From assembly GCF_014191605.1 (NCBI RefSeq), contig NZ_JACHWU010000001.1, forward strand, positions 62,001 to 126,000: DNA of 64,000 nucleotides. Reading direction: 5' to 3'. Origin of the DNA: Prauserella isguenensis (GTDB taxonomy: Bacteria > Actinomycetota > Actinomycetes > Mycobacteriales > Pseudonocardiaceae). The notes beneath the pieces were generated by a model that worked only from the letters and a program-made list of their open reading frames with translations, was not told the DNA's origin and did no database searches. Positions 1-64,000 of the stretch are shown here, piece after piece; within the stretch, counting starts at the first letter, position 1, and every line of letters begins with the position of its first letter. A program made the translations under genes and the position numbers.

Positions 1-533
1 GGCTCGTCGGCCAGGTACCCGAACGACGGGTTGTCGTATCGCGGGTCGGGCAGGGCGTCCCGGAACAGGTGGCTGAGCACGGGAACGACCACGACCACCA
101 CGCCACCGGTGACGAGCAGCGACCGCGTGCTCAGAAACACGAGCGGGATCGCGAACAGGAACAACACGGCGTAGAACGGCAGGATCACCGCGGCGATGCC
201 ACTGTCGGTGTAGCCGAGCGCCAACCCCAGCAGGCCCACCGCCAGAGCGCGCGCGACCAGCGAGGCCGTGACAGGCCGCCACCGCTCGCGGGAGACCTGC
301 TCCCGGCGGGTGGTGAAAGCGATGCCGACACCGGCCAGCACCGCGAAGGTCGCGGCCGACCGGCCGGACACGATCGAATACCACCAGGCCGGGTCCCCGT
401 CGCTGCCAGCGACGTACAGCGCGTGCACCGCCATCATGCCCAGCACGGCGATACCCCGGGTCGCGTCGACACCGACCAAGCGGGTCGCCGACGTGGCCGG
501 CGCCGCGCGGGGCGAGCGGGTTCGAATACCCAT
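1..533 (-). CDS. DUF1624/DUF418-type membrane protein, N-terminal part (cut by window edge)
   Basis: The open frame begins with ATG at 533 and runs off the left edge, so about 177 codons are visible. The early motif RLVGVDATRGIAVLGMMAVHAL is typical of DUF418 and heparan-alpha-glucosaminide N-acetyltransferase-like (DUF1624) membrane proteins. Several hydrophobic segments follow, including one near GLLGLALGYTDSGIAAVILPF. Only 5 bp separate its ATG from the stop of the upstream amidinohydrolase gene, so it is probably the last visible gene of the operon that starts at 6110. Family assignment is by motif. Substrate and function are unknown and the C-terminus cannot be assessed. Confidence 0.75.
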   Translation of the reverse strand, partial: MGIRTRSPRAAPATSATRLVGVDATRGIAVLGMMAVHALYVAGSDGDPAWWYSIVSGRSAATFAVLAGVGIAFTTRREQVSRERWRPVTASLVARALAVGLLGLALGYTDSGIAAVILPFYAVLFLFAIPLVFLSTRSLLVTGGVVVVVVPVLSHLFRDALPDPRYDNPSFGYLADE

Positions 534-538
534 GAGTC

Positions 539-1327
539 TCACTCGAGTGTCAGCGCCGTGCAGCGAATCCCACCGCCACCCTTGGCCAGTTCCGTGGTCG
601 GCAACTCGACGACCCTGAGCCCACGGTTCCGGAGCGTGGCGGCGAGCCGCGGCGCGTCCCGCGTCATGGTGACGGTGTCGCCGTCGCTGACGAGGTTGAG
701 TGCGAAGCGCTCGGCCTCGGCGCGGGACACCTCGACGAGCTCGAGTCCCAGCCGCTCGATGCGCTGCCGACTCGGCCGGTCCAGCGCCTCGGGGCACCAC
801 GCGAGCGTGTGCGGGTTGCCGATGACGGCCACGGCCAGGTCGAGGTCGTACCAGCGGCGGTCGACCGTGCGCAGCGGCACAACATCGTACCCGAGCCGCT
901 CACCGAGGAAATCGTGCATCCGCGGGTCCGTCCGCCAGCCGGACCCTGCGAGCAGGATGTCGCCGCACGGCAACGCATCGCCCTGGCCGCTGAACGCGTA
1001 CGGCGCTTCGATCACCTCGTAGCCGCGACGTTCGAGCCACCTGCGGTAGTGCTCCGTCTCGTTCGCCCGTGCCGCGGGCGGGTGCCCGAGCACGGCACGG
1101 CCACGGCGCACGAGTGCCGCGTTGGCGGTGAACACCATGTCGGGGCAACCCGGTTCCGAGGGCATCCGCTCCACCGTGCGGCCCGCTCTGCGGTGGGCCT
1201 CGATGATCGCGTCGTGCTCGGCGACCGCCGCGCCGGTGTCCGGCTGGTCCTCCGTGTCCATGTACGGGTTGATCTCGTAGTCGATGCGGAAGTGCTCGGC
1301 GTCCGAGACCATCAGATGCGTATTCAC
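539..1327 (-). CDS. DDAH-family amidinohydrolase (dimethylargininase-like), possibly lacking the catalytic His
   Basis: This is a 262-aa protein of the amidinotransferase/dimethylarginine dimethylaminohydrolase fold. Support comes from the N-terminal PDMVFTANAALV segment and the C-terminal glycine-rich GGGGIRCTALTLE, whose Cys (about residue 257) is the expected nucleophile. The start is GTG at 1327, with GGAGG 5-10 nt upstream and a 4-bp GTGA overlap with the stop of the preceding gene, so the two are probably translationally coupled. In relatives I know, the central motif reads His-Leu-Asp (the catalytic His). Here it reads WYDLDLAVAV, with Asp in that place. The enzyme may therefore use a modified mechanism, act on a different guanidino substrate, or be inactive. 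Its co-operonic partners suggest that it modifies an arginine-like building block or product. Confidence 0.8.
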   Translation of the reverse strand: MNTHLMVSDAEHFRIDYEINPYMDTEDQPDTGAAVAEHDAIIEAHRRAGRTVERMPSEPGCPDMVFTANAALVRRGRAVLGHPPAARANETEHYRRWLERRGYEVIEAPYAFSGQGDALPCGDILLAGSGWRTDPRMHDFLGERLGYDVVPLRTVDRRWYDLDLAVAVIGNPHTLAWCPEALDRPSRQRIERLGLELVEVSRAEAERFALNLVSDGDTVTMTRDAPRLAATLRNRGLRVVELPTTELAKGGGGIRCTALTLE

Positions 1328-2040
1328 CCGTTTCCTCCGGTTACGCGTCGGTTCAGCAGTTGTTCGATCAGGTCGTCGGCGAGGTCCATCGCCGTGCTTC
1401 CCGGCCAGGCGACACCTGCGTCGGCGTACCACTCGGGCGGAGCCTCCGGGTGTGGGCCGACCACCCCGACACGGCCCGCACCGAAGTCCGTGACCAGGGC
1501 GGCGATCTGCCGGTTGGGATAGCGGGCGAGGATCGTGACTCCTCGGTGCCCGCCGTCGTCACCGGACGGATACGTGAGCTGGAAAACGGGGCCATCCTGG
1601 AAGAACACGCCGCGCGTGCGGTGGCCCCACTGGACGTCGACGATCGTGTCCCCGGAGGTCGTCACGGTCGCTCCGGGGGTGGCGATGTACTGGTCGGTGT
1701 CTCCGGGCAGTAACGCGAAACCCGGCGTGGCGCCGGCGAGATAACCCCCGAGACAGAACCCGAGGTAGTTCCCGCCTGCTCGGACGTAGGAGCGGATCCG
1801 CTCGCGGTGTTTCTTCATCACGCGGTAGCCGTGACGCAGGGTTCCTCCGCCCGGCTGGGCGTACAGCGTGGCGGCGGCCAGCACGTCGTCACGCAGCGAC
1901 AGTCCCTCGCGAGGTCCGACGAAGCGGACGTCGAACCCGTGGCGGTTCCGGGCCAGCACCTCGGCGACCGCCTCCGAGCATCCCGCAGGCCGGCTCGCAG
2001 GCCCGCGATACACCAACGCGAGGGGCTGCGCGGTCATCAT
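1324..2040 (-). CDS. BPL_N / class I glutamine amidotransferase-like domain protein
   Basis: This 238-aa cytoplasmic protein resembles the N-terminal domain of eukaryotic-type biotin protein ligase, a class I glutamine amidotransferase-like fold. The nucleophile elbow GFCLGGYLAG (about residues 94-103) keeps the Cys. A late segment, VVGPHPEAP, supplies the His expected near the end of this fold. Its ATG overlaps the stop of the NRPS-like gene by 4 bp (ATGA), and its own stop overlaps the next start (GTGA). Stand-alone BPL_N proteins are poorly characterised. Glutamine hydrolysis, peptide hydrolysis and a non-catalytic role are all possible. The coupling to an NRPS-like enzyme argues for a role in the same pathway. 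Confidence 0.75.
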   Translation of the reverse strand: MMTAQPLALVYRGPASRPAGCSEAVAEVLARNRHGFDVRFVGPREGLSLRDDVLAAATLYAQPGGGTLRHGYRVMKKHRERIRSYVRAGGNYLGFCLGGYLAGATPGFALLPGDTDQYIATPGATVTTSGDTIVDVQWGHRTRGVFFQDGPVFQLTYPSGDDGGHRGVTILARYPNRQIAALVTDFGAGRVGVVGPHPEAPPEWYADAGVAWPGSTAMDLADDLIEQLLNRRVTGGNG

Positions 2041-5000
2041 GCGTCCTTGACAGGCAGCGGGTCACTCTGAGCCGGGATTCCGATCCATCGGTTGAGGCGT
2101 GTGAGCTGCTCGCCCTTCATCACCAGTGACAGCGGACCGAGTGCCGCTCCGTCCTCGACGGTGGCGTCGTAGAGCACGACGGAGCGTTCGCCGACACTCG
2201 CGCCCGCGCCGATCCGCACGTGCGACATCTTCATCACGCGGTCCTCGAACAGGTGCGTCTGCAACGATGCGCCGCGGCCGACGGTCGCCCCGCGGCCGAC
2301 GTGCACCAGGTCGAACTCGGTGAGATAAGTCGTGCCCAGCCAGGCGCCCCATCCGATCCGCGCACCCAGCAGCCGCAGCGCGGGCGGCAGCCAGGGGGTG
2401 CCTGTCAGCACCCCGAGCAGTGCCGGCACGGCAGCCGCCTCGTACAGCCCGGTGACGAGTTCGGTGCGGCGCACGAAACGGCTCCACAGCGGTTCCCGCC
2501 GCGGCCGGTACCGGCCGACGACGGCCCATTTGGCCAGCACCACCGTCAGGTACACGGCCAGCGACCCCGCGACGAACACGAACGGCGTGAGTGCCGCCGT
2601 GGCCAGCGTGCCGGTCGTGCTCGCGACTTCGGAGAGGGTCAGCAACACGAGATACAGCGAGACCGCGAGGATCGATGCGGGTGCGGTGACCCGAACGAAC
2701 TCGATCGCCAGCCGTTCGGCGATCCGCCGTTTGGGCGGCCGGAACGTCTCACGTTCGGGATAGTCGCCGCTGTCCTGCCGTCGTGGCAGGTTGATCGCCG
2801 GTGCACCCAGCCACGACGAACCCTCGGGCACGCCGGAACGGGGCGGGACGGTGAGCACACCGATCAGCGATCCCGAGCCGGTATGGGTGCCCGCCGGCAC
2901 GAACGCTGCGTTGCCGATGAACGACCGCCGCCCCACCTCGGTCGGGGCGAAGTTCAGATATCCCCGGTGGAAGGTGGCCGCGCCGACCGACGCCATGTCG
3001 GCCACGAAACTCCCGTCCCGCAGGACCAGCAGTTCGGGATCGACGTGCGCGACGGTGGACACCTCGGCCCCGCGGCCGACCCTCGCTCCCAGAGCACGCA
3101 ACCACGGCACCGTGTACAGCGTCGAGTACAGCGAGTTGGTCAGAGTCAGGCTCATCTCCAACAGCGAGTCGGCCATCCATTTGCGGATACCCAGCGACGA
3201 ACGCGCCGGATGTATCCCCAGAGGGATCCGTGGCAACACGATGGGACGCAGCAACGCCACGAGCACGCACACGGTCACGACGAACACCGGTCCCGTGAAA
3301 GCGGCCGCGATCAGGCCGGCGATGACCCCGCCGAGCAACAGCACGGTCCAGACCAGCACGATCGCGGGCGTCACCATCGCGATCATCGTCAGTTCGAGCA
3401 TCGCCAGGCCGGCCGCGCTGCGGGCCAACGCCCAACGGCTCCAGCCGGCCACCGCGGGCAGCTCCTCGATCGTGGACACCACCGGGTCCGGCTCGATGAG
3501 GGGCCTCGCGGGCGAACCGCCCCACCACCGGCCCTCCGGCACGTGCTGGTTCCGCGTCAGCACCGTGTGCTCGGCGACGCCGCCGTAATCGCGCACCCGC
3601 ACGCCCGGTTCGAGTACCGCCGAGGCTCCGACGAACGACTCCTCGCCCACGCTGACCGGGGCGACGACGACCCATTCGTGTTCGACGATCCAGGGCCGCA
3701 GCGCCGCGCCGTACCCGACCGTGGCGTCGTCGGCGATCGACAACATCGACGGCAGGGACACCATTCCGGTGCCCAGATGGGTGCGGCGGCCGATCTGCGC
3801 ACCGAGCAGTCGCAGGTACGGCCCCATCAGCGGGGACCCGCTGAGGACCGGCAGCGGCGCGATCGTCAGCACCACGTCCAGCGCCCACAACCGCAGATAC
3901 GTCCAGCCCCACAGCCGGTAACGACCCGGCCTGATCCGGGCCGACAGCAGCCGCACCAGCAGTGGTGGCAACAGCCAGCGCATCGTGACGTACGAGGCGA
4001 GGGCGGCCAGTGCGAGTGGGCCGAGCGCCGCCGACACGGCGACCGCGCCGTCGAAGGAGGCGTAGACCAACGCCAACGGCAATGCCCCCAGCGCGATCAG
4101 CACCAGCAGGAACGCCGCCTGCGCGAGCCCGACCGGGATCCGGAGCAGGGTCGCAGCGCGACGCCGCCCGCGGCGCACCGGCCCCGGGCCTGCCGCCACA
4201 GCGGCCACCGTCGTCCCCGGCGCGCGCGGCGTCCCGAGGTGGTGCGCGAGGGCACGGATCGACGGGTACGTGTACAGGTCACGCACCGCGGGGCCGTCGC
4301 CGACGCCTTGCTCCCTCAGCAACGATACGGTTCGTGCCGCCAGCAGCGAATGTCCGCCCAGGTCGGCGAAGAAGTCGGCGTCCGTCGACAGCTGCTCGAC
4401 CGGGACGCCCAACGCCTCTGACCACACCGCAGCGACCTGCCGTTCGAGTTCGGTGGTGGGCGCGACGGTCGCGTGTCCCCCGGCCCGGAGCCTCGTACCG
4501 CCGGGTGGCGGGAGACTGGGACGGTCGATCTTGCCGCTCGGCATCGTCGGCAGCGCGGCGAGCACGTCCAGCGACGCCGGGACCATGTAGTCCGGCAGCC
4601 GGTTCTGCAGTGCGTGCCGCAACCGGGCCGCCAGCTCCGGTGACGCACCGTTCTCGCCGCTGCCCCGCCGCAGTGTCACGTAGGCCGCGAGCTCCGCCGT
4701 ACCGTTGACCGACAACGCCACGGCGGCGGCCGCCACCTCCGGATCCTCCAGCAACAGGCTTTCGACCTCGCCGAGATCTACCCGGTGTCCGCGCACCTTC
4801 ACCTCGGCGTCCGCCCGGCCGAGGTACTCGACCTCGCCGTCCGGGGTGAACCGTCCCAGGTCTCCGGTGCGGTACAGCCGGCCTCCCGCGGGTGCCAGCT
4901 CGTGCGGTACGAACCGTTCCGCCGTCAGCTCCGGCATGCCCACGTATCCGGTGGCCACGCCCGGCCCGCCGATACAGATCTCGCCGACCACACCGTGCGG

Positions 5001-6110
5001 CACCTCGCGCAGGTCCTCGTCGAGCAGGGCGACGCCGTAGGTCGGCAACGGCCTGCCGACGGTCACGGGCCGGCCCGGCACCAGTTCGCTCCACAGCGCC
5101 GTGACCGTGGTCTCGGTCGGCCCGTAGGTGTTCAGCATGCGCCGGTGCGGAGTGCTCCAGCGTTCGACCAGTTCGGCGGGGCAGTCCTCACCGCCGACCA
5201 GGACGGTCCGCACGGTGGGCAGCTCCCGCTCGATCGTGGCAAGCAGGGTGGGCACGCAGTACAGCACCGTGACGCCCGACTCGTCGAGGAAGTCCGCCAG
5301 TTCCTCGCCGAACCGGCCTGAGTCCGTGGGGCCGACCACGAGCGTCGCGCCGACGGTCCACGTCGGCCAGATCTCCTCGATCGAGAAGTCGAACGACAGG
5401 GTCATTCCCTGGTACACCCGATCCTCGGGACGTACGTCGTAGACGCTGGGGACCACCGCGATGAAGTTGCAGATGCTCGACTGTGCGATCTCGACGCCCT
5501 TCGGCCGCCCCGTGGAGCCGGACGTGTACATCACGTAGGCCGCGGCGCTGCCGCTTTCGTCGTGGTCGGTCTCGACCCGGGATTCGGGCTGTGCGTCGAG
5601 CTCGTCCCCCGCGCGGTCGATCGCCAGCACCGGACGCCCCGGGAAGGTGCACGTAGCCGCCAGCGCCGACGAGGTGATCAGCAGCGCGAGGTCGGCATCG
5701 TCGGCGATGTAGTCGACCCGTTCCGGCGGTGCCGCAGGATCGATCGGCACGAAGGCGGCACCGGCCTTCAGCACCCCGAGCACGCCGGTATAGGCGTCGA
5801 CCGAACGATCGAGCCACACGCCAACCCGGCTTCCCGTCCCGATACCGCGTTCCCGCAGTTCGTGGGCCAGCTGATTCGCACGGGCGTCGAGCTGCCGGTA
5901 CGTCGCCTCGACCGGCCCGTCCACAACGGCCACCCGATCCGGCATGCGGTCGACGGTGGCCTCGAAGAACTGGTGCAGCCGTGGCCACACCGCGTCGGCC
6001 GGCCCACGTTGAGCCGGAACGGATACCTGATACGAAGACTCTCGCCGGTCGACAGGAACACCGGCAGTTACATCCGACACGATTGTTGAACCCCTCCGCT
6101 TGCGCGACAA
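2037..6110 (-). CDS. Pls/PosA-type NRPS-like synthetase (A-PCP-membrane-LbH)
   Basis: This 1357-aa multidomain protein has an adenylation domain at about 45-535, with core A3 YTSGSTGRPKG at 195-205, YRTGD near 413-417 and the A10 lysine in MPSGKID. A peptidyl carrier domain follows, with phosphopantetheine Ser588 in LGGHSLLA. The C-terminal half (about 655-1357) has three groups of membrane helices alternating with hexapeptide-repeat (left-handed beta-helix acyltransferase-like) blocks. This is the layout of the TIGR02353 terminal region found in poly-lysine-type (Pls/PosA) synthetases. No condensation or thioesterase domain is visible. By alignment to the GrsA positions I read the specificity code as D241-F242-E245-Y284-L304-G306-T328-V336-T337-K527. 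The acidic E245 suggests a basic amino acid substrate (inference). It heads a coupled four-gene operon. Confidence 0.88.
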   Translation of the reverse strand: MSRKRRGSTIVSDVTAGVPVDRRESSYQVSVPAQRGPADAVWPRLHQFFEATVDRMPDRVAVVDGPVEATYRQLDARANQLAHELRERGIGTGSRVGVWLDRSVDAYTGVLGVLKAGAAFVPIDPAAPPERVDYIADDADLALLITSSALAATCTFPGRPVLAIDRAGDELDAQPESRVETDHDESGSAAAYVMYTSGSTGRPKGVEIAQSSICNFIAVVPSVYDVRPEDRVYQGMTLSFDFSIEEIWPTWTVGATLVVGPTDSGRFGEELADFLDESGVTVLYCVPTLLATIERELPTVRTVLVGGEDCPAELVERWSTPHRRMLNTYGPTETTVTALWSELVPGRPVTVGRPLPTYGVALLDEDLREVPHGVVGEICIGGPGVATGYVGMPELTAERFVPHELAPAGGRLYRTGDLGRFTPDGEVEYLGRADAEVKVRGHRVDLGEVESLLLEDPEVAAAAVALSVNGTAELAAYVTLRRGSGENGASPELAARLRHALQNRLPDYMVPASLDVLAALPTMPSGKIDRPSLPPPGGTRLRAGGHATVAPTTELERQVAAVWSEALGVPVEQLSTDADFFADLGGHSLLAARTVSLLREQGVGDGPAVRDLYTYPSIRALAHHLGTPRAPGTTVAAVAAGPGPVRRGRRRAATLLRIPVGLAQAAFLLVLIALGALPLALVYASFDGAVAVSAALGPLALAALASYVTMRWLLPPLLVRLLSARIRPGRYRLWGWTYLRLWALDVVLTIAPLPVLSGSPLMGPYLRLLGAQIGRRTHLGTGMVSLPSMLSIADDATVGYGAALRPWIVEHEWVVVAPVSVGEESFVGASAVLEPGVRVRDYGGVAEHTVLTRNQHVPEGRWWGGSPARPLIEPDPVVSTIEELPAVAGWSRWALARSAAGLAMLELTMIAMVTPAIVLVWTVLLLGGVIAGLIAAAFTGPVFVVTVCVLVALLRPIVLPRIPLGIHPARSSLGIRKWMADSLLEMSLTLTNSLYSTLYTVPWLRALGARVGRGAEVSTVAHVDPELLVLRDGSFVADMASVGAATFHRGYLNFAPTEVGRRSFIGNAAFVPAGTHTGSGSLIGVLTVPPRSGVPEGSSWLGAPAINLPRRQDSGDYPERETFRPPKRRIAERLAIEFVRVTAPASILAVSLYLVLLTLSEVASTTGTLATAALTPFVFVAGSLAVYLTVVLAKWAVVGRYRPRREPLWSRFVRRTELVTGLYEAAAVPALLGVLTGTPWLPPALRLLGARIGWGAWLGTTYLTEFDLVHVGRGATVGRGASLQTHLFEDRVMKMSHVRIGAGASVGERSVVLYDATVEDGAALGPLSLVMKGEQLTRLNRWIGIPAQSDPLPVKDA

Positions 6111-6690
6111 GAAAGCATCCGATGCCCGTTACGCCGAAATCGTAATCGTAGATGTGATCGAATCGACGAAACGGAATAAGTCAGCGGACAACTGTCATGA
6201 AGTGACGGCAGTAGAATGATCGTCAACCCAGTTGAAATCCCTTCTACCGGACTGTTTCGCGCTCCCGCCCTCTCGCGTTACCGGCGACAGCCAGGATCAC
6301 TCACCGCGGAAAAAGTCGACAATGACCCGTAGATCGCGGACAAAAAGCACCGCAAGACGTCAACCTAATAGTCCGCATGTTCGGTTAAAACCGTCCGTTC
6401 ATGCACCGCACATACGGTGATGACGCGATTACGTTTCCCGAAGGCGAAATCCTCGACAGGCCTCGCGAATGCCGGCCACACCACCGTCGAGAATTTTCGC
6501 CGGACAGTGCGGACGACTCGCAGAGATTCTTGACCCTCCTGCGGTCACTCGAAGCGGGCGGGCCCCGACTCGCTCCGGTCTCGCCTATCGGGAGGCGGCT
6601 CGCCTACCCCGACAGGGTTCGGCACATCCGGCTCGGACGGCTGCGAATCCCCCATGAAGGGGACGGGGGATCGGAACCGCCGGCGTAGAC
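6111..6690. promoter_or_regulatory. Intergenic region upstream of the NRPS-like operon
   Basis: About 580 bp between the operon start and the purH terminator contains no convincing gene. The 6110-6420 part is clearly more AT-rich than its surroundings, as expected for a promoter region of the leftward operon. A TTGTCC-like box and TACGAT-like boxes occur on the minus strand near 6150-6200, but the spacing is not convincing enough to name one promoter. The short plus-strand open frames here have no SD sequence and no recognisable product. Confidence 0.4.
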
Positions 6691-6729
6691 ACCTCCGCCC
6701 CGGCTCCACATCGCGGCGCCGGGGCGGAG
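6691..6729 (-). terminator. Hairpin terminator after purH
   Basis: Perfect 13-bp inverted repeat (CCTCCGCCCCGGC at 6691-6703 with its complement at 6717-6729) with a 13-nt loop, 15 bp past the purH stop codon. There is no T-tract, which is common for terminators in high-GC actinobacteria. Confidence 0.75.
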
Positions 6730-6743
6730 GAAGCGGAACCGGC

Positions 6744-8318
6744 TCAGTGAGCGAAGTGGCGTGTTCCCGTGAGATACAGCGTGACGCCCGCCGCCTCGGC
6801 AGCGGCGATCACCTCGGCGTCCCGCACCGAACCACCCGGCTGCACCACCGCGCGCACGCCCGCGTCGAGCAGCACCTGGAGGCCGTCGGGGAACGGGAAG
6901 AACGCGTCCGACGCTGCGACCGAACCCTGCGCTCGCTCACCCGCGCGCTGCACCGCCAGCCGCGACGAGTCGACCCGGTTGACCTGCCCCATGCCGACAC
7001 CGACGGTGGCGCGGTCGTGGGCCAGCAGGATCGCGTTCGACTTCACCGCGCGGATCGCCCGCCAGGCGAACCGCAGGTCGGCGAGGGTTCGCTCGTCCGC
7101 GGGAGTGCCGGCCGCGAGCGTCCAGTCCGCCGGGTCGTCGCCCTCGGCGTCGATCCGGTCCGCGCTCTGCATCAACATGCCGCCCGAGATGGGCCGCAGT
7201 TCCACCGGGCCCGCCTCCGGGACGGGCAGCGTCAGCAGTCGCACGTTCTTCTTGCGGGTCAGCACCTCGAGGGCGTCGTCGTCGAACGCCGGGGCGAGCA
7301 CGACCTCCGTGAACACGTCCGCGATCTGTTCGGCCATCGCCAGCGACACCGGGCGGTTCGCCGCGATCACGCCGCCGAACGCCGACACCGGGTCGCACGC
7401 GTGCGCATTGCGGTGCGCCTCGGCGATGTCGTCGCCCAGCGCGATACCGCACGGGTTGGCGTGCTTGATGATCGCGACGGCCGGTTCGTCGAAGTCGGCC
7501 GCCGCGCGGCGGGCGGCATCGGTGTCGACGTAGTTGTTGTACGACATGGCCTTGCCGTGCAGCTGCTCGGCGTGGGCGATGCCCGGCTCGCCCACGCGGC
7601 GGTACATCGCGGCCGACTGGTGCGGGTTCTCGCCGTACCGGAGCACGTCGCCGCGCTCCCACGTGGCACCCACGAAGTCCGCGTATCCGGACTCGTCGGC
7701 CTGCGCGTACGAACTCGCGAACCACGACGCCACCGCGGTGTCGTACGACGCGGTGTGCGCGTACGCCCGCGCGGCCAGCCGTTTGCGCTCCTCGATCGTG
7801 AACCCGCCCGCGCGCACACGTTCGAGCACCCACTCGTAGTTGGACGGGTCGACGACGACGCCCACGCTGCCGTGGTTCTTCGCCGCGGCGCGCACCATCG
7901 CCGGGCCGCCGATGTCGATGTTCTCGACGCAGTCCTCCGGGCTCGCACCGGAGGCGACCGTCTGCTCGAACGGGTACAGGTTCACCACGAGCAGGTCGAA
8001 CGGCGCGATGTCGAGCGATCCCAGCTGCGACTCGTGCTCGGCGTTGCCGCGGTCGGCCAGCAGGCCCGCGTGGACCCGCGGGTGCAGCGTCTTGACCCGG
8101 CCGTCGAACGACTCGGGGAACCCGGTGACCTCCTCGACCTTCGTCACCGGCACGCCCGCATCGGCGAGCACCCTCGCCGTGCCGCCCGTCGACACGATCT
8201 CCACCCCGGCGGCGTGCAGGCCGGTGCCGAGCTCGAGCAGGCCCGCCTTGTCCGATACACCGATCAGCGCACGCCGAATCCGGCGCTGCCCGGCCCCACC
8301 AGGAGTCTGCTCGCTCAC
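6744..8318 (-). CDS. purH: Bifunctional AICAR transformylase / IMP cyclohydrolase
   Basis: PurH catalyses the last two steps of de novo IMP synthesis: formylation of AICAR with 10-formyl-THF, then cyclisation to IMP. The 524-aa length matches the family. The N-terminal IMP cyclohydrolase (MGS-like) domain begins [13 protein letters not shown] and has a [10 protein letters not shown] segment. The transformylase domain carries the diagnostic KHANPCG. The C-terminus LTGTRHFAH is typical. The GTG start at 8318 overlaps the purN stop by 4 bp (GTGA), which indicates coupled translation. Longer upstream frames lie antisense-like within purN and are not used. A hairpin terminator follows. The purN-purH order matches Mycobacterium tuberculosis. 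Confidence 0.97.
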
Positions 8319-8980
8319 GACAACCTCACCTTTCGTCCGTCCACCGTGCACCCCGCACGGGCCAGCTTCGCGATCACCTCCACGAGCAGGCGACGCTCTG
8401 TCACCTTGATCCGCTCGTGCAGGCTCGACTCGTCGTCGTCGGGCTCCACGACCACCGGGTCCTGCGCGATGATCGGCCCCGTATCGACACCGGTGTCGAC
8501 CAAATGCACCGTCGACCCGGTGACCTTGACCCCCAGTGCGAGCGCATCGGCGACCGCGTGCATGCCCGGGAACGCGGGCAGTAGCGCCGGATGCGTGTTG
8601 ATGACCCGGTTCGGGAACGCCGCCAGGAACGCGGGCCCGAGCAGCTTCATGAAACCGGCCGAGACGACCAGGTCGGGCTCGTGCACCGACACGGCCTCGG
8701 TCAATGCCGCGTCCCACGCGCCACGATCGGGATGGTCAGCGGTGCGGACCGTGAACCGCGGAATCCCGGCTCGTTCGGCCCGCTCGAGCGCTTCGACGTC
8801 CTTGCGGTCGGTGCCCACGGCCACCACGGTGGCGGGGAACGACGGTTCCGCGGTCGCATCGAGCACTGCCTGCAACAGGCTGCCGGATCCCGAGGCGAGA
8901 ACGACCAGTTTCGCCGGTGCCGGCAACTCCAACCTGGTAACCAGAACGCTTCTCCTCGCCGGTAGTGCACGACCGCGCAC
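8315..8980 (-). CDS. purN: Phosphoribosylglycinamide formyltransferase
   Basis: PurN transfers a formyl group from 10-formyl-THF to GAR in purine synthesis. Family features visible in the 221-aa frame are the N-terminal [18 protein letters not shown], catalytic-site elements [15 protein letters not shown] (Asn and His), and [17 protein letters not shown] with the catalytic Asp. The start is uncertain. GTG at 8980 gives the full frame, but the first 10-17 residues ([16 protein letters not shown]) look atypical, and a GAGGAG lies inside the frame, so translation could begin slightly downstream. It lies downstream of the perM-like gene and overlaps purH by 4 bp. Confidence 0.95.
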
Positions 8981-9056
8981 ATCGCATGACCTGGTGGCAC
9001 CACCCTAACGCCGGGGTTTCAGCCGGCTCGGCGAGGGCGAGCGCGAGGGGCGCCCG

Positions 9057-10805
9057 TCACACCGTGCGCTCACCCGCGGCGCTCGGACCTCCGGAGTCGT
9101 CACGCCGGTCTCGACCGGTGTCGTCGCGGTCGTCGGTGTCGTCGGCGTCGTCGCGGTCGTCGCGGTCGTCGGCGTCGTCGCGGTCGTCGGTGCCGGTCTC
9201 GTCGGCGTGGTCGGGGACATCGAGTTCGTCGTCGACGTCGTCGACGACGATGTCGCCGCCGCTGTCCCCGTCGCCGTCCGTGCCAGCTGGCGTCTCGGCG
9301 TCTGCATCCTCGGCGCCGGCGGGGTCGTCCGAGTCCCCTGTGTCATCCGCCTCGTCGGCGGTGTCCGCAGTGTCGAGATGCTCGGAATCCGTGTCCTCGG
9401 GATGGCCGGTCTCGTCGGTGTCGGTGTCGAGGTCGTCGTCCGCGTCCGCGTCCGCGTCATCGGCATCGGCATCGGCATCGGATGCCTCGTCATCGGACGT
9501 CTCCGCGTCGACCTCGTCCTCGGACACGTCGTCCTCGGTCCCGGTGTCATCCTCGGTCCCGGTGTCGCCCTCGTCGGCGTCGACGTTCCCGCCGTCCTCG
9601 GTCTCCGAGTCGGCGGGCCGGACCGGCTCCGGCCGCGGTCCGGCGAACCATGCGACGACGGCGCCGGGAACGGCGATCCACAGGAACGCCGCGATCGACA
9701 CGAACCCGAGCGGAATCCCCACCGGGTCGAACGGTCCCGTGGCGAGTCGCCCGCCCGCGAGGAAACCGGCGACGACCGTGCCGAAACCGACCAGCGCGCC
9801 CGCGACGCCGACGGTCCGCAGGCGTGCCACCGGATCGTCGTGGCACCTCCGCAGCCACCAGCCGACGCCCGCGCCTACCGCCGCAGGCAGCAGCATCAGC
9901 ACCGGCCACCACGCCGCCTGCTCGTCCGGCAGCACCCCGAGCAACGGGAACGGCGGCACCCCGCCGCCGGTGAACGAGAACGGTCCGATCTCGACACCGC
10001 CGAGCTGCAGGCCGGGCCCGGTCGCGAAGCCCATCGCCATGACCACCGCGTTCGGCACGTAGCCCACCGACAGCAGCCACAGCCCCGTCGTGCTGCCCGC
10101 GCCGGGCGCCACCTCTGCGGACAGCTGCGCCACCGTCGAGGCCGACAGCGCCGTCGCCAGCAACAGCGTCAGCGCGCCCGCGGCGATCAGCCCGGCCAGT
10201 CCCAACGCGCCCGCCCGCAGGCCGGCCACGGCGAGCGGATCGAGATAGCGGCGCGCCACGGTCGTCAGACCGCACGGTTTCGCGACGCCTGCCGTCGCAG
10301 CCAGGCCCGACACCAGCGCCGCGACGAACACGGCCGTCAGCACGTCGACGGTGATGAACGCATCGCCCGTCAGCAACGCGACGAGACAGCCGACCACCGC
10401 GTGCGTACCGGCGACGACGCCGATCAGCAGCGGCGCGCGGTCCGGCGTCGCACAGCCGAGCCGCTGGGCCGCGCCGGACGCCGCCCGCGCGATCAGCACG
10501 CACACCAGCACCGTCGGCAGCAACGGCAGTACACCCAGTGGCAGGCCGTCGATCTCGAGCGGCACCTGGTACGCCGCCAGCCACACGGGCCCCGTCGTCG
10601 CCAGCACCGCTTCGGTCGAGAAGTGCGACGACGTGGCGATCGCGAGGATCAACGTCAACAGTGCCGCCGTCGCCAGCAGACCGGTCACGATCGGGGCCAG
10701 CGCGGCCATCGCCAGCGCCCGTACCCATACGGAACGGGATACCGGCTCGCCGTCCGCATGCGCGGAACGGAAGGTGGAGGCGAGCAGGCTCATGCCCTCG
10801 ACCAT
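9057..10805 (-). CDS. PerM-like (DUF6350) integral membrane protein with a long acidic tail
   Basis: The N-terminal ~390 residues are a multi-helix membrane domain. Gene order (DUF5336 gene, this gene, purN, purH) matches Rv0954-Rv0957, where Rv0955 is PerM, a membrane protein linked to cell division and persistence in M. tuberculosis. The C-terminal ~190 residues are an extreme low-complexity Asp/Glu/Thr/Ala tail with imperfect repeats (TGTEDD, DADADADD), unlike the membrane part, and presumably unstructured. The start is ambiguous. I prefer ATG at 10805 with a G-rich SD-like stretch upstream. GTG at 10838 and ATG at 10793 are alternatives. Function in this organism is inferred from synteny only. 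Confidence 0.8.
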   Translation of the reverse strand: MVEGMSLLASTFRSAHADGEPVSRSVWVRALAMAALAPIVTGLLATAALLTLILAIATSSHFSTEAVLATTGPVWLAAYQVPLEIDGLPLGVLPLLPTVLVCVLIARAASGAAQRLGCATPDRAPLLIGVVAGTHAVVGCLVALLTGDAFITVDVLTAVFVAALVSGLAATAGVAKPCGLTTVARRYLDPLAVAGLRAGALGLAGLIAAGALTLLLATALSASTVAQLSAEVAPGAGSTTGLWLLSVGYVPNAVVMAMGFATGPGLQLGGVEIGPFSFTGGGVPPFPLLGVLPDEQAAWWPVLMLLPAAVGAGVGWWLRRCHDDPVARLRTVGVAGALVGFGTVVAGFLAGGRLATGPFDPVGIPLGFVSIAAFLWIAVPGAVVAWFAGPRPEPVRPADSETEDGGNVDADEGDTGTEDDTGTEDDVSEDEVDAETSDDEASDADADADDADADADDDLDTDTDETGHPEDTDSEHLDTADTADEADDTGDSDDPAGAEDADAETPAGTDGDGDSGGDIVVDDVDDELDVPDHADETGTDDRDDADDRDDRDDADDTDDRDDTGRDRRDDSGGPSAAGERTV

Positions 10806-10929
10806 CGCAAACGACCCCGCCCCGACGAGGCGCGCCACGCCGCCGAGAGGATCTGACGAGAATCACGTTCGCCCAACCGGGTCGCGCTTGCCACATCGCC
10901 CGACCCCGCCCGGCTACAGCACCCGACGA

Positions 10930-10966
10930 CGAACGCCCACGACCGGTGACCGGCCGTGGGCGTTCG
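10930..10966 (-). terminator. Hairpin terminator after the DUF5336 gene
   Basis: Stem CGAACGCCCACG pairs with its complement at 10955-10966, extended by a short inner CCGG/CCGG stem after one mismatch. It lies 25 bp beyond the stop of the minus-strand gene at 10991 and separates it from the perM-like gene. Confidence 0.75.
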
Positions 10967-10990
10967 TGATGCGACAGTCGCCGCGAGGGA

Positions 10991-11806
10991 TCAGCTCCCC
11001 TGCTGCGGGCCCTGCTGACCGGGCTGGCCGCCCTGGGGCTGCTGGTTCTCCTGCGGCTGGAAGAACTGGCCCTGCTGCGAGGCGTACGTCGTCGGCTGCT
11101 GGTGCGGGTTGTTCACCGGCTGCGGAGGCTGGCCGGGCTGGCCCTGCTGACCGGGCTGGCCCTGCGGCCCCGGCTGACCGGGCTGCGGGAAGCCGCCGGA
11201 CTGCGGGCCCGGCTGACCGAACCCGCCGTGGCCGGGCTGGCCGAACTGACCGGGCTGGCCCGCGGGCTGCGACGACGGCTGCGGCGGCTTGATGATGTTC
11301 TCGTCGAACAGGTACGCCGCGACGGCCGCCAGCGTCTGGACGATGCCGAAGATCAGGATCATGACCGCACCGGCGCCGTACGAGCCTTCGCTGGCGAACG
11401 TGATGAACAGGAACGGCAGCAGCACACCGACCGCGAACAGCGCGGGCCACGGACCGGGCTTGTGCTCACCCGGCAGGATCGTCAGCAGCGCGGCGAGACC
11501 ACTGAGGAAGAACATCATCGGCAGCCACGCCACCGACGGGTTCTCGTAGAAGCCGATACCCGGGCCGGGGTCGTACCCCTCCGGAGCTCCTTCGGGAACC
11601 TCGGGCACCCCGAAGTTCGCGAAGCCGAGGAACAGGTTCAGCAGGCCGAGACCGGCCGTCGCGAGGAAGAGAATCTGCGGCAGGCTGATCTTCATGCCCC
11701 CGCCGCCTGCGGGCGGCGCGGGCGGCCCCGGGAACTGTTGTTGCGGCTGCTGCGGGCCCTGACCGGGGAATCCACCCGTGCCGGGGCCGCCGCTCGGGAA
11801 GCTCAT
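10991..11806 (-). CDS. DUF5336 membrane protein (34-kDa antigen / Rv0954 homologue)
   Basis: This 271-aa protein has three regions. A Pro/Gly/Gln-rich cytoplasmic N-terminus covers about residues 1-35. A core of four predicted membrane helices starts at ISLPQILFLATAGLGLL. The C-terminus is a long Gln/Pro/Gly-rich tail with GQPGQ-type repeats. This matches the mycobacterial 34-kDa antigenic protein family. Its position beside the perM-like gene and sucCD matches Rv0954, which has been linked to the mycobacterial division machinery. The start is ATG at 11806, with AGGAGA 8-13 nt upstream. A longer frame to 11842 has no comparable SD sequence. The role here is inferred from the family. Confidence 0.85.
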   Translation of the reverse strand: MSFPSGGPGTGGFPGQGPQQPQQQFPGPPAPPAGGGGMKISLPQILFLATAGLGLLNLFLGFANFGVPEVPEGAPEGYDPGPGIGFYENPSVAWLPMMFFLSGLAALLTILPGEHKPGPWPALFAVGVLLPFLFITFASEGSYGAGAVMILIFGIVQTLAAVAAYLFDENIIKPPQPSSQPAGQPGQFGQPGHGGFGQPGPQSGGFPQPGQPGPQGQPGQQGQPGQPPQPVNNPHQQPTTYASQQGQFFQPQENQQPQGGQPGQQGPQQGS

Positions 11807-12213
11807 CCGTTGTTCTCCTGTCGTGATTCTGCTCGCGAGCACGGCGGAGCGGTCTCACCCGCCGTGTGTGACCCGGGGATACGCGGCCGCGCCGTGCCGA
11901 CGGCCACAGCACGGACGTTAGCGCACCGGCCTGAGCCGTTTGTGGTTAGACGGCTGATTCGCCCGTCCGGTTTCACGCCGGGGCCGACCGATCCACGGCG
12001 GACCGACAACGGCATCAGCGCCCGCGCACCGGCCGGACGGCGCACCGCACACCGGTCCCCCGACACACGACGAGGGACCGAGCACCGAAGTGCCCGGTCC
12101 CTCGTGAATGTTTCCGGAGAACTCCGGCCCCGCTCGCCGCACGGCCGGCTCGGCCTCCCGGCCTCACCGGCGCCCGACCGACAGCGGAGCCGTGGAACTC
12201 GGAGCCGTTCGGC
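11807..12213. other. Intergenic region between sucD and the DUF5336 gene
   Basis: About 400 bp without a gene. It contains the sucD terminator (12071-12104) and must hold the promoter of the DUF5336 gene. The small gene found here in M. tuberculosis (Rv0953c) is absent. Nothing else was recognised. Confidence 0.5.
12071..12104 (-). terminator. Hairpin terminator after sucCD
   Basis: Perfect 10-bp outer stem CGAGGGACCG/CGGTCCCTCG (12071-12080 with 12095-12104) and a 4-bp inner GCAC-CGAA-GTGC stem-loop. It lies about 110 bp after the sucD stop. Confidence 0.7.
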
Positions 12214-13101
12214 TCACAGTGCCTTGTACAGCTCCCGCGCCAGGTCGGCGGTCTCGGTCGGTGTCTTGCCGACCTTCACGCCTGCGGCCTCGAGCGCTTC
12301 CTTCTTGGCCTGCGCCGTGCCCGCGGAACCCGACACGATGGCGCCGGCGTGGCCCATCGTCTTGCCCTCGGGCGCGGTGAAGCCGGCGACGTAGCCGACG
12401 ACGGGCTTCGTGACGTTGGCCTTGATGTACTCGGCCGCACGCTCCTCGGCGTCGCCACCGATCTCGCCGATCATCACGATGACGTCGGTCTCCGGGTCGG
12501 CCTGGAACGCCTCGAGCGCGTCGATGTGCGTGGTGCCGATGATCGGGTCGCCGCCGATGCCGACGCAGGTGGAGAAGCCGATGTCACGCAGCTCGTACAT
12601 CATCTGGTACGTCAGCGTGCCGGACTTCGACACCAGGCCGATCTTGCCGGGGCCGGTGATGTTCGCCGGGATGATGCCCGCGTTGGACTGCGACGGCGAG
12701 ATGATGCCCGGGCAGTTCGGCCCGATGATCCGGGTCTTGTTGCCCTTCGACTTGGCGTGCGCCCAGAAGTAGGCCGCGTCGTGCACCGGGATGCCCTCGG
12801 TGATGACGACGGCCAGCGGGATCTCGGCGTCGATGGCCTCGATGACCGCGTCCTTGGCGAACTTCGGCGGCACGAAGATGACGCTGACGTCGGCGCCCTT
12901 CTCCTTCATGGCCTCGCCGACCGAGCCGAACACCGTCAGCTCCTTCTCGGCGATCGTGACGGTCTGGCCTGCCTTACGAGCGTTGACACCGCCGACGATG
13001 TTGGTGCCCGCGGCGATCATCTTGGTCGCGTGCTTGGTGCCCTCGGACCCGGTGATGCCCTGGACGATGACCTTGCTGCTGGAATCGAGGAAGATCGACA
13101 T
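12214..13101 (-). CDS. sucD: Succinyl-CoA synthetase (ligase) alpha subunit
   Basis: SucD binds CoA and carries the phosphohistidine of the TCA-cycle enzyme that converts succinyl-CoA to succinate with ATP/GTP formation. The 295-aa length is normal. Recognisable parts are the N-terminal [15 protein letters not shown] CoA-binding Rossmann fold, [10 protein letters not shown], and the active-site His in TMGHAGAIV. It lies 5 bp downstream of sucC in the same operon and is followed by a hairpin terminator. Confidence 0.98.
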
Positions 13102-13106
13102 GTCTC

Positions 13107-14273
13107 TTACGCTCCTGCCGCCAGCTCGGCGGCCTTGTCCGCCGCGTTGTCCATGGTGTCCACCTGCGTGACCAGCGGGTGGTTGGCGTCGTTGAGGATG
13201 CGGCGGCCTTCCTCGACGTTGTTGCCGTCCAGGCGCACGACGAGGGGCTTGGTCGCGTCGTCACCCAGGATCTTCAGCGCCTCGACGATGCCGTTCGCGA
13301 CCGCGTCACAGGCGGTGATGCCGCCGAAGACGTTGACGAACACGCTCTTGACGTCGGGGTCGCCGAGGATGACGTCCAGGCCGGCGGCCATGACCTCGGC
13401 CGAGGCACCGCCACCGATGTCCAGGAAGTTCGCCGGCTTCACGCCGCCGTGGTTCTCGCCCGCGTAGGCGACGACGTCGAGCGTCGACATGACGAGACCG
13501 GCACCGTTACCGATGATGCCGACCTGGCCGTCGAGCTTGACGTAGTTGAGGTCCTTCGCCTTGGCCTTGGCCTCGAGGGGGTCCTCGGCCTCCTTGTCGA
13601 CGAGCTCCTCGTGCGCGGGGTGCCGGAAGTCGGCGTTCCCGTCGAGGGTGACCTTGCCGTCGAGGGCGACGATCTTGTCCTGCGGGTCGCGGACCAGCGG
13701 GTTGATCTCGACCAGCGTGGCGTCCTCGGCCACGAAGGTCTCCCACAGCTTCACGACGACGTCCGCGGCCTCGTCCTTGACGGCCTCGGGGAACTTGCCC
13801 TGAGTGAGGATGTCGAGGGCCTTCGCCTTGTCGACGCCTTCGAGCGGGTCGATCGCCACTCGCGCGAGCGCATCGGGGCGCTCGACGGCGAGCTGTTCGA
13901 TCTCGACGCCGCCCTCGGCCGAGGCCATCGCGAGGAAGGTGCGGTTGGCGCGGTCGAGCAGGAACGAGAAGTAGTACTCCTCGGAGATGTCCGACGCCTC
14001 GGTCACCAACACCCGCCGTGTGATGTGACCCTTGATGTCCAGACCGAGGATGGCCTCGGCCTTCTCCTTCGCCTCCGCGGAGTTCTCGGCCAGCTTGACG
14101 CCGCCCGCCTTACCGCGGCCGCCGGTCTTCACCTGCGACTTGACGACGACCTGCCCACCGATCTTCTCGGCCGCGGCCTGCGCTTCTTCCGGGGTGCTCG
14201 CCACGGCGCCGGGCAGTACCGGCACGCCGTGGGCGGCGAAGAGATCCTTCGCCTGATATTCGTAGAGGTCCAC
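13107..14273 (-). CDS. sucC: Succinyl-CoA synthetase (ligase) beta subunit
   Basis: The 388-aa beta subunit contains an ATP-grasp domain ([20 protein letters not shown] near residues 42-61) and the C-terminal succinate-binding and CoA-ligase domain ([19 protein letters not shown]). Length and motifs match family norms. The start is GTG at 14273 with AGGAG 9 nt upstream. A longer open frame reaches 14483 but lacks similarity. SucC forms the heteromeric enzyme with SucD, encoded directly downstream. Confidence 0.97.
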
Positions 14274-14303
14274 TACTTCAGTCTCCTGACGACACACGCC
14301 ACT

Positions 14304-14351
14304 CTGGTTTGCACGACCAACGGTTTGCGAGACGCTGGTTTTACAAACCGT
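14304..14351. promoter_or_regulatory. Repeated GGTTT motifs with an inverted repeat upstream of sucC
   Basis: GGTTT occurs at 14306, 14322 and 14337 (15-16 bp steps). ACGGTTTG (14320-14327) is matched by CAAACCGT (14344-14351) as an 8-bp inverted repeat. The element lies 30-80 bp upstream of the sucC start and could be a regulator-binding site. The cognate protein is unknown. Confidence 0.35.
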
Positions 14352-14539
14352 GCTGCCGGACGTGCACGACCCTATCGAGCCACCCTCGACACGCCGCGCC
14401 CACCTCTGGTGAACTCGGTCACCAGACCGCCCCTGAGCTGGGAAATGTGGCACAGATCGCCTTCGACTGAAACCATTCAGCACTCATTCCCGAACAGTTA
14501 CCGGGTAGTAGGTCGACATTCTGCGCGGGAATCGTCGCG

Positions 14540-16477
14540 TCAGTGACTTTTCCGTCGCCCCGCCGCGGATACGGCGCCGCCCGCAGCGGGCCGTGTCAGC
14601 GCCGCCGCCATCGCGGCCACCAGCACCGCGACGACCGCCGCGAACGCGCACCAGAATCCCGGACCTGCGCTCACCCCCGCGATCTCCCCGCGGCTCAGCG
14701 GGAACGACGCGGCGTGCAACGCGAGCACGACGCCCGCACCGCACAGCAGACCGACCGCCGGCGCCTGCCTGCTGCGGGCCGCCAGCACCAGCGCACCGAG
14801 CACGACCGCCGTCCCGGCGAGCAGCCCCCACGAGGGTGTGCCGAGACGCGCCCACAACCCCGCGGCCACGTAGTCGGGTGCGGTGAACACGGGCAGCCCG
14901 AACGCCACAACGGTCAGCACGCCCGCGACCGCCAGAGCCCCGAGGAGGACCACCGGCGTGCGCCGGCCGCCGACCTCGGCCGCGTCGTCGGCCTCCTCGT
15001 CGGCCCGGCCCGCGTCGTCGAGGTCGTCCCGCTCGACGGCGCCCGCGACCACCGACGCACACGCCGTCAGCGCGGCGACGAACATCGCGACCCACGTCCA
15101 GACGACGCCGGGGCCGGAGGAGGCGACACCGCCCGCCGAGCCGGTGGCGGTGACGGCGGTGTCCAGCACCGCGGTTCCCGCGACGAGCACGGCGGCCCAG
15201 GCCACCGACAACACAGGCCGCACGAGCGCCGCTATCCGAGGCACGAGCATCGCCACCCCGAGCACCCCGACGACGAGGCCCGCCGCCAGCAACGACCACC
15301 GGGCCGGGCTCTCCGGCGCCGCGATCGGCCCCTGCGTCTGGAGCTGGGGCGTCACGGCGCCGATCACGGCACACGCACCCGCGACGAGGGCTCCGACCCC
15401 CGCGGCCGCCCGCAGTCGCACACTGCCCGGCAGTCGCACGTCGGCCTCGTCCTCACCGGCCGCGTCGGCCGCGGGAATCCGGGCGAGCGCCGCGACGACC
15501 AGCACCACCAGCCCGGCCAGCGCCAGGACCGGGCCGACGGACAGGCCCAGAGTCTCGAGGCCGAGCGCGGCGATCACGGCGGGGACGGCGAGCCCGGCAC
15601 CAGCCGCCGCGGCACCGAGCAGCGAACCCCGCATGAGCTCCGCGTCGCCCGAGGAGACGGCGATCGCCGCCGTCACCGGCAGAGCCGCGGCCACCAGGAG
15701 GTATCCGGCCATTGCGACGAGGGGACCCTCGAAGGCGTTCTGCGCCAGCAGATACACCTCGGACGAGGTGAACGGCTGCATGACCAGGCCGATCGCGGCC
15801 GCCACCGCCGCGGACACGGCCACCGCGAGACGCCGGGCCGGGTCGGCCCCGTCCGCTGCCCCGGCCTCACCTCCCGCGCGGGCGCGCAGGGCCAGCACAC
15901 CCGCCACCACGGTCACCACGTGACCGGCGACGAGCAGCCACAACCCCGGCGCCACAGCATGGGCGTAGAGGTCGGAGGGCAGATACAGCTCCGGCCGCGA
16001 AGCCCGTGACGGCTCGACGGCGAACTGCAGGTCCAGCACGGCGCGCCCCGGTGCGAGCGCGGCGGCGCCGATCAGCACCCCGGCGGCGGCGACCGTGCCG
16101 CCCCGCACCGCGAACGCCCCCGCCAGAACGAGCGGCAGCACCGCAACGACGACCAGGACGACCGGACCGGCGGCCAGGCCGCGTTCACCACCCTCGACGA
16201 CGGGCAACAACGCACCCGCGGCCAACAGCAGGAAGGCCGGCACCGCGGCCGCGAACGCCGCGGCCAACGCCGGTGTCGCCCGGCTCACGCCGAGTTCTCG
16301 CAGCGCCCCGCCGTCACGCACTCCCGGGCTCACGGCCGTACCACCCGGTCGCACGGCATCCGTCGGCGTGACACGGGACGTCGCGGCACCCGTCGGCACC
16401 GGACGGCCCGCCGCGACTCCGACCCGACAGCAGGAACCGCCGCGTGGCCGAGGCACCGACATCGCGGGCACCGGCAC
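14540..16477 (-). CDS. Large polytopic membrane protein of unknown function
   Basis: This frame of up to 645 aa is dominated by hydrophobic Ala/Val/Leu-rich segments, roughly 14-16 predicted membrane helices. An acidic hydrophilic loop lies near the middle (DAAGEDEADVRLPG) and another nearer the C-terminus (DDLDDAGRADEEADDAAEVGG). The tail is short and basic (GRRKSH). I recognise no family motif. It is inserted between sucC and the M23 peptidase gene relative to the mycobacterial order. The start is uncertain. GTG near 16330 (VSPGVRDGG) would place about 35 residues before the first helix and is more plausible than the extreme upstream codon. Confidence 0.7.
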   Translation of the reverse strand: MPVPAMSVPRPRGGSCCRVGVAAGRPVPTGAATSRVTPTDAVRPGGTAVSPGVRDGGALRELGVSRATPALAAAFAAAVPAFLLLAAGALLPVVEGGERGLAAGPVVLVVVAVLPLVLAGAFAVRGGTVAAAGVLIGAAALAPGRAVLDLQFAVEPSRASRPELYLPSDLYAHAVAPGLWLLVAGHVVTVVAGVLALRARAGGEAGAADGADPARRLAVAVSAAVAAAIGLVMQPFTSSEVYLLAQNAFEGPLVAMAGYLLVAAALPVTAAIAVSSGDAELMRGSLLGAAAAGAGLAVPAVIAALGLETLGLSVGPVLALAGLVVLVVAALARIPAADAAGEDEADVRLPGSVRLRAAAGVGALVAGACAVIGAVTPQLQTQGPIAAPESPARWSLLAAGLVVGVLGVAMLVPRIAALVRPVLSVAWAAVLVAGTAVLDTAVTATGSAGGVASSGPGVVWTWVAMFVAALTACASVVAGAVERDDLDDAGRADEEADDAAEVGGRRTPVVLLGALAVAGVLTVVAFGLPVFTAPDYVAAGLWARLGTPSWGLLAGTAVVLGALVLAARSRQAPAVGLLCGAGVVLALHAASFPLSRGEIAGVSAGPGFWCAFAAVVAVLVAAMAAALTRPAAGGAVSAAGRRKSH

Positions 16478-16959
16478 CGCACGGGGAGGGACAGGGAGAC
16501 CGTCATCGGCGCCGACGCTAGCAACGTTGAGCGCCCGGGGCCGATCCGACCGACGTCACGGAAGGGATCACCACTCCATCACACCACCGTCACACCGCCC
16601 GTACGACCGCCGCCGTGAACGCCCTCCGCACCGGTTGTCCGGACCACCGGTTGCCCGGGTGTAACCCAACTCACACGAGTAGACCAATCGCCGCCGTACC
16701 TTGCGTGATCGCGTTCGGAGAACCCGTGCCGATCGCCCCCCGTCCGGTCGATAGACACGTCGGGGCCTTGCCCCTTCAGGCAGCCCTTCGTTACTGTCCC
16801 GCAGTCCCCATTACGGTCAGATCACGGACACGTGTGGTGGTTCACCTCCCCCCAGAGGTCGGTACCGCCACCGAGGGCGATCACCCCCGAGGTCGTCCAC
16901 CGGGTTCCCCCGCCCGGCGTTCGCGAGCTGACTCCCCCGAGTAACGGAAGGCCCCTGCC
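16478..16959. promoter_or_regulatory. Divergent promoter and leader region before the M23 peptidase gene
   Basis: About 480 bp between the divergently transcribed membrane-protein and peptidase genes. The stretch 16845-16955 is rich in C-tracts and may form a structured leader for the peptidase mRNA. I looked for the hallmark bases of a c-di-AMP (ydaO) riboswitch, which precedes many actinobacterial wall hydrolases, and did not find them convincingly. Confidence 0.35.
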
Positions 16960-17826
16960 TTGGCTCGACACCGCTCTCATAGCGGCCAAGCCACCTCGCC
17001 TGCGCTGGACGATGCGCTGGACGGGATGGACGACGATCCTTTCGCCCGTCCGCGTGGCGCCCACCGACTGCCCGCCCCGTCGTCGGCCCTGCGTGGTCGT
17101 GTGATGGTCGCGGCCGTCGCCGCCGGCGCGTTCGCCGCTGCCGCGGCGGGCCAGACCCTTCAAAACACCTCCTCCAACGAAGCCCAGTCCGGTTCCGTGG
17201 ACACCAGCACGGATGTGACGCCGCTGGCGAACTCCCATGACGCGAGTGCGGCCATGGGAATGGGCGGCGACGCTCCGGTCGCCGCCCCGCAGTTGCTGCA
17301 GGTGCGGGACACGACCGACGAGTCCTCGGCCACAGCGGAGGCCAAGAAGCTCAACAGGAGCGCCCAGGTCACCGACGAGCGCCTCGCCGCGGAGGCGGAG
17401 GCCCGTCGGCAGGCCGCGATCGAGGCCGCCCGCCCGAAGGTGGTCAAGCCGGCCGAAGGCGTGTTCACCTCCGGTTTCGGTGCCCGGTGGGGAACGACCC
17501 ACTACGGCATCGACATCGCCAACTCGATCGGCACCCCGATCGTCTCCGCGGTCGACGGCACGGTCATCGAAGCGGGCCCCGCCAGTGGCTTCGGCCAGTG
17601 GGTCAAGGTGCAGCGCGACGACGGAACCGTCACCGTCTACGGCCACGTCTCCAGCTACTCGGTCCACGAGGGCCAGCAAGTCAAGGCCGGCGACCAGATC
17701 GCGTTGATGGGCAACGAGGGCCAGTCGACCGGCCCGCACCTGCACTTCGAGGTGTGGACCTCCGACGAGGGCGAGAAGCTCGACCCGCTGCCCTGGCTCG
17801 CCGAGCACGGCATCAACCTCGGCTGA
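16960..17826 (+). CDS. M23-family metallopeptidase, membrane anchored or secreted (Rv0950c-like)
   Basis: This 288-aa protein is likely a peptidoglycan endopeptidase. A hydrophobic segment at about residues 46-66 (GRVMVAAVAAGAFAAAAA) acts as a signal anchor. An Ala/Glu-rich helical linker (about 120-155) resembles a coiled coil. The C-terminal LytM domain (about 165-288) keeps the zinc and catalytic motifs HYGID and HLHFEVW. The start appears to be TTG at 16960 (MARHRSH) and the SD sequence is weak. Position between sucC and pcrA matches Rv0950c. Three tandem 12-bp copies of the last codons plus stop end the gene, giving three in-frame stops. Confidence 0.88.
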   Translation: MARHRSHSGQATSPALDDALDGMDDDPFARPRGAHRLPAPSSALRGRVMVAAVAAGAFAAAAAGQTLQNTSSNEAQSGSVDTSTDVTPLANSHDASAAMGMGGDAPVAAPQLLQVRDTTDESSATAEAKKLNRSAQVTDERLAAEAEARRQAAIEAARPKVVKPAEGVFTSGFGARWGTTHYGIDIANSIGTPIVSAVDGTVIEAGPASGFGQWVKVQRDDGTVTVYGHVSSYSVHEGQQVKAGDQIALMGNEGQSTGPHLHFEVWTSDEGEKLDPLPWLAEHGINLG

Positions 17827-17850
17827 AACCTCGGCTGAAACCTCGGCTGA
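17815..17850 (+). repeat. Three tandem 12-bp repeats containing the stop codon
   Basis: AACCTCGGCTGA occurs three times without spacing. The first copy encodes the last three residues and stop of the M23 peptidase, so the next two supply backup in-frame TGA codons. This looks like slippage duplication. Confidence 0.9.
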
Positions 17851-17977
17851 TCGCCGTCCCTCACGTCCGGCCGGTTCACCACGCTCCGCAACACGGGGGC
17901 GTACGAGTGCCCCGGGCCTGACTGCGCGTCCCGCCGCCTTCGAACGGTCCGTCGTCGATTCCGCCGACCCTGTCGAG

Positions 17978-18220
17978 TCACGCCGCATTGCGCCACTCGG
18001 ACGGCGATTCGTTCGGCAGACTGCGCAGGAAGTAGCCGACGGCGACCTGCCAGACCGTGCACAGCCTGCGGTCACGGCGGGGCCCGCACACCGTGCACCC
18101 GCCGTCACCGGTGCGCTCGTGCATGCGCAGGAGAAGTCGCCACGCGGCGACCAGCCGCTCGACCTCCGGAACCCGTCTGCCACACCGCGCCGAAACCTGC
18201 GCAGGTAGCCCACCCAGCAC
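17978..18220 (-). CDS. Small Cys-containing hypothetical protein (start uncertain)
   Basis: The last ~80 codons of a longer minus-strand frame look protein-like. They include VERLVAAWRLLLRMHE, then CTVCGPRRDRRLCTVW with three cysteines, then QVAVGYFLRSLPN. Short actinobacterial proteins with a CxxC knuckle followed by CTVW are common in this group, and function is unknown. Upstream parts of the frame are Arg/Gly-rich and include a tandem repeat, so I consider them non-coding. I give GTG at 18220 as a working start, but no good SD sequence precedes it. The gene is convergent with the M23 peptidase gene. Confidence 0.5.
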   Translation of the reverse strand: MLGGLPAQVSARCGRRVPEVERLVAAWRLLLRMHERTGDGGCTVCGPRRDRRLCTVWQVAVGYFLRSLPNESPSEWRNAA

Positions 18221-18478
18221 CTCCAGGACGCCCGCACGGACCGCCAGGAACCACCGCTCGGGACCGGCGCCGCCGCGTCGGAACCTCGCCCGGCGGCGAT
18301 TCCGGTGCCCCACCCGGCCACCGCCCTCGCACAATCGACGCCGCCCGGAGCCGCCGCGCTCGTCCACGCACGCACGCGACCGAACGCCTCTCGGCGACGT
18401 CGCCCGGCCACATGCCGTCTCACCGTTCCTCGCGCGGCCCACACCTGTCATCCCCCATCGTTCGACACCCATCACAGT

Positions 18479-18542
18479 GCTCGACCACAACTGCTCAACC
18501 ACAACGCAGCGCTCGACCACAACTGCTCGACCACAACGCAGC
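18479..18542. repeat. Two tandem 32-bp repeats, upstream of the small hypothetical gene
   Basis: The 32-bp unit beginning GCTCGACCACAACTGCTC occurs at 18479-18510 and 18511-18542 with one mismatch. Each unit itself contains two CTC(A/G)ACCACAAC half-units. Degenerate further copies extend to about 18585. The area is AT-richer than its surroundings. Confidence 0.85.
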
Positions 18543-18796
18543 CTTCGACTGCATCGCAGGGCTCGACCACATCGTCGAGTGCGAACCAATACGCCGAACT
18601 CGCCTACATCACCAAGCCAGTATTCTACGAACTCATGTTCGATGTCGAGACTATCGCGCGCATCCGACAGAATCAGCGGACGCGATCGAACGTCACCCGA
18701 ACAGACGATCGAATGAACGGCGATATCGAAGTGCGGCAACCAAACCGACCGGAGCGCCGGCCGAGCATGCGCCGTGGGACAGGATCCGAGCGAGGA

Positions 18797-21220
18797 CTAC
18801 AGCTTCACCATCGGCACGCTGCCGATCAGCATCAGCCGTACCGTGCCGGCCGTGCCGAAGTCGATCGTCGCCGTCGCACGCGGACCGGTGCCGTCCGTCG
18901 ACACGACCGTGCCGAGTCCGTACTTGTCGTGGTTCACACGGTCACCGGCGTCGAGCTTGAGCGCGACCGTGTCCTTCCAGTCGTTCCTCGCGCCCGTGAA
19001 CCCGGTCGTCCGCATGCCGCCGGAGGCGAGCCGGGACTGCGCCGAATCCGAGCCGGTCCCCGGTCGCCCGCCCCATGTCGTGGCGGCCCGCGGCGAACCA
19101 CCGCCGCCTCCCGAGGAAGGGGCCTCGCGCCGCCAGTCGAGCAACTCGGCGGGGATCTCGTCGAGGAACCGGGAGGCGGGGTTGGCTGCGGGTTGACCCC
19201 ACTGCGTCCGGACCAACGCCCGTGAGACGTACAGCCGCTCGCGCGCCCGCGTGATCGCGACGTACGCGAGCCTGCGCTCCTCGGCCAGCTCCTTCGGCTC
19301 GCCGAGCGCGCGCAGGTGCGGGAAGACGCCGTCCTCCCAGCCGGTGCCGAACACGACCGGGTATTCGAGGCCCTTCGCGGTGTGCACGGTCATCAGGGTG
19401 ACCACGCCCGCGTCGTCGGCATCCTCCTCGGCGTCACCGCCGTCCGACTCGGGGATCGAGTCCGCGTCGGCCACCAGCGACACCCGTTCCAGGAACGCGG
19501 GCAGCGATCCCGGCTCCGGGACACCCGCGTCCGGCTCCTCCTCGGCGTCGGTCTCCGGGGCGAGCGCGGCCGCCTCTGCAGCCGACTCGGTGAATTCACG
19601 CGCGACCGTGACGAGCTCGTCGAGGTTCTCCAGCCGTGAGGCGTCCTGCGGATCGTCGGAAGCGTCCAATTCGGCGCGATACCCCGTGCGGTCGAGCACC
19701 GCCTCGAGGATGTCGGCGACCTCGACACCGGAGTCGGCCAGCTCGTACAGGCCGTCCAGTAGTTCCACGAATGCCGTGATCGCCTTCCGCGAACGCGGGT
19801 TGAGCATCGGAACCTTGTCGGCGACCGCGTCCCGCAGCGCCGAGACGAACGAGATCCGCTCCCGCTCGGCGTGCGTGGCCACGCAGGCCTCGGCCCGGTC
19901 GCCGATGCCGCGCTTGGGCACGTTCAGGATGCGCCGCAGGCTGACGGTGTCGTCCGGATTCGCCAGCACCCGCAGGTACGCCAGCGCATCGCGGACCTCC
20001 TTGCGCTCGTAGAACCGGACCCCACCGACCACGCGATACGGCAGGCCGAGCCGGATGAAGATCTCCTCGAACACCCGGGACTGGTTGTTGGTGCGGTAGA
20101 ACACCGCGACGTCCGAGTACTTCGCCACACCCTGGTCGACCAGATCGTCGATCTCACCGGCGACGAACGCGGCCTCGTCGTGCTCGTTGTCGGCGACGTA
20201 GCCGACGACCTTCTCGCCGTCGCCCTCGGACGTCCACAGGCGCTTGTCCCTGCGGTCCGGGTTCCGCGCGATCACGGAGTTCGCCGCCGACAGGATCGTC
20301 TGCGTCGACCGGTAGTTCTGCTCGAGGAGGATCGTGCGGGCGTTCGGGAAGTCCCGTTCGAATTCCTCGATGTTGCGGATCGTCGCGCCGCGGAAGGCGT
20401 AGATCGACTGGTCGGCGTCACCGACGACGCACAGCTCCGCGGGCTCGACGCCGGACTCGGTCGGCTCGGTGCCGACGAGCTCGCGCACCAGCGTGTACTG
20501 CGCGTGGTTGGTGTCCTGGTACTCGTCGACCAGCACGTGGCGGAACCGCCGCCGGTAGTACTCCGCGACGTCGGGGAACACCTGGAACAGCTCGACGGTC
20601 CGCATGATCAGGTCGTCGAAGTCCATCGCGTTGGCCTGCGAGAGCCTGCGCTGGTATTCGACGTAGACCTCGGCGGCCCTGCGCTCGAAGTCGTTGGTCG
20701 CGTGCGACCCCGCGGACTCGGAGTCGATCAACTCGTTCTTCAGGTTCGAGATATGGGCGGCCAGCGCGCGAGGCTGGTACCGCTTCGAATCGAGGTCCAG
20801 GTCGCGGGCCACGAGCGTCAACAGCCTGCGCGCGTCGTCGGCGTCGTAGATGGAGAAGTTCGACGACATCTCGAGGGTCTTCGCCTCGCGCCGCAGCACA
20901 CGCACGCACATCGAGTGGAACGTCGACATCCACATCGCACCCGACCGGCGCCCGACCAGCTCGCCGACGCGCTCACGCATCTCGGCGGCCGCCTTGTTGG
21001 TGAACGTGATGGCCATGATCTGCCCGGGGTGCGCTCCACGAGCGCCCAGCAGGTAAGCGATCCTGCGCGTGAGCACCCTGGTCTTACCGGAGCCGGCGCC
21101 GGCGACCACCAGCAGCGGCGTACCCGCGTGCTCCACGGCGGCGCGCTGCGCCGGGTTCAGGTCGCCTGTCAGTTCGGCGTGCTCGCCCTGGTCCGGGGGA
21201 AGATCGAAGAGGGTGCTCAT
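18797..21220 (-). CDS. pcrA: ATP-dependent DNA helicase PcrA / UvrD1
   Basis: This 807-aa superfamily 1A 3'-5' helicase acts in nucleotide excision repair and replication-conflict resolution. Motif I is GAGSGKTRVLT, motif II DEYQDTN, motif III QSIYAFRGA, motif IV QNYRST, and motif V TVHTAKGLEYPVVF. The C-terminus (VNHDKYGLGTVV) is the Tudor-like RNA-polymerase-binding fold typical of PcrA/UvrD1. An acidic insertion (EEEPDAG.. to DAEEDADD) lies near residues 570-610. Orientation and position next to chorismate mutase match Rv0949. The start ATG at 21220 (MSTLFDLPP) matches the family. Confidence 0.97.
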   Translation of the reverse strand: MSTLFDLPPDQGEHAELTGDLNPAQRAAVEHAGTPLLVVAGAGSGKTRVLTRRIAYLLGARGAHPGQIMAITFTNKAAAEMRERVGELVGRRSGAMWMSTFHSMCVRVLRREAKTLEMSSNFSIYDADDARRLLTLVARDLDLDSKRYQPRALAAHISNLKNELIDSESAGSHATNDFERRAAEVYVEYQRRLSQANAMDFDDLIMRTVELFQVFPDVAEYYRRRFRHVLVDEYQDTNHAQYTLVRELVGTEPTESGVEPAELCVVGDADQSIYAFRGATIRNIEEFERDFPNARTILLEQNYRSTQTILSAANSVIARNPDRRDKRLWTSEGDGEKVVGYVADNEHDEAAFVAGEIDDLVDQGVAKYSDVAVFYRTNNQSRVFEEIFIRLGLPYRVVGGVRFYERKEVRDALAYLRVLANPDDTVSLRRILNVPKRGIGDRAEACVATHAERERISFVSALRDAVADKVPMLNPRSRKAITAFVELLDGLYELADSGVEVADILEAVLDRTGYRAELDASDDPQDASRLENLDELVTVAREFTESAAEAAALAPETDAEEEPDAGVPEPGSLPAFLERVSLVADADSIPESDGGDAEEDADDAGVVTLMTVHTAKGLEYPVVFGTGWEDGVFPHLRALGEPKELAEERRLAYVAITRARERLYVSRALVRTQWGQPAANPASRFLDEIPAELLDWRREAPSSGGGGGSPRAATTWGGRPGTGSDSAQSRLASGGMRTTGFTGARNDWKDTVALKLDAGDRVNHDKYGLGTVVSTDGTGPRATATIDFGTAGTVRLMLIGSVPMVKL

Positions 21221-21245
21221 TGTGACTTCACGCTACCTCGCGCCC

Positions 21246-21271
21246 CTGACACGGCCGGAATGTGCCATACT
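21246..21271 (+). promoter_or_regulatory. Promoter for the chorismate mutase leader (extended -10)
   Basis: TGCCATACT (extended -10, CATACT at 21266-21271) lies 7 nt before a GTG at 21278, which fits a leaderless transcript whose first codon is at or next to the start site. A CTGACA box at 21246-21251 could act as a weak -35 with a short 14-bp spacer. Confidence 0.5.
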
Positions 21272-21277
21272 CGCGCC

Positions 21278-21343
21278 GTGGTCGACGCGACGTGCCGATT
21301 TTTCTACGGGATCCGGACTCCGGCTCCCGTGATCGCGTGCTGA
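21278..21343 (+). CDS. Putative Phe/Tyr leader peptide (21 aa) of a transcription attenuator
   Basis: GTG at 21278 opens a 21-codon frame, MVDATCRFFYGIRTPAPVIAC, ended by TGA at 21341-21343. It contains consecutive Phe-Phe-Tyr codons (21299-21307) directly before an RNA hairpin. The frame lies between a promoter-like site and the chorismate mutase gene and is followed by mutually exclusive hairpins (see the attenuator entry). It appears leaderless. The peptide itself probably has no function. Translation speed through FFY would report charged tRNA-Phe/Tyr supply. Confidence 0.6.
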   Translation: MVDATCRFFYGIRTPAPVIAC

Positions 21344-21386
21344 CCAGCCATCACCTCAAGCCCCGGAGTCCTCGGACCCGGGGCTT
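21306..21386 (+). promoter_or_regulatory. Putative ribosome-mediated attenuator upstream of chorismate mutase
   Basis: Region 1:2 hairpin: ACGGGA (21306-21311) pairs with TCCCGT (21325-21330), starting inside the Tyr codon. Region 2 (GGACTCCGG, 21315-21323) is perfectly complementary to region 3 (CCGGAGTCC, 21363-21371), forming a 9-bp antiterminator. Region 3:4 terminator: AAGCCCCGG (21358-21366) pairs with CCGGGGCTT (21378-21386), with an inner GTCC-TC-GGAC stem. Stalling at FFY would cover region 1 and favour 2:3 (read-through). Fast translation would favour 1:2 and 3:4 (termination). All pairings are read directly from the sequence. Regulation is inferred. Confidence 0.6.
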
Positions 21387-21440
21387 TCGTCGGCTCGGGG
21401 GTCCGGGTCCGGAGCCACGCCGACACGACCGGAGGGTCAC

Positions 21441-21794
21441 ATGAACGCCCAGACTCACGACGATTCCCAGGCCACCGACGTCCGGTCGGCGGAGGTGCCG
21501 GCCGCCGACACGCAGGCCGCCGACACCCAGGCCGACGAGGCACCGGCCGCCGAGACGGCGATCGACGACCTGCGTCAGGAGATCGACTGGCTCGACGCCG
21601 AGATCCTGCGCCTGATCAAACGTCGCGCCGAGGTCTCGCGGACGATCGGCGCCGCGCGGATGGCCGCGGGCGGTCCGCGCATCGTCTACAACCGTGAGAT
21701 GGACGTGCTCGCCCGGTACCGCGAGCTCGGCCCCGAGGGCAGGCAACTCGCGCTCGCACTGCTGAACCTCGGCCGCGGACGCCTCGGACACTGA
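21441..21794 (+). CDS. Chorismate mutase, AroQ class (Rv0948c-like)
   Basis: This 117-aa intracellular chorismate mutase converts chorismate to prephenate for Phe and Tyr synthesis. The AroQ helical core occupies about residues 40-117, with LRQEIDWLDAEILRLIKRRAEVSRTIGAARM carrying the conserved Arg/Lys substrate contacts. The ending LLNLGRGRLGH resembles the mycobacterial enzyme, which is activated by complex formation with DAHP synthase. The first ~38 residues are an Ala/Asp/Thr-rich extension. SD GGAGG lies 6-10 nt before ATG 21441. It is divergent from pcrA, as in M. tuberculosis. The stop codon lies in a tandem 14-15-bp repeat. Confidence 0.93.
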   Translation: MNAQTHDDSQATDVRSAEVPAADTQAADTQADEAPAAETAIDDLRQEIDWLDAEILRLIKRRAEVSRTIGAARMAAGGPRIVYNREMDVLARYRELGPEGRQLALALLNLGRGRLGH

Positions 21795-21831
21795 CACCTC
21801 GGCACTGACACCTCGGCTCTGACGCCTGGGA
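21783..21831 (+). repeat. Tandem 14-15-bp repeats over the chorismate mutase stop codon
   Basis: CCTCGG-type units start at 21783, 21798, 21812 and 21826, with CACTGACA between the first ones. The stop codon is inside the first unit. The motif (CCTCGG..CTGA) resembles the repeat at the end of the M23 gene 4 kb away. Confidence 0.75.
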
Positions 21832-21962
21832 CGCTGGCTCCCCGGACACTCGCGCCTCGGGCCGGGCCGCTCGCGCACCGCACCTGCGGGACCGGCCTAC
21901 GCGGAGTAGCGGGTTCCGCTTCCGCCCACCGGCATGTCACCGCATTCGGGCACACTGGACAC

Positions 21963-22277
21963 ATGGAAACGATCATCCACCTGATCGCGCTCGTCGCCGC
22001 CCTCGCCAGCGTCGTCGTCGCCCTTGGCCACACCGGGTACCTCGCGCTGCTCAACAGCGCGGCGACGAAACGTGCGGGCGGCGGCCCGGTCGCCGAGTAC
22101 GTGCGCAGCCGCTGGCCCGTCGCCGGAGGGACGACCGGCGCATCGCTGCTGGCGCTCCTGCTGACGGCGGGCCCGGCGTTCCTCGATGTCGTGGCGATCC
22201 TCCTCGCGGCGGGCAGTGGGGCCGTGGCGACGAAGGCGTTGCAGTCCACCCGGACGAAGTACCGCTCCGGCAACTGA
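21963..22277 (+). CDS. Small membrane protein of unknown function
   Basis: This 104-aa protein has about three hydrophobic segments (IIHLIALVAALASVVVALG, ASLLALLLTAGPAFL, VVAILLAAGSGAVATKAL) and a basic C-terminus. No family was recognised. The ATG at 21963 follows a region without a strong SD sequence and with CCTCGG-type repeats 130-180 bp upstream. Codon usage (GC-rich third positions) supports coding. Confidence 0.65.
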   Translation: METIIHLIALVAALASVVVALGHTGYLALLNSAATKRAGGGPVAEYVRSRWPVAGGTTGASLLALLLTAGPAFLDVVAILLAAGSGAVATKALQSTRTKYRSGN

Positions 22278-22632
22278 CGCAGACGCTCACGCAACGAAAC
22301 CAGGGTGCGCCCGGTGGAGTGATATCCGTGCACTAACGGTCTCAGCGGCAGCCAGCAGCGCCGAAAGCTCCTACCCTGGTCCGAGTGAGGGTTTCGAGGG
22401 GCACTCTGTGCGCTGCAACGTGCAGCGCACGTGCATACGACCGTGCAGCTGCGCGTGCGTGGCACGCTGCCGTCCCCGACACCCACGCTCCCCGCACCAC
22501 CGCCTGCGCCGCCGTCGTCACCACTGCGGCCCTCACCGGCCTGCTGCATGCGGCGGGCTCGCCGGCTGCTCCGTTCGGACGTAACCGGGCATCCCCGACG
22601 TCAGAAGACGCGCGAGGAGGGGTCCGCACCAC
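22278..22632. promoter_or_regulatory. Intergenic region with a perfect 9-bp inverted repeat
   Basis: About 355 bp before the gene at 22633. TGCGCTGCA (22409-22417), a 3-nt spacer and TGCAGCGCA (22421-22429) form a perfect inverted repeat that could be an operator or a hairpin. Repeated GTGCA words surround it. Nothing else was recognised. Confidence 0.4.
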
Positions 22633-24066
22633 ATGACCTCCGGCTCGCGCGACGCATTCGACTTCTTCGACCCGACCCGGGCCACCACCGGCCAACCCGC
22701 CACGAATGACCCGTCCCGACGGGGGCCGGCTCGGGACGACCGCCGTTCCCGTGGCCGGCACGCACTCGACGACAGGGCCGTCCACGACGACGGGACCACT
22801 CACGGCCGGACCACTCACGACGGCGGGTGGGCCCCCGACGCCAGAGCCGCGGGGTCGGTGTCGGGCACCCTTCCGTCGGTTCCGCCCCAGACTCCATCAG
22901 CCGCCCAGACTCCGTCAGCTGCCCAGATGCCGTCAGCTGCCCAGGCGCCGTCGCCCGCAGGCACCCCGTCCCCGGCTGAGACGACGGCACCCGTCCCGCC
23001 GCAGGCGAGCGCGCCACCGCAGGCCGGACCGCCACCACGGGAGAGGCCGCGGGGGCAGCAGCGTCCCGCCCGCAGACAGCGCGTCGCACTGTCGGACACC
23101 ACGGGACCGGCCACCGCCGACACGGCACCGCACCGGCACACGCCTGTTCCCGCCGCCGCGTCCACCCCCGTGGCGGCCACGACCGGCGGAGACGACACCG
23201 ACGAGGTGAGTGTCCGTCCCGTCGACGGGCTCGGCACCTTCGACCTCGGATCCGTGCCCGCGTCGGTGACGCCGCCGTCGACCTGGCGCAGGGCGGCATG
23301 GTTCGCGAGCCTGTCGTCGGGCGCCGTCGTCGTGGCGATGCTGGTGGCGGGCACGCTGCTGGTCGGGCCCGACGAGCAGTCCGCGGCGGTCGACGGCTGG
23401 CCCGACCGCAACGGTGCCGTCGCACCGCTGCTACCCGAGGAGCGCGACGACCGCGGCGGCCAGCAGCCGGTTCCCCCCACGTCGTCGACGACCTCGTCGA
23501 CGACGAGCACCTCCGGGAGTCCGTCCGAGACGGAGACGCCGCGCGAGACCGCCGCTCCGGACCCGGTGCGCGACGGTTCCCCCGGCAGGCCCGCACAGCC
23601 CACCGGTTCGGACCCGTCCGCGACCACCGGACCCGGCAGCGGCGCGCCGTCCGACTCCGCGCCGTCCGACTCCGCGCCGTCCGACTCCGCGCCGCCGTCG
23701 ACGTCGCTGTCGAAGCCCCCACCCACGCCCGCATCCACGTCGACGGCCCAGCAGCTGTACTTCCGCAGGGCGCACGACACGGAGGCGATGGCGCAGCGGT
23801 CGCAGGCGTTCTTCGACCGCGTCACCGAGGATCCGCAAGCCGCGCACGAACTGACCAGCGGCGAGTTGCGCAAGCAGGGGCCCGAAGGCCTCGAGCGGCG
23901 GTACGCCGACATCGCCTACTTCGAGGTCGAACACATCGCGATCGATCAGTACGAGGGCGTCACGGACAACACGGTCCGGGTGACGTACGAGGACGGCACC
24001 ACGGTCGAACAGACCCGCCGACTGACGTTCGACGACTCCGAGAAGATTTCCTCCGACGGCGCGTGA
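22633..24066 (+). CDS. Single-pass membrane protein with a low-complexity stalk and C-terminal extracytoplasmic domain
   Basis: This 477-aa protein has four parts. A Pro/Ala/Arg-rich cytoplasmic N-terminus (1-220) includes TPSAAQ-type repeats. One membrane helix lies at about 225-246 (AAWFASLSSGAVVVAMLVAG). A Ser/Thr/Pro stalk (about 260-370) contains three exact PSDSA units encoded by a 15-bp tandem repeat. A compact C-terminal domain (372-477) begins QLYFRRAHDTEAM, alternates helix and strand, and ends RRLTFDDSEK, perhaps an NTF2-like fold. I do not recognise the family. It is likely a cell-envelope protein. GAGGAGG lies about 12 nt before ATG 22633. Confidence 0.75.
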   Translation: MTSGSRDAFDFFDPTRATTGQPATNDPSRRGPARDDRRSRGRHALDDRAVHDDGTTHGRTTHDGGWAPDARAAGSVSGTLPSVPPQTPSAAQTPSAAQMPSAAQAPSPAGTPSPAETTAPVPPQASAPPQAGPPPRERPRGQQRPARRQRVALSDTTGPATADTAPHRHTPVPAAASTPVAATTGGDDTDEVSVRPVDGLGTFDLGSVPASVTPPSTWRRAAWFASLSSGAVVVAMLVAGTLLVGPDEQSAAVDGWPDRNGAVAPLLPEERDDRGGQQPVPPTSSTTSSTTSTSGSPSETETPRETAAPDPVRDGSPGRPAQPTGSDPSATTGPGSGAPSDSAPSDSAPSDSAPPSTSLSKPPPTPASTSTAQQLYFRRAHDTEAMAQRSQAFFDRVTEDPQAAHELTSGELRKQGPEGLERRYADIAYFEVEHIAIDQYEGVTDNTVRVTYEDGTTVEQTRRLTFDDSEKISSDGA

Positions 24067-24303
24067 CCACAGGAAATTACCTGGTCAATGCCACGTTTTC
24101 TGCACGTTCCCTCGCACATTCGCTTGCACGTGCATGCGTTGAGCGGTTGCAAGTTGCTCTAACCGGGTGATCGCGATGACCGCTCGTCGTCCGTCCGCAA
24201 CCCTCCACCGACACGGCCTGGTGATCGACGACGACAGCCGGTTACCTGGTCTGCAGGGGTCCGCACGACAGGAATCACGAGACGGAGCAGACAGGGCCGA
24301 ACA

Positions 24304-24699
24304 GTGGACGAGCGCCGGCACGCCAGTGAGGACTGCGTCGCAGTCGAGGACGTCATCGACCGGGAGATTCTGGACGACGACTTCGTCGACGACGCCTACC
24401 TGCGCGAGACCCTCGCCGAGCCCGGCCGGTACCTGCCCCCGCCCAGCGTGCAGGCCGACCGTGAACCCGAACAGGCGGCGGTGGATCCCGAACCGGAGCA
24501 TCCCGTCGCACGCCGCGCGAAGCTGATCGCGCTCGTCGTGGCGACACTCATGGTCATCGCATCGATCGTGGCGGCCGCGGTCGTCACCAGTGAGGATGAC
24601 AACGCCGCCGACAACCCGGCGGCGGCGACCGCCGTATCGCTACCCAGAGCAGCGACGACGGAACCGGTATCATTCGTCTCGGTGGCACAACCTTTCTGA
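24304..24699 (+). CDS. Small single-pass membrane protein, hypothetical
   Basis: This 131-aa frame starts at GTG 24304. It has an acidic N-terminal half (DREILDDDFVDDAYLRETL), one membrane helix at about residues 74-95 (LIALVVATLMVIASIVAAAVV), and a short external Ala/Thr tail. No family was recognised. The architecture resembles the preceding gene and the kinase downstream, so an envelope or signalling role is possible. The SD sequence is weak. Confidence 0.6.
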   Translation: MDERRHASEDCVAVEDVIDREILDDDFVDDAYLRETLAEPGRYLPPPSVQADREPEQAAVDPEPEHPVARRAKLIALVVATLMVIASIVAAAVVTSEDDNAADNPAAATAVSLPRAATTEPVSFVSVAQPF

Positions 24700-24894
24700 C
24701 CGCCGCGCGTCTCTCTGTGCGGAGCGACCTACCGTGCGCGCAGTGCCGCCTTCGTGTGCACAGCGTGAGCGGCCTAACCTGTGCTGAGTGGTCGATGCAG
24801 CGAACGGTTGCGTCCAGGCCACACCCAGCCAGCTCGGTCGAATCGGTGTGCCTACGCTCCACCACCGGAGACACCAGCCCCCGAAGGAGGTCGC

Positions 24895-26601
24895 GTGAGC
24901 GACGAGGGTCGCCTGATCGCGGGCCGCTACCGTGTCTTGAGCCGGATCGGTTCCGGTGCCATGGGCGCCGTGTGGATGGCGCGGGACGAACTGCTGCACC
25001 GCACGGTGGCCATCAAACAGCTCCTGCTCCAGTCCGGGCTCGACGAGCACGAGATCGACGACGCGCGCGCCCGCACGATGCGCGAGGCACGGATCGCCGC
25101 GCGCCTCCACCACCCGAACGCCATCAGCGTGTTCGACGTCGTCACCGACGACAGCGGCCAGCCGTGTCTGGTCATGGAGTACCTCGAGTCGACGAGCCTC
25201 GCGCAGGAACTACAGGGCGGCCGAACACTCTCGCCGGTCGACGTCGCGCAGATCGGTACCCAGGTCTCCGCGGCACTGAAGGCCGCGCACGCCGTCGGCA
25301 TCGTCCACCGCGACATCAAGCCGGGCAACATCCTGCTCGCGCCGAACGGCATGGTGAAGCTGACCGACTTCGGCATCTCCCGCGCGAAGGACGACGTCAC
25401 GGTCACCAAGACGGGCATGATCGCGGGCACCCCCGCATACCTGGCGCCAGAGGTGGCCATCGGCGGCGACCCGGGGCCCGAATCCGACGTCTTCTCGCTC
25501 GGGTCGACGCTGTACGCGGCGACGGAGGGGCAGCCGCCGTTCGGCCTGTCCGAGAACACGCTCAGCCTGCTGCACGCAGTTGCCGCGGGGCAGATCAACC
25601 CCCCGCGCCAGTCGGGGCCGCTGACCAGCGTGCTCGCCGTCATGCTGCATCCCGAGACGCAGCACCGGCCCACCGCCGAGGAGTGCGAGGAACTGCTCGA
25701 CGCCGTCGCCCGTGGTGAGACCCCGCTCGGCGGACCCGCCGACGAGGCGGGCGCTGACGACCGGACGTCGATGCTCGGCACCGCGGGTGCCGCCGCTGCC
25801 GGTGGAGCGGTCGGCGCAGCACTGGGTGCCGGTGCCGCGGGCGCCGCCGAGGAACCGCCCGCAGGGCACTCCGGCACGCTCGGCTCCGATGCAGGCGGCT
25901 ACTACGACGACGGTTACGACGACTACGCCGCGGCGGGCGGTTACGCCGACCACGGTTATCCCGACCGCGACTACGACGACCCGGCCTACACCGCCACTGC
26001 CTACAACGCCACCGCCTACAACGACTTCGACTACGACGATTACGACGGCCAGGACGACCGCACCCTGGTCGCGGGCGCGGCGGGCGCGGGCTACGGCGCC
26101 TACCCGGACGACCAGGACCCCTACGACCGCGACGGCACGCGGGTGGCGGCGGCCGCCGGTGGCGGTGCCGCGGGCGAGGACGACGAGAAGCCCAAATGGA
26201 AGGTGCCCGCCCTGGTCGGCGGGCTCGTCGTGATCGGCCTGGCCGCGTTCGCGGTGTGGCTGTTCAGCGGCCCGAGCGGCGACCAGGACCCGGAACCCGC
26301 GGGCAACCCGGCTCCGGCCACCACGTCGACGTCGCAGTCCACGAGCTCCCCGGCTCCGACGACGAGCTCCCCGGAGCCGACGACAGAGGAACCGACGTAC
26401 GTCGAGCCCGAACCGACCTACGTCGAACCGGAACCGACCTACGAGGAGCCGACGTCGACCTACGTCGAGCCCGAGCCGACGACCGAGCCGTCGCCGGAAC
26501 CGCCGCCGTCGACGGAGGAACCGTCGACACAGCCACCGAGTCCCGAGCCCACCGGCACCACCAGTAATAGCACCGGTGACGCCGGTGTCCCTGCACCCTG
26601 A
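24895..26601 (+). CDS. Transmembrane serine/threonine protein kinase (PknB-type)
   Basis: This 568-aa Hanks-type kinase has its kinase domain at about 9-270. It contains the glycine loop GSGAMGAVW, the Lys of VAIKQ, catalytic loop HRDIKPGN, DFG in KLTDFGIS, and the APE-like LAPEV, so all catalytic residues are present. A juxtamembrane linker (about 320-425) is very rich in Tyr/Asp/Gly (YDDGYDDY type). The membrane helix is at about 435-458. The external tail carries TYVEPEP repeats and Ser/Thr/Pro, with no PASTA domain. The start is GTG 24895 with GAAGGAGG 5-10 nt upstream. The pseudokinase follows after 17 bp, so the two are co-transcribed. Confidence 0.95.
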   Translation: MSDEGRLIAGRYRVLSRIGSGAMGAVWMARDELLHRTVAIKQLLLQSGLDEHEIDDARARTMREARIAARLHHPNAISVFDVVTDDSGQPCLVMEYLESTSLAQELQGGRTLSPVDVAQIGTQVSAALKAAHAVGIVHRDIKPGNILLAPNGMVKLTDFGISRAKDDVTVTKTGMIAGTPAYLAPEVAIGGDPGPESDVFSLGSTLYAATEGQPPFGLSENTLSLLHAVAAGQINPPRQSGPLTSVLAVMLHPETQHRPTAEECEELLDAVARGETPLGGPADEAGADDRTSMLGTAGAAAAGGAVGAALGAGAAGAAEEPPAGHSGTLGSDAGGYYDDGYDDYAAAGGYADHGYPDRDYDDPAYTATAYNATAYNDFDYDDYDGQDDRTLVAGAAGAGYGAYPDDQDPYDRDGTRVAAAAGGGAAGEDDEKPKWKVPALVGGLVVIGLAAFAVWLFSGPSGDQDPEPAGNPAPATTSTSQSTSSPAPTTSSPEPTTEEPTYVEPEPTYVEPEPTYEEPTSTYVEPEPTTEPSPEPPPSTEEPSTQPPSPEPTGTTSNSTGDAGVPAP

Positions 26602-26618
26602 CCCGTCCGGGGCGCTGT

Positions 26619-27563
26619 GTGAACTACGCGGAAGGCACCGTCGTCGGCAAGCGGTACCGGCTCGACCAGCCGATCGGACGCGGTCGGGCCGGCATCGTGT
26701 GGCTGGCGTTCGACACGATGCTGCACCGGACGGTGGCGGCGAAACGGCTGTACGTCGACCCGACCCTGGCCGGCGAGGCTGCTGAACCCGCCCGCCGGAC
26801 GGCCTTGCTGGAGGCCCGGCAGGCGACGCGGGTCGTGCACGCCGGGGCGATCGCCGTGTACGACGCCGTGCAGTACGAGGACGACGTGTGGGCGGTCATG
26901 GAGTACGTGCCGTGCCGCAACATGGCCGACTTCCTCGCCGAGCACGGGGAGCTGAGCCCGCAGCAGGCGGCGTACCTCGGTCACCGGCTGGGTGCGGCGC
27001 TGGCTACGGCCCACGCGATCGGCGTGACGCACGGGGCCGTCGAGCCCGGAAACGTGCTGCTGTGCGACGACGGCGGCGTCAAACTCACCGACATCGGTCT
27101 GTCACAACCACCCGCCGACCCGGCGTACCGCGCTCCCGAACTCGCCCGTGGCGTCGAACCCTCGCCTGCGTCGGACGGTTTCTCACTCGGTGCGATGTTG
27201 TTCGCCGCGGTCGAGGGCGTGCCGCCGTTCGGCGAGGACGGCACGGGTACGCCGGTGGTGCCACGTCGCTGCGGCGCGCTGACCGGGACGCTGTTGAAGC
27301 TGTTGCGCGACGACCCGGACCTGCGGCCCACGATGCAGGACACCGTGCAGTCGCTGCGGGCGGTCACGAAGGGCCGTGAGGAAGGGCTCGTGCCGCCGAC
27401 GGCTCCCGCGCTGCCGACCGTAGTGCTGCCCCGGGTGATCACCGTTCCCCCGCCGCCACCACCGGCAGCGCCCGCGCCCGCGGGCTCGATGCGCCCGTGG
27501 CTGCTCGCAGGCGGGGGCGTCGTGCTCGTGGTGCTCGTCGTCGTGCTGGTGCTCGTCCTCTGA
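26619..27563 (+). CDS. Membrane-anchored pseudokinase (degenerate Ser/Thr kinase)
   Basis: This 314-aa protein has a kinase fold at about 8-250 but altered catalytic motifs. The catalytic loop reads HGAVEPGN instead of HRDxKPxN, so the catalytic Asp and Lys are lost. DFG reads DIG. The VAAK lysine and a glycine loop (GRGRAGIVW) remain, so nucleotide binding is possible. A proline-rich linker leads to a C-terminal membrane helix at about 293-314 with no external part. The start is GTG 26619, 17 bp after the active kinase gene. It probably works as a scaffold or allosteric partner of that kinase (inference). Confidence 0.85.
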   Translation: MNYAEGTVVGKRYRLDQPIGRGRAGIVWLAFDTMLHRTVAAKRLYVDPTLAGEAAEPARRTALLEARQATRVVHAGAIAVYDAVQYEDDVWAVMEYVPCRNMADFLAEHGELSPQQAAYLGHRLGAALATAHAIGVTHGAVEPGNVLLCDDGGVKLTDIGLSQPPADPAYRAPELARGVEPSPASDGFSLGAMLFAAVEGVPPFGEDGTGTPVVPRRCGALTGTLLKLLRDDPDLRPTMQDTVQSLRAVTKGREEGLVPPTAPALPTVVLPRVITVPPPPPPAAPAPAGSMRPWLLAGGGVVLVVLVVVLVLVL

Positions 27564-27669
27564 CGCGCTCGGCGCGGCTACGGCACCTGCTCAAGAGCTC
27601 GTCGGCCGGATCACCCGCCAGGCCCTGCTCGACGCCATGCGCGACCGCGCGACCCGCTGAGGCCTGCGG

Positions 27670-28608
27670 TCATCCCGTCGGCGAACGGGCCGGTTCGCCC
27701 ACCGGCTCGGGCCTGCGCAGCGCCGCGCGGATGTGCGGAACGATCGAGAAGCCGGCCCCGCTCAGGCACAACCCGCCGCCGAGGATCGCCAGCAGCGGCG
27801 GCACCTCCGCGAGCGCGATCCAGGACAGCAGTACCACGAGCGCGGGCACGACCAGGGACGATGAGCTGAGCACTCCCGCGGGCACGTGCTTGAGCGCGTA
27901 GCCCCAGAGGTTGAACGCCAGTGCGGTCGGGAACAGGCCCAGGTACACCACGGCCAGCACCGACGCCGAGGACGCGGCCCCCAGATCGTCGGCGAGGTCG
28001 CCGAAGAACGGCGTGCACGCCACCATCGCGCCGACGATGCCGACGAGCGTGACGGCGTACGAGTCGCCGCCGGTGAGCCGCCACTTCTGCAGCAGCACGC
28101 TCCCGGCGTACAGCAGTGCGGCGATCAGCGACAGCACCACGCCGGCGACCGTCAGCCTGCCGGTCGTGGTGGCGAGCGTGATCACGACGATGCCCGCCAT
28201 CGACACGCCGATGCCGACGAACAACCGCGCGGGCAGGCCTTCCCCCAGCAGCACGCCCGAGGCGAGCGCGACCAGCAGCGGCGCGACGTTGACCAGCATG
28301 GCCGCAGTGCCCGCGTCGATGTGCTGCTCGGCGAGGTTCAGCACGACCGTGTACACGCCGAACCAGGACACGCCCCACAGCAGGATCCAGCCCCACGCAG
28401 CGGCCGTGCCGGGCCACCGTGGCCGGTACAGCATCGCCCCGATCCCCAACGCGACGGAGGCGACGATCAGACGCAGCAAGGCCATCGCACCGGCCGAGAA
28501 ATGCACCCCGACACCCCGGATGACCACGAACGACGACGCCCACAACACCATGACCGCCAGCGCGGCGACCCACGGCAACACGGCGGATTTCCGGGACTCG
28601 ACCTGCAT
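27670..28608 (-). CDS. DMT superfamily transporter, EamA type
   Basis: This 312-aa integral membrane protein has about ten helices in two EamA repeats. The first repeat begins VMVLWASSFVVIRGVG and the second has VLSLIAALLYAGSVLLQKW. Family members export amino acids or other metabolites, and the substrate is not evident here. It is convergent with the pseudokinase gene. The start is ATG 28608, just upstream of a short AT-richer region that likely holds its promoter. Confidence 0.88.
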   Translation of the reverse strand: MQVESRKSAVLPWVAALAVMVLWASSFVVIRGVGVHFSAGAMALLRLIVASVALGIGAMLYRPRWPGTAAAWGWILLWGVSWFGVYTVVLNLAEQHIDAGTAAMLVNVAPLLVALASGVLLGEGLPARLFVGIGVSMAGIVVITLATTTGRLTVAGVVLSLIAALLYAGSVLLQKWRLTGGDSYAVTLVGIVGAMVACTPFFGDLADDLGAASSASVLAVVYLGLFPTALAFNLWGYALKHVPAGVLSSSSLVVPALVVLLSWIALAEVPPLLAILGGGLCLSGAGFSIVPHIRAALRRPEPVGEPARSPTG

Positions 28609-28710
28609 ACGTCAAGCTTCGCCCACCGCAACTAATGAGGACAAGCGAACAGTTCTGAACCCTGTTTAAGAACGTCTGCACTGTCGTGCCGTTCACGGCA
28701 CCCGTGGGAC

Positions 28711-29481
28711 TCAGACGAGGCGGCGGTCGGTGGCCCAGCGGGAGAGCTCGTAGCGGTTCGACAGCTGGGTCTTGCGCAGCACACTCGACACGTGCGTCTC
28801 GACCGTCTTCACCGAGATGAACAGCTCGGAGGCGATCTCCTTGTACGCGTAACCCCGCGCGAGAAGCCGCAGCACGTCCCGTTCACGCGGCGTGAGCTGG
28901 TCCAGTTCGGGATCGCTGATCGGTTCGGCGCCCGGCCGCTCGGCGAACGCGTCCAGCACGAATCCCGCCAGCCGCGGCGAGAACACCGCGTCGCCGTCGG
29001 CCACCCGCACGATGGCCTGCACCAGCTCCGTCGACGAGATGGTCTTCGTGACGTAGCCGCGCGCACCGGCACGGATGACCGCGATGACGTCCTCGGCCGC
29101 GTCGGACACCGACAGCGCGAGGAACACCACGTCCGGCAACTCGCCGCGCAACCGACGCAGCACCTCGGCACCGCCGCCGTCGGGCATGTGCACGTCGAGC
29201 AGCACGACCTGCGGCCGCATCCGCGTGATGCCGGCGACCGCCTCGCCGACCGAGCCCGCCTCGCCGACAATGCGGATCTCGTCGCTGATCGACTGCAGCT
29301 CCGCCTTCGCACCGGCACGGAACAGGGCGTGGTCGTCGACGAGGAACACCGTCACCGGCCTGTCCGACGGCTGCGCCTCGTGGCCGCCGGACGACTCCGC
29401 GTCCGCGATGGTGCCGGCCGGGCTGTCGGTGCCGTCGGTCGTGCCCGGGCCGTCGGTGGTGCGCGGGTCGTCGGTCGTCAT
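28711..29481 (-). CDS. LuxR/NarL-family response regulator, partner of the PspC histidine kinase
   Basis: This 256-aa protein has a ~40-residue Thr/Gly/Asp-rich N-terminal extension. A receiver domain follows (about 43-160: TVFLVDDHALFRAG, phosphoacceptor Asp in VVLLDVHMPDG). The LuxR helix-turn-helix is at about 190-256 (LTPRERDVLRLLARGYAYKEIA, SVKTVETHVSSVLRK). Its ATG overlaps the histidine kinase stop by 4 bp (ATGA), so kinase and regulator are coupled. The divergent PspC/toastrack operon is a likely target. Confidence 0.93.
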   Translation of the reverse strand: MTTDDPRTTDGPGTTDGTDSPAGTIADAESSGGHEAQPSDRPVTVFLVDDHALFRAGAKAELQSISDEIRIVGEAGSVGEAVAGITRMRPQVVLLDVHMPDGGGAEVLRRLRGELPDVVFLALSVSDAAEDVIAVIRAGARGYVTKTISSTELVQAIVRVADGDAVFSPRLAGFVLDAFAERPGAEPISDPELDQLTPRERDVLRLLARGYAYKEIASELFISVKTVETHVSSVLRKTQLSNRYELSRWATDRRLV

Positions 29482-31076
29482 GAGGCTGCCCCCTGTGCTG
29501 CTCGGTCGTGTGTGGCGCGGCCGGACGCCGAGTCGCTCTCACCGTCATCGCCCTTGCCGCCGGTGTCCTTGCCGCCGGTGTCTCTGCCGCCGCTGTCCTT
29601 GGCGCCGCTGTCCTTGTTGCCGGTGCTGTCCGAACGCGGCATTTCGAGCTGTATCTCGGTGCCCTCGCCGGGTGCAGTCCGCACCCGACAGCTGCCGCCG
29701 CCGCGTTCCATCCTGCCCCGTATCGAGTCGGACAGCCCGTGGCGGTCCTCGGGCACGCCGTCGGGGTCGAACCCGGCCCCACGGTCCCGGACGAACGCCG
29801 TCACCGCTGTGGGTTCGACCTCGGCGTACACGCTGACCTCGTCGACTCCCGCGTGCTTGGCGGCGTTCACGATGGCCTCGCGCGCCGCCTGGACGAGCGC
29901 GACGAGGCCGTCGTCGAGTTCGACGTCACCGACCACGACCTGCTGCACCGAGATGGCGAACGTGTCCTCGACCTGGCCGCACGCCTCCGCCACGGCCTGG
30001 GCCAGGGTGGCAGGCGCCGACTCCGCCTCACCGGGACCGTCGGAGCCGGGAGCCGATGCGTCACGGTTCGGCGTGCCGTAGCCGTTCGGACCGTAGAGCC
30101 ACGCGCGGAGCTGCCGTTCCTGGCCGCGGGCCAGCCGGGTCACCTCGCGCGGATGGTCGGAGCGCTTCTGGATGAGCGCAAGCGTTTGCAGCACGGAGTC
30201 GTGCAGGTGGGCGGCGATCTCGGCCCGTTCCTCGGTGCGGATGCGCGCGCGGCGTTCGTCACCGAGGTCGCGGACCAGGCGCAGCCAGAACGGCACCGTC
30301 AGCAGGGCCACGCCGATGAGCGTGGCGAGCACGGCGACGACGGCGAACTGCAACTGGGCCAGGCCGCTGCCGCGCAGCACGATCAGGCCGATGCCGGTCA
30401 CGACTCCGGCGACGCCCGCCAGCACTCGGATGGTCGCCGACACGCCCCCGCCGCCGAACACGACTCCGGCGACACCGGACTTCGCACCCTTGCGCCAGCG
30501 ACGCCGTTGCGTCTCGTCGGCCTCCCGCCACACGACGGCCACGCCGACGAGCACCACCGCCACGGGCAGTCCCGCCCAGCCGGTGAGCACACCGCTCAGC
30601 ACACCGCCGATGACCGTGAGCCCGACACCGAGCGCGATGAGCCCGTAGGCCTGCTGCCGCTGACGCCCGGACAGTTCGGCACGGGACGTGTCCCGTTGTT
30701 CCTGCGGCACGAACGCCCACAGCAGGCCGTAGGCCAGCACTCCGAGTCCACCCAGGCCCGCGAGCACGGCGAACGCGGCCCGCACCCACAGGACCTTGAC
30801 GCCGAGGTGATCAGCGAGCCCACAGGCCACACCGGCGAGCGCACGGCCGCCACGCCTGCGGTACATCTTCGGCGGCGCCGGCTGCCCGTCGCCGGGTTCG
30901 CCGTCGCCGAAACGGCCGGCGCCGGTGGTCACCGGAGCGGCCGGAAGTCCGCCGTGGGCCTGCGTACCGTCGGCGGGCGCGCGGATGCCGGCGTCCGGTG
31001 CGGCGACTCCGTCCCGGGGCCGCGTGTCCGCCGAACGCCCTTCTGCGCCCTGTTCCTGCACGTCATCCATGGTCAC
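29478..31076 (-). CDS. Two-component histidine kinase with N-terminal PspC domain
   Basis: This protein of up to 532 aa has a PspC domain at about 68-130 (KMYRRRGGRALAGVACGLADHLG), then further membrane helices (about 150-270). A HisKA_3 dimerisation domain has the phospho-acceptor His in IAAHLHDSVLQTLAL (about 286-300). A GHKL ATPase domain follows (DRGAGFDPDG, GLSDSIRGRM). A Lys/Gly/Asp/Ser-rich tail has GGKDTGGKD repeats. The PspC-kinase/regulator pair beside a PspC protein points to a cell-envelope stress system similar in logic to LiaFSR. Start GTG 31076 or ATG 31070. Confidence 0.92.
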   Translation of the reverse strand: MTMDDVQEQGAEGRSADTRPRDGVAAPDAGIRAPADGTQAHGGLPAAPVTTGAGRFGDGEPGDGQPAPPKMYRRRGGRALAGVACGLADHLGVKVLWVRAAFAVLAGLGGLGVLAYGLLWAFVPQEQRDTSRAELSGRQRQQAYGLIALGVGLTVIGGVLSGVLTGWAGLPVAVVLVGVAVVWREADETQRRRWRKGAKSGVAGVVFGGGGVSATIRVLAGVAGVVTGIGLIVLRGSGLAQLQFAVVAVLATLIGVALLTVPFWLRLVRDLGDERRARIRTEERAEIAAHLHDSVLQTLALIQKRSDHPREVTRLARGQERQLRAWLYGPNGYGTPNRDASAPGSDGPGEAESAPATLAQAVAEACGQVEDTFAISVQQVVVGDVELDDGLVALVQAAREAIVNAAKHAGVDEVSVYAEVEPTAVTAFVRDRGAGFDPDGVPEDRHGLSDSIRGRMERGGGSCRVRTAPGEGTEIQLEMPRSDSTGNKDSGAKDSGGRDTGGKDTGGKGDDGESDSASGRATHDRAAQGAAS

Positions 31077-31239
31077 CGTCCATCGTCACAGACATGGCGA
31101 CCGGAATCATCAGGGAAACCCCTGAAGCACGGCCCGGAGACGCGCCTCGTCCGCGCCGGGGCCCGCCGGTGGTCCTCGGGGACGGTTTCAGGGTGCTCCC
31201 CGATGTGCCGGGGCCACCGCGGGGCGCATGCTCGACGTC

Positions 31240-32475
31240 ATGAACAGCACGAGCGGCGCGACCCGGCATCTCGACGGGTTCGAGGCGACGGTCAAGGACT
31301 TCTGGGCGAGCAGGCCCCGCCGTCCCGCGCAGGGACGCAAGGTCGCGGGCGTGGCCGCGGGGGTCGGCATGCGGTACGGCATCGACCCGATCGTCATCCG
31401 GGTGGCGCTCGTCGCCCTGACATTCTTCGGCGGCGTCGGACCGGCGGTGTACCTGCTGGGCTGGCTGTTCCTCCCGGCAGCCGACGACGAAGTGTCCGCG
31501 TTCGAGGGGCTCCTCGGCCACGGCGCCAGCGGGACGTCGAAAGGCCTGACACTGCTGCTGTGCGCGGCGTGCTTCCCCGCGTTCGGACTGGCGTTCGGCG
31601 GCACGTGGCTGGACGGCGGCGGCATCGTCGGCCTGGCGCTCGTCGTCACCGCGCTGTACCTGATGCACCGCGGGCGAGGGCACCTCAACCGGCCCGTTTC
31701 CCGGGCGGCGAGCGCGACGGCGCCGCAGTCCGGCACCCGGGTCGACACCGCCACCACCGACTGGGACGCCCTGGGCGCGAACCCGCTCGGCTGGCACCTG
31801 GCAGACCCCTCCACGCCGGTTCCCGCGCCGCCGCCCGAGGAGCCGGAGCGACCGTCGCAGGAACGATCGCGGCGCCGCTGCGCCTCCAAGGTCACGCTCG
31901 TGACACTGGCGCTGGCGGTGATCACCGCGGGTGTGACGGCGACCGTCCTCGACCCGGTGTGGGGCGCCTCCCAGGTGGCCGGCGCGACGCTGGCCGTGCT
32001 GGCGGGCGGCCTGCTGGTCGGCGCGTTCACGGGAGGGGCGCGGGGGCTGATCTGGTTCGCCCTGCCGACGGCCGCGGTGGCCGTCCTGACGAGCCCGTGG
32101 CCCGTGGGCGGCTACTCGGGCGGGCTGGGCGAGATCCGCGAGACGCCCCGCAACGAGCGCCAACTCGACCACACCTACGCACTCACTGCGGGCTCGATCA
32201 ACGTGGATCTGACCGAACTCGCCGACGTCGGCAGGGTGGTCGCCGTCGAGGCGTCGGTCGGCACCGGCGACATCACGTTCACCGTGCCCCGCGACGCCGA
32301 CGTGACCTACGACTGCAAGGCCCGTACCGGCACGGCCACGTGCCTGGACAAGTCACAGAGCGGCATGACCGACGTGAACCTGGTCGGGAGCGACAACGGA
32401 GCCGACGGCGGACAACGGTTCCACCTGACGCTCGACGCCGGTGTCGGCAACGTGGAGGTGCGGCGCGATGGCTGA
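31240..32475 (+). CDS. PspC-domain membrane protein with C-terminal LiaF-like (toastrack) domain
   Basis: This 411-aa protein has a PspC domain near the N-terminus (GRKVAGVAAGVGMRYGIDPIVIRVALV, about 31-58), about six membrane helices up to residue 290, and a C-terminal beta-rich domain (about 310-411: GSINVDLTELADVGRVVAVEASVGTGDITFTVP). The latter resembles the LiaF/DUF2154-type toastrack domain, which senses or transmits envelope stress. It is divergent from the PspC histidine kinase over a 150-bp shared promoter region, which suggests joint control. ATG at 31240 or 31228 are possible starts. Confidence 0.85.
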   Translation: MNSTSGATRHLDGFEATVKDFWASRPRRPAQGRKVAGVAAGVGMRYGIDPIVIRVALVALTFFGGVGPAVYLLGWLFLPAADDEVSAFEGLLGHGASGTSKGLTLLLCAACFPAFGLAFGGTWLDGGGIVGLALVVTALYLMHRGRGHLNRPVSRAASATAPQSGTRVDTATTDWDALGANPLGWHLADPSTPVPAPPPEEPERPSQERSRRRCASKVTLVTLALAVITAGVTATVLDPVWGASQVAGATLAVLAGGLLVGAFTGGARGLIWFALPTAAVAVLTSPWPVGGYSGGLGEIRETPRNERQLDHTYALTAGSINVDLTELADVGRVVAVEASVGTGDITFTVPRDADVTYDCKARTGTATCLDKSQSGMTDVNLVGSDNGADGGQRFHLTLDAGVGNVEVRRDG

Positions 32476-32704
32476 GCAGAATCCGTTCGAGCACACGGCC
32501 GATCCGGCCGCGGGCACCCACGACCGACGCAGGTTCGATCCGCTGTCACTCCTCGCCGGGCTGGCCGCACTCGGCGGTGCCGGCTACGTGTTCTTCGACG
32601 GTCCGGTGTGGATCGGGCACGTCGATCCCCGGTGGGCCGTCGCGGGCGTCGCCGTGCTTGTGGGCGTGATCATGCTGGCCGCGTCGCTGCGCAAGGACCG
32701 CTGA
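32468..32704 (+). CDS. Small two-helix membrane protein of the PspC operon
   Basis: This 78-aa protein starts at ATG 32468, overlapping the end of the PspC gene by 8 bp. It has a short acidic N-terminus and then two hydrophobic segments (PLSLLAGLAALGGAGYVFF and WAVAGVAVLVGVIMLAASL). Its size and position recall LiaI-type partners of LiaF proteins, but this is inference from layout only. Confidence 0.75.
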   Translation: MAEQNPFEHTADPAAGTHDRRRFDPLSLLAGLAALGGAGYVFFDGPVWIGHVDPRWAVAGVAVLVGVIMLAASLRKDR

Positions 32705-32707
32705 CGA

Positions 32708-32743
32708 GCCGTGCCGGTGCGGCTCGTTCCGCACCGGCACGGC
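32708..32743. terminator. Bidirectional hairpin terminator
   Basis: Perfect 15-bp stem GCCGTGCCGGTGCGG / CCGCACCGGCACGGC with a 6-nt loop, between the convergent PspC operon and the rifampicin-monooxygenase-like gene. Confidence 0.85.
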
Positions 32744-32751
32744 ATGGAGCC

Positions 32752-34260
<1,509 letters not shown>

Positions 34261-34308
34261 TTACTCGGCCGGAATGTCGACCGGAATCGCAAGTCTGCGC
34301 CCCGCACC

Positions 34309-34327
34309 GGGGATTGCCGCAAGCCCG
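34309..34327 (-). promoter_or_regulatory. Rifamycin-associated element (RAE)-like palindrome upstream of rox
   Basis: On the minus strand the site reads CGGGCTTGCGGCAATCCCC. It is an imperfect 19-bp inverted repeat that differs at about two positions from the RAE consensus as I remember it (GGGGCTTGC-N-GCAAGCCCC). It lies 82-100 bp before the rox start codon, where RAEs sit in known rifamycin-inactivation genes. Confidence 0.75.
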
Positions 34328-34396
34328 GGGATGCGCGGTACAGTGAAAGTGGCGGGAGGAATCCCGCCTTTCCCGTTTCCGCCGAAGCCGCTCATC

Positions 34397-34430
34397 GCTC
34401 GGCCTTCCAGTGCGCTCGGCCTTCCAGTGC
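34397..34430. repeat. Two tandem 17-bp repeats
   Basis: GCTCGGCCTTCCAGTGC occurs twice back to back at 34397-34413 and 34414-34430, between the RAE and the terminator of the GIDE gene. No function is evident. The rest of 34228-34575 holds only the RAE, the rox promoter area and the terminator. Confidence 0.85.
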
Positions 34431-34511
34431 ACTCGGCCCCACTTTCGGCCCTGCCCGTCGGCTGAAGCTGTCCGATCGTTCATGCGGCACGACGGTGGCA
34501 CGAGACGAAAA

Positions 34512-34552
34512 ACGCCGTGGCCCACCGGAGCGTCTCCGGTGGGCCACGGCGT
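34512..34552 (-). terminator. Strong intrinsic terminator of the GIDE-domain gene
   Basis: Perfect 19-bp stem (ACGCCGTGGCCCACCGGAG and its complement) with a CGT loop. On the minus strand it is followed by TTTTT, a rare classical U-tract in this window. It lies 24 bp past the stop at 34576 and insulates rox from the guaA-side operon. Confidence 0.93.
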
Positions 34553-34575
34553 GAGGTCGGCGCGTGGGCCGGTTC

Positions 34576-35364
34576 CTAGGACACGATCCCCGCGACGACG
34601 AGTCCGAGGCCGATGACGACACCGGCGACCGTTCCGAGCGCCAGCAGCTTGTGCTGCGTCTCGCGGGACTTGCGCAGTTCGGCCTCGGAACGGGTCGACA
34701 TGATGAAATGCCCGCTCTCGGACGGCTTCCCGATGACCAACGGGCCGATCTTGTCGTGCACCTCGCCGAGGATGTACAGCCGCTGACCGGGCCGGACGAT
34801 CCATTCCTTGTACTTGTAGCCGATCGTCCGGTTGCCGCCGCCGAAGCTGGGCAGCTTGATGCCGAACAGTTCGACGCTGCCGCGGCCGCCCTCGTGCGGT
34901 TCGAACCGGTCGATGACCTGTTCGGGCTTGTCGGGCCGCTCACCACCGGGGTCGACGCCAATCGTGCGGCCGGCCTCGTCGATCACGGCGAAGCCCGCGT
35001 TGGACGAGTGGTCGGCCATCTTCTCGGTGCGCCTGCGCGTGCGCCGGTCGCCGTCGCGGTACTCGACGTGCTCGTACTCGCGCTCGACGGTGTAGCGGTA
35101 CCAGACGCATTCCTGCTTGGACAGTTCCGCCGTCAGCACGCCCTCCGGCCGCGGGTGCGCCGCGCCGACGACCTCGGTGGTCTTACGGAACGAACCCTTC
35201 GCGCCGAGCTCGTCGGATGCCGTGCGCTCGGCCTCCAGCTCCGGGATCGACAGCGTCTCCGTGCCGATCATCGCGTGCAGCTCCTTCTTTGTGTGCTGCA
35301 TGAAGAAGAAAGCGGCCACACCCGCCACGATCAGAATCGCGCCTGCGATCCACACGTCCGCCAC
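34576..35364 (-). CDS. GIDE-domain (E3-ligase-like) membrane protein without RING
   Basis: This 262-aa protein has one membrane helix at each end (WIAGAILIVAGVAAFFFM at 5-22 and LLALGTVAGVVIGLGLVVAGIV near the C-terminus) and a central soluble GIDE domain. Family-like features are CVWYRYTVEREYEH, TEKMADHSSNAGFAVIDEAG, YKYKEWIVRPGQRLYILGE and a late GKPSESGHFIMSTRSE. The eukaryotic relatives (MUL1) carry a C-terminal RING, which is absent here, as is usual for bacterial members. The function is not established. It sits 19 bp after guaA and is terminated by a strong hairpin. Confidence 0.8.
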   Translation of the reverse strand: MADVWIAGAILIVAGVAAFFFMQHTKKELHAMIGTETLSIPELEAERTASDELGAKGSFRKTTEVVGAAHPRPEGVLTAELSKQECVWYRYTVEREYEHVEYRDGDRRTRRRTEKMADHSSNAGFAVIDEAGRTIGVDPGGERPDKPEQVIDRFEPHEGGRGSVELFGIKLPSFGGGNRTIGYKYKEWIVRPGQRLYILGEVHDKIGPLVIGKPSESGHFIMSTRSEAELRKSRETQHKLLALGTVAGVVIGLGLVVAGIVS

Positions 35365-35383
35365 CCCCGGTTCGTCTCGCGCG

Positions 35384-36961
<1,578 letters not shown>

Positions 36962-37104
36962 GAGCGGGACCTCCTCGCTGCGACATTCGGCTGGCCTCCA
37001 TCGTCGCAGGTGAGCCGACGGCGCTCGCCGCCAGGTGGGCCGCGTTCGGCCCCACGTCACGGCGGGTGTGACGGCGGGTGAGCGGGCCCACATAAGGTGC
37101 GCCC

Positions 37105-38406
37105 ATGACCACAGCAGGCCCGCCGGATTTCGAGTTCGACACCGAGGACGACGCTTACACCCCGCGGCCGCGCGACACCTGGATCGCCGGGCGCGCGGAG
37201 TCGAGTCCCGACACCGCCGCCGTGACCCACCCCGTCGACGACACCGAGGTGGCCACGGTTGCGGTACCCACACCCGAGCAGGCTGCCACCGCGGTGGAGA
37301 CCGCCGTGGGCCTCGGCCGGATCGACGACGAGCAGCTGCGCACTGGTGCGCTGCAGATCGCCGCGGGCGAACTCGAGGCGCGCCACGAGGAACTCTCGGA
37401 ACTGCTCACCGCGGAAAGCGGCATCCCGCTGCGCTGGGCACAGCGCGAGGTCGACGACGCCGTCGCCGTGCTGCGGTACGCGGCACGGCATCCGCTCCCC
37501 CGCGAGGGCCGGGTGAGCAGCGACGGCGGCGTCACGACCCTGATCCACGACGTTCCGCGGGGACCGGTGCTGGGCGTGGCGTCGCCGGAGGCACCCCTGC
37601 GCAGCGCCGCCCACGCGGTGGCCGCCGCGCTCGCGGTGGGCGCACCGGTGATCGTGGCCGCCGGGACCGCGACGCCGTTGTCCGCGCTGGCACTCGGTGA
37701 GGCGCTGGGCGAGGTCGGCCTGCCCGAGGGTGCGTTCTCCGTGCTGCCGGGCGACGAGCCGGAGGCCGGAGACCTGGTGCGGATCGACACGACGGCTCGG
37801 TCACGGGGCGCCGCCGTGGTCGTCACCGACATTCCCGACGTCGCCGACGTCGCCGACGTTGCCGAGCGCATCGCCGTCGCCGCCACCCGCCAGGGCGGGA
37901 TGCGGCCGGAGGCGGTGCGACGGGCCGTGGTGTGCGCGGCGGTCGCCGACGAACTGCTGCCCGCGCTGACGTCGGCGGTCGAGGCCCAGCCGACCGGAAG
38001 CGCATACGACACGTCCGTCTCGGTGGGCGCCCTGCCCGCCGACATCACCGAGCGGGCGGCCGCCTGGCTGAGCGAGGCCACCGCGGCGGGCGCCACCGTC
38101 CTGGCGGGCGGCACCTCGGGAGAGCCGACGCTGGTCACCGGCACCGAGGACGAACCCACCTGCGGACCCGTGCTGGCCGTGACGGTCGCCGACGAACCGG
38201 AGGAGGCGCTCGCCGCGGTCGCGGTACCCGGCGCGGCCACACCGGCGGTCGGGCTGTTCACCGGCGACACCGCACTGGCGATGCGTGCACGCTCCCACTT
38301 GGAGGCCGCTCGCGTCGTCGTCGGCGACGTACCGGACTACGACCCGGCCACGGTCCGCATCACCATGCACGCGATCACCACACCCCAGCTGACGACCCTG
38401 ACCTGA
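37105..38406 (+). CDS. Degenerate aldehyde dehydrogenase-like protein lacking the catalytic Cys and Glu
   Basis: This 433-aa protein follows the aldehyde dehydrogenase superfamily fold in outline. It has an N-terminal segment with [30 protein letters not shown] and a Rossmann part with [34 protein letters not shown]. In functional enzymes a GQxC motif supplies the nucleophile. The corresponding stretch here is [17 protein letters not shown], without Cys, and no ELGGK glutamate motif is visible. It is about 50 residues shorter than usual. It is probably non-catalytic or has another role. It lies between guaA and the ChoD-like gene, on the opposite strand to both. Confidence 0.75.
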
Positions 38407-38418
38407 CCCCACCGGCCC

Positions 38419-38474
38419 GTGTTGCTCATTCCGGGGGCCGTGTTGCGCAACACGGGCTCCGGGAGGCGCAACAC
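38419..38474. repeat. GCAACAC repeat array (21-bp period, inverted halves)
   Basis: GTGTTG occurs at 38419 and 38440 and its complement CAACAC at 38448 and 38469. Spacing is exactly 21 bp within each half, and the two halves face each other across GTGTTGCGCAACAC. The same element is found at 62679-62747. It lies between convergent genes. Confidence 0.85.
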
Positions 38475-38524
38475 GGCGGCACGAGTGCACCACCCGCGTG
38501 GCCGGGTGCAGGACACGCTGAGGG

Positions 38525-40294
38525 TTACACCGGGGTGATGGGGAGGCGGAGGGCGCCCGGCGCCTCGGCGGGGACGACCGGGCGCCGCGGGGCGACCGGG
38601 TCGATCCGGACGTAGCCCGCCTCTTGCGACGGACGCGGATCCGCGTCGCCCGCGTTCGGCCAGAACGAGAACGCCCGCTCCGCCTGCGCCGTGATCGTCA
38701 GCGACGGGTTCACGCCCAGGTTCGCCGTGATCGCCGTGCCGTCCACGATGTGGAGGTTCGGGTAGCCGAACACGCGGTGGTACGGGTCGATGACACCGTC
38801 GTCGGCGTTCGTGCCGATCGGTGCGCCGCCGATGAAGTGGGCGGTCAGCGGGATGTCGAAGATCTCGCCCCACGTACCGCCCGGCACGCCGTCGATGTGT
38901 TCGGCCGTGCGCTGCGTGGCCTCGTGACCCGCCGGGATGAACGTCGGGTTCGGCTCGCCGTGGCCCTGCTTCGACGTGTACCTGCGCCGCCCGAACAGAC
39001 CCCGCTTGGTGAACGTCGTGATCGAGTTGTCGAGGCTCTGCATGACGAGCAGGATCACGGTCCGCTCGCTCCACTTGTAGCCGTTGAGCATCTTCAAGCT
39101 CTTCATCGGGTGCTTGAGCATGTACTTGGCCAGCTGCTTCCACCGCGGCTCGGCGAGGCTGCCGTCGGTGGCGATCGTCTGGAGCAGGCTCATCGCGTTG
39201 CTGCCCTTGCCGTAGCGCACCGGCTCGACGTGCGTGTTCGCGTCAGGGTGGATCGACGACGTGATCGCGACGCCCCGGCTGTAGTCGCGTTCCGGGTCGA
39301 CGTCGGTGCGCGCCGCTCCGAGGATGGCCTCGGAGTTGGTGCGCGTCAGCTCGCCCAAGCGGTTCGACAGACGCGGCAGCGTGCCGTTGTCGCGCATCGC
39401 GTGCAGCAACTTCTGCGTGCCCCACGTACCCCCGGCCATGACGACGTGGCCCGCCGTGACGGTCGTGGTGAACTTCGTCGACGTCGTGCCCGTCTTCCGC
39501 AGGTCGACCTCGAACGTCCCTCCCCCGCCGGCGACGTCCGCATGGGCGGGGGCGCCCCCCTTTCCACGGGGCCGCACCGCCGTGACCGTCGTCATCGGCA
39601 CGACGTGCGCTCCGCCCTGTTCGGCGAGGTACAGGTAGTTCTTGGCGAGCGTGTTCTTCGCGCCCACGCGGCAGCCGGTCATGCAGGATCCGCACTCGGT
39701 GCAGCCCGTGCGCTCCGGTCCGGCACCGCCGAAGTACGGATCGGCGACCTCCTTGCCCGGCTCGCCGAAGTACACGCCCACGGGTGTCGCGTGGTAGCTG
39801 TCGGAGACGCCCATGTCCGCGGCCACCTTCTGCATGACCTCGTCGGACGGGGTCACCGTCGGGTTCACGTTCACGCCGAGCATGCGGCTCGCCTGGTCGT
39901 AGAACGGCGCGAGCTCCGACTCCCAGTCGGTGATGTGCGACCACTGCGGGTCCCGGTAGAAGGGGGCGAGCGGCCGGTAGAGAGTGTTCGCGTACACCAG
40001 CGAGCCGCCGCCGACCCCCGACCCGGCGAGGATCATGCAGTCACGCAACAGGTGGACCCGCTGGATGCCGTAGCACCCGAGCTGCGGAGCCCACAGGTAG
40101 TTGCGCAGATCCCACGACGTCTTGGCGAAATCCTCGTCGGTGAAGCGCTTGCCCGCTTCGATGACGCCGACGCGGTAGCCCTTCTCGGTCAGCCGTAGCG
40201 CCGCGACGCTGCCGCCGAATCCGGAGCCGACGACCAGCACGTCGTAGTCGAGGTCCGTCCTGCCATCCCCAGCGATGGTGTTACGCGAAGTCAC
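38525..40294 (-). CDS. GMC-family oxidoreductase, ChoD (Rv3409c)-like
   Basis: This 589-aa FAD flavoprotein has a dinucleotide-binding DVLVVGSGFGGSVAALRL at the N-terminus, the GSGVGGGSLVYANTL segment typical of the ChoD/cholesterol-oxidase branch, and the C-terminal NLHIVDGTAITANLGVNPSLTI. A four-Cys cluster CTECGSCMTGCRVGAK (CX2CX2CX3C spacing) lies near residues 195-210, as I recall it for ChoD relatives. Although annotated as cholesterol oxidase in mycobacteria, the real substrate is uncertain. It sits beside guaB3 as in M. tuberculosis. Start GTG 40294. Confidence 0.85.
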   Translation of the reverse strand: MTSRNTIAGDGRTDLDYDVLVVGSGFGGSVAALRLTEKGYRVGVIEAGKRFTDEDFAKTSWDLRNYLWAPQLGCYGIQRVHLLRDCMILAGSGVGGGSLVYANTLYRPLAPFYRDPQWSHITDWESELAPFYDQASRMLGVNVNPTVTPSDEVMQKVAADMGVSDSYHATPVGVYFGEPGKEVADPYFGGAGPERTGCTECGSCMTGCRVGAKNTLAKNYLYLAEQGGAHVVPMTTVTAVRPRGKGGAPAHADVAGGGGTFEVDLRKTGTTSTKFTTTVTAGHVVMAGGTWGTQKLLHAMRDNGTLPRLSNRLGELTRTNSEAILGAARTDVDPERDYSRGVAITSSIHPDANTHVEPVRYGKGSNAMSLLQTIATDGSLAEPRWKQLAKYMLKHPMKSLKMLNGYKWSERTVILLVMQSLDNSITTFTKRGLFGRRRYTSKQGHGEPNPTFIPAGHEATQRTAEHIDGVPGGTWGEIFDIPLTAHFIGGAPIGTNADDGVIDPYHRVFGYPNLHIVDGTAITANLGVNPSLTITAQAERAFSFWPNAGDADPRPSQEAGYVRIDPVAPRRPVVPAEAPGALRLPITPV

Positions 40295-40302
40295 AGCAAA
40301 AC

Positions 40303-40342
40303 TGTAACCAGCGGGGCATCTTCTGACCAGAGGTAAGTTACC
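40303..40342. promoter_or_regulatory. Palindrome GGTAAGTTACC and related half site upstream of the ChoD-like gene
   Basis: GGTAAGTTACC at 40332-40342 is an 11-nt palindrome, and GTAACCAG near 40305 repeats a half site. Both lie within 50 bp upstream of the GMC oxidoreductase start, in an AT-richer patch, so they may form a repressor operator. Confidence 0.35.
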
Positions 40343-40401
40343 AACGGGTCAATTCACGTAGGTGCCCTTGGGGGTGCCCAACGGGCGGCAGAGCGCGACG
40401 C

Positions 40402-41559
40402 TCAGTGCCGGACGGTCAGGCCGACGCGCTGGAACTCCTTCAGGTCGGAGTAGCCCGTCTTGGCCAACGCCCGGCGGAGCGCGCCGAACAGATTGACCGT
40501 GCCACTCGGGTCGTGCGACGGCCCGTGCAGCAGCGTGCGAAGGTCCACGGAACCCTGCTCGCGCTGGTCCGCTGCGGCCACGCGCGAACGCGGCAGCGAC
40601 GGGTGCGCCGCCGCCGACGTCCAGTACAGGCCGTGTCCCGGCGCCTCGGACGCCGCTGCCAGCGGGGCACCGAGCATGACGGCGTCGGCACCACACGCGA
40701 CGGCCTTGGCGATGTCACCGGAGTGGCGCACCCCGCCGTCGGCGAGCACGTGGACGTAGCGCCCGCCGGTCTCGTCGAGATAGTCGCGGCGTGCGGCCGC
40801 GGCGTCGATCAGCGCCGTCGCCATCGGCACGCCGATGCCGAGCACCTGGTCCGTGCTGGTGATGCCCGGGGTGTAGCCGTGACCGACGATCACACCCGCC
40901 GCGCCGGTGCGCATCAGGTGCATCGCGGTGCGGTAGTCGCTCACGCCGCCCGCGACCACCGGCACGTCGAGGTCGGCGATGAAGTCCTTGAGGTTCAGCG
41001 GGTCGGTGTCGCTCTCGCCGTTGTCCTCCCCCACGTGCTCGGCCGACACGATCGTGCCCTGCACGACGAGGATCTCCACGCCCGCAGACAGCAGGTGAGG
41101 GGTGAGCTCGGCCGCATGCTGCGGGCTGACACGCGCCGCCACGGTGACGCCCGAGTCGCGCACGGTGCGCACCGCCTCGGTGATGAGGTCGGGCCGGACG
41201 GGCGCGGAGTGCAGTTCCTGGAGGCGCTGCACGACCTCGGACGGTGCTGCGCCCTCCTTGGCCGCCTCGGCGACCCTGGCGAGTGCGCTCTCGGCGTCGG
41301 CGTGCCGCGCCCACAGGCCCTCGGCGTTCAGCGCGGCGAGCCCGCCGAGCTTGCCGATCTCGATGGCGGTGTGGGGCGACACGACCGCGTCCGTCGGGTG
41401 CGTCACGAGCGGCAGGTCGAACCGGTAGGCGTCGATCTGCCACCCGGTCGACACGACCTTCGACGAGCGCGTCCGCCGCGACGGCACGATGTCGATGTCG
41501 TCGAAGTCGTACGACCGCCGGGCGGTCCGTCCCATGCCGATCTCGACCAGATCCCGCAC
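40402..41559 (-). CDS. guaB3: GuaB3-family IMP dehydrogenase-related protein
   Basis: This 385-aa TIM-barrel protein belongs to the IMPDH/GMPR family without CBS domains. The N-terminus has YDFDDIDIVPSRRT, followed by DLPLVTHPTDAVVSP and a late VHVLADGGVRHSGDIAKAVACGADAVMLGAPL. The loop that carries the catalytic Cys of IMPDH (GSICTTR) reads GYTPGITST here, with no Cys, so canonical IMPDH chemistry is doubtful. Order choD-guaB3-guaB2 matches mycobacteria. Start GTG 41559 with an AGAGAGGA SD-like sequence. Confidence 0.93.
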   Translation of the reverse strand: MRDLVEIGMGRTARRSYDFDDIDIVPSRRTRSSKVVSTGWQIDAYRFDLPLVTHPTDAVVSPHTAIEIGKLGGLAALNAEGLWARHADAESALARVAEAAKEGAAPSEVVQRLQELHSAPVRPDLITEAVRTVRDSGVTVAARVSPQHAAELTPHLLSAGVEILVVQGTIVSAEHVGEDNGESDTDPLNLKDFIADLDVPVVAGGVSDYRTAMHLMRTGAAGVIVGHGYTPGITSTDQVLGIGVPMATALIDAAAARRDYLDETGGRYVHVLADGGVRHSGDIAKAVACGADAVMLGAPLAAASEAPGHGLYWTSAAAHPSLPRSRVAAADQREQGSVDLRTLLHGPSHDPSGTVNLFGALRRALAKTGYSDLKEFQRVGLTVRH

Positions 41560-41662
41560 GTGTAGTCCTCTCTCGCTCAGGCGATTCCACCGCTCGTGGC
41601 GGCGTTCCTCGGGCCGCGCACCCGTCGTCGGTGGGGCCGCGGTGCCGGTGTCCCGGACGCGG

Positions 41663-43718
<2,056 letters not shown>

Positions 43719-43756
43719 GCCACCGGCGCGCACCACAACGCCGCTGACGTCTACGC

Positions 43757-43801
43757 AGCCGGCGTCTCCGTAGCCGGCGTCTCCGTAGCCGATGTCTGCG
43801 C
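43757..43801 (+). repeat. Tandem 15-bp repeats after the DUF5319 gene
   Basis: AGCCGGCGTCTCCGT occurs at 43757 and 43772, with a degenerate third copy at 43787. Further degenerate units and two 13-bp GCTGCTGAGGTCC-like units follow up to the terminator stem at 43834. Confidence 0.8.
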
Positions 43802-43833
43802 CGCCGACCTCTCCGCTGCTGAGGTCCGCTGCT

Positions 43834-43876
43834 GAGGTCCTGCGCCGGGTCCCGGTGGGGCCCGGCGCAGGACCTC
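43834..43876 (+). terminator. Hairpin terminator of the DUF5319 gene
   Basis: Perfect 16-bp stem GAGGTCCTGCGCCGGG / CCCGGCGCAGGACCTC with an 11-nt loop, 115 bp after the stop codon. The rest of 43719-44068 is repeat-rich non-coding sequence. Confidence 0.8.
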
Positions 43877-44017
43877 CTGCACGGATCCGCCCCACGGCTC
43901 CGTGCTCGAGATCCGGCGGCGGACCGGACGGGGGCTCACATCGGCCGACGATCAGGGGCCGCTCCCGCGCTCCGCGCCCCTGCGGACGAGCTCGTTCGCG
44001 CATGGCGAACAGTGGTG

Positions 44018-44047
44018 CGATCCCGATCCCGATCCCGATCCCGATGC
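44018..44047. repeat. Hexanucleotide repeat (CGATCC)4
   Basis: Four perfect CGATCC units at 44018-44041 followed by CGATGC. It lies in non-coding sequence between two terminators and is likely a slippage-prone microsatellite. Confidence 0.85.
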
Positions 44048-44068
44048 CGGCACCGGCCCGGAACAGCG

Positions 44069-44109
44069 GAACGCCCCCGAGGGTTCACCACGAACCTTCG
44101 GGGGCGTTC
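44069..44109 (-). terminator. Hairpin terminator of the sigD-rsdA operon
   Basis: 18-bp stem (44069-44086 with 44092-44109) with one G-T wobble and loop ACCAC, 39 bp after the rsdA stop. Confidence 0.85.
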
Positions 44110-44147
44110 TCGTGTCGACGGGCCGGCTGGGTCGGAGCCGGCTGCTG

Positions 44148-45458
44148 TCAGTTGGTGCTGCCGGACAGGGCGGGCGACTCCAGGGATCCGCTGTCGGAGC
44201 CGTCGGACGAACGGCCGCTGTCGTCGCTCGTCTCGCTGGAGGGCGTCGGCGTCTCCGAGCTCGGCGAGCCCGTGGTGGTGTCGTCAGGCTCGCTGGTCGT
44301 CGGCTCCTCCGGCTCGGTCGGCGCGGTGCCGGTCGGGTCGTCCGGGCCGGGCTGCGGCTGCGATCCGGTGGGCGACGACGAGTCGGGCGACGAGGAGTCC
44401 GGCGAGGTCGACTTCGGCGACGAGCCGTCCTTCGACGACTCCGGCGGCTGCTGAGCGCCTTCGTCCGGATTCCCCTCGAGCCGTTGCATCAGCTGCATGT
44501 GCCGCGCCTTGAGCTGCGCGGCCTCCTCGGTGGCCGTCACGTCCCTCAGGTCCTTCTCCGCCTGCGACAGCGCGGAGCGGGCCTCGGAGTAGCGGTCCGA
44601 GGCGATCGCGAGGCGGGCCTCGTCCATCGACGAGCGCACCGACGCCGCCGCCTCGACGGACCGGGCGTGGTCGGTGTAGAGCACCTTGCTCAGGCCCCAC
44701 AGGGTGTCGCCGGGCTGGGCGTCGCGCGCGGCGAGCGCCGTGCCCGTGAACCCGATGGCCAGCACCGCGGCGGCCGCCGCGACCGGCACCATGAACCGCC
44801 GCTTACGCCCACGGCCCGCGTACCGTTTGGCCAGTGACGCCGTCCGGATCTCCGTGGCGGCCGTGTCGGCGTCGATCAGCTCGGGGATGCGTTCGCTGTC
44901 GATGTCCCGCCGCCACGCGAGCAGCAGGGCTCCCAGCTCGGCGTCTCCGAGCTCGTCGGCGACCTTCGCGTCCGGGCCGCCGAGCGCGTCGAGCAGGGCG
45001 TCGTCCGCCTGCACGGCGGACAGGTCCGCCGCGGCCGTGGCGAGTTCCGCACCGTCGGTGCCGCCGATCGGGTCGTCGGCCTCCGCGGCTTCGCCGAGCT
45101 CCGCGTCGCCGGAGCCGACCGTCTCCGCGGGGGTGATATGGACGACATCGGCCATGCGGCCGTTGCCGTCGGCCTCGGCCGGGGTGTCGGCCTCGGCCGG
45201 GGTCTCGGTGTCGGCCGTGGCGTCGGCTCCGCCGTCGGCGGCGTCGTCCGCACCGGCATCACCGGCCTCGGTGTCGTCACCCGCACCGGCAGCGGCAGCA
45301 GTCTCGTCCGCGGTCGTCTCGTCCGCAGTCGTCTCGTCCGCGGTCGTCTCGGCGGTGTCGTCGTCGATGTTGGTCTCGGCGTACTCGACCGCTCCGGCGT
45401 CGTCGACGTCGCGTTCCGGCTCGTCGGGCGAACCGGCGGGACCGGTGTGTTCCGTCAC
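44148..45458 (-). CDS. rsdA: Anti-sigma-D factor RsdA homologue
   Basis: This membrane anti-sigma factor is predicted to sequester SigD. In the 436-aa protein, residues 1-140 are a low-complexity acidic Ala/Thr/Asp/Glu extension with TTADE repeats. The sigma-binding region (about 148-195) contains LGDAELGALLLAWRRDIDSE. One membrane helix is at about 221-243. The external part has a helical SVEAAASVRSSMDEARLAIASDRYSEARSALSQAEKDL stretch and a long Ser/Pro/Thr/Asp tail. GTG 45458 follows the sigD TGA directly and GGAGG lies just upstream. Position matches Rv3413c. The acidic N-terminal extension is unusual. Confidence 0.88.
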   Translation of the reverse strand: MTEHTGPAGSPDEPERDVDDAGAVEYAETNIDDDTAETTADETTADETTADETAAAAGAGDDTEAGDAGADDAADGGADATADTETPAEADTPAEADGNGRMADVVHITPAETVGSGDAELGEAAEADDPIGGTDGAELATAAADLSAVQADDALLDALGGPDAKVADELGDAELGALLLAWRRDIDSERIPELIDADTAATEIRTASLAKRYAGRGRKRRFMVPVAAAAAVLAIGFTGTALAARDAQPGDTLWGLSKVLYTDHARSVEAAASVRSSMDEARLAIASDRYSEARSALSQAEKDLRDVTATEEAAQLKARHMQLMQRLEGNPDEGAQQPPESSKDGSSPKSTSPDSSSPDSSSPTGSQPQPGPDDPTGTAPTEPEEPTTSEPDDTTTGSPSSETPTPSSETSDDSGRSSDGSDSGSLESPALSGSTN

Positions 45459-46031
45459 TCAGACCACCTCCTCAGCGGCCAGCACCTTGCGCAGCCGCGC
45501 GAGAGCACGGTGCTGAGCGACCCGGACCGCGCCGGGGGTCGAGCCCACGGCCTCCGCGGTCTCCTCCGCGGACAGTCCTACGACCACGCGCAACACCACG
45601 ATCTCGCGTTGTTTCTCCGGCAGGATCTGAAGCAGCTTCGTCATGCGCTCGTTCAGCTCGCCCTGGATGGCGAACTGCTCGGGCCCGACGTCACGCTCCA
45701 TCTCGTCCGGCACATCGGCGACCGGCTCCGCCTTGTTCCTGGCGGCCGCGCGGTGTGCGTCGGCCACCTTGTGAGCGGCGATGCCGTAGACGAACGCCAG
45801 GAACGGTCGTCCCTGGTCGCGGTAGGAGGGCAGAGCGGTAAGCACCGCGAGACACACCTCCTGAGCCACGTCGTCTGCCGAAGCGTACGAACGCTCCTGC
45901 CTGCCAACACGGGCGCGGCAGTACCGCACCACTAGGGGGCGGATCGAAGCGAGCAGCCGCTCGACCGCTTGCTGATCTCCCTCAACAGCGGCGGCGACCG
46001 ACTCGTCCAGTCCATCCCCCACAGTGGCCAT
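45459..46031 (-). CDS. sigD: ECF-type RNA polymerase sigma factor SigD
   Basis: This 190-aa sigma factor has region 2 at about 30-95 (LASIRPLVVRYCRARVG, YASADDVAQEVCLAVLTALPSYRD, FLAFVYGIAAHKVADAHR). Region 4 is at about 130-185 (LPEKQREIVVLRVVVGLSAEETAEAVGSTPGAVRVAQHRALARLR). ATG 46031 (MATVGDGLDE) is preferred over upstream codons, which encode atypical sequence. It is followed directly by its anti-sigma gene. In mycobacteria SigD controls stationary-phase and ribosome-related genes. Confidence 0.93.
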   Translation of the reverse strand: MATVGDGLDESVAAAVEGDQQAVERLLASIRPLVVRYCRARVGRQERSYASADDVAQEVCLAVLTALPSYRDQGRPFLAFVYGIAAHKVADAHRAAARNKAEPVADVPDEMERDVGPEQFAIQGELNERMTKLLQILPEKQREIVVLRVVVGLSAEETAEAVGSTPGAVRVAQHRALARLRKVLAAEEVV

Positions 46032-46391
46032 CGCAGACAACGATCCCGGTGTTACGTCTCGGTGTGCATGAAAAGCGGCGCGCGGGTTTGAGCGTCCCTC
46101 ACGCCGGTGATGTGACCACAGTACCCGGCCACTCTCTGAGTTCCGCGTGAGTTCCCGGTCGTCGCTCGCGCAGGTGACATGCCCCACGGACGGGTCACAA
46201 CCGAACGACCTTCCGGCCACACGAACACACTGCGTCCGGCGTGACGGGCGGCCGTGTGGGCGATGCGCTGCGGCTCACGGCATCGCCGTCGGACACGGTA
46301 CCTCGCATCGCGCATGAGACGGGGCGTGGCATGTCGTCATGCCACGCCCCGTCGGCGTTCGTCCCCGGGTGAGCCTCCGGCGAGGAGGCGG
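46032..46391. promoter_or_regulatory. sigD upstream region and bldM-side terminator
   Basis: 360 bp upstream of sigD. It holds the likely sigD promoter (not resolved) and the terminator at 46318-46353. No gene was seen. Confidence 0.45.
46318..46353 (-). terminator. Hairpin terminator of the bldM-like gene
   Basis: Perfect 16-bp stem GACGGGGCGTGGCATG / CATGCCACGCCCCGTC with TCGT loop, 39 bp after the stop. Confidence 0.88.
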
Positions 46392-46988
46392 TCAGGCCAC
46401 GAGGCCGCGCCGGAAGCCGTGCGCCACGGCCTGCGCGCGGTCGCGCACGCCGAGCTTGCGGAACAGACGACGCGCGTGCGTCTTCACCGTGTCCTCCGAG
46501 AGGTAGAGCTCGCGGCCGATCTGGCCGTTGCTCTTGCCCTGGGCCATACCGCGCAGCACCTGGAGCTCGCGCTCGGTGAGCTGCACGCCGGGGTCGGCGG
46601 GCTGCCGCTGGGCGGGCACGGACGTGCTGGCGAGCGTGTGCGCGAGGGCGGCGACGAGTTCGGGCCGCGAGGCGTCCCAGCGCAGATAGCCGCGGGCGCC
46701 GCCTGCGATGGCCGCCGCGATGCTGCCCGCGTCGTCCGGGGCGCCGAAGACGATCACGTTCGCCTGCGGGTTTGCCGACACGAGACGCCGCGTGGCCTCC
46801 ACACCCGTGGGCACGGCGCGCTGCGTGCCCACGAGCACCACGTCGACCGGCTGCCGGGAGTAACGCGCCAACAGCTCGTCACCGTGCGCTACACAGTCGA
46901 TGCGGCTGACGCCGGGCACAGCGGACATCACGCGGGTGAGGCCTTCGCGGACACTGCGTCGGTCGTCACAGATCAAGACCGTAGTCAC
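46392..46988 (-). CDS. bldM: BldM-like orphan response regulator lacking the phosphoacceptor Asp
   Basis: This 198-aa LuxR-family regulator has a receiver-like domain at 1-115 (TTVLICDDRRSVREGL) and a LuxR HTH at about 133-198 (LTERELQVLRGMAQGKSNGQIGRELYLSEDTVKTHARRLFRKLG). The HTH and C-terminus GFRRGLVA closely match BldM of Streptomyces as I remember it. Gene neighbourhood (sigD, whiD, guaB) also matches bldM. The usual phosphoacceptor site reads VDVVLVGTQR here, with Gly in place of Asp, so it cannot be phosphorylated conventionally. BldM controls development, partly as a heterodimer with WhiI. Confidence 0.8.
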   Translation of the reverse strand: MTTVLICDDRRSVREGLTRVMSAVPGVSRIDCVAHGDELLARYSRQPVDVVLVGTQRAVPTGVEATRRLVSANPQANVIVFGAPDDAGSIAAAIAGGARGYLRWDASRPELVAALAHTLASTSVPAQRQPADPGVQLTERELQVLRGMAQGKSNGQIGRELYLSEDTVKTHARRLFRKLGVRDRAQAVAHGFRRGLVA

Positions 46989-47117
46989 GGGGGTTCCTTC
47001 CTGCAGCCGGGTGACGTACTACCCCCACTATCGGACGCTTTAGGCCGGACCTTGACACGATCTGGTGGCTTTTTTGAAATTTCTCTGACCCGGATGCCTG
47101 AACGCCAGGTCGTGGGC

Positions 47118-48044
47118 TCACACGGGCACCCACGGCGAACCCACCGCGAGTCTGTTCAACTCCGGGTCGATCCTCGGTAACAGCGCGTGTACCTCACGCG
47201 TGGCGCGGCGGCGGTGCTCGCCGGCGCGCGCCGGGTCGGCGTCGGCGGCGAGGAGCCGAGCGGGCCACGACAACGAGGCCAACCCGTGGGTGTCGATGGT
47301 CGCGAGCGCCGAGGTCACCAACTCCGCGGACCGCGTCGACGTCGCCGCGCCCGCCCCGGACGCCAGCAGCGCCGCGGCGAGGATCAGCTCCGTCTTGGCC
47401 CGGTGCCGCACCGGTGTCGCTCCGGGTGCGACATCGACGCGACGCAGCGCCTCCTCCGCCGACGCGACCGCCGCGGCCGGGTCACCACCGGCGAGTGCGG
47501 CCTCGGCGCCGACCCAGCCCGCACGCACGCGGGTGCGCAGGCTGCCGCCGCCCGCCCCGAAGGCCGCGTCGAGCCCGGTCGTCACGTCCGCCACGAGGCG
47601 TCGCGCCGTAGCGGGCCTGCCCAGCGCGAGATGGTCGGCGCCCAGGCCGAGCAGGGCGTCGGCCCACGCGCCCGCGACGTCGATGCCGTCGCCGTCGGCG
47701 ATGCCACCGTCCGCGGCGCTCGCGAGGGAGAGCCCCGTCACCGCGGAGAGCGCGGCCCCGTCGGCAGGCAGGGCCGCAGCGTGCCCGCCGAACTGGCGGC
47801 GATGGGAGGCGACCGTACTGGCGGCGAGCGAGGCGATCACGACGTCGCGGCTGTGACGCAGCCGCCGCAGCAACGTCGTCGCTGCGGCGTACCGGCCGTA
47901 CGCACCGAGCACCACGGCGGCCAGCCAGTGCTCACGATCCGTGCGAGCCCGCGCCGCGACACCGGCGAACCGGTGGTCCGGTGTGATGCCGGCTTCACTC
48001 GGGTCGCCGAACGCGAGACTGCGGAGGTGGTTCTCGAGAGTCAC
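47118..48044 (-). CDS. Conserved actinobacterial helical-repeat protein of unknown function (Rv3415c position)
   Basis: This 308-aa Ala-rich, all-helical protein probably has a TPR-like solenoid (for example LAAVVLGAYGRYAAATTLLRRL, AWADALLGLGADHLALGRPATARRLV, TELILAAALLASGAG). The N-terminus is MTLENHLRSLAFGDP. I recognise no enzyme motif. It occupies the place of Rv3415c between sigD and whiB3. It is divergent from whiD over 255 bp, so it may share regulation with it. Confidence 0.75.
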   Translation of the reverse strand: MTLENHLRSLAFGDPSEAGITPDHRFAGVAARARTDREHWLAAVVLGAYGRYAAATTLLRRLRHSRDVVIASLAASTVASHRRQFGGHAAALPADGAALSAVTGLSLASAADGGIADGDGIDVAGAWADALLGLGADHLALGRPATARRLVADVTTGLDAAFGAGGGSLRTRVRAGWVGAEAALAGGDPAAAVASAEEALRRVDVAPGATPVRHRAKTELILAAALLASGAGAATSTRSAELVTSALATIDTHGLASLSWPARLLAADADPARAGEHRRRATREVHALLPRIDPELNRLAVGSPWVPV

Positions 48045-48223
48045 GGCCTCATCCTGCCTTCGCAGCCCTCGCGCCCGGAGCGGGCCGTTCGCGACATCCG
48101 AATCCGAGGGGACGACAACGTCGGCGAGAAAACAACACTGTGTCTGCCATCACACCAGCGGGGGATGCCTAAAGAATGAATCCGCTGGCCCATCACTTGA
48201 ACAACTTTTGCCGCACTTCTAAC

Positions 48224-48239
48224 GTGCAACCCGTTGCAC
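48224..48239. promoter_or_regulatory. Perfect palindrome GTGCAAC-CC-GTTGCAC upstream of whiD
   Basis: Two 7-bp arms separated by 2 bp, located 61-76 bp upstream of the whiD start codon in the divergent promoter region. It looks like a dimeric regulator-binding site. The regulator is unknown. Confidence 0.5.
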
Positions 48240-48299
48240 CGAATGGAGTAGTCGTAGCAGATCCGGCTACGTGGGGCCGGATTCGACGAGGGGACACCG

Positions 48300-48599
48300 A
48301 TGGCGGATATCCGCAGGCTTCCCGGCCCGAATGCCGATATCTGGGATTGGCAGCTCGAGGGGTCGTGCCGGGGCATGGACAGCGGTTCGTTCTTCCACCC
48401 CGAGGGGGAGCGGGGGCCGGCGAGAGCGCGCAGAGAGGCCAGAGCGAAGGCGGTGTGCCGGTCGTGCCCGGTACTCGAGCTGTGCCGGGAGCACGCCCTG
48501 GCAGTGCACGAGCCCTACGGTGTGTGGGGCGGTCTGTCGGAAAGTGAACGGGAGCACATCATCCGCAACGAACACCGACCGTTGACGATCGTCATGTGA
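48300..48599 (+). CDS. whiD: WhiB-family iron-sulfur regulator WhiD/WhiB3
   Basis: This 99-aa transcription regulator binds a [4Fe-4S] cluster. The four cysteines are Cys23 in EGSCRGMD and the CRSCPVLELC group (residues 53-62). They are followed by the turn motif YGVWGGLSE and a basic C-terminal DNA-contact part. The opening LPGPNADIWDWQL and the length match WhiB3 of M. tuberculosis and WhiD of Streptomyces. The neighbourhood (sigD, bldM, groEL) agrees. ATG 48300 is preceded by GAGGGG. An intrinsic terminator follows. Confidence 0.93.
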   Translation: MADIRRLPGPNADIWDWQLEGSCRGMDSGSFFHPEGERGPARARREARAKAVCRSCPVLELCREHALAVHEPYGVWGGLSESEREHIIRNEHRPLTIVM

Positions 48600-48621
48600 G
48601 TCTTTTTCCGAGGGGGATGAA

Positions 48622-48655
48622 GAAAGGGGCGTCCGACCGGGCGCCCCTTTCTTTT
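48622..48655 (+). terminator. Intrinsic terminator of whiD
   Basis: 10-bp stem GAAAGGGGCG / CGCCCCTTTC with 10-nt loop followed by TTTT, 23 bp after the stop. Classical Rho-independent form. Confidence 0.92.
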
Positions 48656-48830
48656 GTCCGAAACATCTTTCCCGCGAACTACTTCCACGAGAAATGTTGG
48701 CCGGGGCACGTCACCGCGTCCGAATTAGCCGGATCGACCAGGCGCGCCCAGCGATTTCCACGACCCGACGCACGTCCTCCGCCGAGCGACCGTCCCGCGC
48801 CGAACTCGACGATCGGCCCGGAAACGAAGA

Positions 48831-48865
48831 ACGGGGCGGCACTCCGGTCCGGAGTGCCGCCCCGT
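48831..48865 (-). terminator. Hairpin terminator of groEL
   Basis: Perfect 16-bp stem ACGGGGCGGCACTCCG / CGGAGTGCCGCCCCGT with GTC loop, 31 bp beyond the groEL stop. The region 48656-48830 between the two terminators shows no gene. Confidence 0.9.
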
Positions 48866-48895
48866 CGCTACGACGAGACGCCGATGGCGCCGACG

Positions 48896-50579
<1,684 letters not shown>

Positions 50580-50596
50580 CAACGCATAGCGGGTCG

Positions 50597-50890
50597 TCAG
50601 TTGACGACGGCCAGCACGTCGCGGGCGGACAGGATCAAGTACTCCTCGCCGTTGTACGTGACCTCGGTGCCGCCGTACTTGGAGTAGATGACGACGTCGC
50701 CCTCGTTCACGTCCACCGGGACGCGGTTGCCCTTGTCGTCGACACGGCCCGGGCCGACGGCCAGAACCTTGCCCTCCTGGGGCTTTTCCTTGGCGGTGTC
50801 CGGGATGACGAGACCGGAAGCCGTCGTCTCCTCGGCCTCGCTCCTCTGGACAACGATCTTGTCCTCGAGCGGTTTGATGTTCACGCTCAC
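50597..50890 (-). CDS. groES: Co-chaperonin GroES
   Basis: This 97-aa Hsp10 starts (M)[15 protein letters not shown] and contains [25 protein letters not shown], the mobile-loop region and roof hairpin of GroES. It ends [20 protein letters not shown] 50890 is chosen because GGAGG lies 8 nt upstream. The longer frame to 50905 would place that SD sequence inside the coding region. It heads the groES-groEL operon. Confidence 0.97.
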
Positions 50891-50995
50891 CGGGTTGACC
50901 TCCACGGGTCTAAGAAAGCGTTGGCAGGTACCTATTGGGTACGGCGCCTACCACCCCGCCGTCGCGGGTGCCGGGGCGTGTGTGGTGCCGTTCGA

Positions 50996-51022
50996 TTAGC
51001 ACTCTAGCGACGGGAGTGCTAG
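50996..51022 (-). promoter_or_regulatory. CIRCE operator (HrcA site) overlapping the groES promoter
   Basis: TTAGCACTC (50996-51004), a 9-nt spacer and GAGTGCTAG (51014-51022) match the CIRCE consensus at 17 of 18 positions. On the minus strand TTGCGC (51030-51025) and TAGAGT (51006-51001) with 18-bp spacing form a promoter whose -10 lies inside CIRCE, so HrcA would block it. Confidence 0.95.
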
Positions 51023-51183
51023 CCGCGCAACCAGGGTCCACAACCGGCCTGATCGGCGCCTTTCCGCGCGTGCGCACTCCCCGTGACCGGCGGTCGTCAC
51101 TCGTCGCGCGGTGCCGCGAGCACGGCCCACCGACCTACCGTGAACGACCCTGCGGACGACACGGACAAGGGACGGTGATCCGG

Positions 51184-51252
51184 ATGGGTGGCTGCAACTG
51201 CTGCAGTGCGTGTACCGGCCGCGGATGCGGGTGCTGCGGAAGCTGCTCCTGA
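51184..51252 (+). CDS. 22-aa cysteine-rich mini-protein
   Basis: ATG 51184 opens a 22-codon frame, MGGCNCCSACTGRGCGCC followed by GSCS. It has 8 cysteines (36%), in pairs and CxC/CxxC spacings, plus Gly and Ser. GC-rich codons are used throughout. A GGGACGG SD-like sequence lies about 10 nt upstream, and a very strong terminator begins 10 bp after the stop. The frame therefore fits a one-gene transcript. The composition suggests metal or Fe-S binding, like a miniature metallothionein. A Cys-sensing leader is possible, but no alternative hairpin was found. I know of no named family. Confidence 0.6.
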   Translation: MGGCNCCSACTGRGCGCCGSCS

Positions 51253-51261
51253 CGACCGCGC

Positions 51262-51300
51262 GCGAAACGGCCCCCGACCCCACGTCGGGGGCCGTTTCGC
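51262..51300 (+). terminator. Strong hairpin terminator of the Cys-rich mini-gene
   Basis: Perfect 17-bp stem GCGAAACGGCCCCCGAC / GTCGGGGGCCGTTTCGC with a 5-nt loop, immediately after the mini-gene stop. Confidence 0.88.
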
Positions 51301-51470
51301 CGTCCGGGCACGGCACTCGGTCGCCCCAAGAGCACCTCCGGGGGTGTGGAACGCCCCGGGCACTGGAGTGTCACCCGGACGGCGACGGCCTCCCGGAGGA
51401 AAGTTCGTTCCACGGTAGGCGAATTGTCGGTACGTTCCTCACGTCACATCGCCCGGTGAGGAGTGAACGC

Positions 51471-53438
51471 GTGGACACCTTCCCTCGACGTACGGCTCTC
51501 CGTGCCGCCGCCGGAACCGCAGGCCTCGCCACGGCCACCGTGGGACTGTCCGCCACGGGCGGCGTCGCCTCCGCCGCGACACGGAGCGCCCGGCAGCGTG
51601 CGTTCACCGCGGCCGCGGCGGAGTTCGGTGTCCCGGAACGGGTGCTGCTGGCCGTGTCGTATCTCGAGTCCCGCTGGGACGACCATGGCGGCAGGCCGAG
51701 CAGCGGTGCGGGGTACGGGCCGATGCACCTCACCGACCTGCGCACCGCGGCGGCAGGCGGCAGTCACCACGACAGCCACGGCAGCACCGCCGCCGACGCG
51801 GGCGTCGCCGTCGAGGATCCGCGCGGCGACACCGCACGCCGTGCGTTGCGGCCCACCTCCCCCGCCGAGAGCACCCCGACCGCACGGCTGCAGACGATCG
51901 ATCTCGCATCCGAGCTCACCGGTGTCGACACGGAGACGCTGCGTACCGACCCAGTGGAGAACATCCGCGGCGGTGCGGCGGTGCTCGCCCACTACCACCG
52001 CATGTCCGGGGCACGCGGGCGCGAACCCGGCGACTTCTACGGCGCGGTCGCCCGCTATGCCGGCTCCGACGACGAGGCCACCGCAGGTTTCTTCGCCGAC
52101 GAGGTGTACGCCGTCCTGGGCGAGGGCGCCGAGCGCGTGACCGTCGACGGAGAAACGGTGCGGCTCGCCGCGACGACCGCACGTCCGGACCGCTCCCAGC
52201 TGCGCTCGCTCGGCCTGCGCACCGCGCGCGCCGCACCGCCGGAGGGCCCCGACGACCTGCCCGTCGAGTGGATCCCCGCGCCGTACGAACAACTCTCCGA
52301 CGACCCGGGCAGCTACGGCAACCACGACCAGGCGAACCGTCCCGACAGTCAGCGCATCACCCACATCGTCATCCACGACACCGAGTGCACCTACGACGTC
52401 GCGCTCGGCCTGGTGCAGGACCCGGAGTACGTGTCGTGGCACTACACGATCCGCTCCTCCGACGGGCACGTCGCGCAGCACGTGCGCACCGAGGACGTCG
52501 GGTGGCACGCGGGCAACTGGTACGTCAACGCCACGTCCGTCGGCATCGAGCACGAGGGCTTCGCCGCCGAACCGGCCTGGTACACCGAGGCGATGTACCG
52601 AGCGTCGGCCAAGCTGGTGCGACACCTGGCCCGCAGATTCCGCATTCCGCTGGACCGGCATCACATCATCGGACACGACAACGTCCCCGGCACCACCCCG
52701 GACGACGTCGCCGGCATGCACTGGGATCCGGGGCCGTACTGGGACTGGGCGCACTACTTCGAGCTGCTCGGCGCCGACCTGCCGACGTGGCGCGCGGACA
52801 CCGGCCTGGTGGTGGTCCTGCCGGACTTCGACGCGAACCACGTGCCCTACCGCGGCTGCGATGCCGACGATCCGTCCGCCGCGTGCCCGGTCACCGGCTC
52901 GGCGATGATCGTGCTGCGCACCGAACCCCGCGACGACGCGCCACTGCTCAGCGATCCGGCACTGAACCCGGACGGCTCGCCGCAGTCGATGCAGCTGTCC
53001 GACTGGGGCAGCCGCGTCGTGACCGGCCAGGTGTACGCGGTCGCCGGATCGGACGACGACTGGACGGCGATCTGGTTCAACGGCCGGAAGGCGTGGCTGA
53101 AGAGCCCGGCGTCAGCCCCGGTCGTGCGCCCGACGCTCGGCGTGGTCGCCGCGCCGAAGGCCGGTTCGGGGCGAATCCCCGTGTACGGCCGGGCGTACCC
53201 GGAAGCGGGCGCGTACCCCGACGGCGTCCCGCCGCAGGAGCTCGCGCCGCTGCAGTACTCGATCCCGGAAGGGCAGCGCTACGCCGTCGGTCTGGTCGTG
53301 GATTCGGAGTACTACCACGCCAAAACCTACGACCCGTCGCAGCACGTCGTCGTCCGCGGGGAGAAGTACGCCCAGGTGCAGCTCGGCCACCGTGTCGCCT
53401 ACGTCAGACTCGCCGAGGTCGACACCTGGCACGTGTAG
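51471..53438 (+). CDS. Secreted N-acetylmuramoyl-L-alanine amidase with N-terminal lysozyme-like domain
   Basis: This 655-aa exported protein has a Tat-like signal (PRRTALRAAAGTAG, cleavage after VASA about residue 35). A helical lysozyme/transglycosylase-like domain follows (about 40-225: FGVPERVLLAVSYLESRW with a possible catalytic Glu, and GYGPMHLTDL). An amidase_2/PGRP zinc domain (about 260-440) has HIVIHDTECTYD, SWHYTIRS, GWHAGNW, GIEHEG and HHIIGHDNVPG. The C-terminus has SH3-like strands (TGQVYAVAGSDDDWTAIWFNGRKAWL). It likely remodels or degrades peptidoglycan. Start GTG 51471 with GGTGAGGAG upstream. A second, unrelated frame at 50935-51252 belongs to the Cys-rich gene. Confidence 0.9.
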   Translation: MDTFPRRTALRAAAGTAGLATATVGLSATGGVASAATRSARQRAFTAAAAEFGVPERVLLAVSYLESRWDDHGGRPSSGAGYGPMHLTDLRTAAAGGSHHDSHGSTAADAGVAVEDPRGDTARRALRPTSPAESTPTARLQTIDLASELTGVDTETLRTDPVENIRGGAAVLAHYHRMSGARGREPGDFYGAVARYAGSDDEATAGFFADEVYAVLGEGAERVTVDGETVRLAATTARPDRSQLRSLGLRTARAAPPEGPDDLPVEWIPAPYEQLSDDPGSYGNHDQANRPDSQRITHIVIHDTECTYDVALGLVQDPEYVSWHYTIRSSDGHVAQHVRTEDVGWHAGNWYVNATSVGIEHEGFAAEPAWYTEAMYRASAKLVRHLARRFRIPLDRHHIIGHDNVPGTTPDDVAGMHWDPGPYWDWAHYFELLGADLPTWRADTGLVVVLPDFDANHVPYRGCDADDPSAACPVTGSAMIVLRTEPRDDAPLLSDPALNPDGSPQSMQLSDWGSRVVTGQVYAVAGSDDDWTAIWFNGRKAWLKSPASAPVVRPTLGVVAAPKAGSGRIPVYGRAYPEAGAYPDGVPPQELAPLQYSIPEGQRYAVGLVVDSEYYHAKTYDPSQHVVVRGEKYAQVQLGHRVAYVRLAEVDTWHV

Positions 53439-53515
53439 ACGTCGCGAGTCCTGCGTTCAGCACCGCGTGTTCCGCACTCGCACCGCGTTCTCTGCGTTCA
53501 CGCGCGTGCCTGCCG

Positions 53516-54133
53516 CTAGGACACGAACTGCACGGCGAGGCTGCCGATCATGCCGGTGCCGAACACGACGAGGAAGCCGCCTGCTGTCTTGGTGAGCCAC
53601 GGCAGCACGCGGTCCATGCGCGCGAGTGCCCGCCGGGAACCGAGCACGAGGGCGACGAAGACGTCCCAGCCGAGCACGGCCGTCACCATCCAGGCGCCGT
53701 AGAGCACGAGTGTCGGTGGCCGGGCGGTGGCGACCACGGCGGCGAGGCTGACGTAGAACAGCGCGTTCTTCGGGTTCAGCAGTCCCGACGTGAAGCCGAG
53801 CCCAGCCCCACTCAGCCACGTCGCCGGTTCCGTACGCAGCCCCTGGTCGACGTCGACCCTGACGGTCGCCCTGACGAAAGCTATGCCGACGCAGACGAGG
53901 AATGCCCCGCCCGCCGCCTGGATCCCGTCGAGGAGCACGGGATGCGACAGCAGCGACACGCCGGAGAACGCCCCCGCGATGAGGATCCCGTTGGCGACGG
54001 CGATACCCAGGCAGACCCCGGTGGCGTTCCGCCAGCCGCGCGCCATCGCGGTGCGTGCGATGAGGAAGAAGTCCACCCCGGGAATCAGCAGGGCGAGGAA
54101 GTGGGCGGCGGCAACGGCGGCGAACTGCTCCAT
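53516..54133 (-). CDS. LysE-family translocator
   Basis: This 205-aa membrane protein of the LysE/RhtB amino-acid exporter family has about six helices. The N-terminus carries the family signature around LIPGVDFFLIARTAMARGWRNATGVCLGIAVA and GLLNPKNALFYVSLAAVV. It is likely exports an amino acid or related metabolite. It lies 77 bp downstream of an AraC-type regulator on the same strand, a pairing that is common for LysE-type exporters. ATG 54133. Confidence 0.92.
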   Translation of the reverse strand: MEQFAAVAAAHFLALLIPGVDFFLIARTAMARGWRNATGVCLGIAVANGILIAGAFSGVSLLSHPVLLDGIQAAGGAFLVCVGIAFVRATVRVDVDQGLRTEPATWLSGAGLGFTSGLLNPKNALFYVSLAAVVATARPPTLVLYGAWMVTAVLGWDVFVALVLGSRRALARMDRVLPWLTKTAGGFLVVFGTGMIGSLAVQFVS

Positions 54134-54210
54134 GTCCCCTCACATGTCTCGGCGACGAACGCACCGAGCATGCGCAGCAGGTGGGATCGGGATCTTGTAC
54201 GTTCTTGCGC

Positions 54211-54999
54211 TCAGCCGCGGTAGGCGCCCGGCGAGACGGCGACGTGCGCGCGGAACACGCGGTGGAAATGGCTCTGATCGGTGAAACCGAGTTCCTGTGC
54301 GGTGTCCGCGATCGGCACCCCCGTACGGAGTAGGTAGCGGGCCCGCACGATGCGGGCGTTCTGCCGCCAGGCCAGTGGAGTGAGCCCGGTCGCGCGGCGC
54401 ATCGCCCGCACCAGGCCGTACCTGGTCATACCGACCAACTGCGCCAGTTCGTCGAGTGGCGGGTTCGCCTCGTCACCGCGCAGGCGGTCCATCACCGGCC
54501 GCAACCGCAGGCGCAGCGCGGAATCCGTGCCGCTGGGAACGAGATGTTCCGGTGCTGCTGCTCCCAGTTCGGCCAGAGCGGCCCCGAACTCGGCTTCGAT
54601 GCGCGCGGGTTCCGCGTCGGCGAAGACGGTCTGCATCGCAGCGGCCATCCGCTGATGCAGATCGTCTCGCCGCAGCACACCGATCCCGGACAGCAGTCGG
54701 TTCGCCGCTCCCCTGGACACGAGCGAAACCGCCCACTCCTGGCCCATGTGCGCCATCCGGTACCGCCACGGCCCGTCGTCGGGATTACAGGCGTGGACGT
54801 GCCCGGCAGGAATGACGACGACGTCACCCGGATGCAGCCGGATCGCGCCCGCGGGCGACCCGGTGAACACGGAGGAACCCCTGTCGATCAACCCGACCGA
54901 GAACGTGTCGTGGAAGTGCGGGCGGTAGCACGTGTTCCGCCGACACGAGCCACGCACCTCCAGGTGCGGCAACACCGTGCTGCGCCGGAACTCCCCCAT
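54211..54999 (-). CDS. AraC-family transcriptional regulator
   Basis: This 262-aa protein has an N-terminal cupin ligand-binding domain (YRPHFHDTFSVGLIDRG, LHPGDVVVIPAGHVHACNP) and a C-terminal pair of HTH motifs (LDELAQLVGMTRYGLVRAMRRATGLTPLAWRQNARIVRARYLL and IADTAQELGFTDQSHFHRVFRAH). ATG 54999 (MGEFRRST) has GAGGGGAGCGAG upstream. The frame further upstream overlaps tsaD and is not used. It probably regulates the LysE exporter next to it. Confidence 0.92.
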   Translation of the reverse strand: MGEFRRSTVLPHLEVRGSCRRNTCYRPHFHDTFSVGLIDRGSSVFTGSPAGAIRLHPGDVVVIPAGHVHACNPDDGPWRYRMAHMGQEWAVSLVSRGAANRLLSGIGVLRRDDLHQRMAAAMQTVFADAEPARIEAEFGAALAELGAAAPEHLVPSGTDSALRLRLRPVMDRLRGDEANPPLDELAQLVGMTRYGLVRAMRRATGLTPLAWRQNARIVRARYLLRTGVPIADTAQELGFTDQSHFHRVFRAHVAVSPGAYRG

Positions 55000-55012
55000 G
55001 CTCTCGCTCCCC

Positions 55013-56059
55013 TCAGACGAGGACCGTGTCCACGGGCAGGCCGGGGTTGGCCGACAGGTCCAGGGAGCTGGGCTTGTGGCCCGCCGCCGCGACGTGGGCA
55101 CCGAGCGCGGCGATCATCGCGCCGTTGTCGGTGCACAGCCGGGGCCGCGGGATGCGCAGTTCGATCCCGGCCTCGGCACAGCGTTCCCGCGCCAACGTCG
55201 ACAGCCGCGAGTTCGCAGCCACCCCACCGGAGACGACGAGCGTGCCGACCCCGGCCTCGGTCGCGGCGCGCACCGCCTTGGCCGTGAGCACGTCGGCGAC
55301 GGCCTCCTGGAAGGACGCCGCGACGTCGGCGACCGGCACCTCCTCGCCGCGGCCCTGCGCACCTTCGACCCACCGCGCCACAGCGGTCTTCAGGCCCGAG
55401 AACGAGAAGTCGAACTTCGCGTCCCGCGGGCCCGTCATGCCGCGCGGGAACGCGATCGCCTGCGGATCGCCGTCGCGAGCGGCCTTGTCGATCGGCGGGC
55501 CACCGGGGTACGGCAGGTCGAGCAGCCGGGCGACCTTGTCGTAGGCCTCCCCCGCGGCATCATCCACAGTGGATCCGATCTCGGTGATCGCGCCCGCGAT
55601 GTCGTCCACCCGCAGCAGTTGCGTGTGCCCGCCGGACACCAGTAGCGCCAGGCACGGCGTCGGTAACGGCCCGTGCTGCAACGTGTCGACCGCGATGTGC
55701 CCTGCGAGGTGGTTGACGCCGTACAGCGGCACGTCGAGCGCAGCCGCGTACGCCTTCGCCGCGGAGACGCCGACCAGCAACGCGCCGGCCAGCCCGGGGC
55801 CGGCCGTCACGGCGACCGCGTCCACGTCGGACATCGAAAGGCCCGCGGCGTCGAACGCGCGGTGAGTGGTCGGCACCATGGCTTCGAGGTGTGCGCGGCT
55901 GGCGATCTCCGGCACGACGCCGCCGAACCGCGCATGCTGCTCCACGCTCGAGGCGACCTCGTCGGCCAGCAGTTCCACCGTGCCGTCGTCGTGGGCGGCG
56001 ACCAGTCCGACACCGGTCTCGTCGCACGAGCTCTCGATGCCCATGATGATCTTCGCCAT
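55013..56059 (-). CDS. tsaD: tRNA N6-adenosine threonylcarbamoyltransferase TsaD
   Basis: TsaD transfers the threonylcarbamoyl group to A37 of ANN-decoding tRNAs (t6A). The 348-aa protein has the ASKHA start [17 protein letters not shown], the metal motif [18 protein letters not shown], and the C-terminal [12 protein letters not shown]. Its ATG overlaps the rimI stop by 1 nt (TGATG). It works with TsaB (upstream) and TsaE (further upstream beyond an inserted cassette). Confidence 0.97.
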
Positions 56060-56679
56060 CAGTGGCCGTCCTCCTGTCGCTCACCGGTGATCGCGTCCCG
56101 GCGCATCGTGTAGGCGTCGGCTCCCGAGGGCTGGTAGTAGCCCTTGCGGACGCCGAGTCGCCGGAATCCGTGCTTCTCGTACAGTCCGATCGCGCTGTCG
56201 TTGTCGGTACGCACCTCAAGGAACACCGGCGCGGCCAGCTCGTCGGCCTTCTCCAGCACCGCGCGCAGCAGCGCCTTGCCGAGGCCGCTTCCCTGATGCT
56301 CCGGACGCACGCCGATCGTGTGCAGGCTCGTCTCGTGGTCACCGCGTTTGCCCATGACGGCGAGGCCCGCATAGCCGAGCACGTGCTCGTCGCCGCCCGC
56401 GACCGAACCGTCGACCGCGACGAGGTAGTGCCCGCCGAGGTCGAGCTCGCTGTGGAACGCGGCCGGTGGCCACGGGCTGTCCCCGGCGAACAGCACCTTC
56501 TCGATCTCCGCGCACTCCCGCACGTGCCGCCTGCGCATCGGCTCCAGCCTCACGGCCGCCGCAGCGTCGGCGTCGCTCGCCGCGTTCACCGCACCGTTGG
56601 CCATCGCACCGTTGGCCACCGCGCCGTCAGGGCTCACTGCACCGTCGGGGTGGGCGAAGGGGCGGTCGCCGGGGATCAC
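56059..56679 (-). CDS. rimI: Ribosomal-protein-alanine N-acetyltransferase RimI (GNAT)
   Basis: This 206-aa GNAT acetyltransferase has the acetyl-CoA-binding motif [22 protein letters not shown] (about 124-145) and the C-terminal [23 protein letters not shown]. The N-terminal ~45 residues include an [12 protein letters not shown] repeat encoded by tandem 15-bp units, a low-complexity extension not found in the compact enzyme. GTG 56679 overlaps the tsaB stop (GTGA) and its stop overlaps tsaD. The order tsaB-rimI-tsaD is conserved in actinobacteria. Confidence 0.93.
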
Positions 56680-57320
56680 GCCGTCACCCGCTTCCTGGTC
56701 GCAGGCTCGGCGGCGTGGGGCCTGCGCAGGTACAGCGGCGTCAACGGCCCCGGTTCGCGCCCGGCGAGGACGTCCAGCGCGGCGGCGCGCACGATGCCCA
56801 CCGGCGTCGGCTGTTCGTGGTCGGCGAGGCGCCCCACCGGTTCCGGGACCTCGTCGCGCGGCCCGACGTGCGGACCGCCGGTGCGCGCTCCGGCGGCGTC
56901 GTAGGTCGCCCAGTACACCTCACGGCGGCGGGCATCGGTGACGACCAGCGCCGCTCCCTCCGGACCCGCGGCGATCGCGTCGAGCGTGCACACCGGGTAG
57001 GCCGGGACGCCGAGGCTGTGCGCCAGCGCGGCACCCGTGACCAGGCCCGCGCGCAATCCGGTGTACGGGCCGGGGCCGGTGCCCACGACGACGGCGCCGA
57101 CGTCGGCGAGCGTGATCCCGGCATCGGCGACGGCGTCCAGCACGTGCGGGGTGAGCAGCTCGCCGTGCGCCCGGGGGTCGACGGTCACGCGCGCGGCCAC
57201 CTGCTCGGCGACGGGCTCCGTGACGTCCGACGCCGTGACATCGGCGGCCGCGGGACCGGACAGCCGGACGATCCCGGCGGTCACCGCGGGTGTGGCGGTG
57301 TCGAGGGCGAGAATCAGCAC
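56676..57320 (-). CDS. tsaB: tRNA threonylcarbamoyladenosine biosynthesis protein TsaB
   Basis: This 214-aa inactive ASKHA paralogue scaffolds TsaD in t6A synthesis. Features are MLILALDTATPAVTAGIV at the N-terminus, HGELLTPHVLDAVADAG, and GPGPYTGLRAGLVTGAALAHSL near residues 81-102. In relatives tsaE lies directly upstream. Here it is separated from tsaB by about 5.4 kb (the malonate cassette). Confidence 0.95.
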   Translation of the reverse strand: MLILALDTATPAVTAGIVRLSGPAAADVTASDVTEPVAEQVAARVTVDPRAHGELLTPHVLDAVADAGITLADVGAVVVGTGPGPYTGLRAGLVTGAALAHSLGVPAYPVCTLDAIAAGPEGAALVVTDARRREVYWATYDAAGARTGGPHVGPRDEVPEPVGRLADHEQPTPVGIVRAAALDVLAGREPGPLTPLYLRRPHAAEPATRKRVTA

Positions 57321-57347
57321 CCTTCGAGCGTACGACGTCGCGGCCGG

Positions 57348-58106
57348 CTACTCGCGCGCGTCTCCGCCCGCGCCGCCGTCGTCCTCGTCTCGCCGGCCGT
57401 CGTCCTCGTCGTCGGGGTTCCAGGACAGCAGCCGGACCTTCGCGACCGTGCGCAGGTGCCTGCGCATCGCCGTGGCGGCGCGCCTGCCGTCGCCGAGGCT
57501 GATGGCGTCGAGGATGGCGACGTGCTGGGTCAGCGACCGCGACGGCCTGCCCGGTTGGCGCAGCGACTCGGTGCGGCTCTCGGTGATCCGCTCGGCGATG
57601 GAGTTCATGAACTCGGCGAGGATGTCGCTGCGGGCCGCCGCGGTGACGGCTGCGTGGAACCGGCGGTCCCCCTCGACGCCGTACGAACCCGCGGCGATCT
57701 CCTCCCGCATGTGATCGAGTGCCGCGGAGATGGCGTCGAGATCGACCTTCGTCCTGCGCTGCGCGGCCAGCTCGGCGAGTTTCGTCTCGACGGCCTCGCG
57801 CGCGTCCAGCACGTCGGGCAGCCGCTGCCGGCGTTCGACGAGCTGCTCGACCGGTTCGGCGTCGAGCGTGTGGCCGACGAGGTACGTCCCGCCGCCGTGC
57901 CGCGCCTCGACGAGGCCCTGCACCTGCAGCACGACGATCGCCTGCTTCACCGACGTCCTGCTCACGCCGAGCTGCTGCGCGAGGTCGCGTTCGGCGGGGA
58001 GCTTGTCACCCGCACCGAGACGTGCCTGGGCGACGTACTCCCGCAGCCGGTCGATGACCTGCTCGTACAGCCGCGGGCGGGCCATCGGCCGCAGGGCGTC
58101 GGACAC
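57348..58106 (-). CDS. GntR/FadR-family regulator (probable MatR-like repressor)
   Basis: This 252-aa protein has a winged-helix domain at about 10-75 (LYEQVIDRLREYVAQARLGAGDKLPAERDLAQQLGVSRTSVKQAIVVLQVQGLV) and an FCD ligand-binding domain (about 95-225). The tail is acidic (DDEDDGRRDEDDGG). It is divergent from the malonate transporter/MatB genes. Three copies of AGTGG-N5-CCACT lie in the shared 284-bp region, so it very likely autoregulates and represses the cassette, with malonate or malonyl-CoA as the likely effector (inference). Start GTG 58106. Confidence 0.88.
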   Translation of the reverse strand: MSDALRPMARPRLYEQVIDRLREYVAQARLGAGDKLPAERDLAQQLGVSRTSVKQAIVVLQVQGLVEARHGGGTYLVGHTLDAEPVEQLVERRQRLPDVLDAREAVETKLAELAAQRRTKVDLDAISAALDHMREEIAAGSYGVEGDRRFHAAVTAAARSDILAEFMNSIAERITESRTESLRQPGRPSRSLTQHVAILDAISLGDGRRAATAMRRHLRTVAKVRLLSWNPDDEDDGRRDEDDGGAGGDARE

Positions 58107-58183
58107 GGTGGGGCCTTTCGATAGCGCTGACCTGCGATGTGTCCCGTCAGGTTAGCAGTCGGGACGATCGCGCCGCCCGGACA

Positions 58184-58279
58184 AGTGGCCCAGCCACTAC
58201 ACCACTCGAGTGGACCAGCCACTGTGCCACTTACGTCTTGACACGCCGCTGCACGCCGCCGCAAAGTGGTCCAGCCACT
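58184..58279. promoter_or_regulatory. Three GntR-type operators AGTGG-N5-CCACT
   Basis: AGTGGCCCAGCCACT (58184-58198), AGTGGACCAGCCACT (58209-58223) and AGTGGTCCAGCCACT (58265-58279) differ only at the sixth base. A TTGACA -35 (58238-58243) lies between the second and third copies. The third copy overlaps the expected -10 (CAAAGT at 58262-58267), so bound repressor would block the rightward promoter. The leftward gntR promoter (TAACCT near 58149-58154) lies next to the first copy. Confidence 0.85.
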
Positions 58280-58390
58280 GGTCCTGTAGTCCACGACCGA
58301 GCACGACGACGTCACTCGGGACCACCACGGCGACGGCCCGGCCGCCCGGCCCACGGCCGACGACAGCGAGCCCAACGACGGGAGATCCGC

Positions 58391-59761
58391 ATGTCCGCCG
58401 AACTCGTCTCGATCCTCGTGCTGGTCGTGATCTTCGTGATCGCCACGACGAGGTCCATCAACATGGGTGCGCTGGCGTTCGCCGCGGCCTTCGGCGTGGG
58501 CACCCTCGCGGCGGGCATGGACGCCGACGGGATCTTCGCCGGCTTCCCCGGTGACCTGTTCGTGGTGCTCGTCGGGGTCACCTACCTGTTCTCCATCGCG
58601 CGGGCCAACGGCACGACGGACTGGCTCGTCCACGCCTCGATCCGACTGGTCGGCGGCAGGCTCGTGCTGATCCCGTGGGTGATGTTCGCGATCAGCGGCA
58701 CCCTCACGGCGATCGGCGCGGTGAGCCCGGCCGCGGTCGCGATCGTCGCGCCGATCGCGCTCAACTTCGCCTCGCAGTACCGGATCAGCCCCCTGCTGAT
58801 GGGCGCGATGGTCGTCCACGGCGCCCAGGCGGGCGGCTTCTCCCCGATCAGCATCTACGGCACGATCGTGAACGGCATCGTCGCGCGGGAGGGCCTCCCC
58901 GACACCGAGCTCGTGCTGTTCCTCTCGAGCATCGCGATGAACCTCGTCATCGCGGTCATCGTGTTCGTGCTCTGCGGCGGCCTCCGGCTCGCCCGTGCTG
59001 CCGAGCGTGTCGGGCAGCCCGCGATGGCGACCGTCGGCGCGAGCACCGGTGGCGGCTCCGGGACCGGCTCCGACCCCGGTTCCGCCGACTCCGGTTCCGC
59101 CGACTCCGGTTCCGCCGGGGCCGGCGGTTCGGACGAGCCCGGCGGCCGCTCCTCGCTACGCCTCACCCCGGCCCGGGTCGCGACGCTGGTCGGCCTACTC
59201 GCCCTGGTCACCGGTGCGCTGGTGTTCGACCTCGACGTCGGCCTGTCGGCGATCACGCTCGCGGTCCTGCTCTCGGTCGTGTGGCCGGAGACCAGCAGGC
59301 AGGCGATCAACCACATCACCTGGCCGACGGTGCTGCTGATCTGCGGCATGTTGACCTACGTCGGTGTGCTGCAGGAGATGGGCACGATCGACTTTGCGGG
59401 CCGGGCGGTATCGGACGTGGGCATTCCGCTGTTGGCCGCACTGCTGCTCTGCTACATCGGCGCGGTCGTGTCCGCGTTCGCCTCGTCCGTCGGCATCATG
59501 GGCGCGCTGATCCCGCTGGCGGTGCCGTTCCTGGCCGAGGGCACGATCGGCCCGGTCGGGATGGTCTGCGCGCTCGCCGTCGCGTCGACCGTCGTGGACG
59601 TCAGCCCGTTCTCCACCAACGGTGCGCTGGTACTCGCCAACGTCGACGAGGACGTGGACAGGGACAGGTTCTTCCGGCAACTGATGATCTACGGCGGGCT
59701 CGTCGTGGCCGTGGCGCCGGCCGTCGCGTGGCTGATACTCGTCGTGCCGGGATTCGGATGA
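58391..59761 (+). CDS. MatC-type dicarboxylate (malonate) transporter
   Basis: This 456-aa membrane protein has about 12 helices and the MatC-type N-terminal domain (LAAGMDADGIFAGFPGDLFVVLVGVTYLFSIARANGTTDWLV). A central hydrophilic loop has Gly/Ser repeats, including PGSADSGSADSGSAG. Family members take up malonate or related dicarboxylates. ATG 58391 with GGAGA 6-10 nt upstream. It is divergent from the GntR regulator and about 90 bp upstream of matB. Confidence 0.85.
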   Translation: MSAELVSILVLVVIFVIATTRSINMGALAFAAAFGVGTLAAGMDADGIFAGFPGDLFVVLVGVTYLFSIARANGTTDWLVHASIRLVGGRLVLIPWVMFAISGTLTAIGAVSPAAVAIVAPIALNFASQYRISPLLMGAMVVHGAQAGGFSPISIYGTIVNGIVAREGLPDTELVLFLSSIAMNLVIAVIVFVLCGGLRLARAAERVGQPAMATVGASTGGGSGTGSDPGSADSGSADSGSAGAGGSDEPGGRSSLRLTPARVATLVGLLALVTGALVFDLDVGLSAITLAVLLSVVWPETSRQAINHITWPTVLLICGMLTYVGVLQEMGTIDFAGRAVSDVGIPLLAALLLCYIGAVVSAFASSVGIMGALIPLAVPFLAEGTIGPVGMVCALAVASTVVDVSPFSTNGALVLANVDEDVDRDRFFRQLMIYGGLVVAVAPAVAWLILVVPGFG

Positions 59762-59850
59762 CCGACCGGCAACCGCTGTCCCCCGTCCCCCGGTGTCGCC
59801 GCAGCTCGGCGAGCCGGCAACAGGATTCGACACCAGACCGAGGAGACCGT

Positions 59851-61287
59851 GTGAGCGTGCCGCCGTTGTTCCCGTCCCTGTCCGCCCCTCCCGCGAAGAC
59901 CGCGGTGCGGTTCGGGGAGCGGACCCTGACCTACGACCAGCTGGCAGGGGCCGCTGGCGCGCTCGCGGGCAGGCTGACCGGCGTGGGCCGGGTCGCGGTG
60001 TGGGCGACGCCGAGTCTGGAGACCGCGGTCGCCGTGGTGGGCGCACTGCTCGCGGGGGTGCCCGCGGTGCCGATCAACCCGAAGATCGGCGAGCGCGAAC
60101 TGGCGCACATCGTGTCCGACAGCGAGCCGGGCCTCGTGCTCGCCGCGGGAGACGACGAACTGCCTCAAGGCCTGGCCGACGTGCCGCGCATGGACGTCGA
60201 CGACGGCCCCGCCACGGCCGACCCGCTCCCGGAGCCGGACGCCGAGGCGCCCGCGCTGATCGTCTACACCTCCGGCACGACCGGGGCACCGAAGGGCGTC
60301 GTCCTGCCGCGACGTGCGATCGCCTCCACATTGGACGCCCTCGAGGACGCGTGGCAATGGACGTCGGACGACACCGTGGTGCACGGGCTGCCGCTGTTCC
60401 ACGTGCACGGCCTGATCCTCGGCGTACTCGGCCCGTTGCGCCGCGGCGGCACGGTGTGGCACCTCGGCAAGTTCTCCACCGGCGCACTGACCGCCGCGCT
60501 GTCCGACGGCGCCACGATGATGTTCGGCGTCCCGACGATGTACCACCGGATCGCCGACGAGGTCGACTCCGACGCGGCGCTGGCCGAGACGTTGCGCGGC
60601 GCGCGGCTGCTCGTCTCCGGGTCGGCCGCGCTTCCCGTGCACGACCAGGAGCGCATCCACGCCGCGACCGGCAGACGGGTCGTCGAGCGCTACGGCATGT
60701 CCGAGACCCTCATGAACACCAGCGTGCGCGCCGACGGCGAACGCAAACCGGGCACGGTCGGCGTCCCGCTCCGCGGCGTCGAGCTGCGGCTCGTCGACGA
60801 GTCCGGCACGCCGATCGAGACGTGGGACGGCGAGACCGTCGGCGAGATCGAGGTGCGCGGCCCCAACCTGTTCACCGAGTACCTCAACCGGCCGGACGCC
60901 ACGGCCGAGGCCTTCCACGACTCGTGGTTCCGCACCGGCGACATGGCCACGCGCGACGGCGACGGCTACGTCAAGATCGTGGGCCGCAAGGGCACCGACA
61001 TCATCAAGTCCGGCGGCTACAAGATCGGCGCGGGCGAGATCGAGAACGCGCTCATCGAACATCCCGGCGTGGCCGAGGCGGCGGTGACCGGCGAACCCGA
61101 CGACGACCTCGGCGAGCGGATCGTGGCGTGGGTCGTACCCGCCGGTGCCGCACCGGACGAAGCGGAACTCGCCGACCACGTGGCCCGGCTGCTGACACCG
61201 CACAAGCGACCGCGAGTCGTGCGGTTCCTCGATCGATTGCCGCGCAACGACATGGGCAAGCTGATGAAACGGTCGCTCCATGGCTGA
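59851..61287 (+). CDS. matB: Malonyl-CoA synthetase (acyl-CoA synthetase) MatB
   Basis: This 478-aa ANL-superfamily ligase activates malonate with CoA and ATP. The P-loop-like IVYTSGTTGAPKGVVLPRRAIASTLDAL, GLPLFHVHGLILGVLGPLRRGGTV, the RYGMSETLMNTSVRADG core and the C-terminal PRNDMGKLMKRSL agree closely with Streptomyces coelicolor MatB as I remember it. GTG 59851 with AGGAG 5 nt upstream. The 3' end overlaps the carboxyltransferase gene by 8 bp. It supplies malonyl-CoA, for breakdown or for lipid/polyketide synthesis. Confidence 0.93.
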   Translation: MSVPPLFPSLSAPPAKTAVRFGERTLTYDQLAGAAGALAGRLTGVGRVAVWATPSLETAVAVVGALLAGVPAVPINPKIGERELAHIVSDSEPGLVLAAGDDELPQGLADVPRMDVDDGPATADPLPEPDAEAPALIVYTSGTTGAPKGVVLPRRAIASTLDALEDAWQWTSDDTVVHGLPLFHVHGLILGVLGPLRRGGTVWHLGKFSTGALTAALSDGATMMFGVPTMYHRIADEVDSDAALAETLRGARLLVSGSAALPVHDQERIHAATGRRVVERYGMSETLMNTSVRADGERKPGTVGVPLRGVELRLVDESGTPIETWDGETVGEIEVRGPNLFTEYLNRPDATAEAFHDSWFRTGDMATRDGDGYVKIVGRKGTDIIKSGGYKIGAGEIENALIEHPGVAEAAVTGEPDDDLGERIVAWVVPAGAAPDEAELADHVARLLTPHKRPRVVRFLDRLPRNDMGKLMKRSLHG

Positions 61288-62632
61288 CCTGCCCGACTCG
61301 GCCCGCGGAACGATCGACGCCGTCGCCTCGGCGTTCACCGACCTGCCGAACTCCGCCCTACCGAGTTCCGAGCATCCGCGGGCATCCGAGGTGGACGGAC
61401 CGATCGGCTGGGCGGGCTACGACGCGGCCCGCGACCGCGCGCGGCAGCGGACGGGAGAGCAGGAGTCGGTCGTCTGCGGCACCGGTGTCGTCGACGGGGT
61501 CGAGGCGGTACTGATCGCCTTCGACTTCGGCTTCCTCGGCGGTTCGATCGGGCAGCGGACTGGGGACCGGATCGAGGCCGCGTTCGCGAGTGCCCGCAGG
61601 CAGCGGCTTCCCGTGGTGTCACTGATCGCCACGGGCGGCAGCCGGATGCAGGAGGGCATGCGGGCGCTGACCCAGCTGCAGCGCATCGCACGGCAAGCGG
61701 CGTCGACGCGCGCCGCAGGGTTGCCGCAGCTGGCCGTGCTGCGGAATCCGACGACCGGTGGCGGGTGGGCGACCCTGGGCGCAGGCGCGGACGTCACGCT
61801 GGCCGTTCCCGGAGCGCAGGTCGCCTTCGCCGGTTCGCGGGTGCGGCCACCGGGCGAGCCGGACGCCTACACCGCGGAGGGACAGTACGCCGCGGGACAC
61901 GTGGACCAGATCGTCGAACCGCATCTGCTGCGGGAGCGCCTCGGCCGATGGCTACGGCTACTCACCGGCGCGTCCACTGAACCCGCTCCCCCACCGGCGA
62001 GGCCCCCGCGGGAGGCGCCCCGACCGCCCGCGACCGGGTGGGACGCGGTGCTCCGCGCGCGATCGACCGGTCGCCCCACTGCCCGGTCCTATGTGGATTC
62101 CTACGTGGACTGGCGCGAGGACATCCGCGGCGACCGGTCCGGCGGCACCGACGACGGTGTGTTGTGCGGTTTCGGGCATCGTAACGGTGCCACCGTGGCG
62201 TACGCGGCGCAGTGCGGCACGGCGACCACGCCCGCCGGATTCCGCACCGCGGCACGGCTGGTGCGGCTCGCCGACCGGCTGGGCATCCCCGTGCTGACGC
62301 TCGTCGACACGCCGGGCGCCGCCAACGACGCAGCGGCCGAACGTGCAGGTGCCGGCCCCGCGATCGCCGAGCTGTTCTCGGCGATCGCGTCGGCGACGGT
62401 GCCGGTCACCACGCTCGTGATCGGCGAGGGCGGTTCCGGCGGGGCGCTCGCGTTCGCAGCCGCCGACCGCATGTGGATCACCCCGGACGCCTACTTCTCG
62501 GTCACATCCCCGGAAGCCGCCGCGCGGATCCTCAAACGCGACGCCGACGACGTCCCCGCAACCGCCGACCAGCTACGCCTGCGCCCGCAGGACCTCGTCG
62601 ACCTGGGCATCGCCACCGGCATCACCGACTGA
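61280..62632 (+). CDS. Fused AccD-AccA-type carboxyltransferase (no zinc finger)
   Basis: This 450-aa carboxyltransferase has a beta (AccD-like) half at about 1-215 (GFLGGSIGQRTGDRIEAAFASA, IATGGSRMQEGMRAL). A linker rich in Pro follows at about 233-250. The alpha (AccA-like) half is at about 260-450 (CGFGHRNGATVAYAAQ, LVDTPGAANDAAAERAG, IGEGGSGGALAFAAADRMW). No N-terminal Cys4 zinc finger is present and no biotin-carrier or carboxylase gene is nearby. The start overlaps the matB stop (8 bp). In a malonate cassette it may decarboxylate malonyl-CoA in place of MatA, or partner with a distant biotin protein (inference). Confidence 0.85.
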   Translation: MADLPDSARGTIDAVASAFTDLPNSALPSSEHPRASEVDGPIGWAGYDAARDRARQRTGEQESVVCGTGVVDGVEAVLIAFDFGFLGGSIGQRTGDRIEAAFASARRQRLPVVSLIATGGSRMQEGMRALTQLQRIARQAASTRAAGLPQLAVLRNPTTGGGWATLGAGADVTLAVPGAQVAFAGSRVRPPGEPDAYTAEGQYAAGHVDQIVEPHLLRERLGRWLRLLTGASTEPAPPPARPPREAPRPPATGWDAVLRARSTGRPTARSYVDSYVDWREDIRGDRSGGTDDGVLCGFGHRNGATVAYAAQCGTATTPAGFRTAARLVRLADRLGIPVLTLVDTPGAANDAAAERAGAGPAIAELFSAIASATVPVTTLVIGEGGSGGALAFAAADRMWITPDAYFSVTSPEAAARILKRDADDVPATADQLRLRPQDLVDLGIATGITD

Positions 62633-62678
62633 GCCGCGTCACGGCTTCCACCGGCGACGACCCGGCTCCTTGAATCGA

Positions 62679-62747
62679 CAACACAATCCCCGGAACCCGC
62701 AACACGATCTCCGGAACCCGCAACACGGCCCCCGGAATCTGCAACAC
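62679..62747. repeat. GCAACAC repeat array (21-bp period, direct)
   Basis: CAACAC occurs at 62679, 62700, 62721 and 62742, exactly 21 bp apart, with CCCCGGAACCCG-like sequence between. The third unit and its flank match the complement of the array at 38419-38474. It lies between the convergent carboxyltransferase and tsaE genes. Confidence 0.88.
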
Positions 62748-62752
62748 GGCGG

Positions 62753-63208
62753 TCAGGGGAGGGTGTCGACGCGGGCTTTCCAGGTGCCGTGGGGCTCGAA
62801 GCTGACGGTGCGGGTGTCGTCGGCGTGGCGTTCGATGCGGACGACGAGACGGTCCTCCGACAGCGGTTCGGCCAGCCCCTCGCCCCACTCCACGACGACC
62901 GCGGACTGCTCGAGTTCCGCATCGAGGTCGAGGTCGTCCAGTTCGGACAGATCGCCGCCGAGCCGGTAGGCGTCGACATGGACGAGAGCGACGCCGCCGT
63001 CCGGCGCGGAATGGACGCGCGCGAGCACGAACGTCGGGGAGCTGACGCGGCCGGAAACGCCCATGCCGTCGGCGATGCCGCGCGTCATCGTCGTCTTTCC
63101 CGCACCGAGCGGGCCGGCCAGCAGCACGAGATCCCCCGCCCGCAGCGACATCCCCAACGACCGTCCGAATCGGATCGCGTCGTCGGCCGTGGTCAGTTCG
63201 ATGGTCAC
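62753..63208 (-). CDS. tsaE: tRNA threonylcarbamoyladenosine biosynthesis ATPase TsaE
   Basis: This 151-aa P-loop ATPase needed for t6A synthesis has Walker A LLAGPLGAGKTTMTRGIADGMG (about 28-49), VSSPTFVLAR, HVDAYRLG and the C-terminal VVEWGEG. GTG 63208 overlaps the stop of the upstream alpha/beta-hydrolase gene by 4 bp (GTGA). The longer frame to 63772 overlaps that gene and is not used. The rest of the t6A genes (tsaB, rimI, tsaD) continue at 57320 after the malonate cassette. Confidence 0.95.
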   Translation of the reverse strand: MTIELTTADDAIRFGRSLGMSLRAGDLVLLAGPLGAGKTTMTRGIADGMGVSGRVSSPTFVLARVHSAPDGGVALVHVDAYRLGGDLSELDDLDLDAELEQSAVVVEWGEGLAEPLSEDRLVVRIERHADDTRTVSFEPHGTWKARVDTLP

Positions 63209-64000
63209 CGGCGCCACCACCTCGACTTCCGTTTCGCCTTCTCCTTGCCCGTGACACCTGTGCACCGTTGCACCAGTTCGATCACGTGGCCGTTGACCTC
63301 GTCCGGCTGTTCGAGTTGCAACATGTGCCCCGCGCCGGGAAGTCGCAGCAGCGACGCGTCCGGCAGCTCGGCGACGATGCGTTCGGTGTGCGAGTACGGC
63401 GTGATGCGGTCGGCGTCCCCGCCGACGACGAGCGTGTGCACGTGTTTCAGTCCGGCCAGCGCCGCGTATCGGTTGTGGGTGCCGAACGTGTCGGCGAAAC
63501 CGGCCAGCTGTTTCACCGATGACACCGCCAGCATCTCCTGCATGAACGACACGACCTCCGAAGGCACGTCGTGCTTGCCGAACGCCAAATGCCGCACGGC
63601 GGTGCGGGTCAGCTGCCCGCCCGCGGCGCGCACGAACTCGACGATCCCGGGCTGCCATCCGGCGAGTTCGCCGACACCGCGGGTGATCGGATTCTTCCGA
63701 GACAGCAAGGATTTCGGCAGTCCGTGGCTGCCGACCTCGCCGGCGGCCGTGGCCAGCAGCGCCACGCCACACACCTGCGAGGCGAACAGCTCGGGTGCCT
63801 GCTGGGCCAGCTCCATGAGCACCATGCCGCCCATCGAGTGTCCCATCAGGACGATCGGCTCACCCGACGCGACGGTGCGGATCACGACGTGCAGGTCGGC
63901 GGCGAGCTGTTCGATGGTGCTGGTGTCCGGGTCGGCGGGCCCGGACTCGCCGTGCCCGCGGTGGTCGTAGTACACCTGCCGCACGCCCGGCTGTTCGAGC
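63205..64000 (-). CDS. Alpha/beta-hydrolase, C-terminal part (cut by window edge)
   Basis: The visible ~264 codons encode an alpha/beta-hydrolase. They contain VYYDHRGHGESG, the nucleophile elbow VLMGHSMGGMVLMEL with Ser, an Asp region VVGGDADRITPYSHTE and the His in GAGHMLQLEQPDEVN. The N-terminus lies beyond the right edge; the ATG-like codon at 63984 is internal, since the frame stays open to 64000 with sequence typical of the family (LEQPGVRQVYYD). The gene is coupled to tsaE. In actinobacteria such a hydrolase is often located between alr and tsaE. The substrate is unknown. Confidence 0.85.
   Translation of the reverse strand, partial: LEQPGVRQVYYDHRGHGESGPADPDTSTIEQLAADLHVVIRTVASGEPIVLMGHSMGGMVLMELAQQAPELFASQVCGVALLATAAGEVGSHGLPKSLLSRKNPITRGVGELAGWQPGIVEFVRAAGGQLTRTAVRHLAFGKHDVPSEVVSFMQEMLAVSSVKQLAGFADTFGTHNRYAALAGLKHVHTLVVGGDADRITPYSHTERIVAELPDASLLRLPGAGHMLQLEQPDEVNGHVIELVQRCTGVTGKEKAKRKSRWWRR

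Follow-up and report, generated by a model that had tools for sequence, protein, structure and literature searches.

A Phe/Tyr-codon leader with competing RNA hairpins, a candidate attenuator, upstream of a stand-alone chorismate mutase gene in Prauserella isguenensis and other actinobacteria

The window analysed in this work is a 64,000-nt stretch of the Prauserella isguenensis genome (contig NZ_JACHWU010000001.1, positions 62,001 to 126,000). Its plus strand encodes at 21441-21794 a chorismate mutase of the AroQ type (csm), identified by PF01817 (E 1.5e-11), NF005894 (E 3.9e-36) and the Rv0948c structures (E 4.8e-30), with a Shine-Dalgarno-like GGAGGG at 21431-21436. This gene is the sole PF01817 match in its own genome, and the best-ranked named relatives by csm are P. 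aidingensis, P. alba and P. halophila (81-87% identity over the best segment). A pcrA/uvrD helicase gene lies on the minus strand at 18797-21220, divergent from csm; a pcrA match was also present in 30 of the 40 stretches fetched from the order. The 220 bases between the two genes carry an extended -10, a short GTG frame and a series of nested and competing hairpins. Because pcrA/uvrD points away, the frame has no same-strand gene 5' of it and the hairpin at 21358-21386 cannot belong to an upstream gene as its terminator.

The GTG frame is on the csm strand (GTG 21278 to TGA 21343), with no gene between it and csm, and would encode a 21-codon leader peptide, VVDATCRFFYGIRTPAPVIAC, whose putative regulatory codons Phe-Phe-Tyr (TTT TTC TAC) occupy 21299-21307. 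Directly upstream, on the same strand, the extended -10 TGC-CATACT (21263-21271) ends 6 nt before the GTG. The preliminary description of this locus had proposed such a frame behind an extended -10, with a leaderless start; the frame and its Phe-Phe-Tyr codons are borne out, and the leaderless start is supported by the related loci, where an extended -10 is found 4-9 nt 5' of the leader start in 109/136 cases, compared to 20/6800 random positions. The gap is 6 nt in 84 of these 109 loci, 7 nt in 24 and 8 nt in one. From this spacing the transcription start is predicted at or next to GTG 21278, which would make the mRNA leaderless. The choice of GTG as the start codon rests on the promoter position, since the frame stays open further upstream: an in-frame ATG is found at 21260, in the promoter region just before the -10, and a mechanical open frame of 490 codons (19871-21343, plus strand), antisense to pcrA, shares the stop codon of the leader. 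This long frame is probably a by-product of the high G+C content. A simple sigma-70/terminator scan of the element returned neither a promoter nor a terminator and no -35 match, and NCBIfam leader-peptide models matched none of four typed leader peptides. Chance is excluded by conservation across loci, for example of the extended -10 spacing, and not by the single sequence.

At the RNA level (all stems on the plus strand), a 115-nt stretch of the element folds better than 200/200 shuffles (z -3.5). The outer stem P1 joins the start-codon region (21279-21290) to the stop-codon region (3' strand 21333-21346, of which 21333-21338 and 21341-21346 are paired; the stop codon is contained in it). The 1:2 hairpin P2 (21306-21330; 21306-21316 with 21320-21330, -15.5 kcal/mol) begins inside the Tyr codon. 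Region 2 of the putative antiterminator (GGACTCCGG, 21315-21323) is the exact complement of region 3 (CCGGAGTCC, 21363-21371), and region 3 is located inside the 5' arm of the putative terminator hairpin 3:4 (21358-21386, 12 pairs, -23.1 kcal/mol). The 3' arm of 3:4 ends in TT followed by TCGTCGGC, and only TTTCGTCG comes after the last GGGGC. Both the perfect 2:3 pairing and the 3:4 hairpin had been proposed beforehand and were confirmed here. A hairpin with the Phe-Phe-Tyr codons at its base had been proposed as well; it is present, but it is larger than described, with P1 added to it.

To follow the element in other genomes, 80 csm loci, the best-ranked of 151, were chosen solely on the similarity of the csm protein, blind to the upstream region. 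A coding run [F/Y][F/Y]Y was found within 330 bases upstream of csm in 78/80 loci, and most loci of this set share the leader consensus [R/E]FFYG[N/T/I]RTPAPV[I/V]A. In L007 and L072, where it is missing, the T run is shorter by one base, and in L033 the frame shifts after the Tyr codon; the altered frames of these three loci may reflect real decay, a sequencing error or a relaxed allele. The record L018, labelled Rhodococcus rhodnii, looks identical to Kibdelosporangium aridum L016 over 160 aligned bases and differs further upstream, and it may be mislabelled or contaminated.

Covariation of the stems was estimated in a wide set of 84 loci from 11 families, which contains 82, 48, 54 and 68 distinct combinations for P1, P2, 2:3 and 3:4, respectively. 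We compared the pairing energy of each segment with its own partner to that obtained after partners were permuted between loci, a test used because the structural alignment A3 had been fitted to the structure and because the gapped P1 was judged to be misaligned in the MAFFT alignment A1. Own partners paired better than permuted ones for P1 (-13.9 vs. -10.2 kcal/mol), P2 (-19.6 vs. -16.4), 2:3 (-15.0 vs. -12.5) and 3:4 (-23.5 vs. -20.8), and 0/5000 permutations reached the observed value for any of the four; own partners were better in 11/11 families for P1, P2 and 3:4 and in 9/11 families for 2:3. Five control segment pairs in the wide set showed no covariation, the observed value being reached in 363 to 4967 of 5000 permutations. 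For P1 in 44 loci, own segments gave -16.3 kcal/mol against a permuted mean of -13.5, and 0/20000 permutations were as good. In A3 (84 sequences), which was fitted to the structure, both sides had changed at 18/31 pairs with a covariation score of 0.257, as compared to 0.091 after shuffling and at most 0.051 with slid partners; in P2, one pair has changed on both sides in 13 sequences. RNAalifold on A1 recovered P2 and a shifted terminator but not P1, whose pair counts there were weak (55-57% paired).

The 2:3 pairing changes partner sequence from GGACTCCGG:CCGGAGTCC in the family of the window to GGAGTCCGG:CCGGGCTCC in family f15, and one locus of family f8 reads GGTCCGCGG:CCGCGGTCC, with one mismatch. 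Only 4/54 combinations, among them the other f8 locus (L133), are weak (above -10 kcal/mol). Within families, swapped 2:3 partners pair no worse than own partners (-16.6 vs. -15.3 kcal/mol), so the support for 2:3 comes from differences between families; by our reading the lack of a within-family effect is due to the near-invariance of the largest family. We concluded that the 1:2, 2:3 and 3:4 stems are mutually exclusive and covarying. The comparison of orthologues that the preliminary description had suggested as a check thus turned out in its favour, with Phe/Tyr codons kept, compensatory change in all three stems and five negative controls.

We next counted the codons in the leaders, using 139 sequences, of which 136 were kept (L011, L020 and L036 fell outside the start window of the script despite visible frames); two matches, L190 and L191, had been dropped before the counts. 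The 129 leaders that do not precede a DAHP synthase gene have csm visible behind them in 128 cases, and in the remaining locus, L131, the contig stops before a csm is reached. Phe is present in 129/129 of these leaders, Tyr in 127/129 and Trp in 3/129, and the motif F-x-Y-G occurs in 124/129 (exceptions L007, L072, L137, L186 and L189). In these 124 leaders the first and third sensor codons vary synonymously (122 TTT and 2 TTC; 114 TAC and 10 TAT), and the middle one is free: Phe in 102, Tyr in 9, Thr in 5, Ser in 4, Leu in 2, and Arg and Pro in one each. The end-product codons are therefore conserved in orthologues, a conservation which outside the first family is not fully independent, as the element was found there with models containing the Phe/Tyr codons.

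The residues that follow Phe-Phe-Tyr are conserved in the first family, as they would be if the nascent peptide (FFYGxRTPAPV) were an arrest peptide sensing something other than tRNA charging. They do, however, follow changes in P2: replacement of GGG..CCC by GGC..GCC coincides with a change of the peptide from YGxRxPxPV to YGTGSPAAV. Because P2 is nearly palindromic, a third-base change in a Gly codon turns Pro to Ala, so the residues behind Tyr are explained by the RNA and not by the peptide. Five loci of the large-genome group f33 have different tails altogether, e.g., FTYGNRPTGCHGRAA, and Phe and Tyr stay. An arrest peptide is hence highly improbable, and the codons are better read as sensors of tRNA charging.

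Taken with the stems, this makes it very likely in our judgement that csm is controlled by the charging of Phe-tRNA and Tyr-tRNA through ribosome-mediated transcription attenuation on a leaderless mRNA. In the mechanism that we infer, including its direction of response, its kinetic control and termination itself, transcription would begin at GTG 21278 or immediately beside it, with a ribosome starting at the 5' end of the mRNA. With both Phe- and Tyr-tRNA charged, the ribosome would pass Phe-Phe-Tyr and leave at the stop codon; after its release P1 and P2 (1:2) would re-form and lock region 2, region 3 would pair with region 4, and the polymerase would stop at approximately 21390. A ribosome stalled at 21299-21307 would cover the 5' strand of P2 and open P1, allowing regions 2 and 3 to pair while region 4 has yet to be transcribed, and the polymerase would continue into csm. 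P1 and P2 would also form without translation, giving a default-off state. Going by these sequence features, csm is very probably switched on when Phe or Tyr runs short. The preliminary description had already seen the full logic of attenuation in this region, with codons matching the end products of csm, and the covarying stems and a codon content that follows the downstream gene (see below) argue in its favour.

Folding calculations were carried out on the partial transcript without region 4 and on the full RNA. In the partial transcript the 2:3 probability was 0.23 without a ribosome, 0.73-0.84 when a ribosome masked the Phe codons, depending on the footprint assumed, and 0.35-0.84 with the mask at the Tyr codon, depending on the footprint edge. 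In the full RNA at equilibrium the terminator was favoured in every state tested (0.95-0.97). Since the terminator wins at equilibrium once region 4 exists, the switch would have to be kinetic. With the ribosome placed on the stop codon in the calculation, region 2 was left free and the antiterminator probability was 0.97 in the partial transcript; the model therefore requires that the ribosome leave, or block the pairing sterically, by the time region 3 emerges. We infer that P1 and P2 re-form upon release, which may be the reason why P1, joining the start and stop regions, is conserved.

The 3:4 hairpin is GC-rich and stable, but only a short U tract follows it (in the window, 4 of the 8 nt after GGGGC are T) and the consensus scan did not match it as a terminator. 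These two features would suit a leader that acts on translation or on another step after initiation, the position of the ribosome exposing or hiding the csm ribosome-binding site or opening a Rho site with no intrinsic terminator involved; the available part of PMC13236596 mentions mycobacterial cysteine genes that are subject to translation attenuation. Such an action is hard to reconcile with a 3:4 hairpin that ends approximately 45 nt before the Shine-Dalgarno sequence of csm in the window, with an element-to-csm-match distance that varies between loci, and with the number of T in the 8 nt that follow GGGGC, which is 4 or more in 88/139 loci, and we regard it as very unlikely. Some Streptomyces lividans leaders lack a typical U-rich terminator according to the part of PMC8079986 available. 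Transcription attenuation remains our preferred reading.

To estimate how widely the element occurs, a covariance model (R1) was built from 43 sequences and run at a threshold of E 0.01 against 298 genomes of the order. Matches were obtained in 234/298 genomes and 58/76 genera, among which the weak ones may be due to chance. We fetched 40 loci, from 11 families, out of the better-scoring listed matches, leaving the weaker ones aside; all 40 were matched again by the model. The gene 3' of the element was csm in 36/40 loci by tblastn and in three more by reading frame and NCBIfam, and the fortieth (L131) lies at a contig edge. This constant position before csm in 39/40 loci bears on another possibility, that the locus makes a terminated small RNA without attenuating csm: promoter and terminator do enclose a unit of approximately 110 nt, but this unit keeps its place before csm and has the mutually exclusive 2:3 pairing, for which a plain small RNA has no need, and we consider this possibility extremely remote compared with attenuation of csm.

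A second model (R2) matched 141/394 genomes of the class at E 0.001 and 22/198 genomes in the phylum search, where all listed matches below E 1e-5 were within the class. Many matches at E 1e-5 to 1e-3 in the class and phylum searches were taken to be GC hairpins. Of 20 class-search matches fetched, 18 have a leader; the other two, L190 and L191 (E 6e-7 and 1.4e-8), were rejected as chance matches, no leader being present. The five group f33 loci have leaders of the type MLTQTTFLFTYGNRPTGCHGRAA, each followed by csm. A csm gene is present in 22 of 27 genomes that were matched weakly or not at all, and 20 of these loci were scanned. By our reading, nine carry a diverged Phe/Tyr leader, e.g., VTATGTRFVTGFFYGTPATAPGEEV. 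Ten, all of family f8, have no leader visible in a simple scan, and an eleventh (L215) probably has none. The loci without a visible Phe/Tyr leader (L196-L205) belong to genera g39, g54, g57, g70 and g72 of f8, plus one of g27; L198 has kept a terminator-like hairpin and lacks the Phe/Tyr codons. The distribution suggests an old element that was lost or altered in places. In the genome of P. isguenensis itself a second copy was sought with no convincing match (next best E 0.03).

We examined whether the element corresponds to a known system. A search of Rfam 15 with all families, including T-box and Phe_leader (presumably RF01859), gave no match at gathering score in the window, and the best matches within 21200-21450 had E 2.2-3.5, far below the cut-off. 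The pheL leader works by the same 1:2, 2:3 and 3:4 logic as proposed for csm. In the part of PMC11802643 available, pheL of E. coli pheA is likewise a Phe-sensing leader before a gene with chorismate mutase activity. Unlike pheL, the csm element is apparently leaderless, would sense Tyr as well, serves a stand-alone enzyme and is unmatched in Rfam 15. The actinobacterial trp, leu and ilv attenuators, as far as covered in the available parts of PMC1262725, PMC8079986 and PMC13236596, are likewise short and often leaderless, with pathway codons and competing hairpins, but they sense other amino acids.

Literature searches, limited to the best matches and mostly to open-access papers, yielded no leader before a stand-alone chorismate mutase gene, in line with the preliminary description, to which none was known; an earlier report may exist. 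No conserved RNA structure was reported upstream of actinobacterial phenylalanine/tyrosine operons in the accessible part of the survey of Seliverstov et al. (2005) (PMC1262725). The list of leader peptides of S. lividans names no Phe/Tyr leader in the part available, and the word chorismate is absent from the main text (PMC8079986). For Corynebacterium diphtheriae, trp, ilvB and leu leader peptides are given in the accessible part of PMC5784534, and the words chorismate, phenylalanine and tyrosine are absent from the main text of a study of the M. tuberculosis ilvB1 attenuator (2026; PMC13236596). Further Corynebacterium glutamicum papers were available in part (PMC6892785, PMC12125101). The csm element therefore fills a gap reported in the available text of the 2005 survey (PMC1262725), and it provides a covarying RNA, unmatched in Rfam 15, whose model matches most genomes of the order. 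In C. glutamicum, chorismate mutase forms a complex with DAHP synthase and is controlled in this way, according to the part of PMC11802643 available; attenuation would add a gene-level layer to the control of Rv0948c-type chorismate mutases. For producers of aromatic compounds, the element might also offer a practical target.

In family f31 the same element was found before another gene. At seven loci (L180-L185 and L192) it precedes a PRK08673-type DAHP synthase gene; by tblastn, all seven protein matches begin 34-71 nt after the element, and NCBIfam named both proteins submitted. All 7/7 leaders contain Trp (in the forms FWRFYGYRP or FWYGDGP), vs. the 3/129 elsewhere. As the seven loci belong to one family, the recoding to Trp represents one or two events. 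Chorismate mutase commits the pathway to Phe and Tyr alone, and the DAHP synthase step supplies all three aromatic amino acids, Trp included; the codon content of the leaders therefore fits sensing. The f31 family has csm too: PF01817 matches were found in 5/7 genomes searched (11 loci), and a simple scan of these loci with an assumed 1500-base flank detected aromatic-pair frames only in L217 and L220, neither of them like the csm leader. On sequence grounds the csm element appears to be new, widespread in actinobacteria and re-coded when it serves another gene. More tentatively, and with somewhat more doubt than confidence, we suggest one ancestral attenuator module across the class Actinomycetes which moved between chorismate mutase and DAHP synthase, the two branch-controlling enzymes of the aromatic pathway, and was re-coded per gene, Phe-x-Tyr for the former and Phe-Trp-x-Phe-Tyr or Phe-Trp-Tyr for the latter. 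If so, a single stall site in the csm leader would serve to read two tRNAs, with Phe and Tyr fixed and the middle codon free, and the natural leaders with or without Trp would provide a comparative test of attenuator re-targeting.

The closest known system is AroR of C. glutamicum, found upstream of aroF (PMC11802643 and PMC7356990, both available in part, the latter a work in which aroR was replaced; both cite Neshat et al., 2014, as the source). According to these partial texts, AroR is likewise an actinobacterial leader with Phe/Tyr codons that attenuates an aromatic pathway gene by means of the ribosome; it controls the DAHP synthase gene aroF, whereas the element in the window precedes csm, a comparison made with AroR by description and not by full sequence. 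The best explanation of the csm element is that it works like pheL and trpL and is closest to AroR. We scanned AroFGH-type DAHP synthase loci from relatives, with that of P. isguenensis included, using 29 of 30 loci (L258, a partial match, was left out). By our reading 17 loci have no leader in view, L255 is doubtful, and 11 have comparable leaders, all with Trp. P. isguenensis carries before its own AroFGH-type DAHP synthase gene an AroR-like leader, MQRYYWFTWPARSGPVGVNLR (L229:1162-1302; G000:C2, upstream of 634165), and since this leader is separate, the csm element is not AroR. The MQRYYWFTWPARSGPVGVNLR leader contains all three aromatic amino acids, and its hairpins are similar in layout to those of the csm leader.
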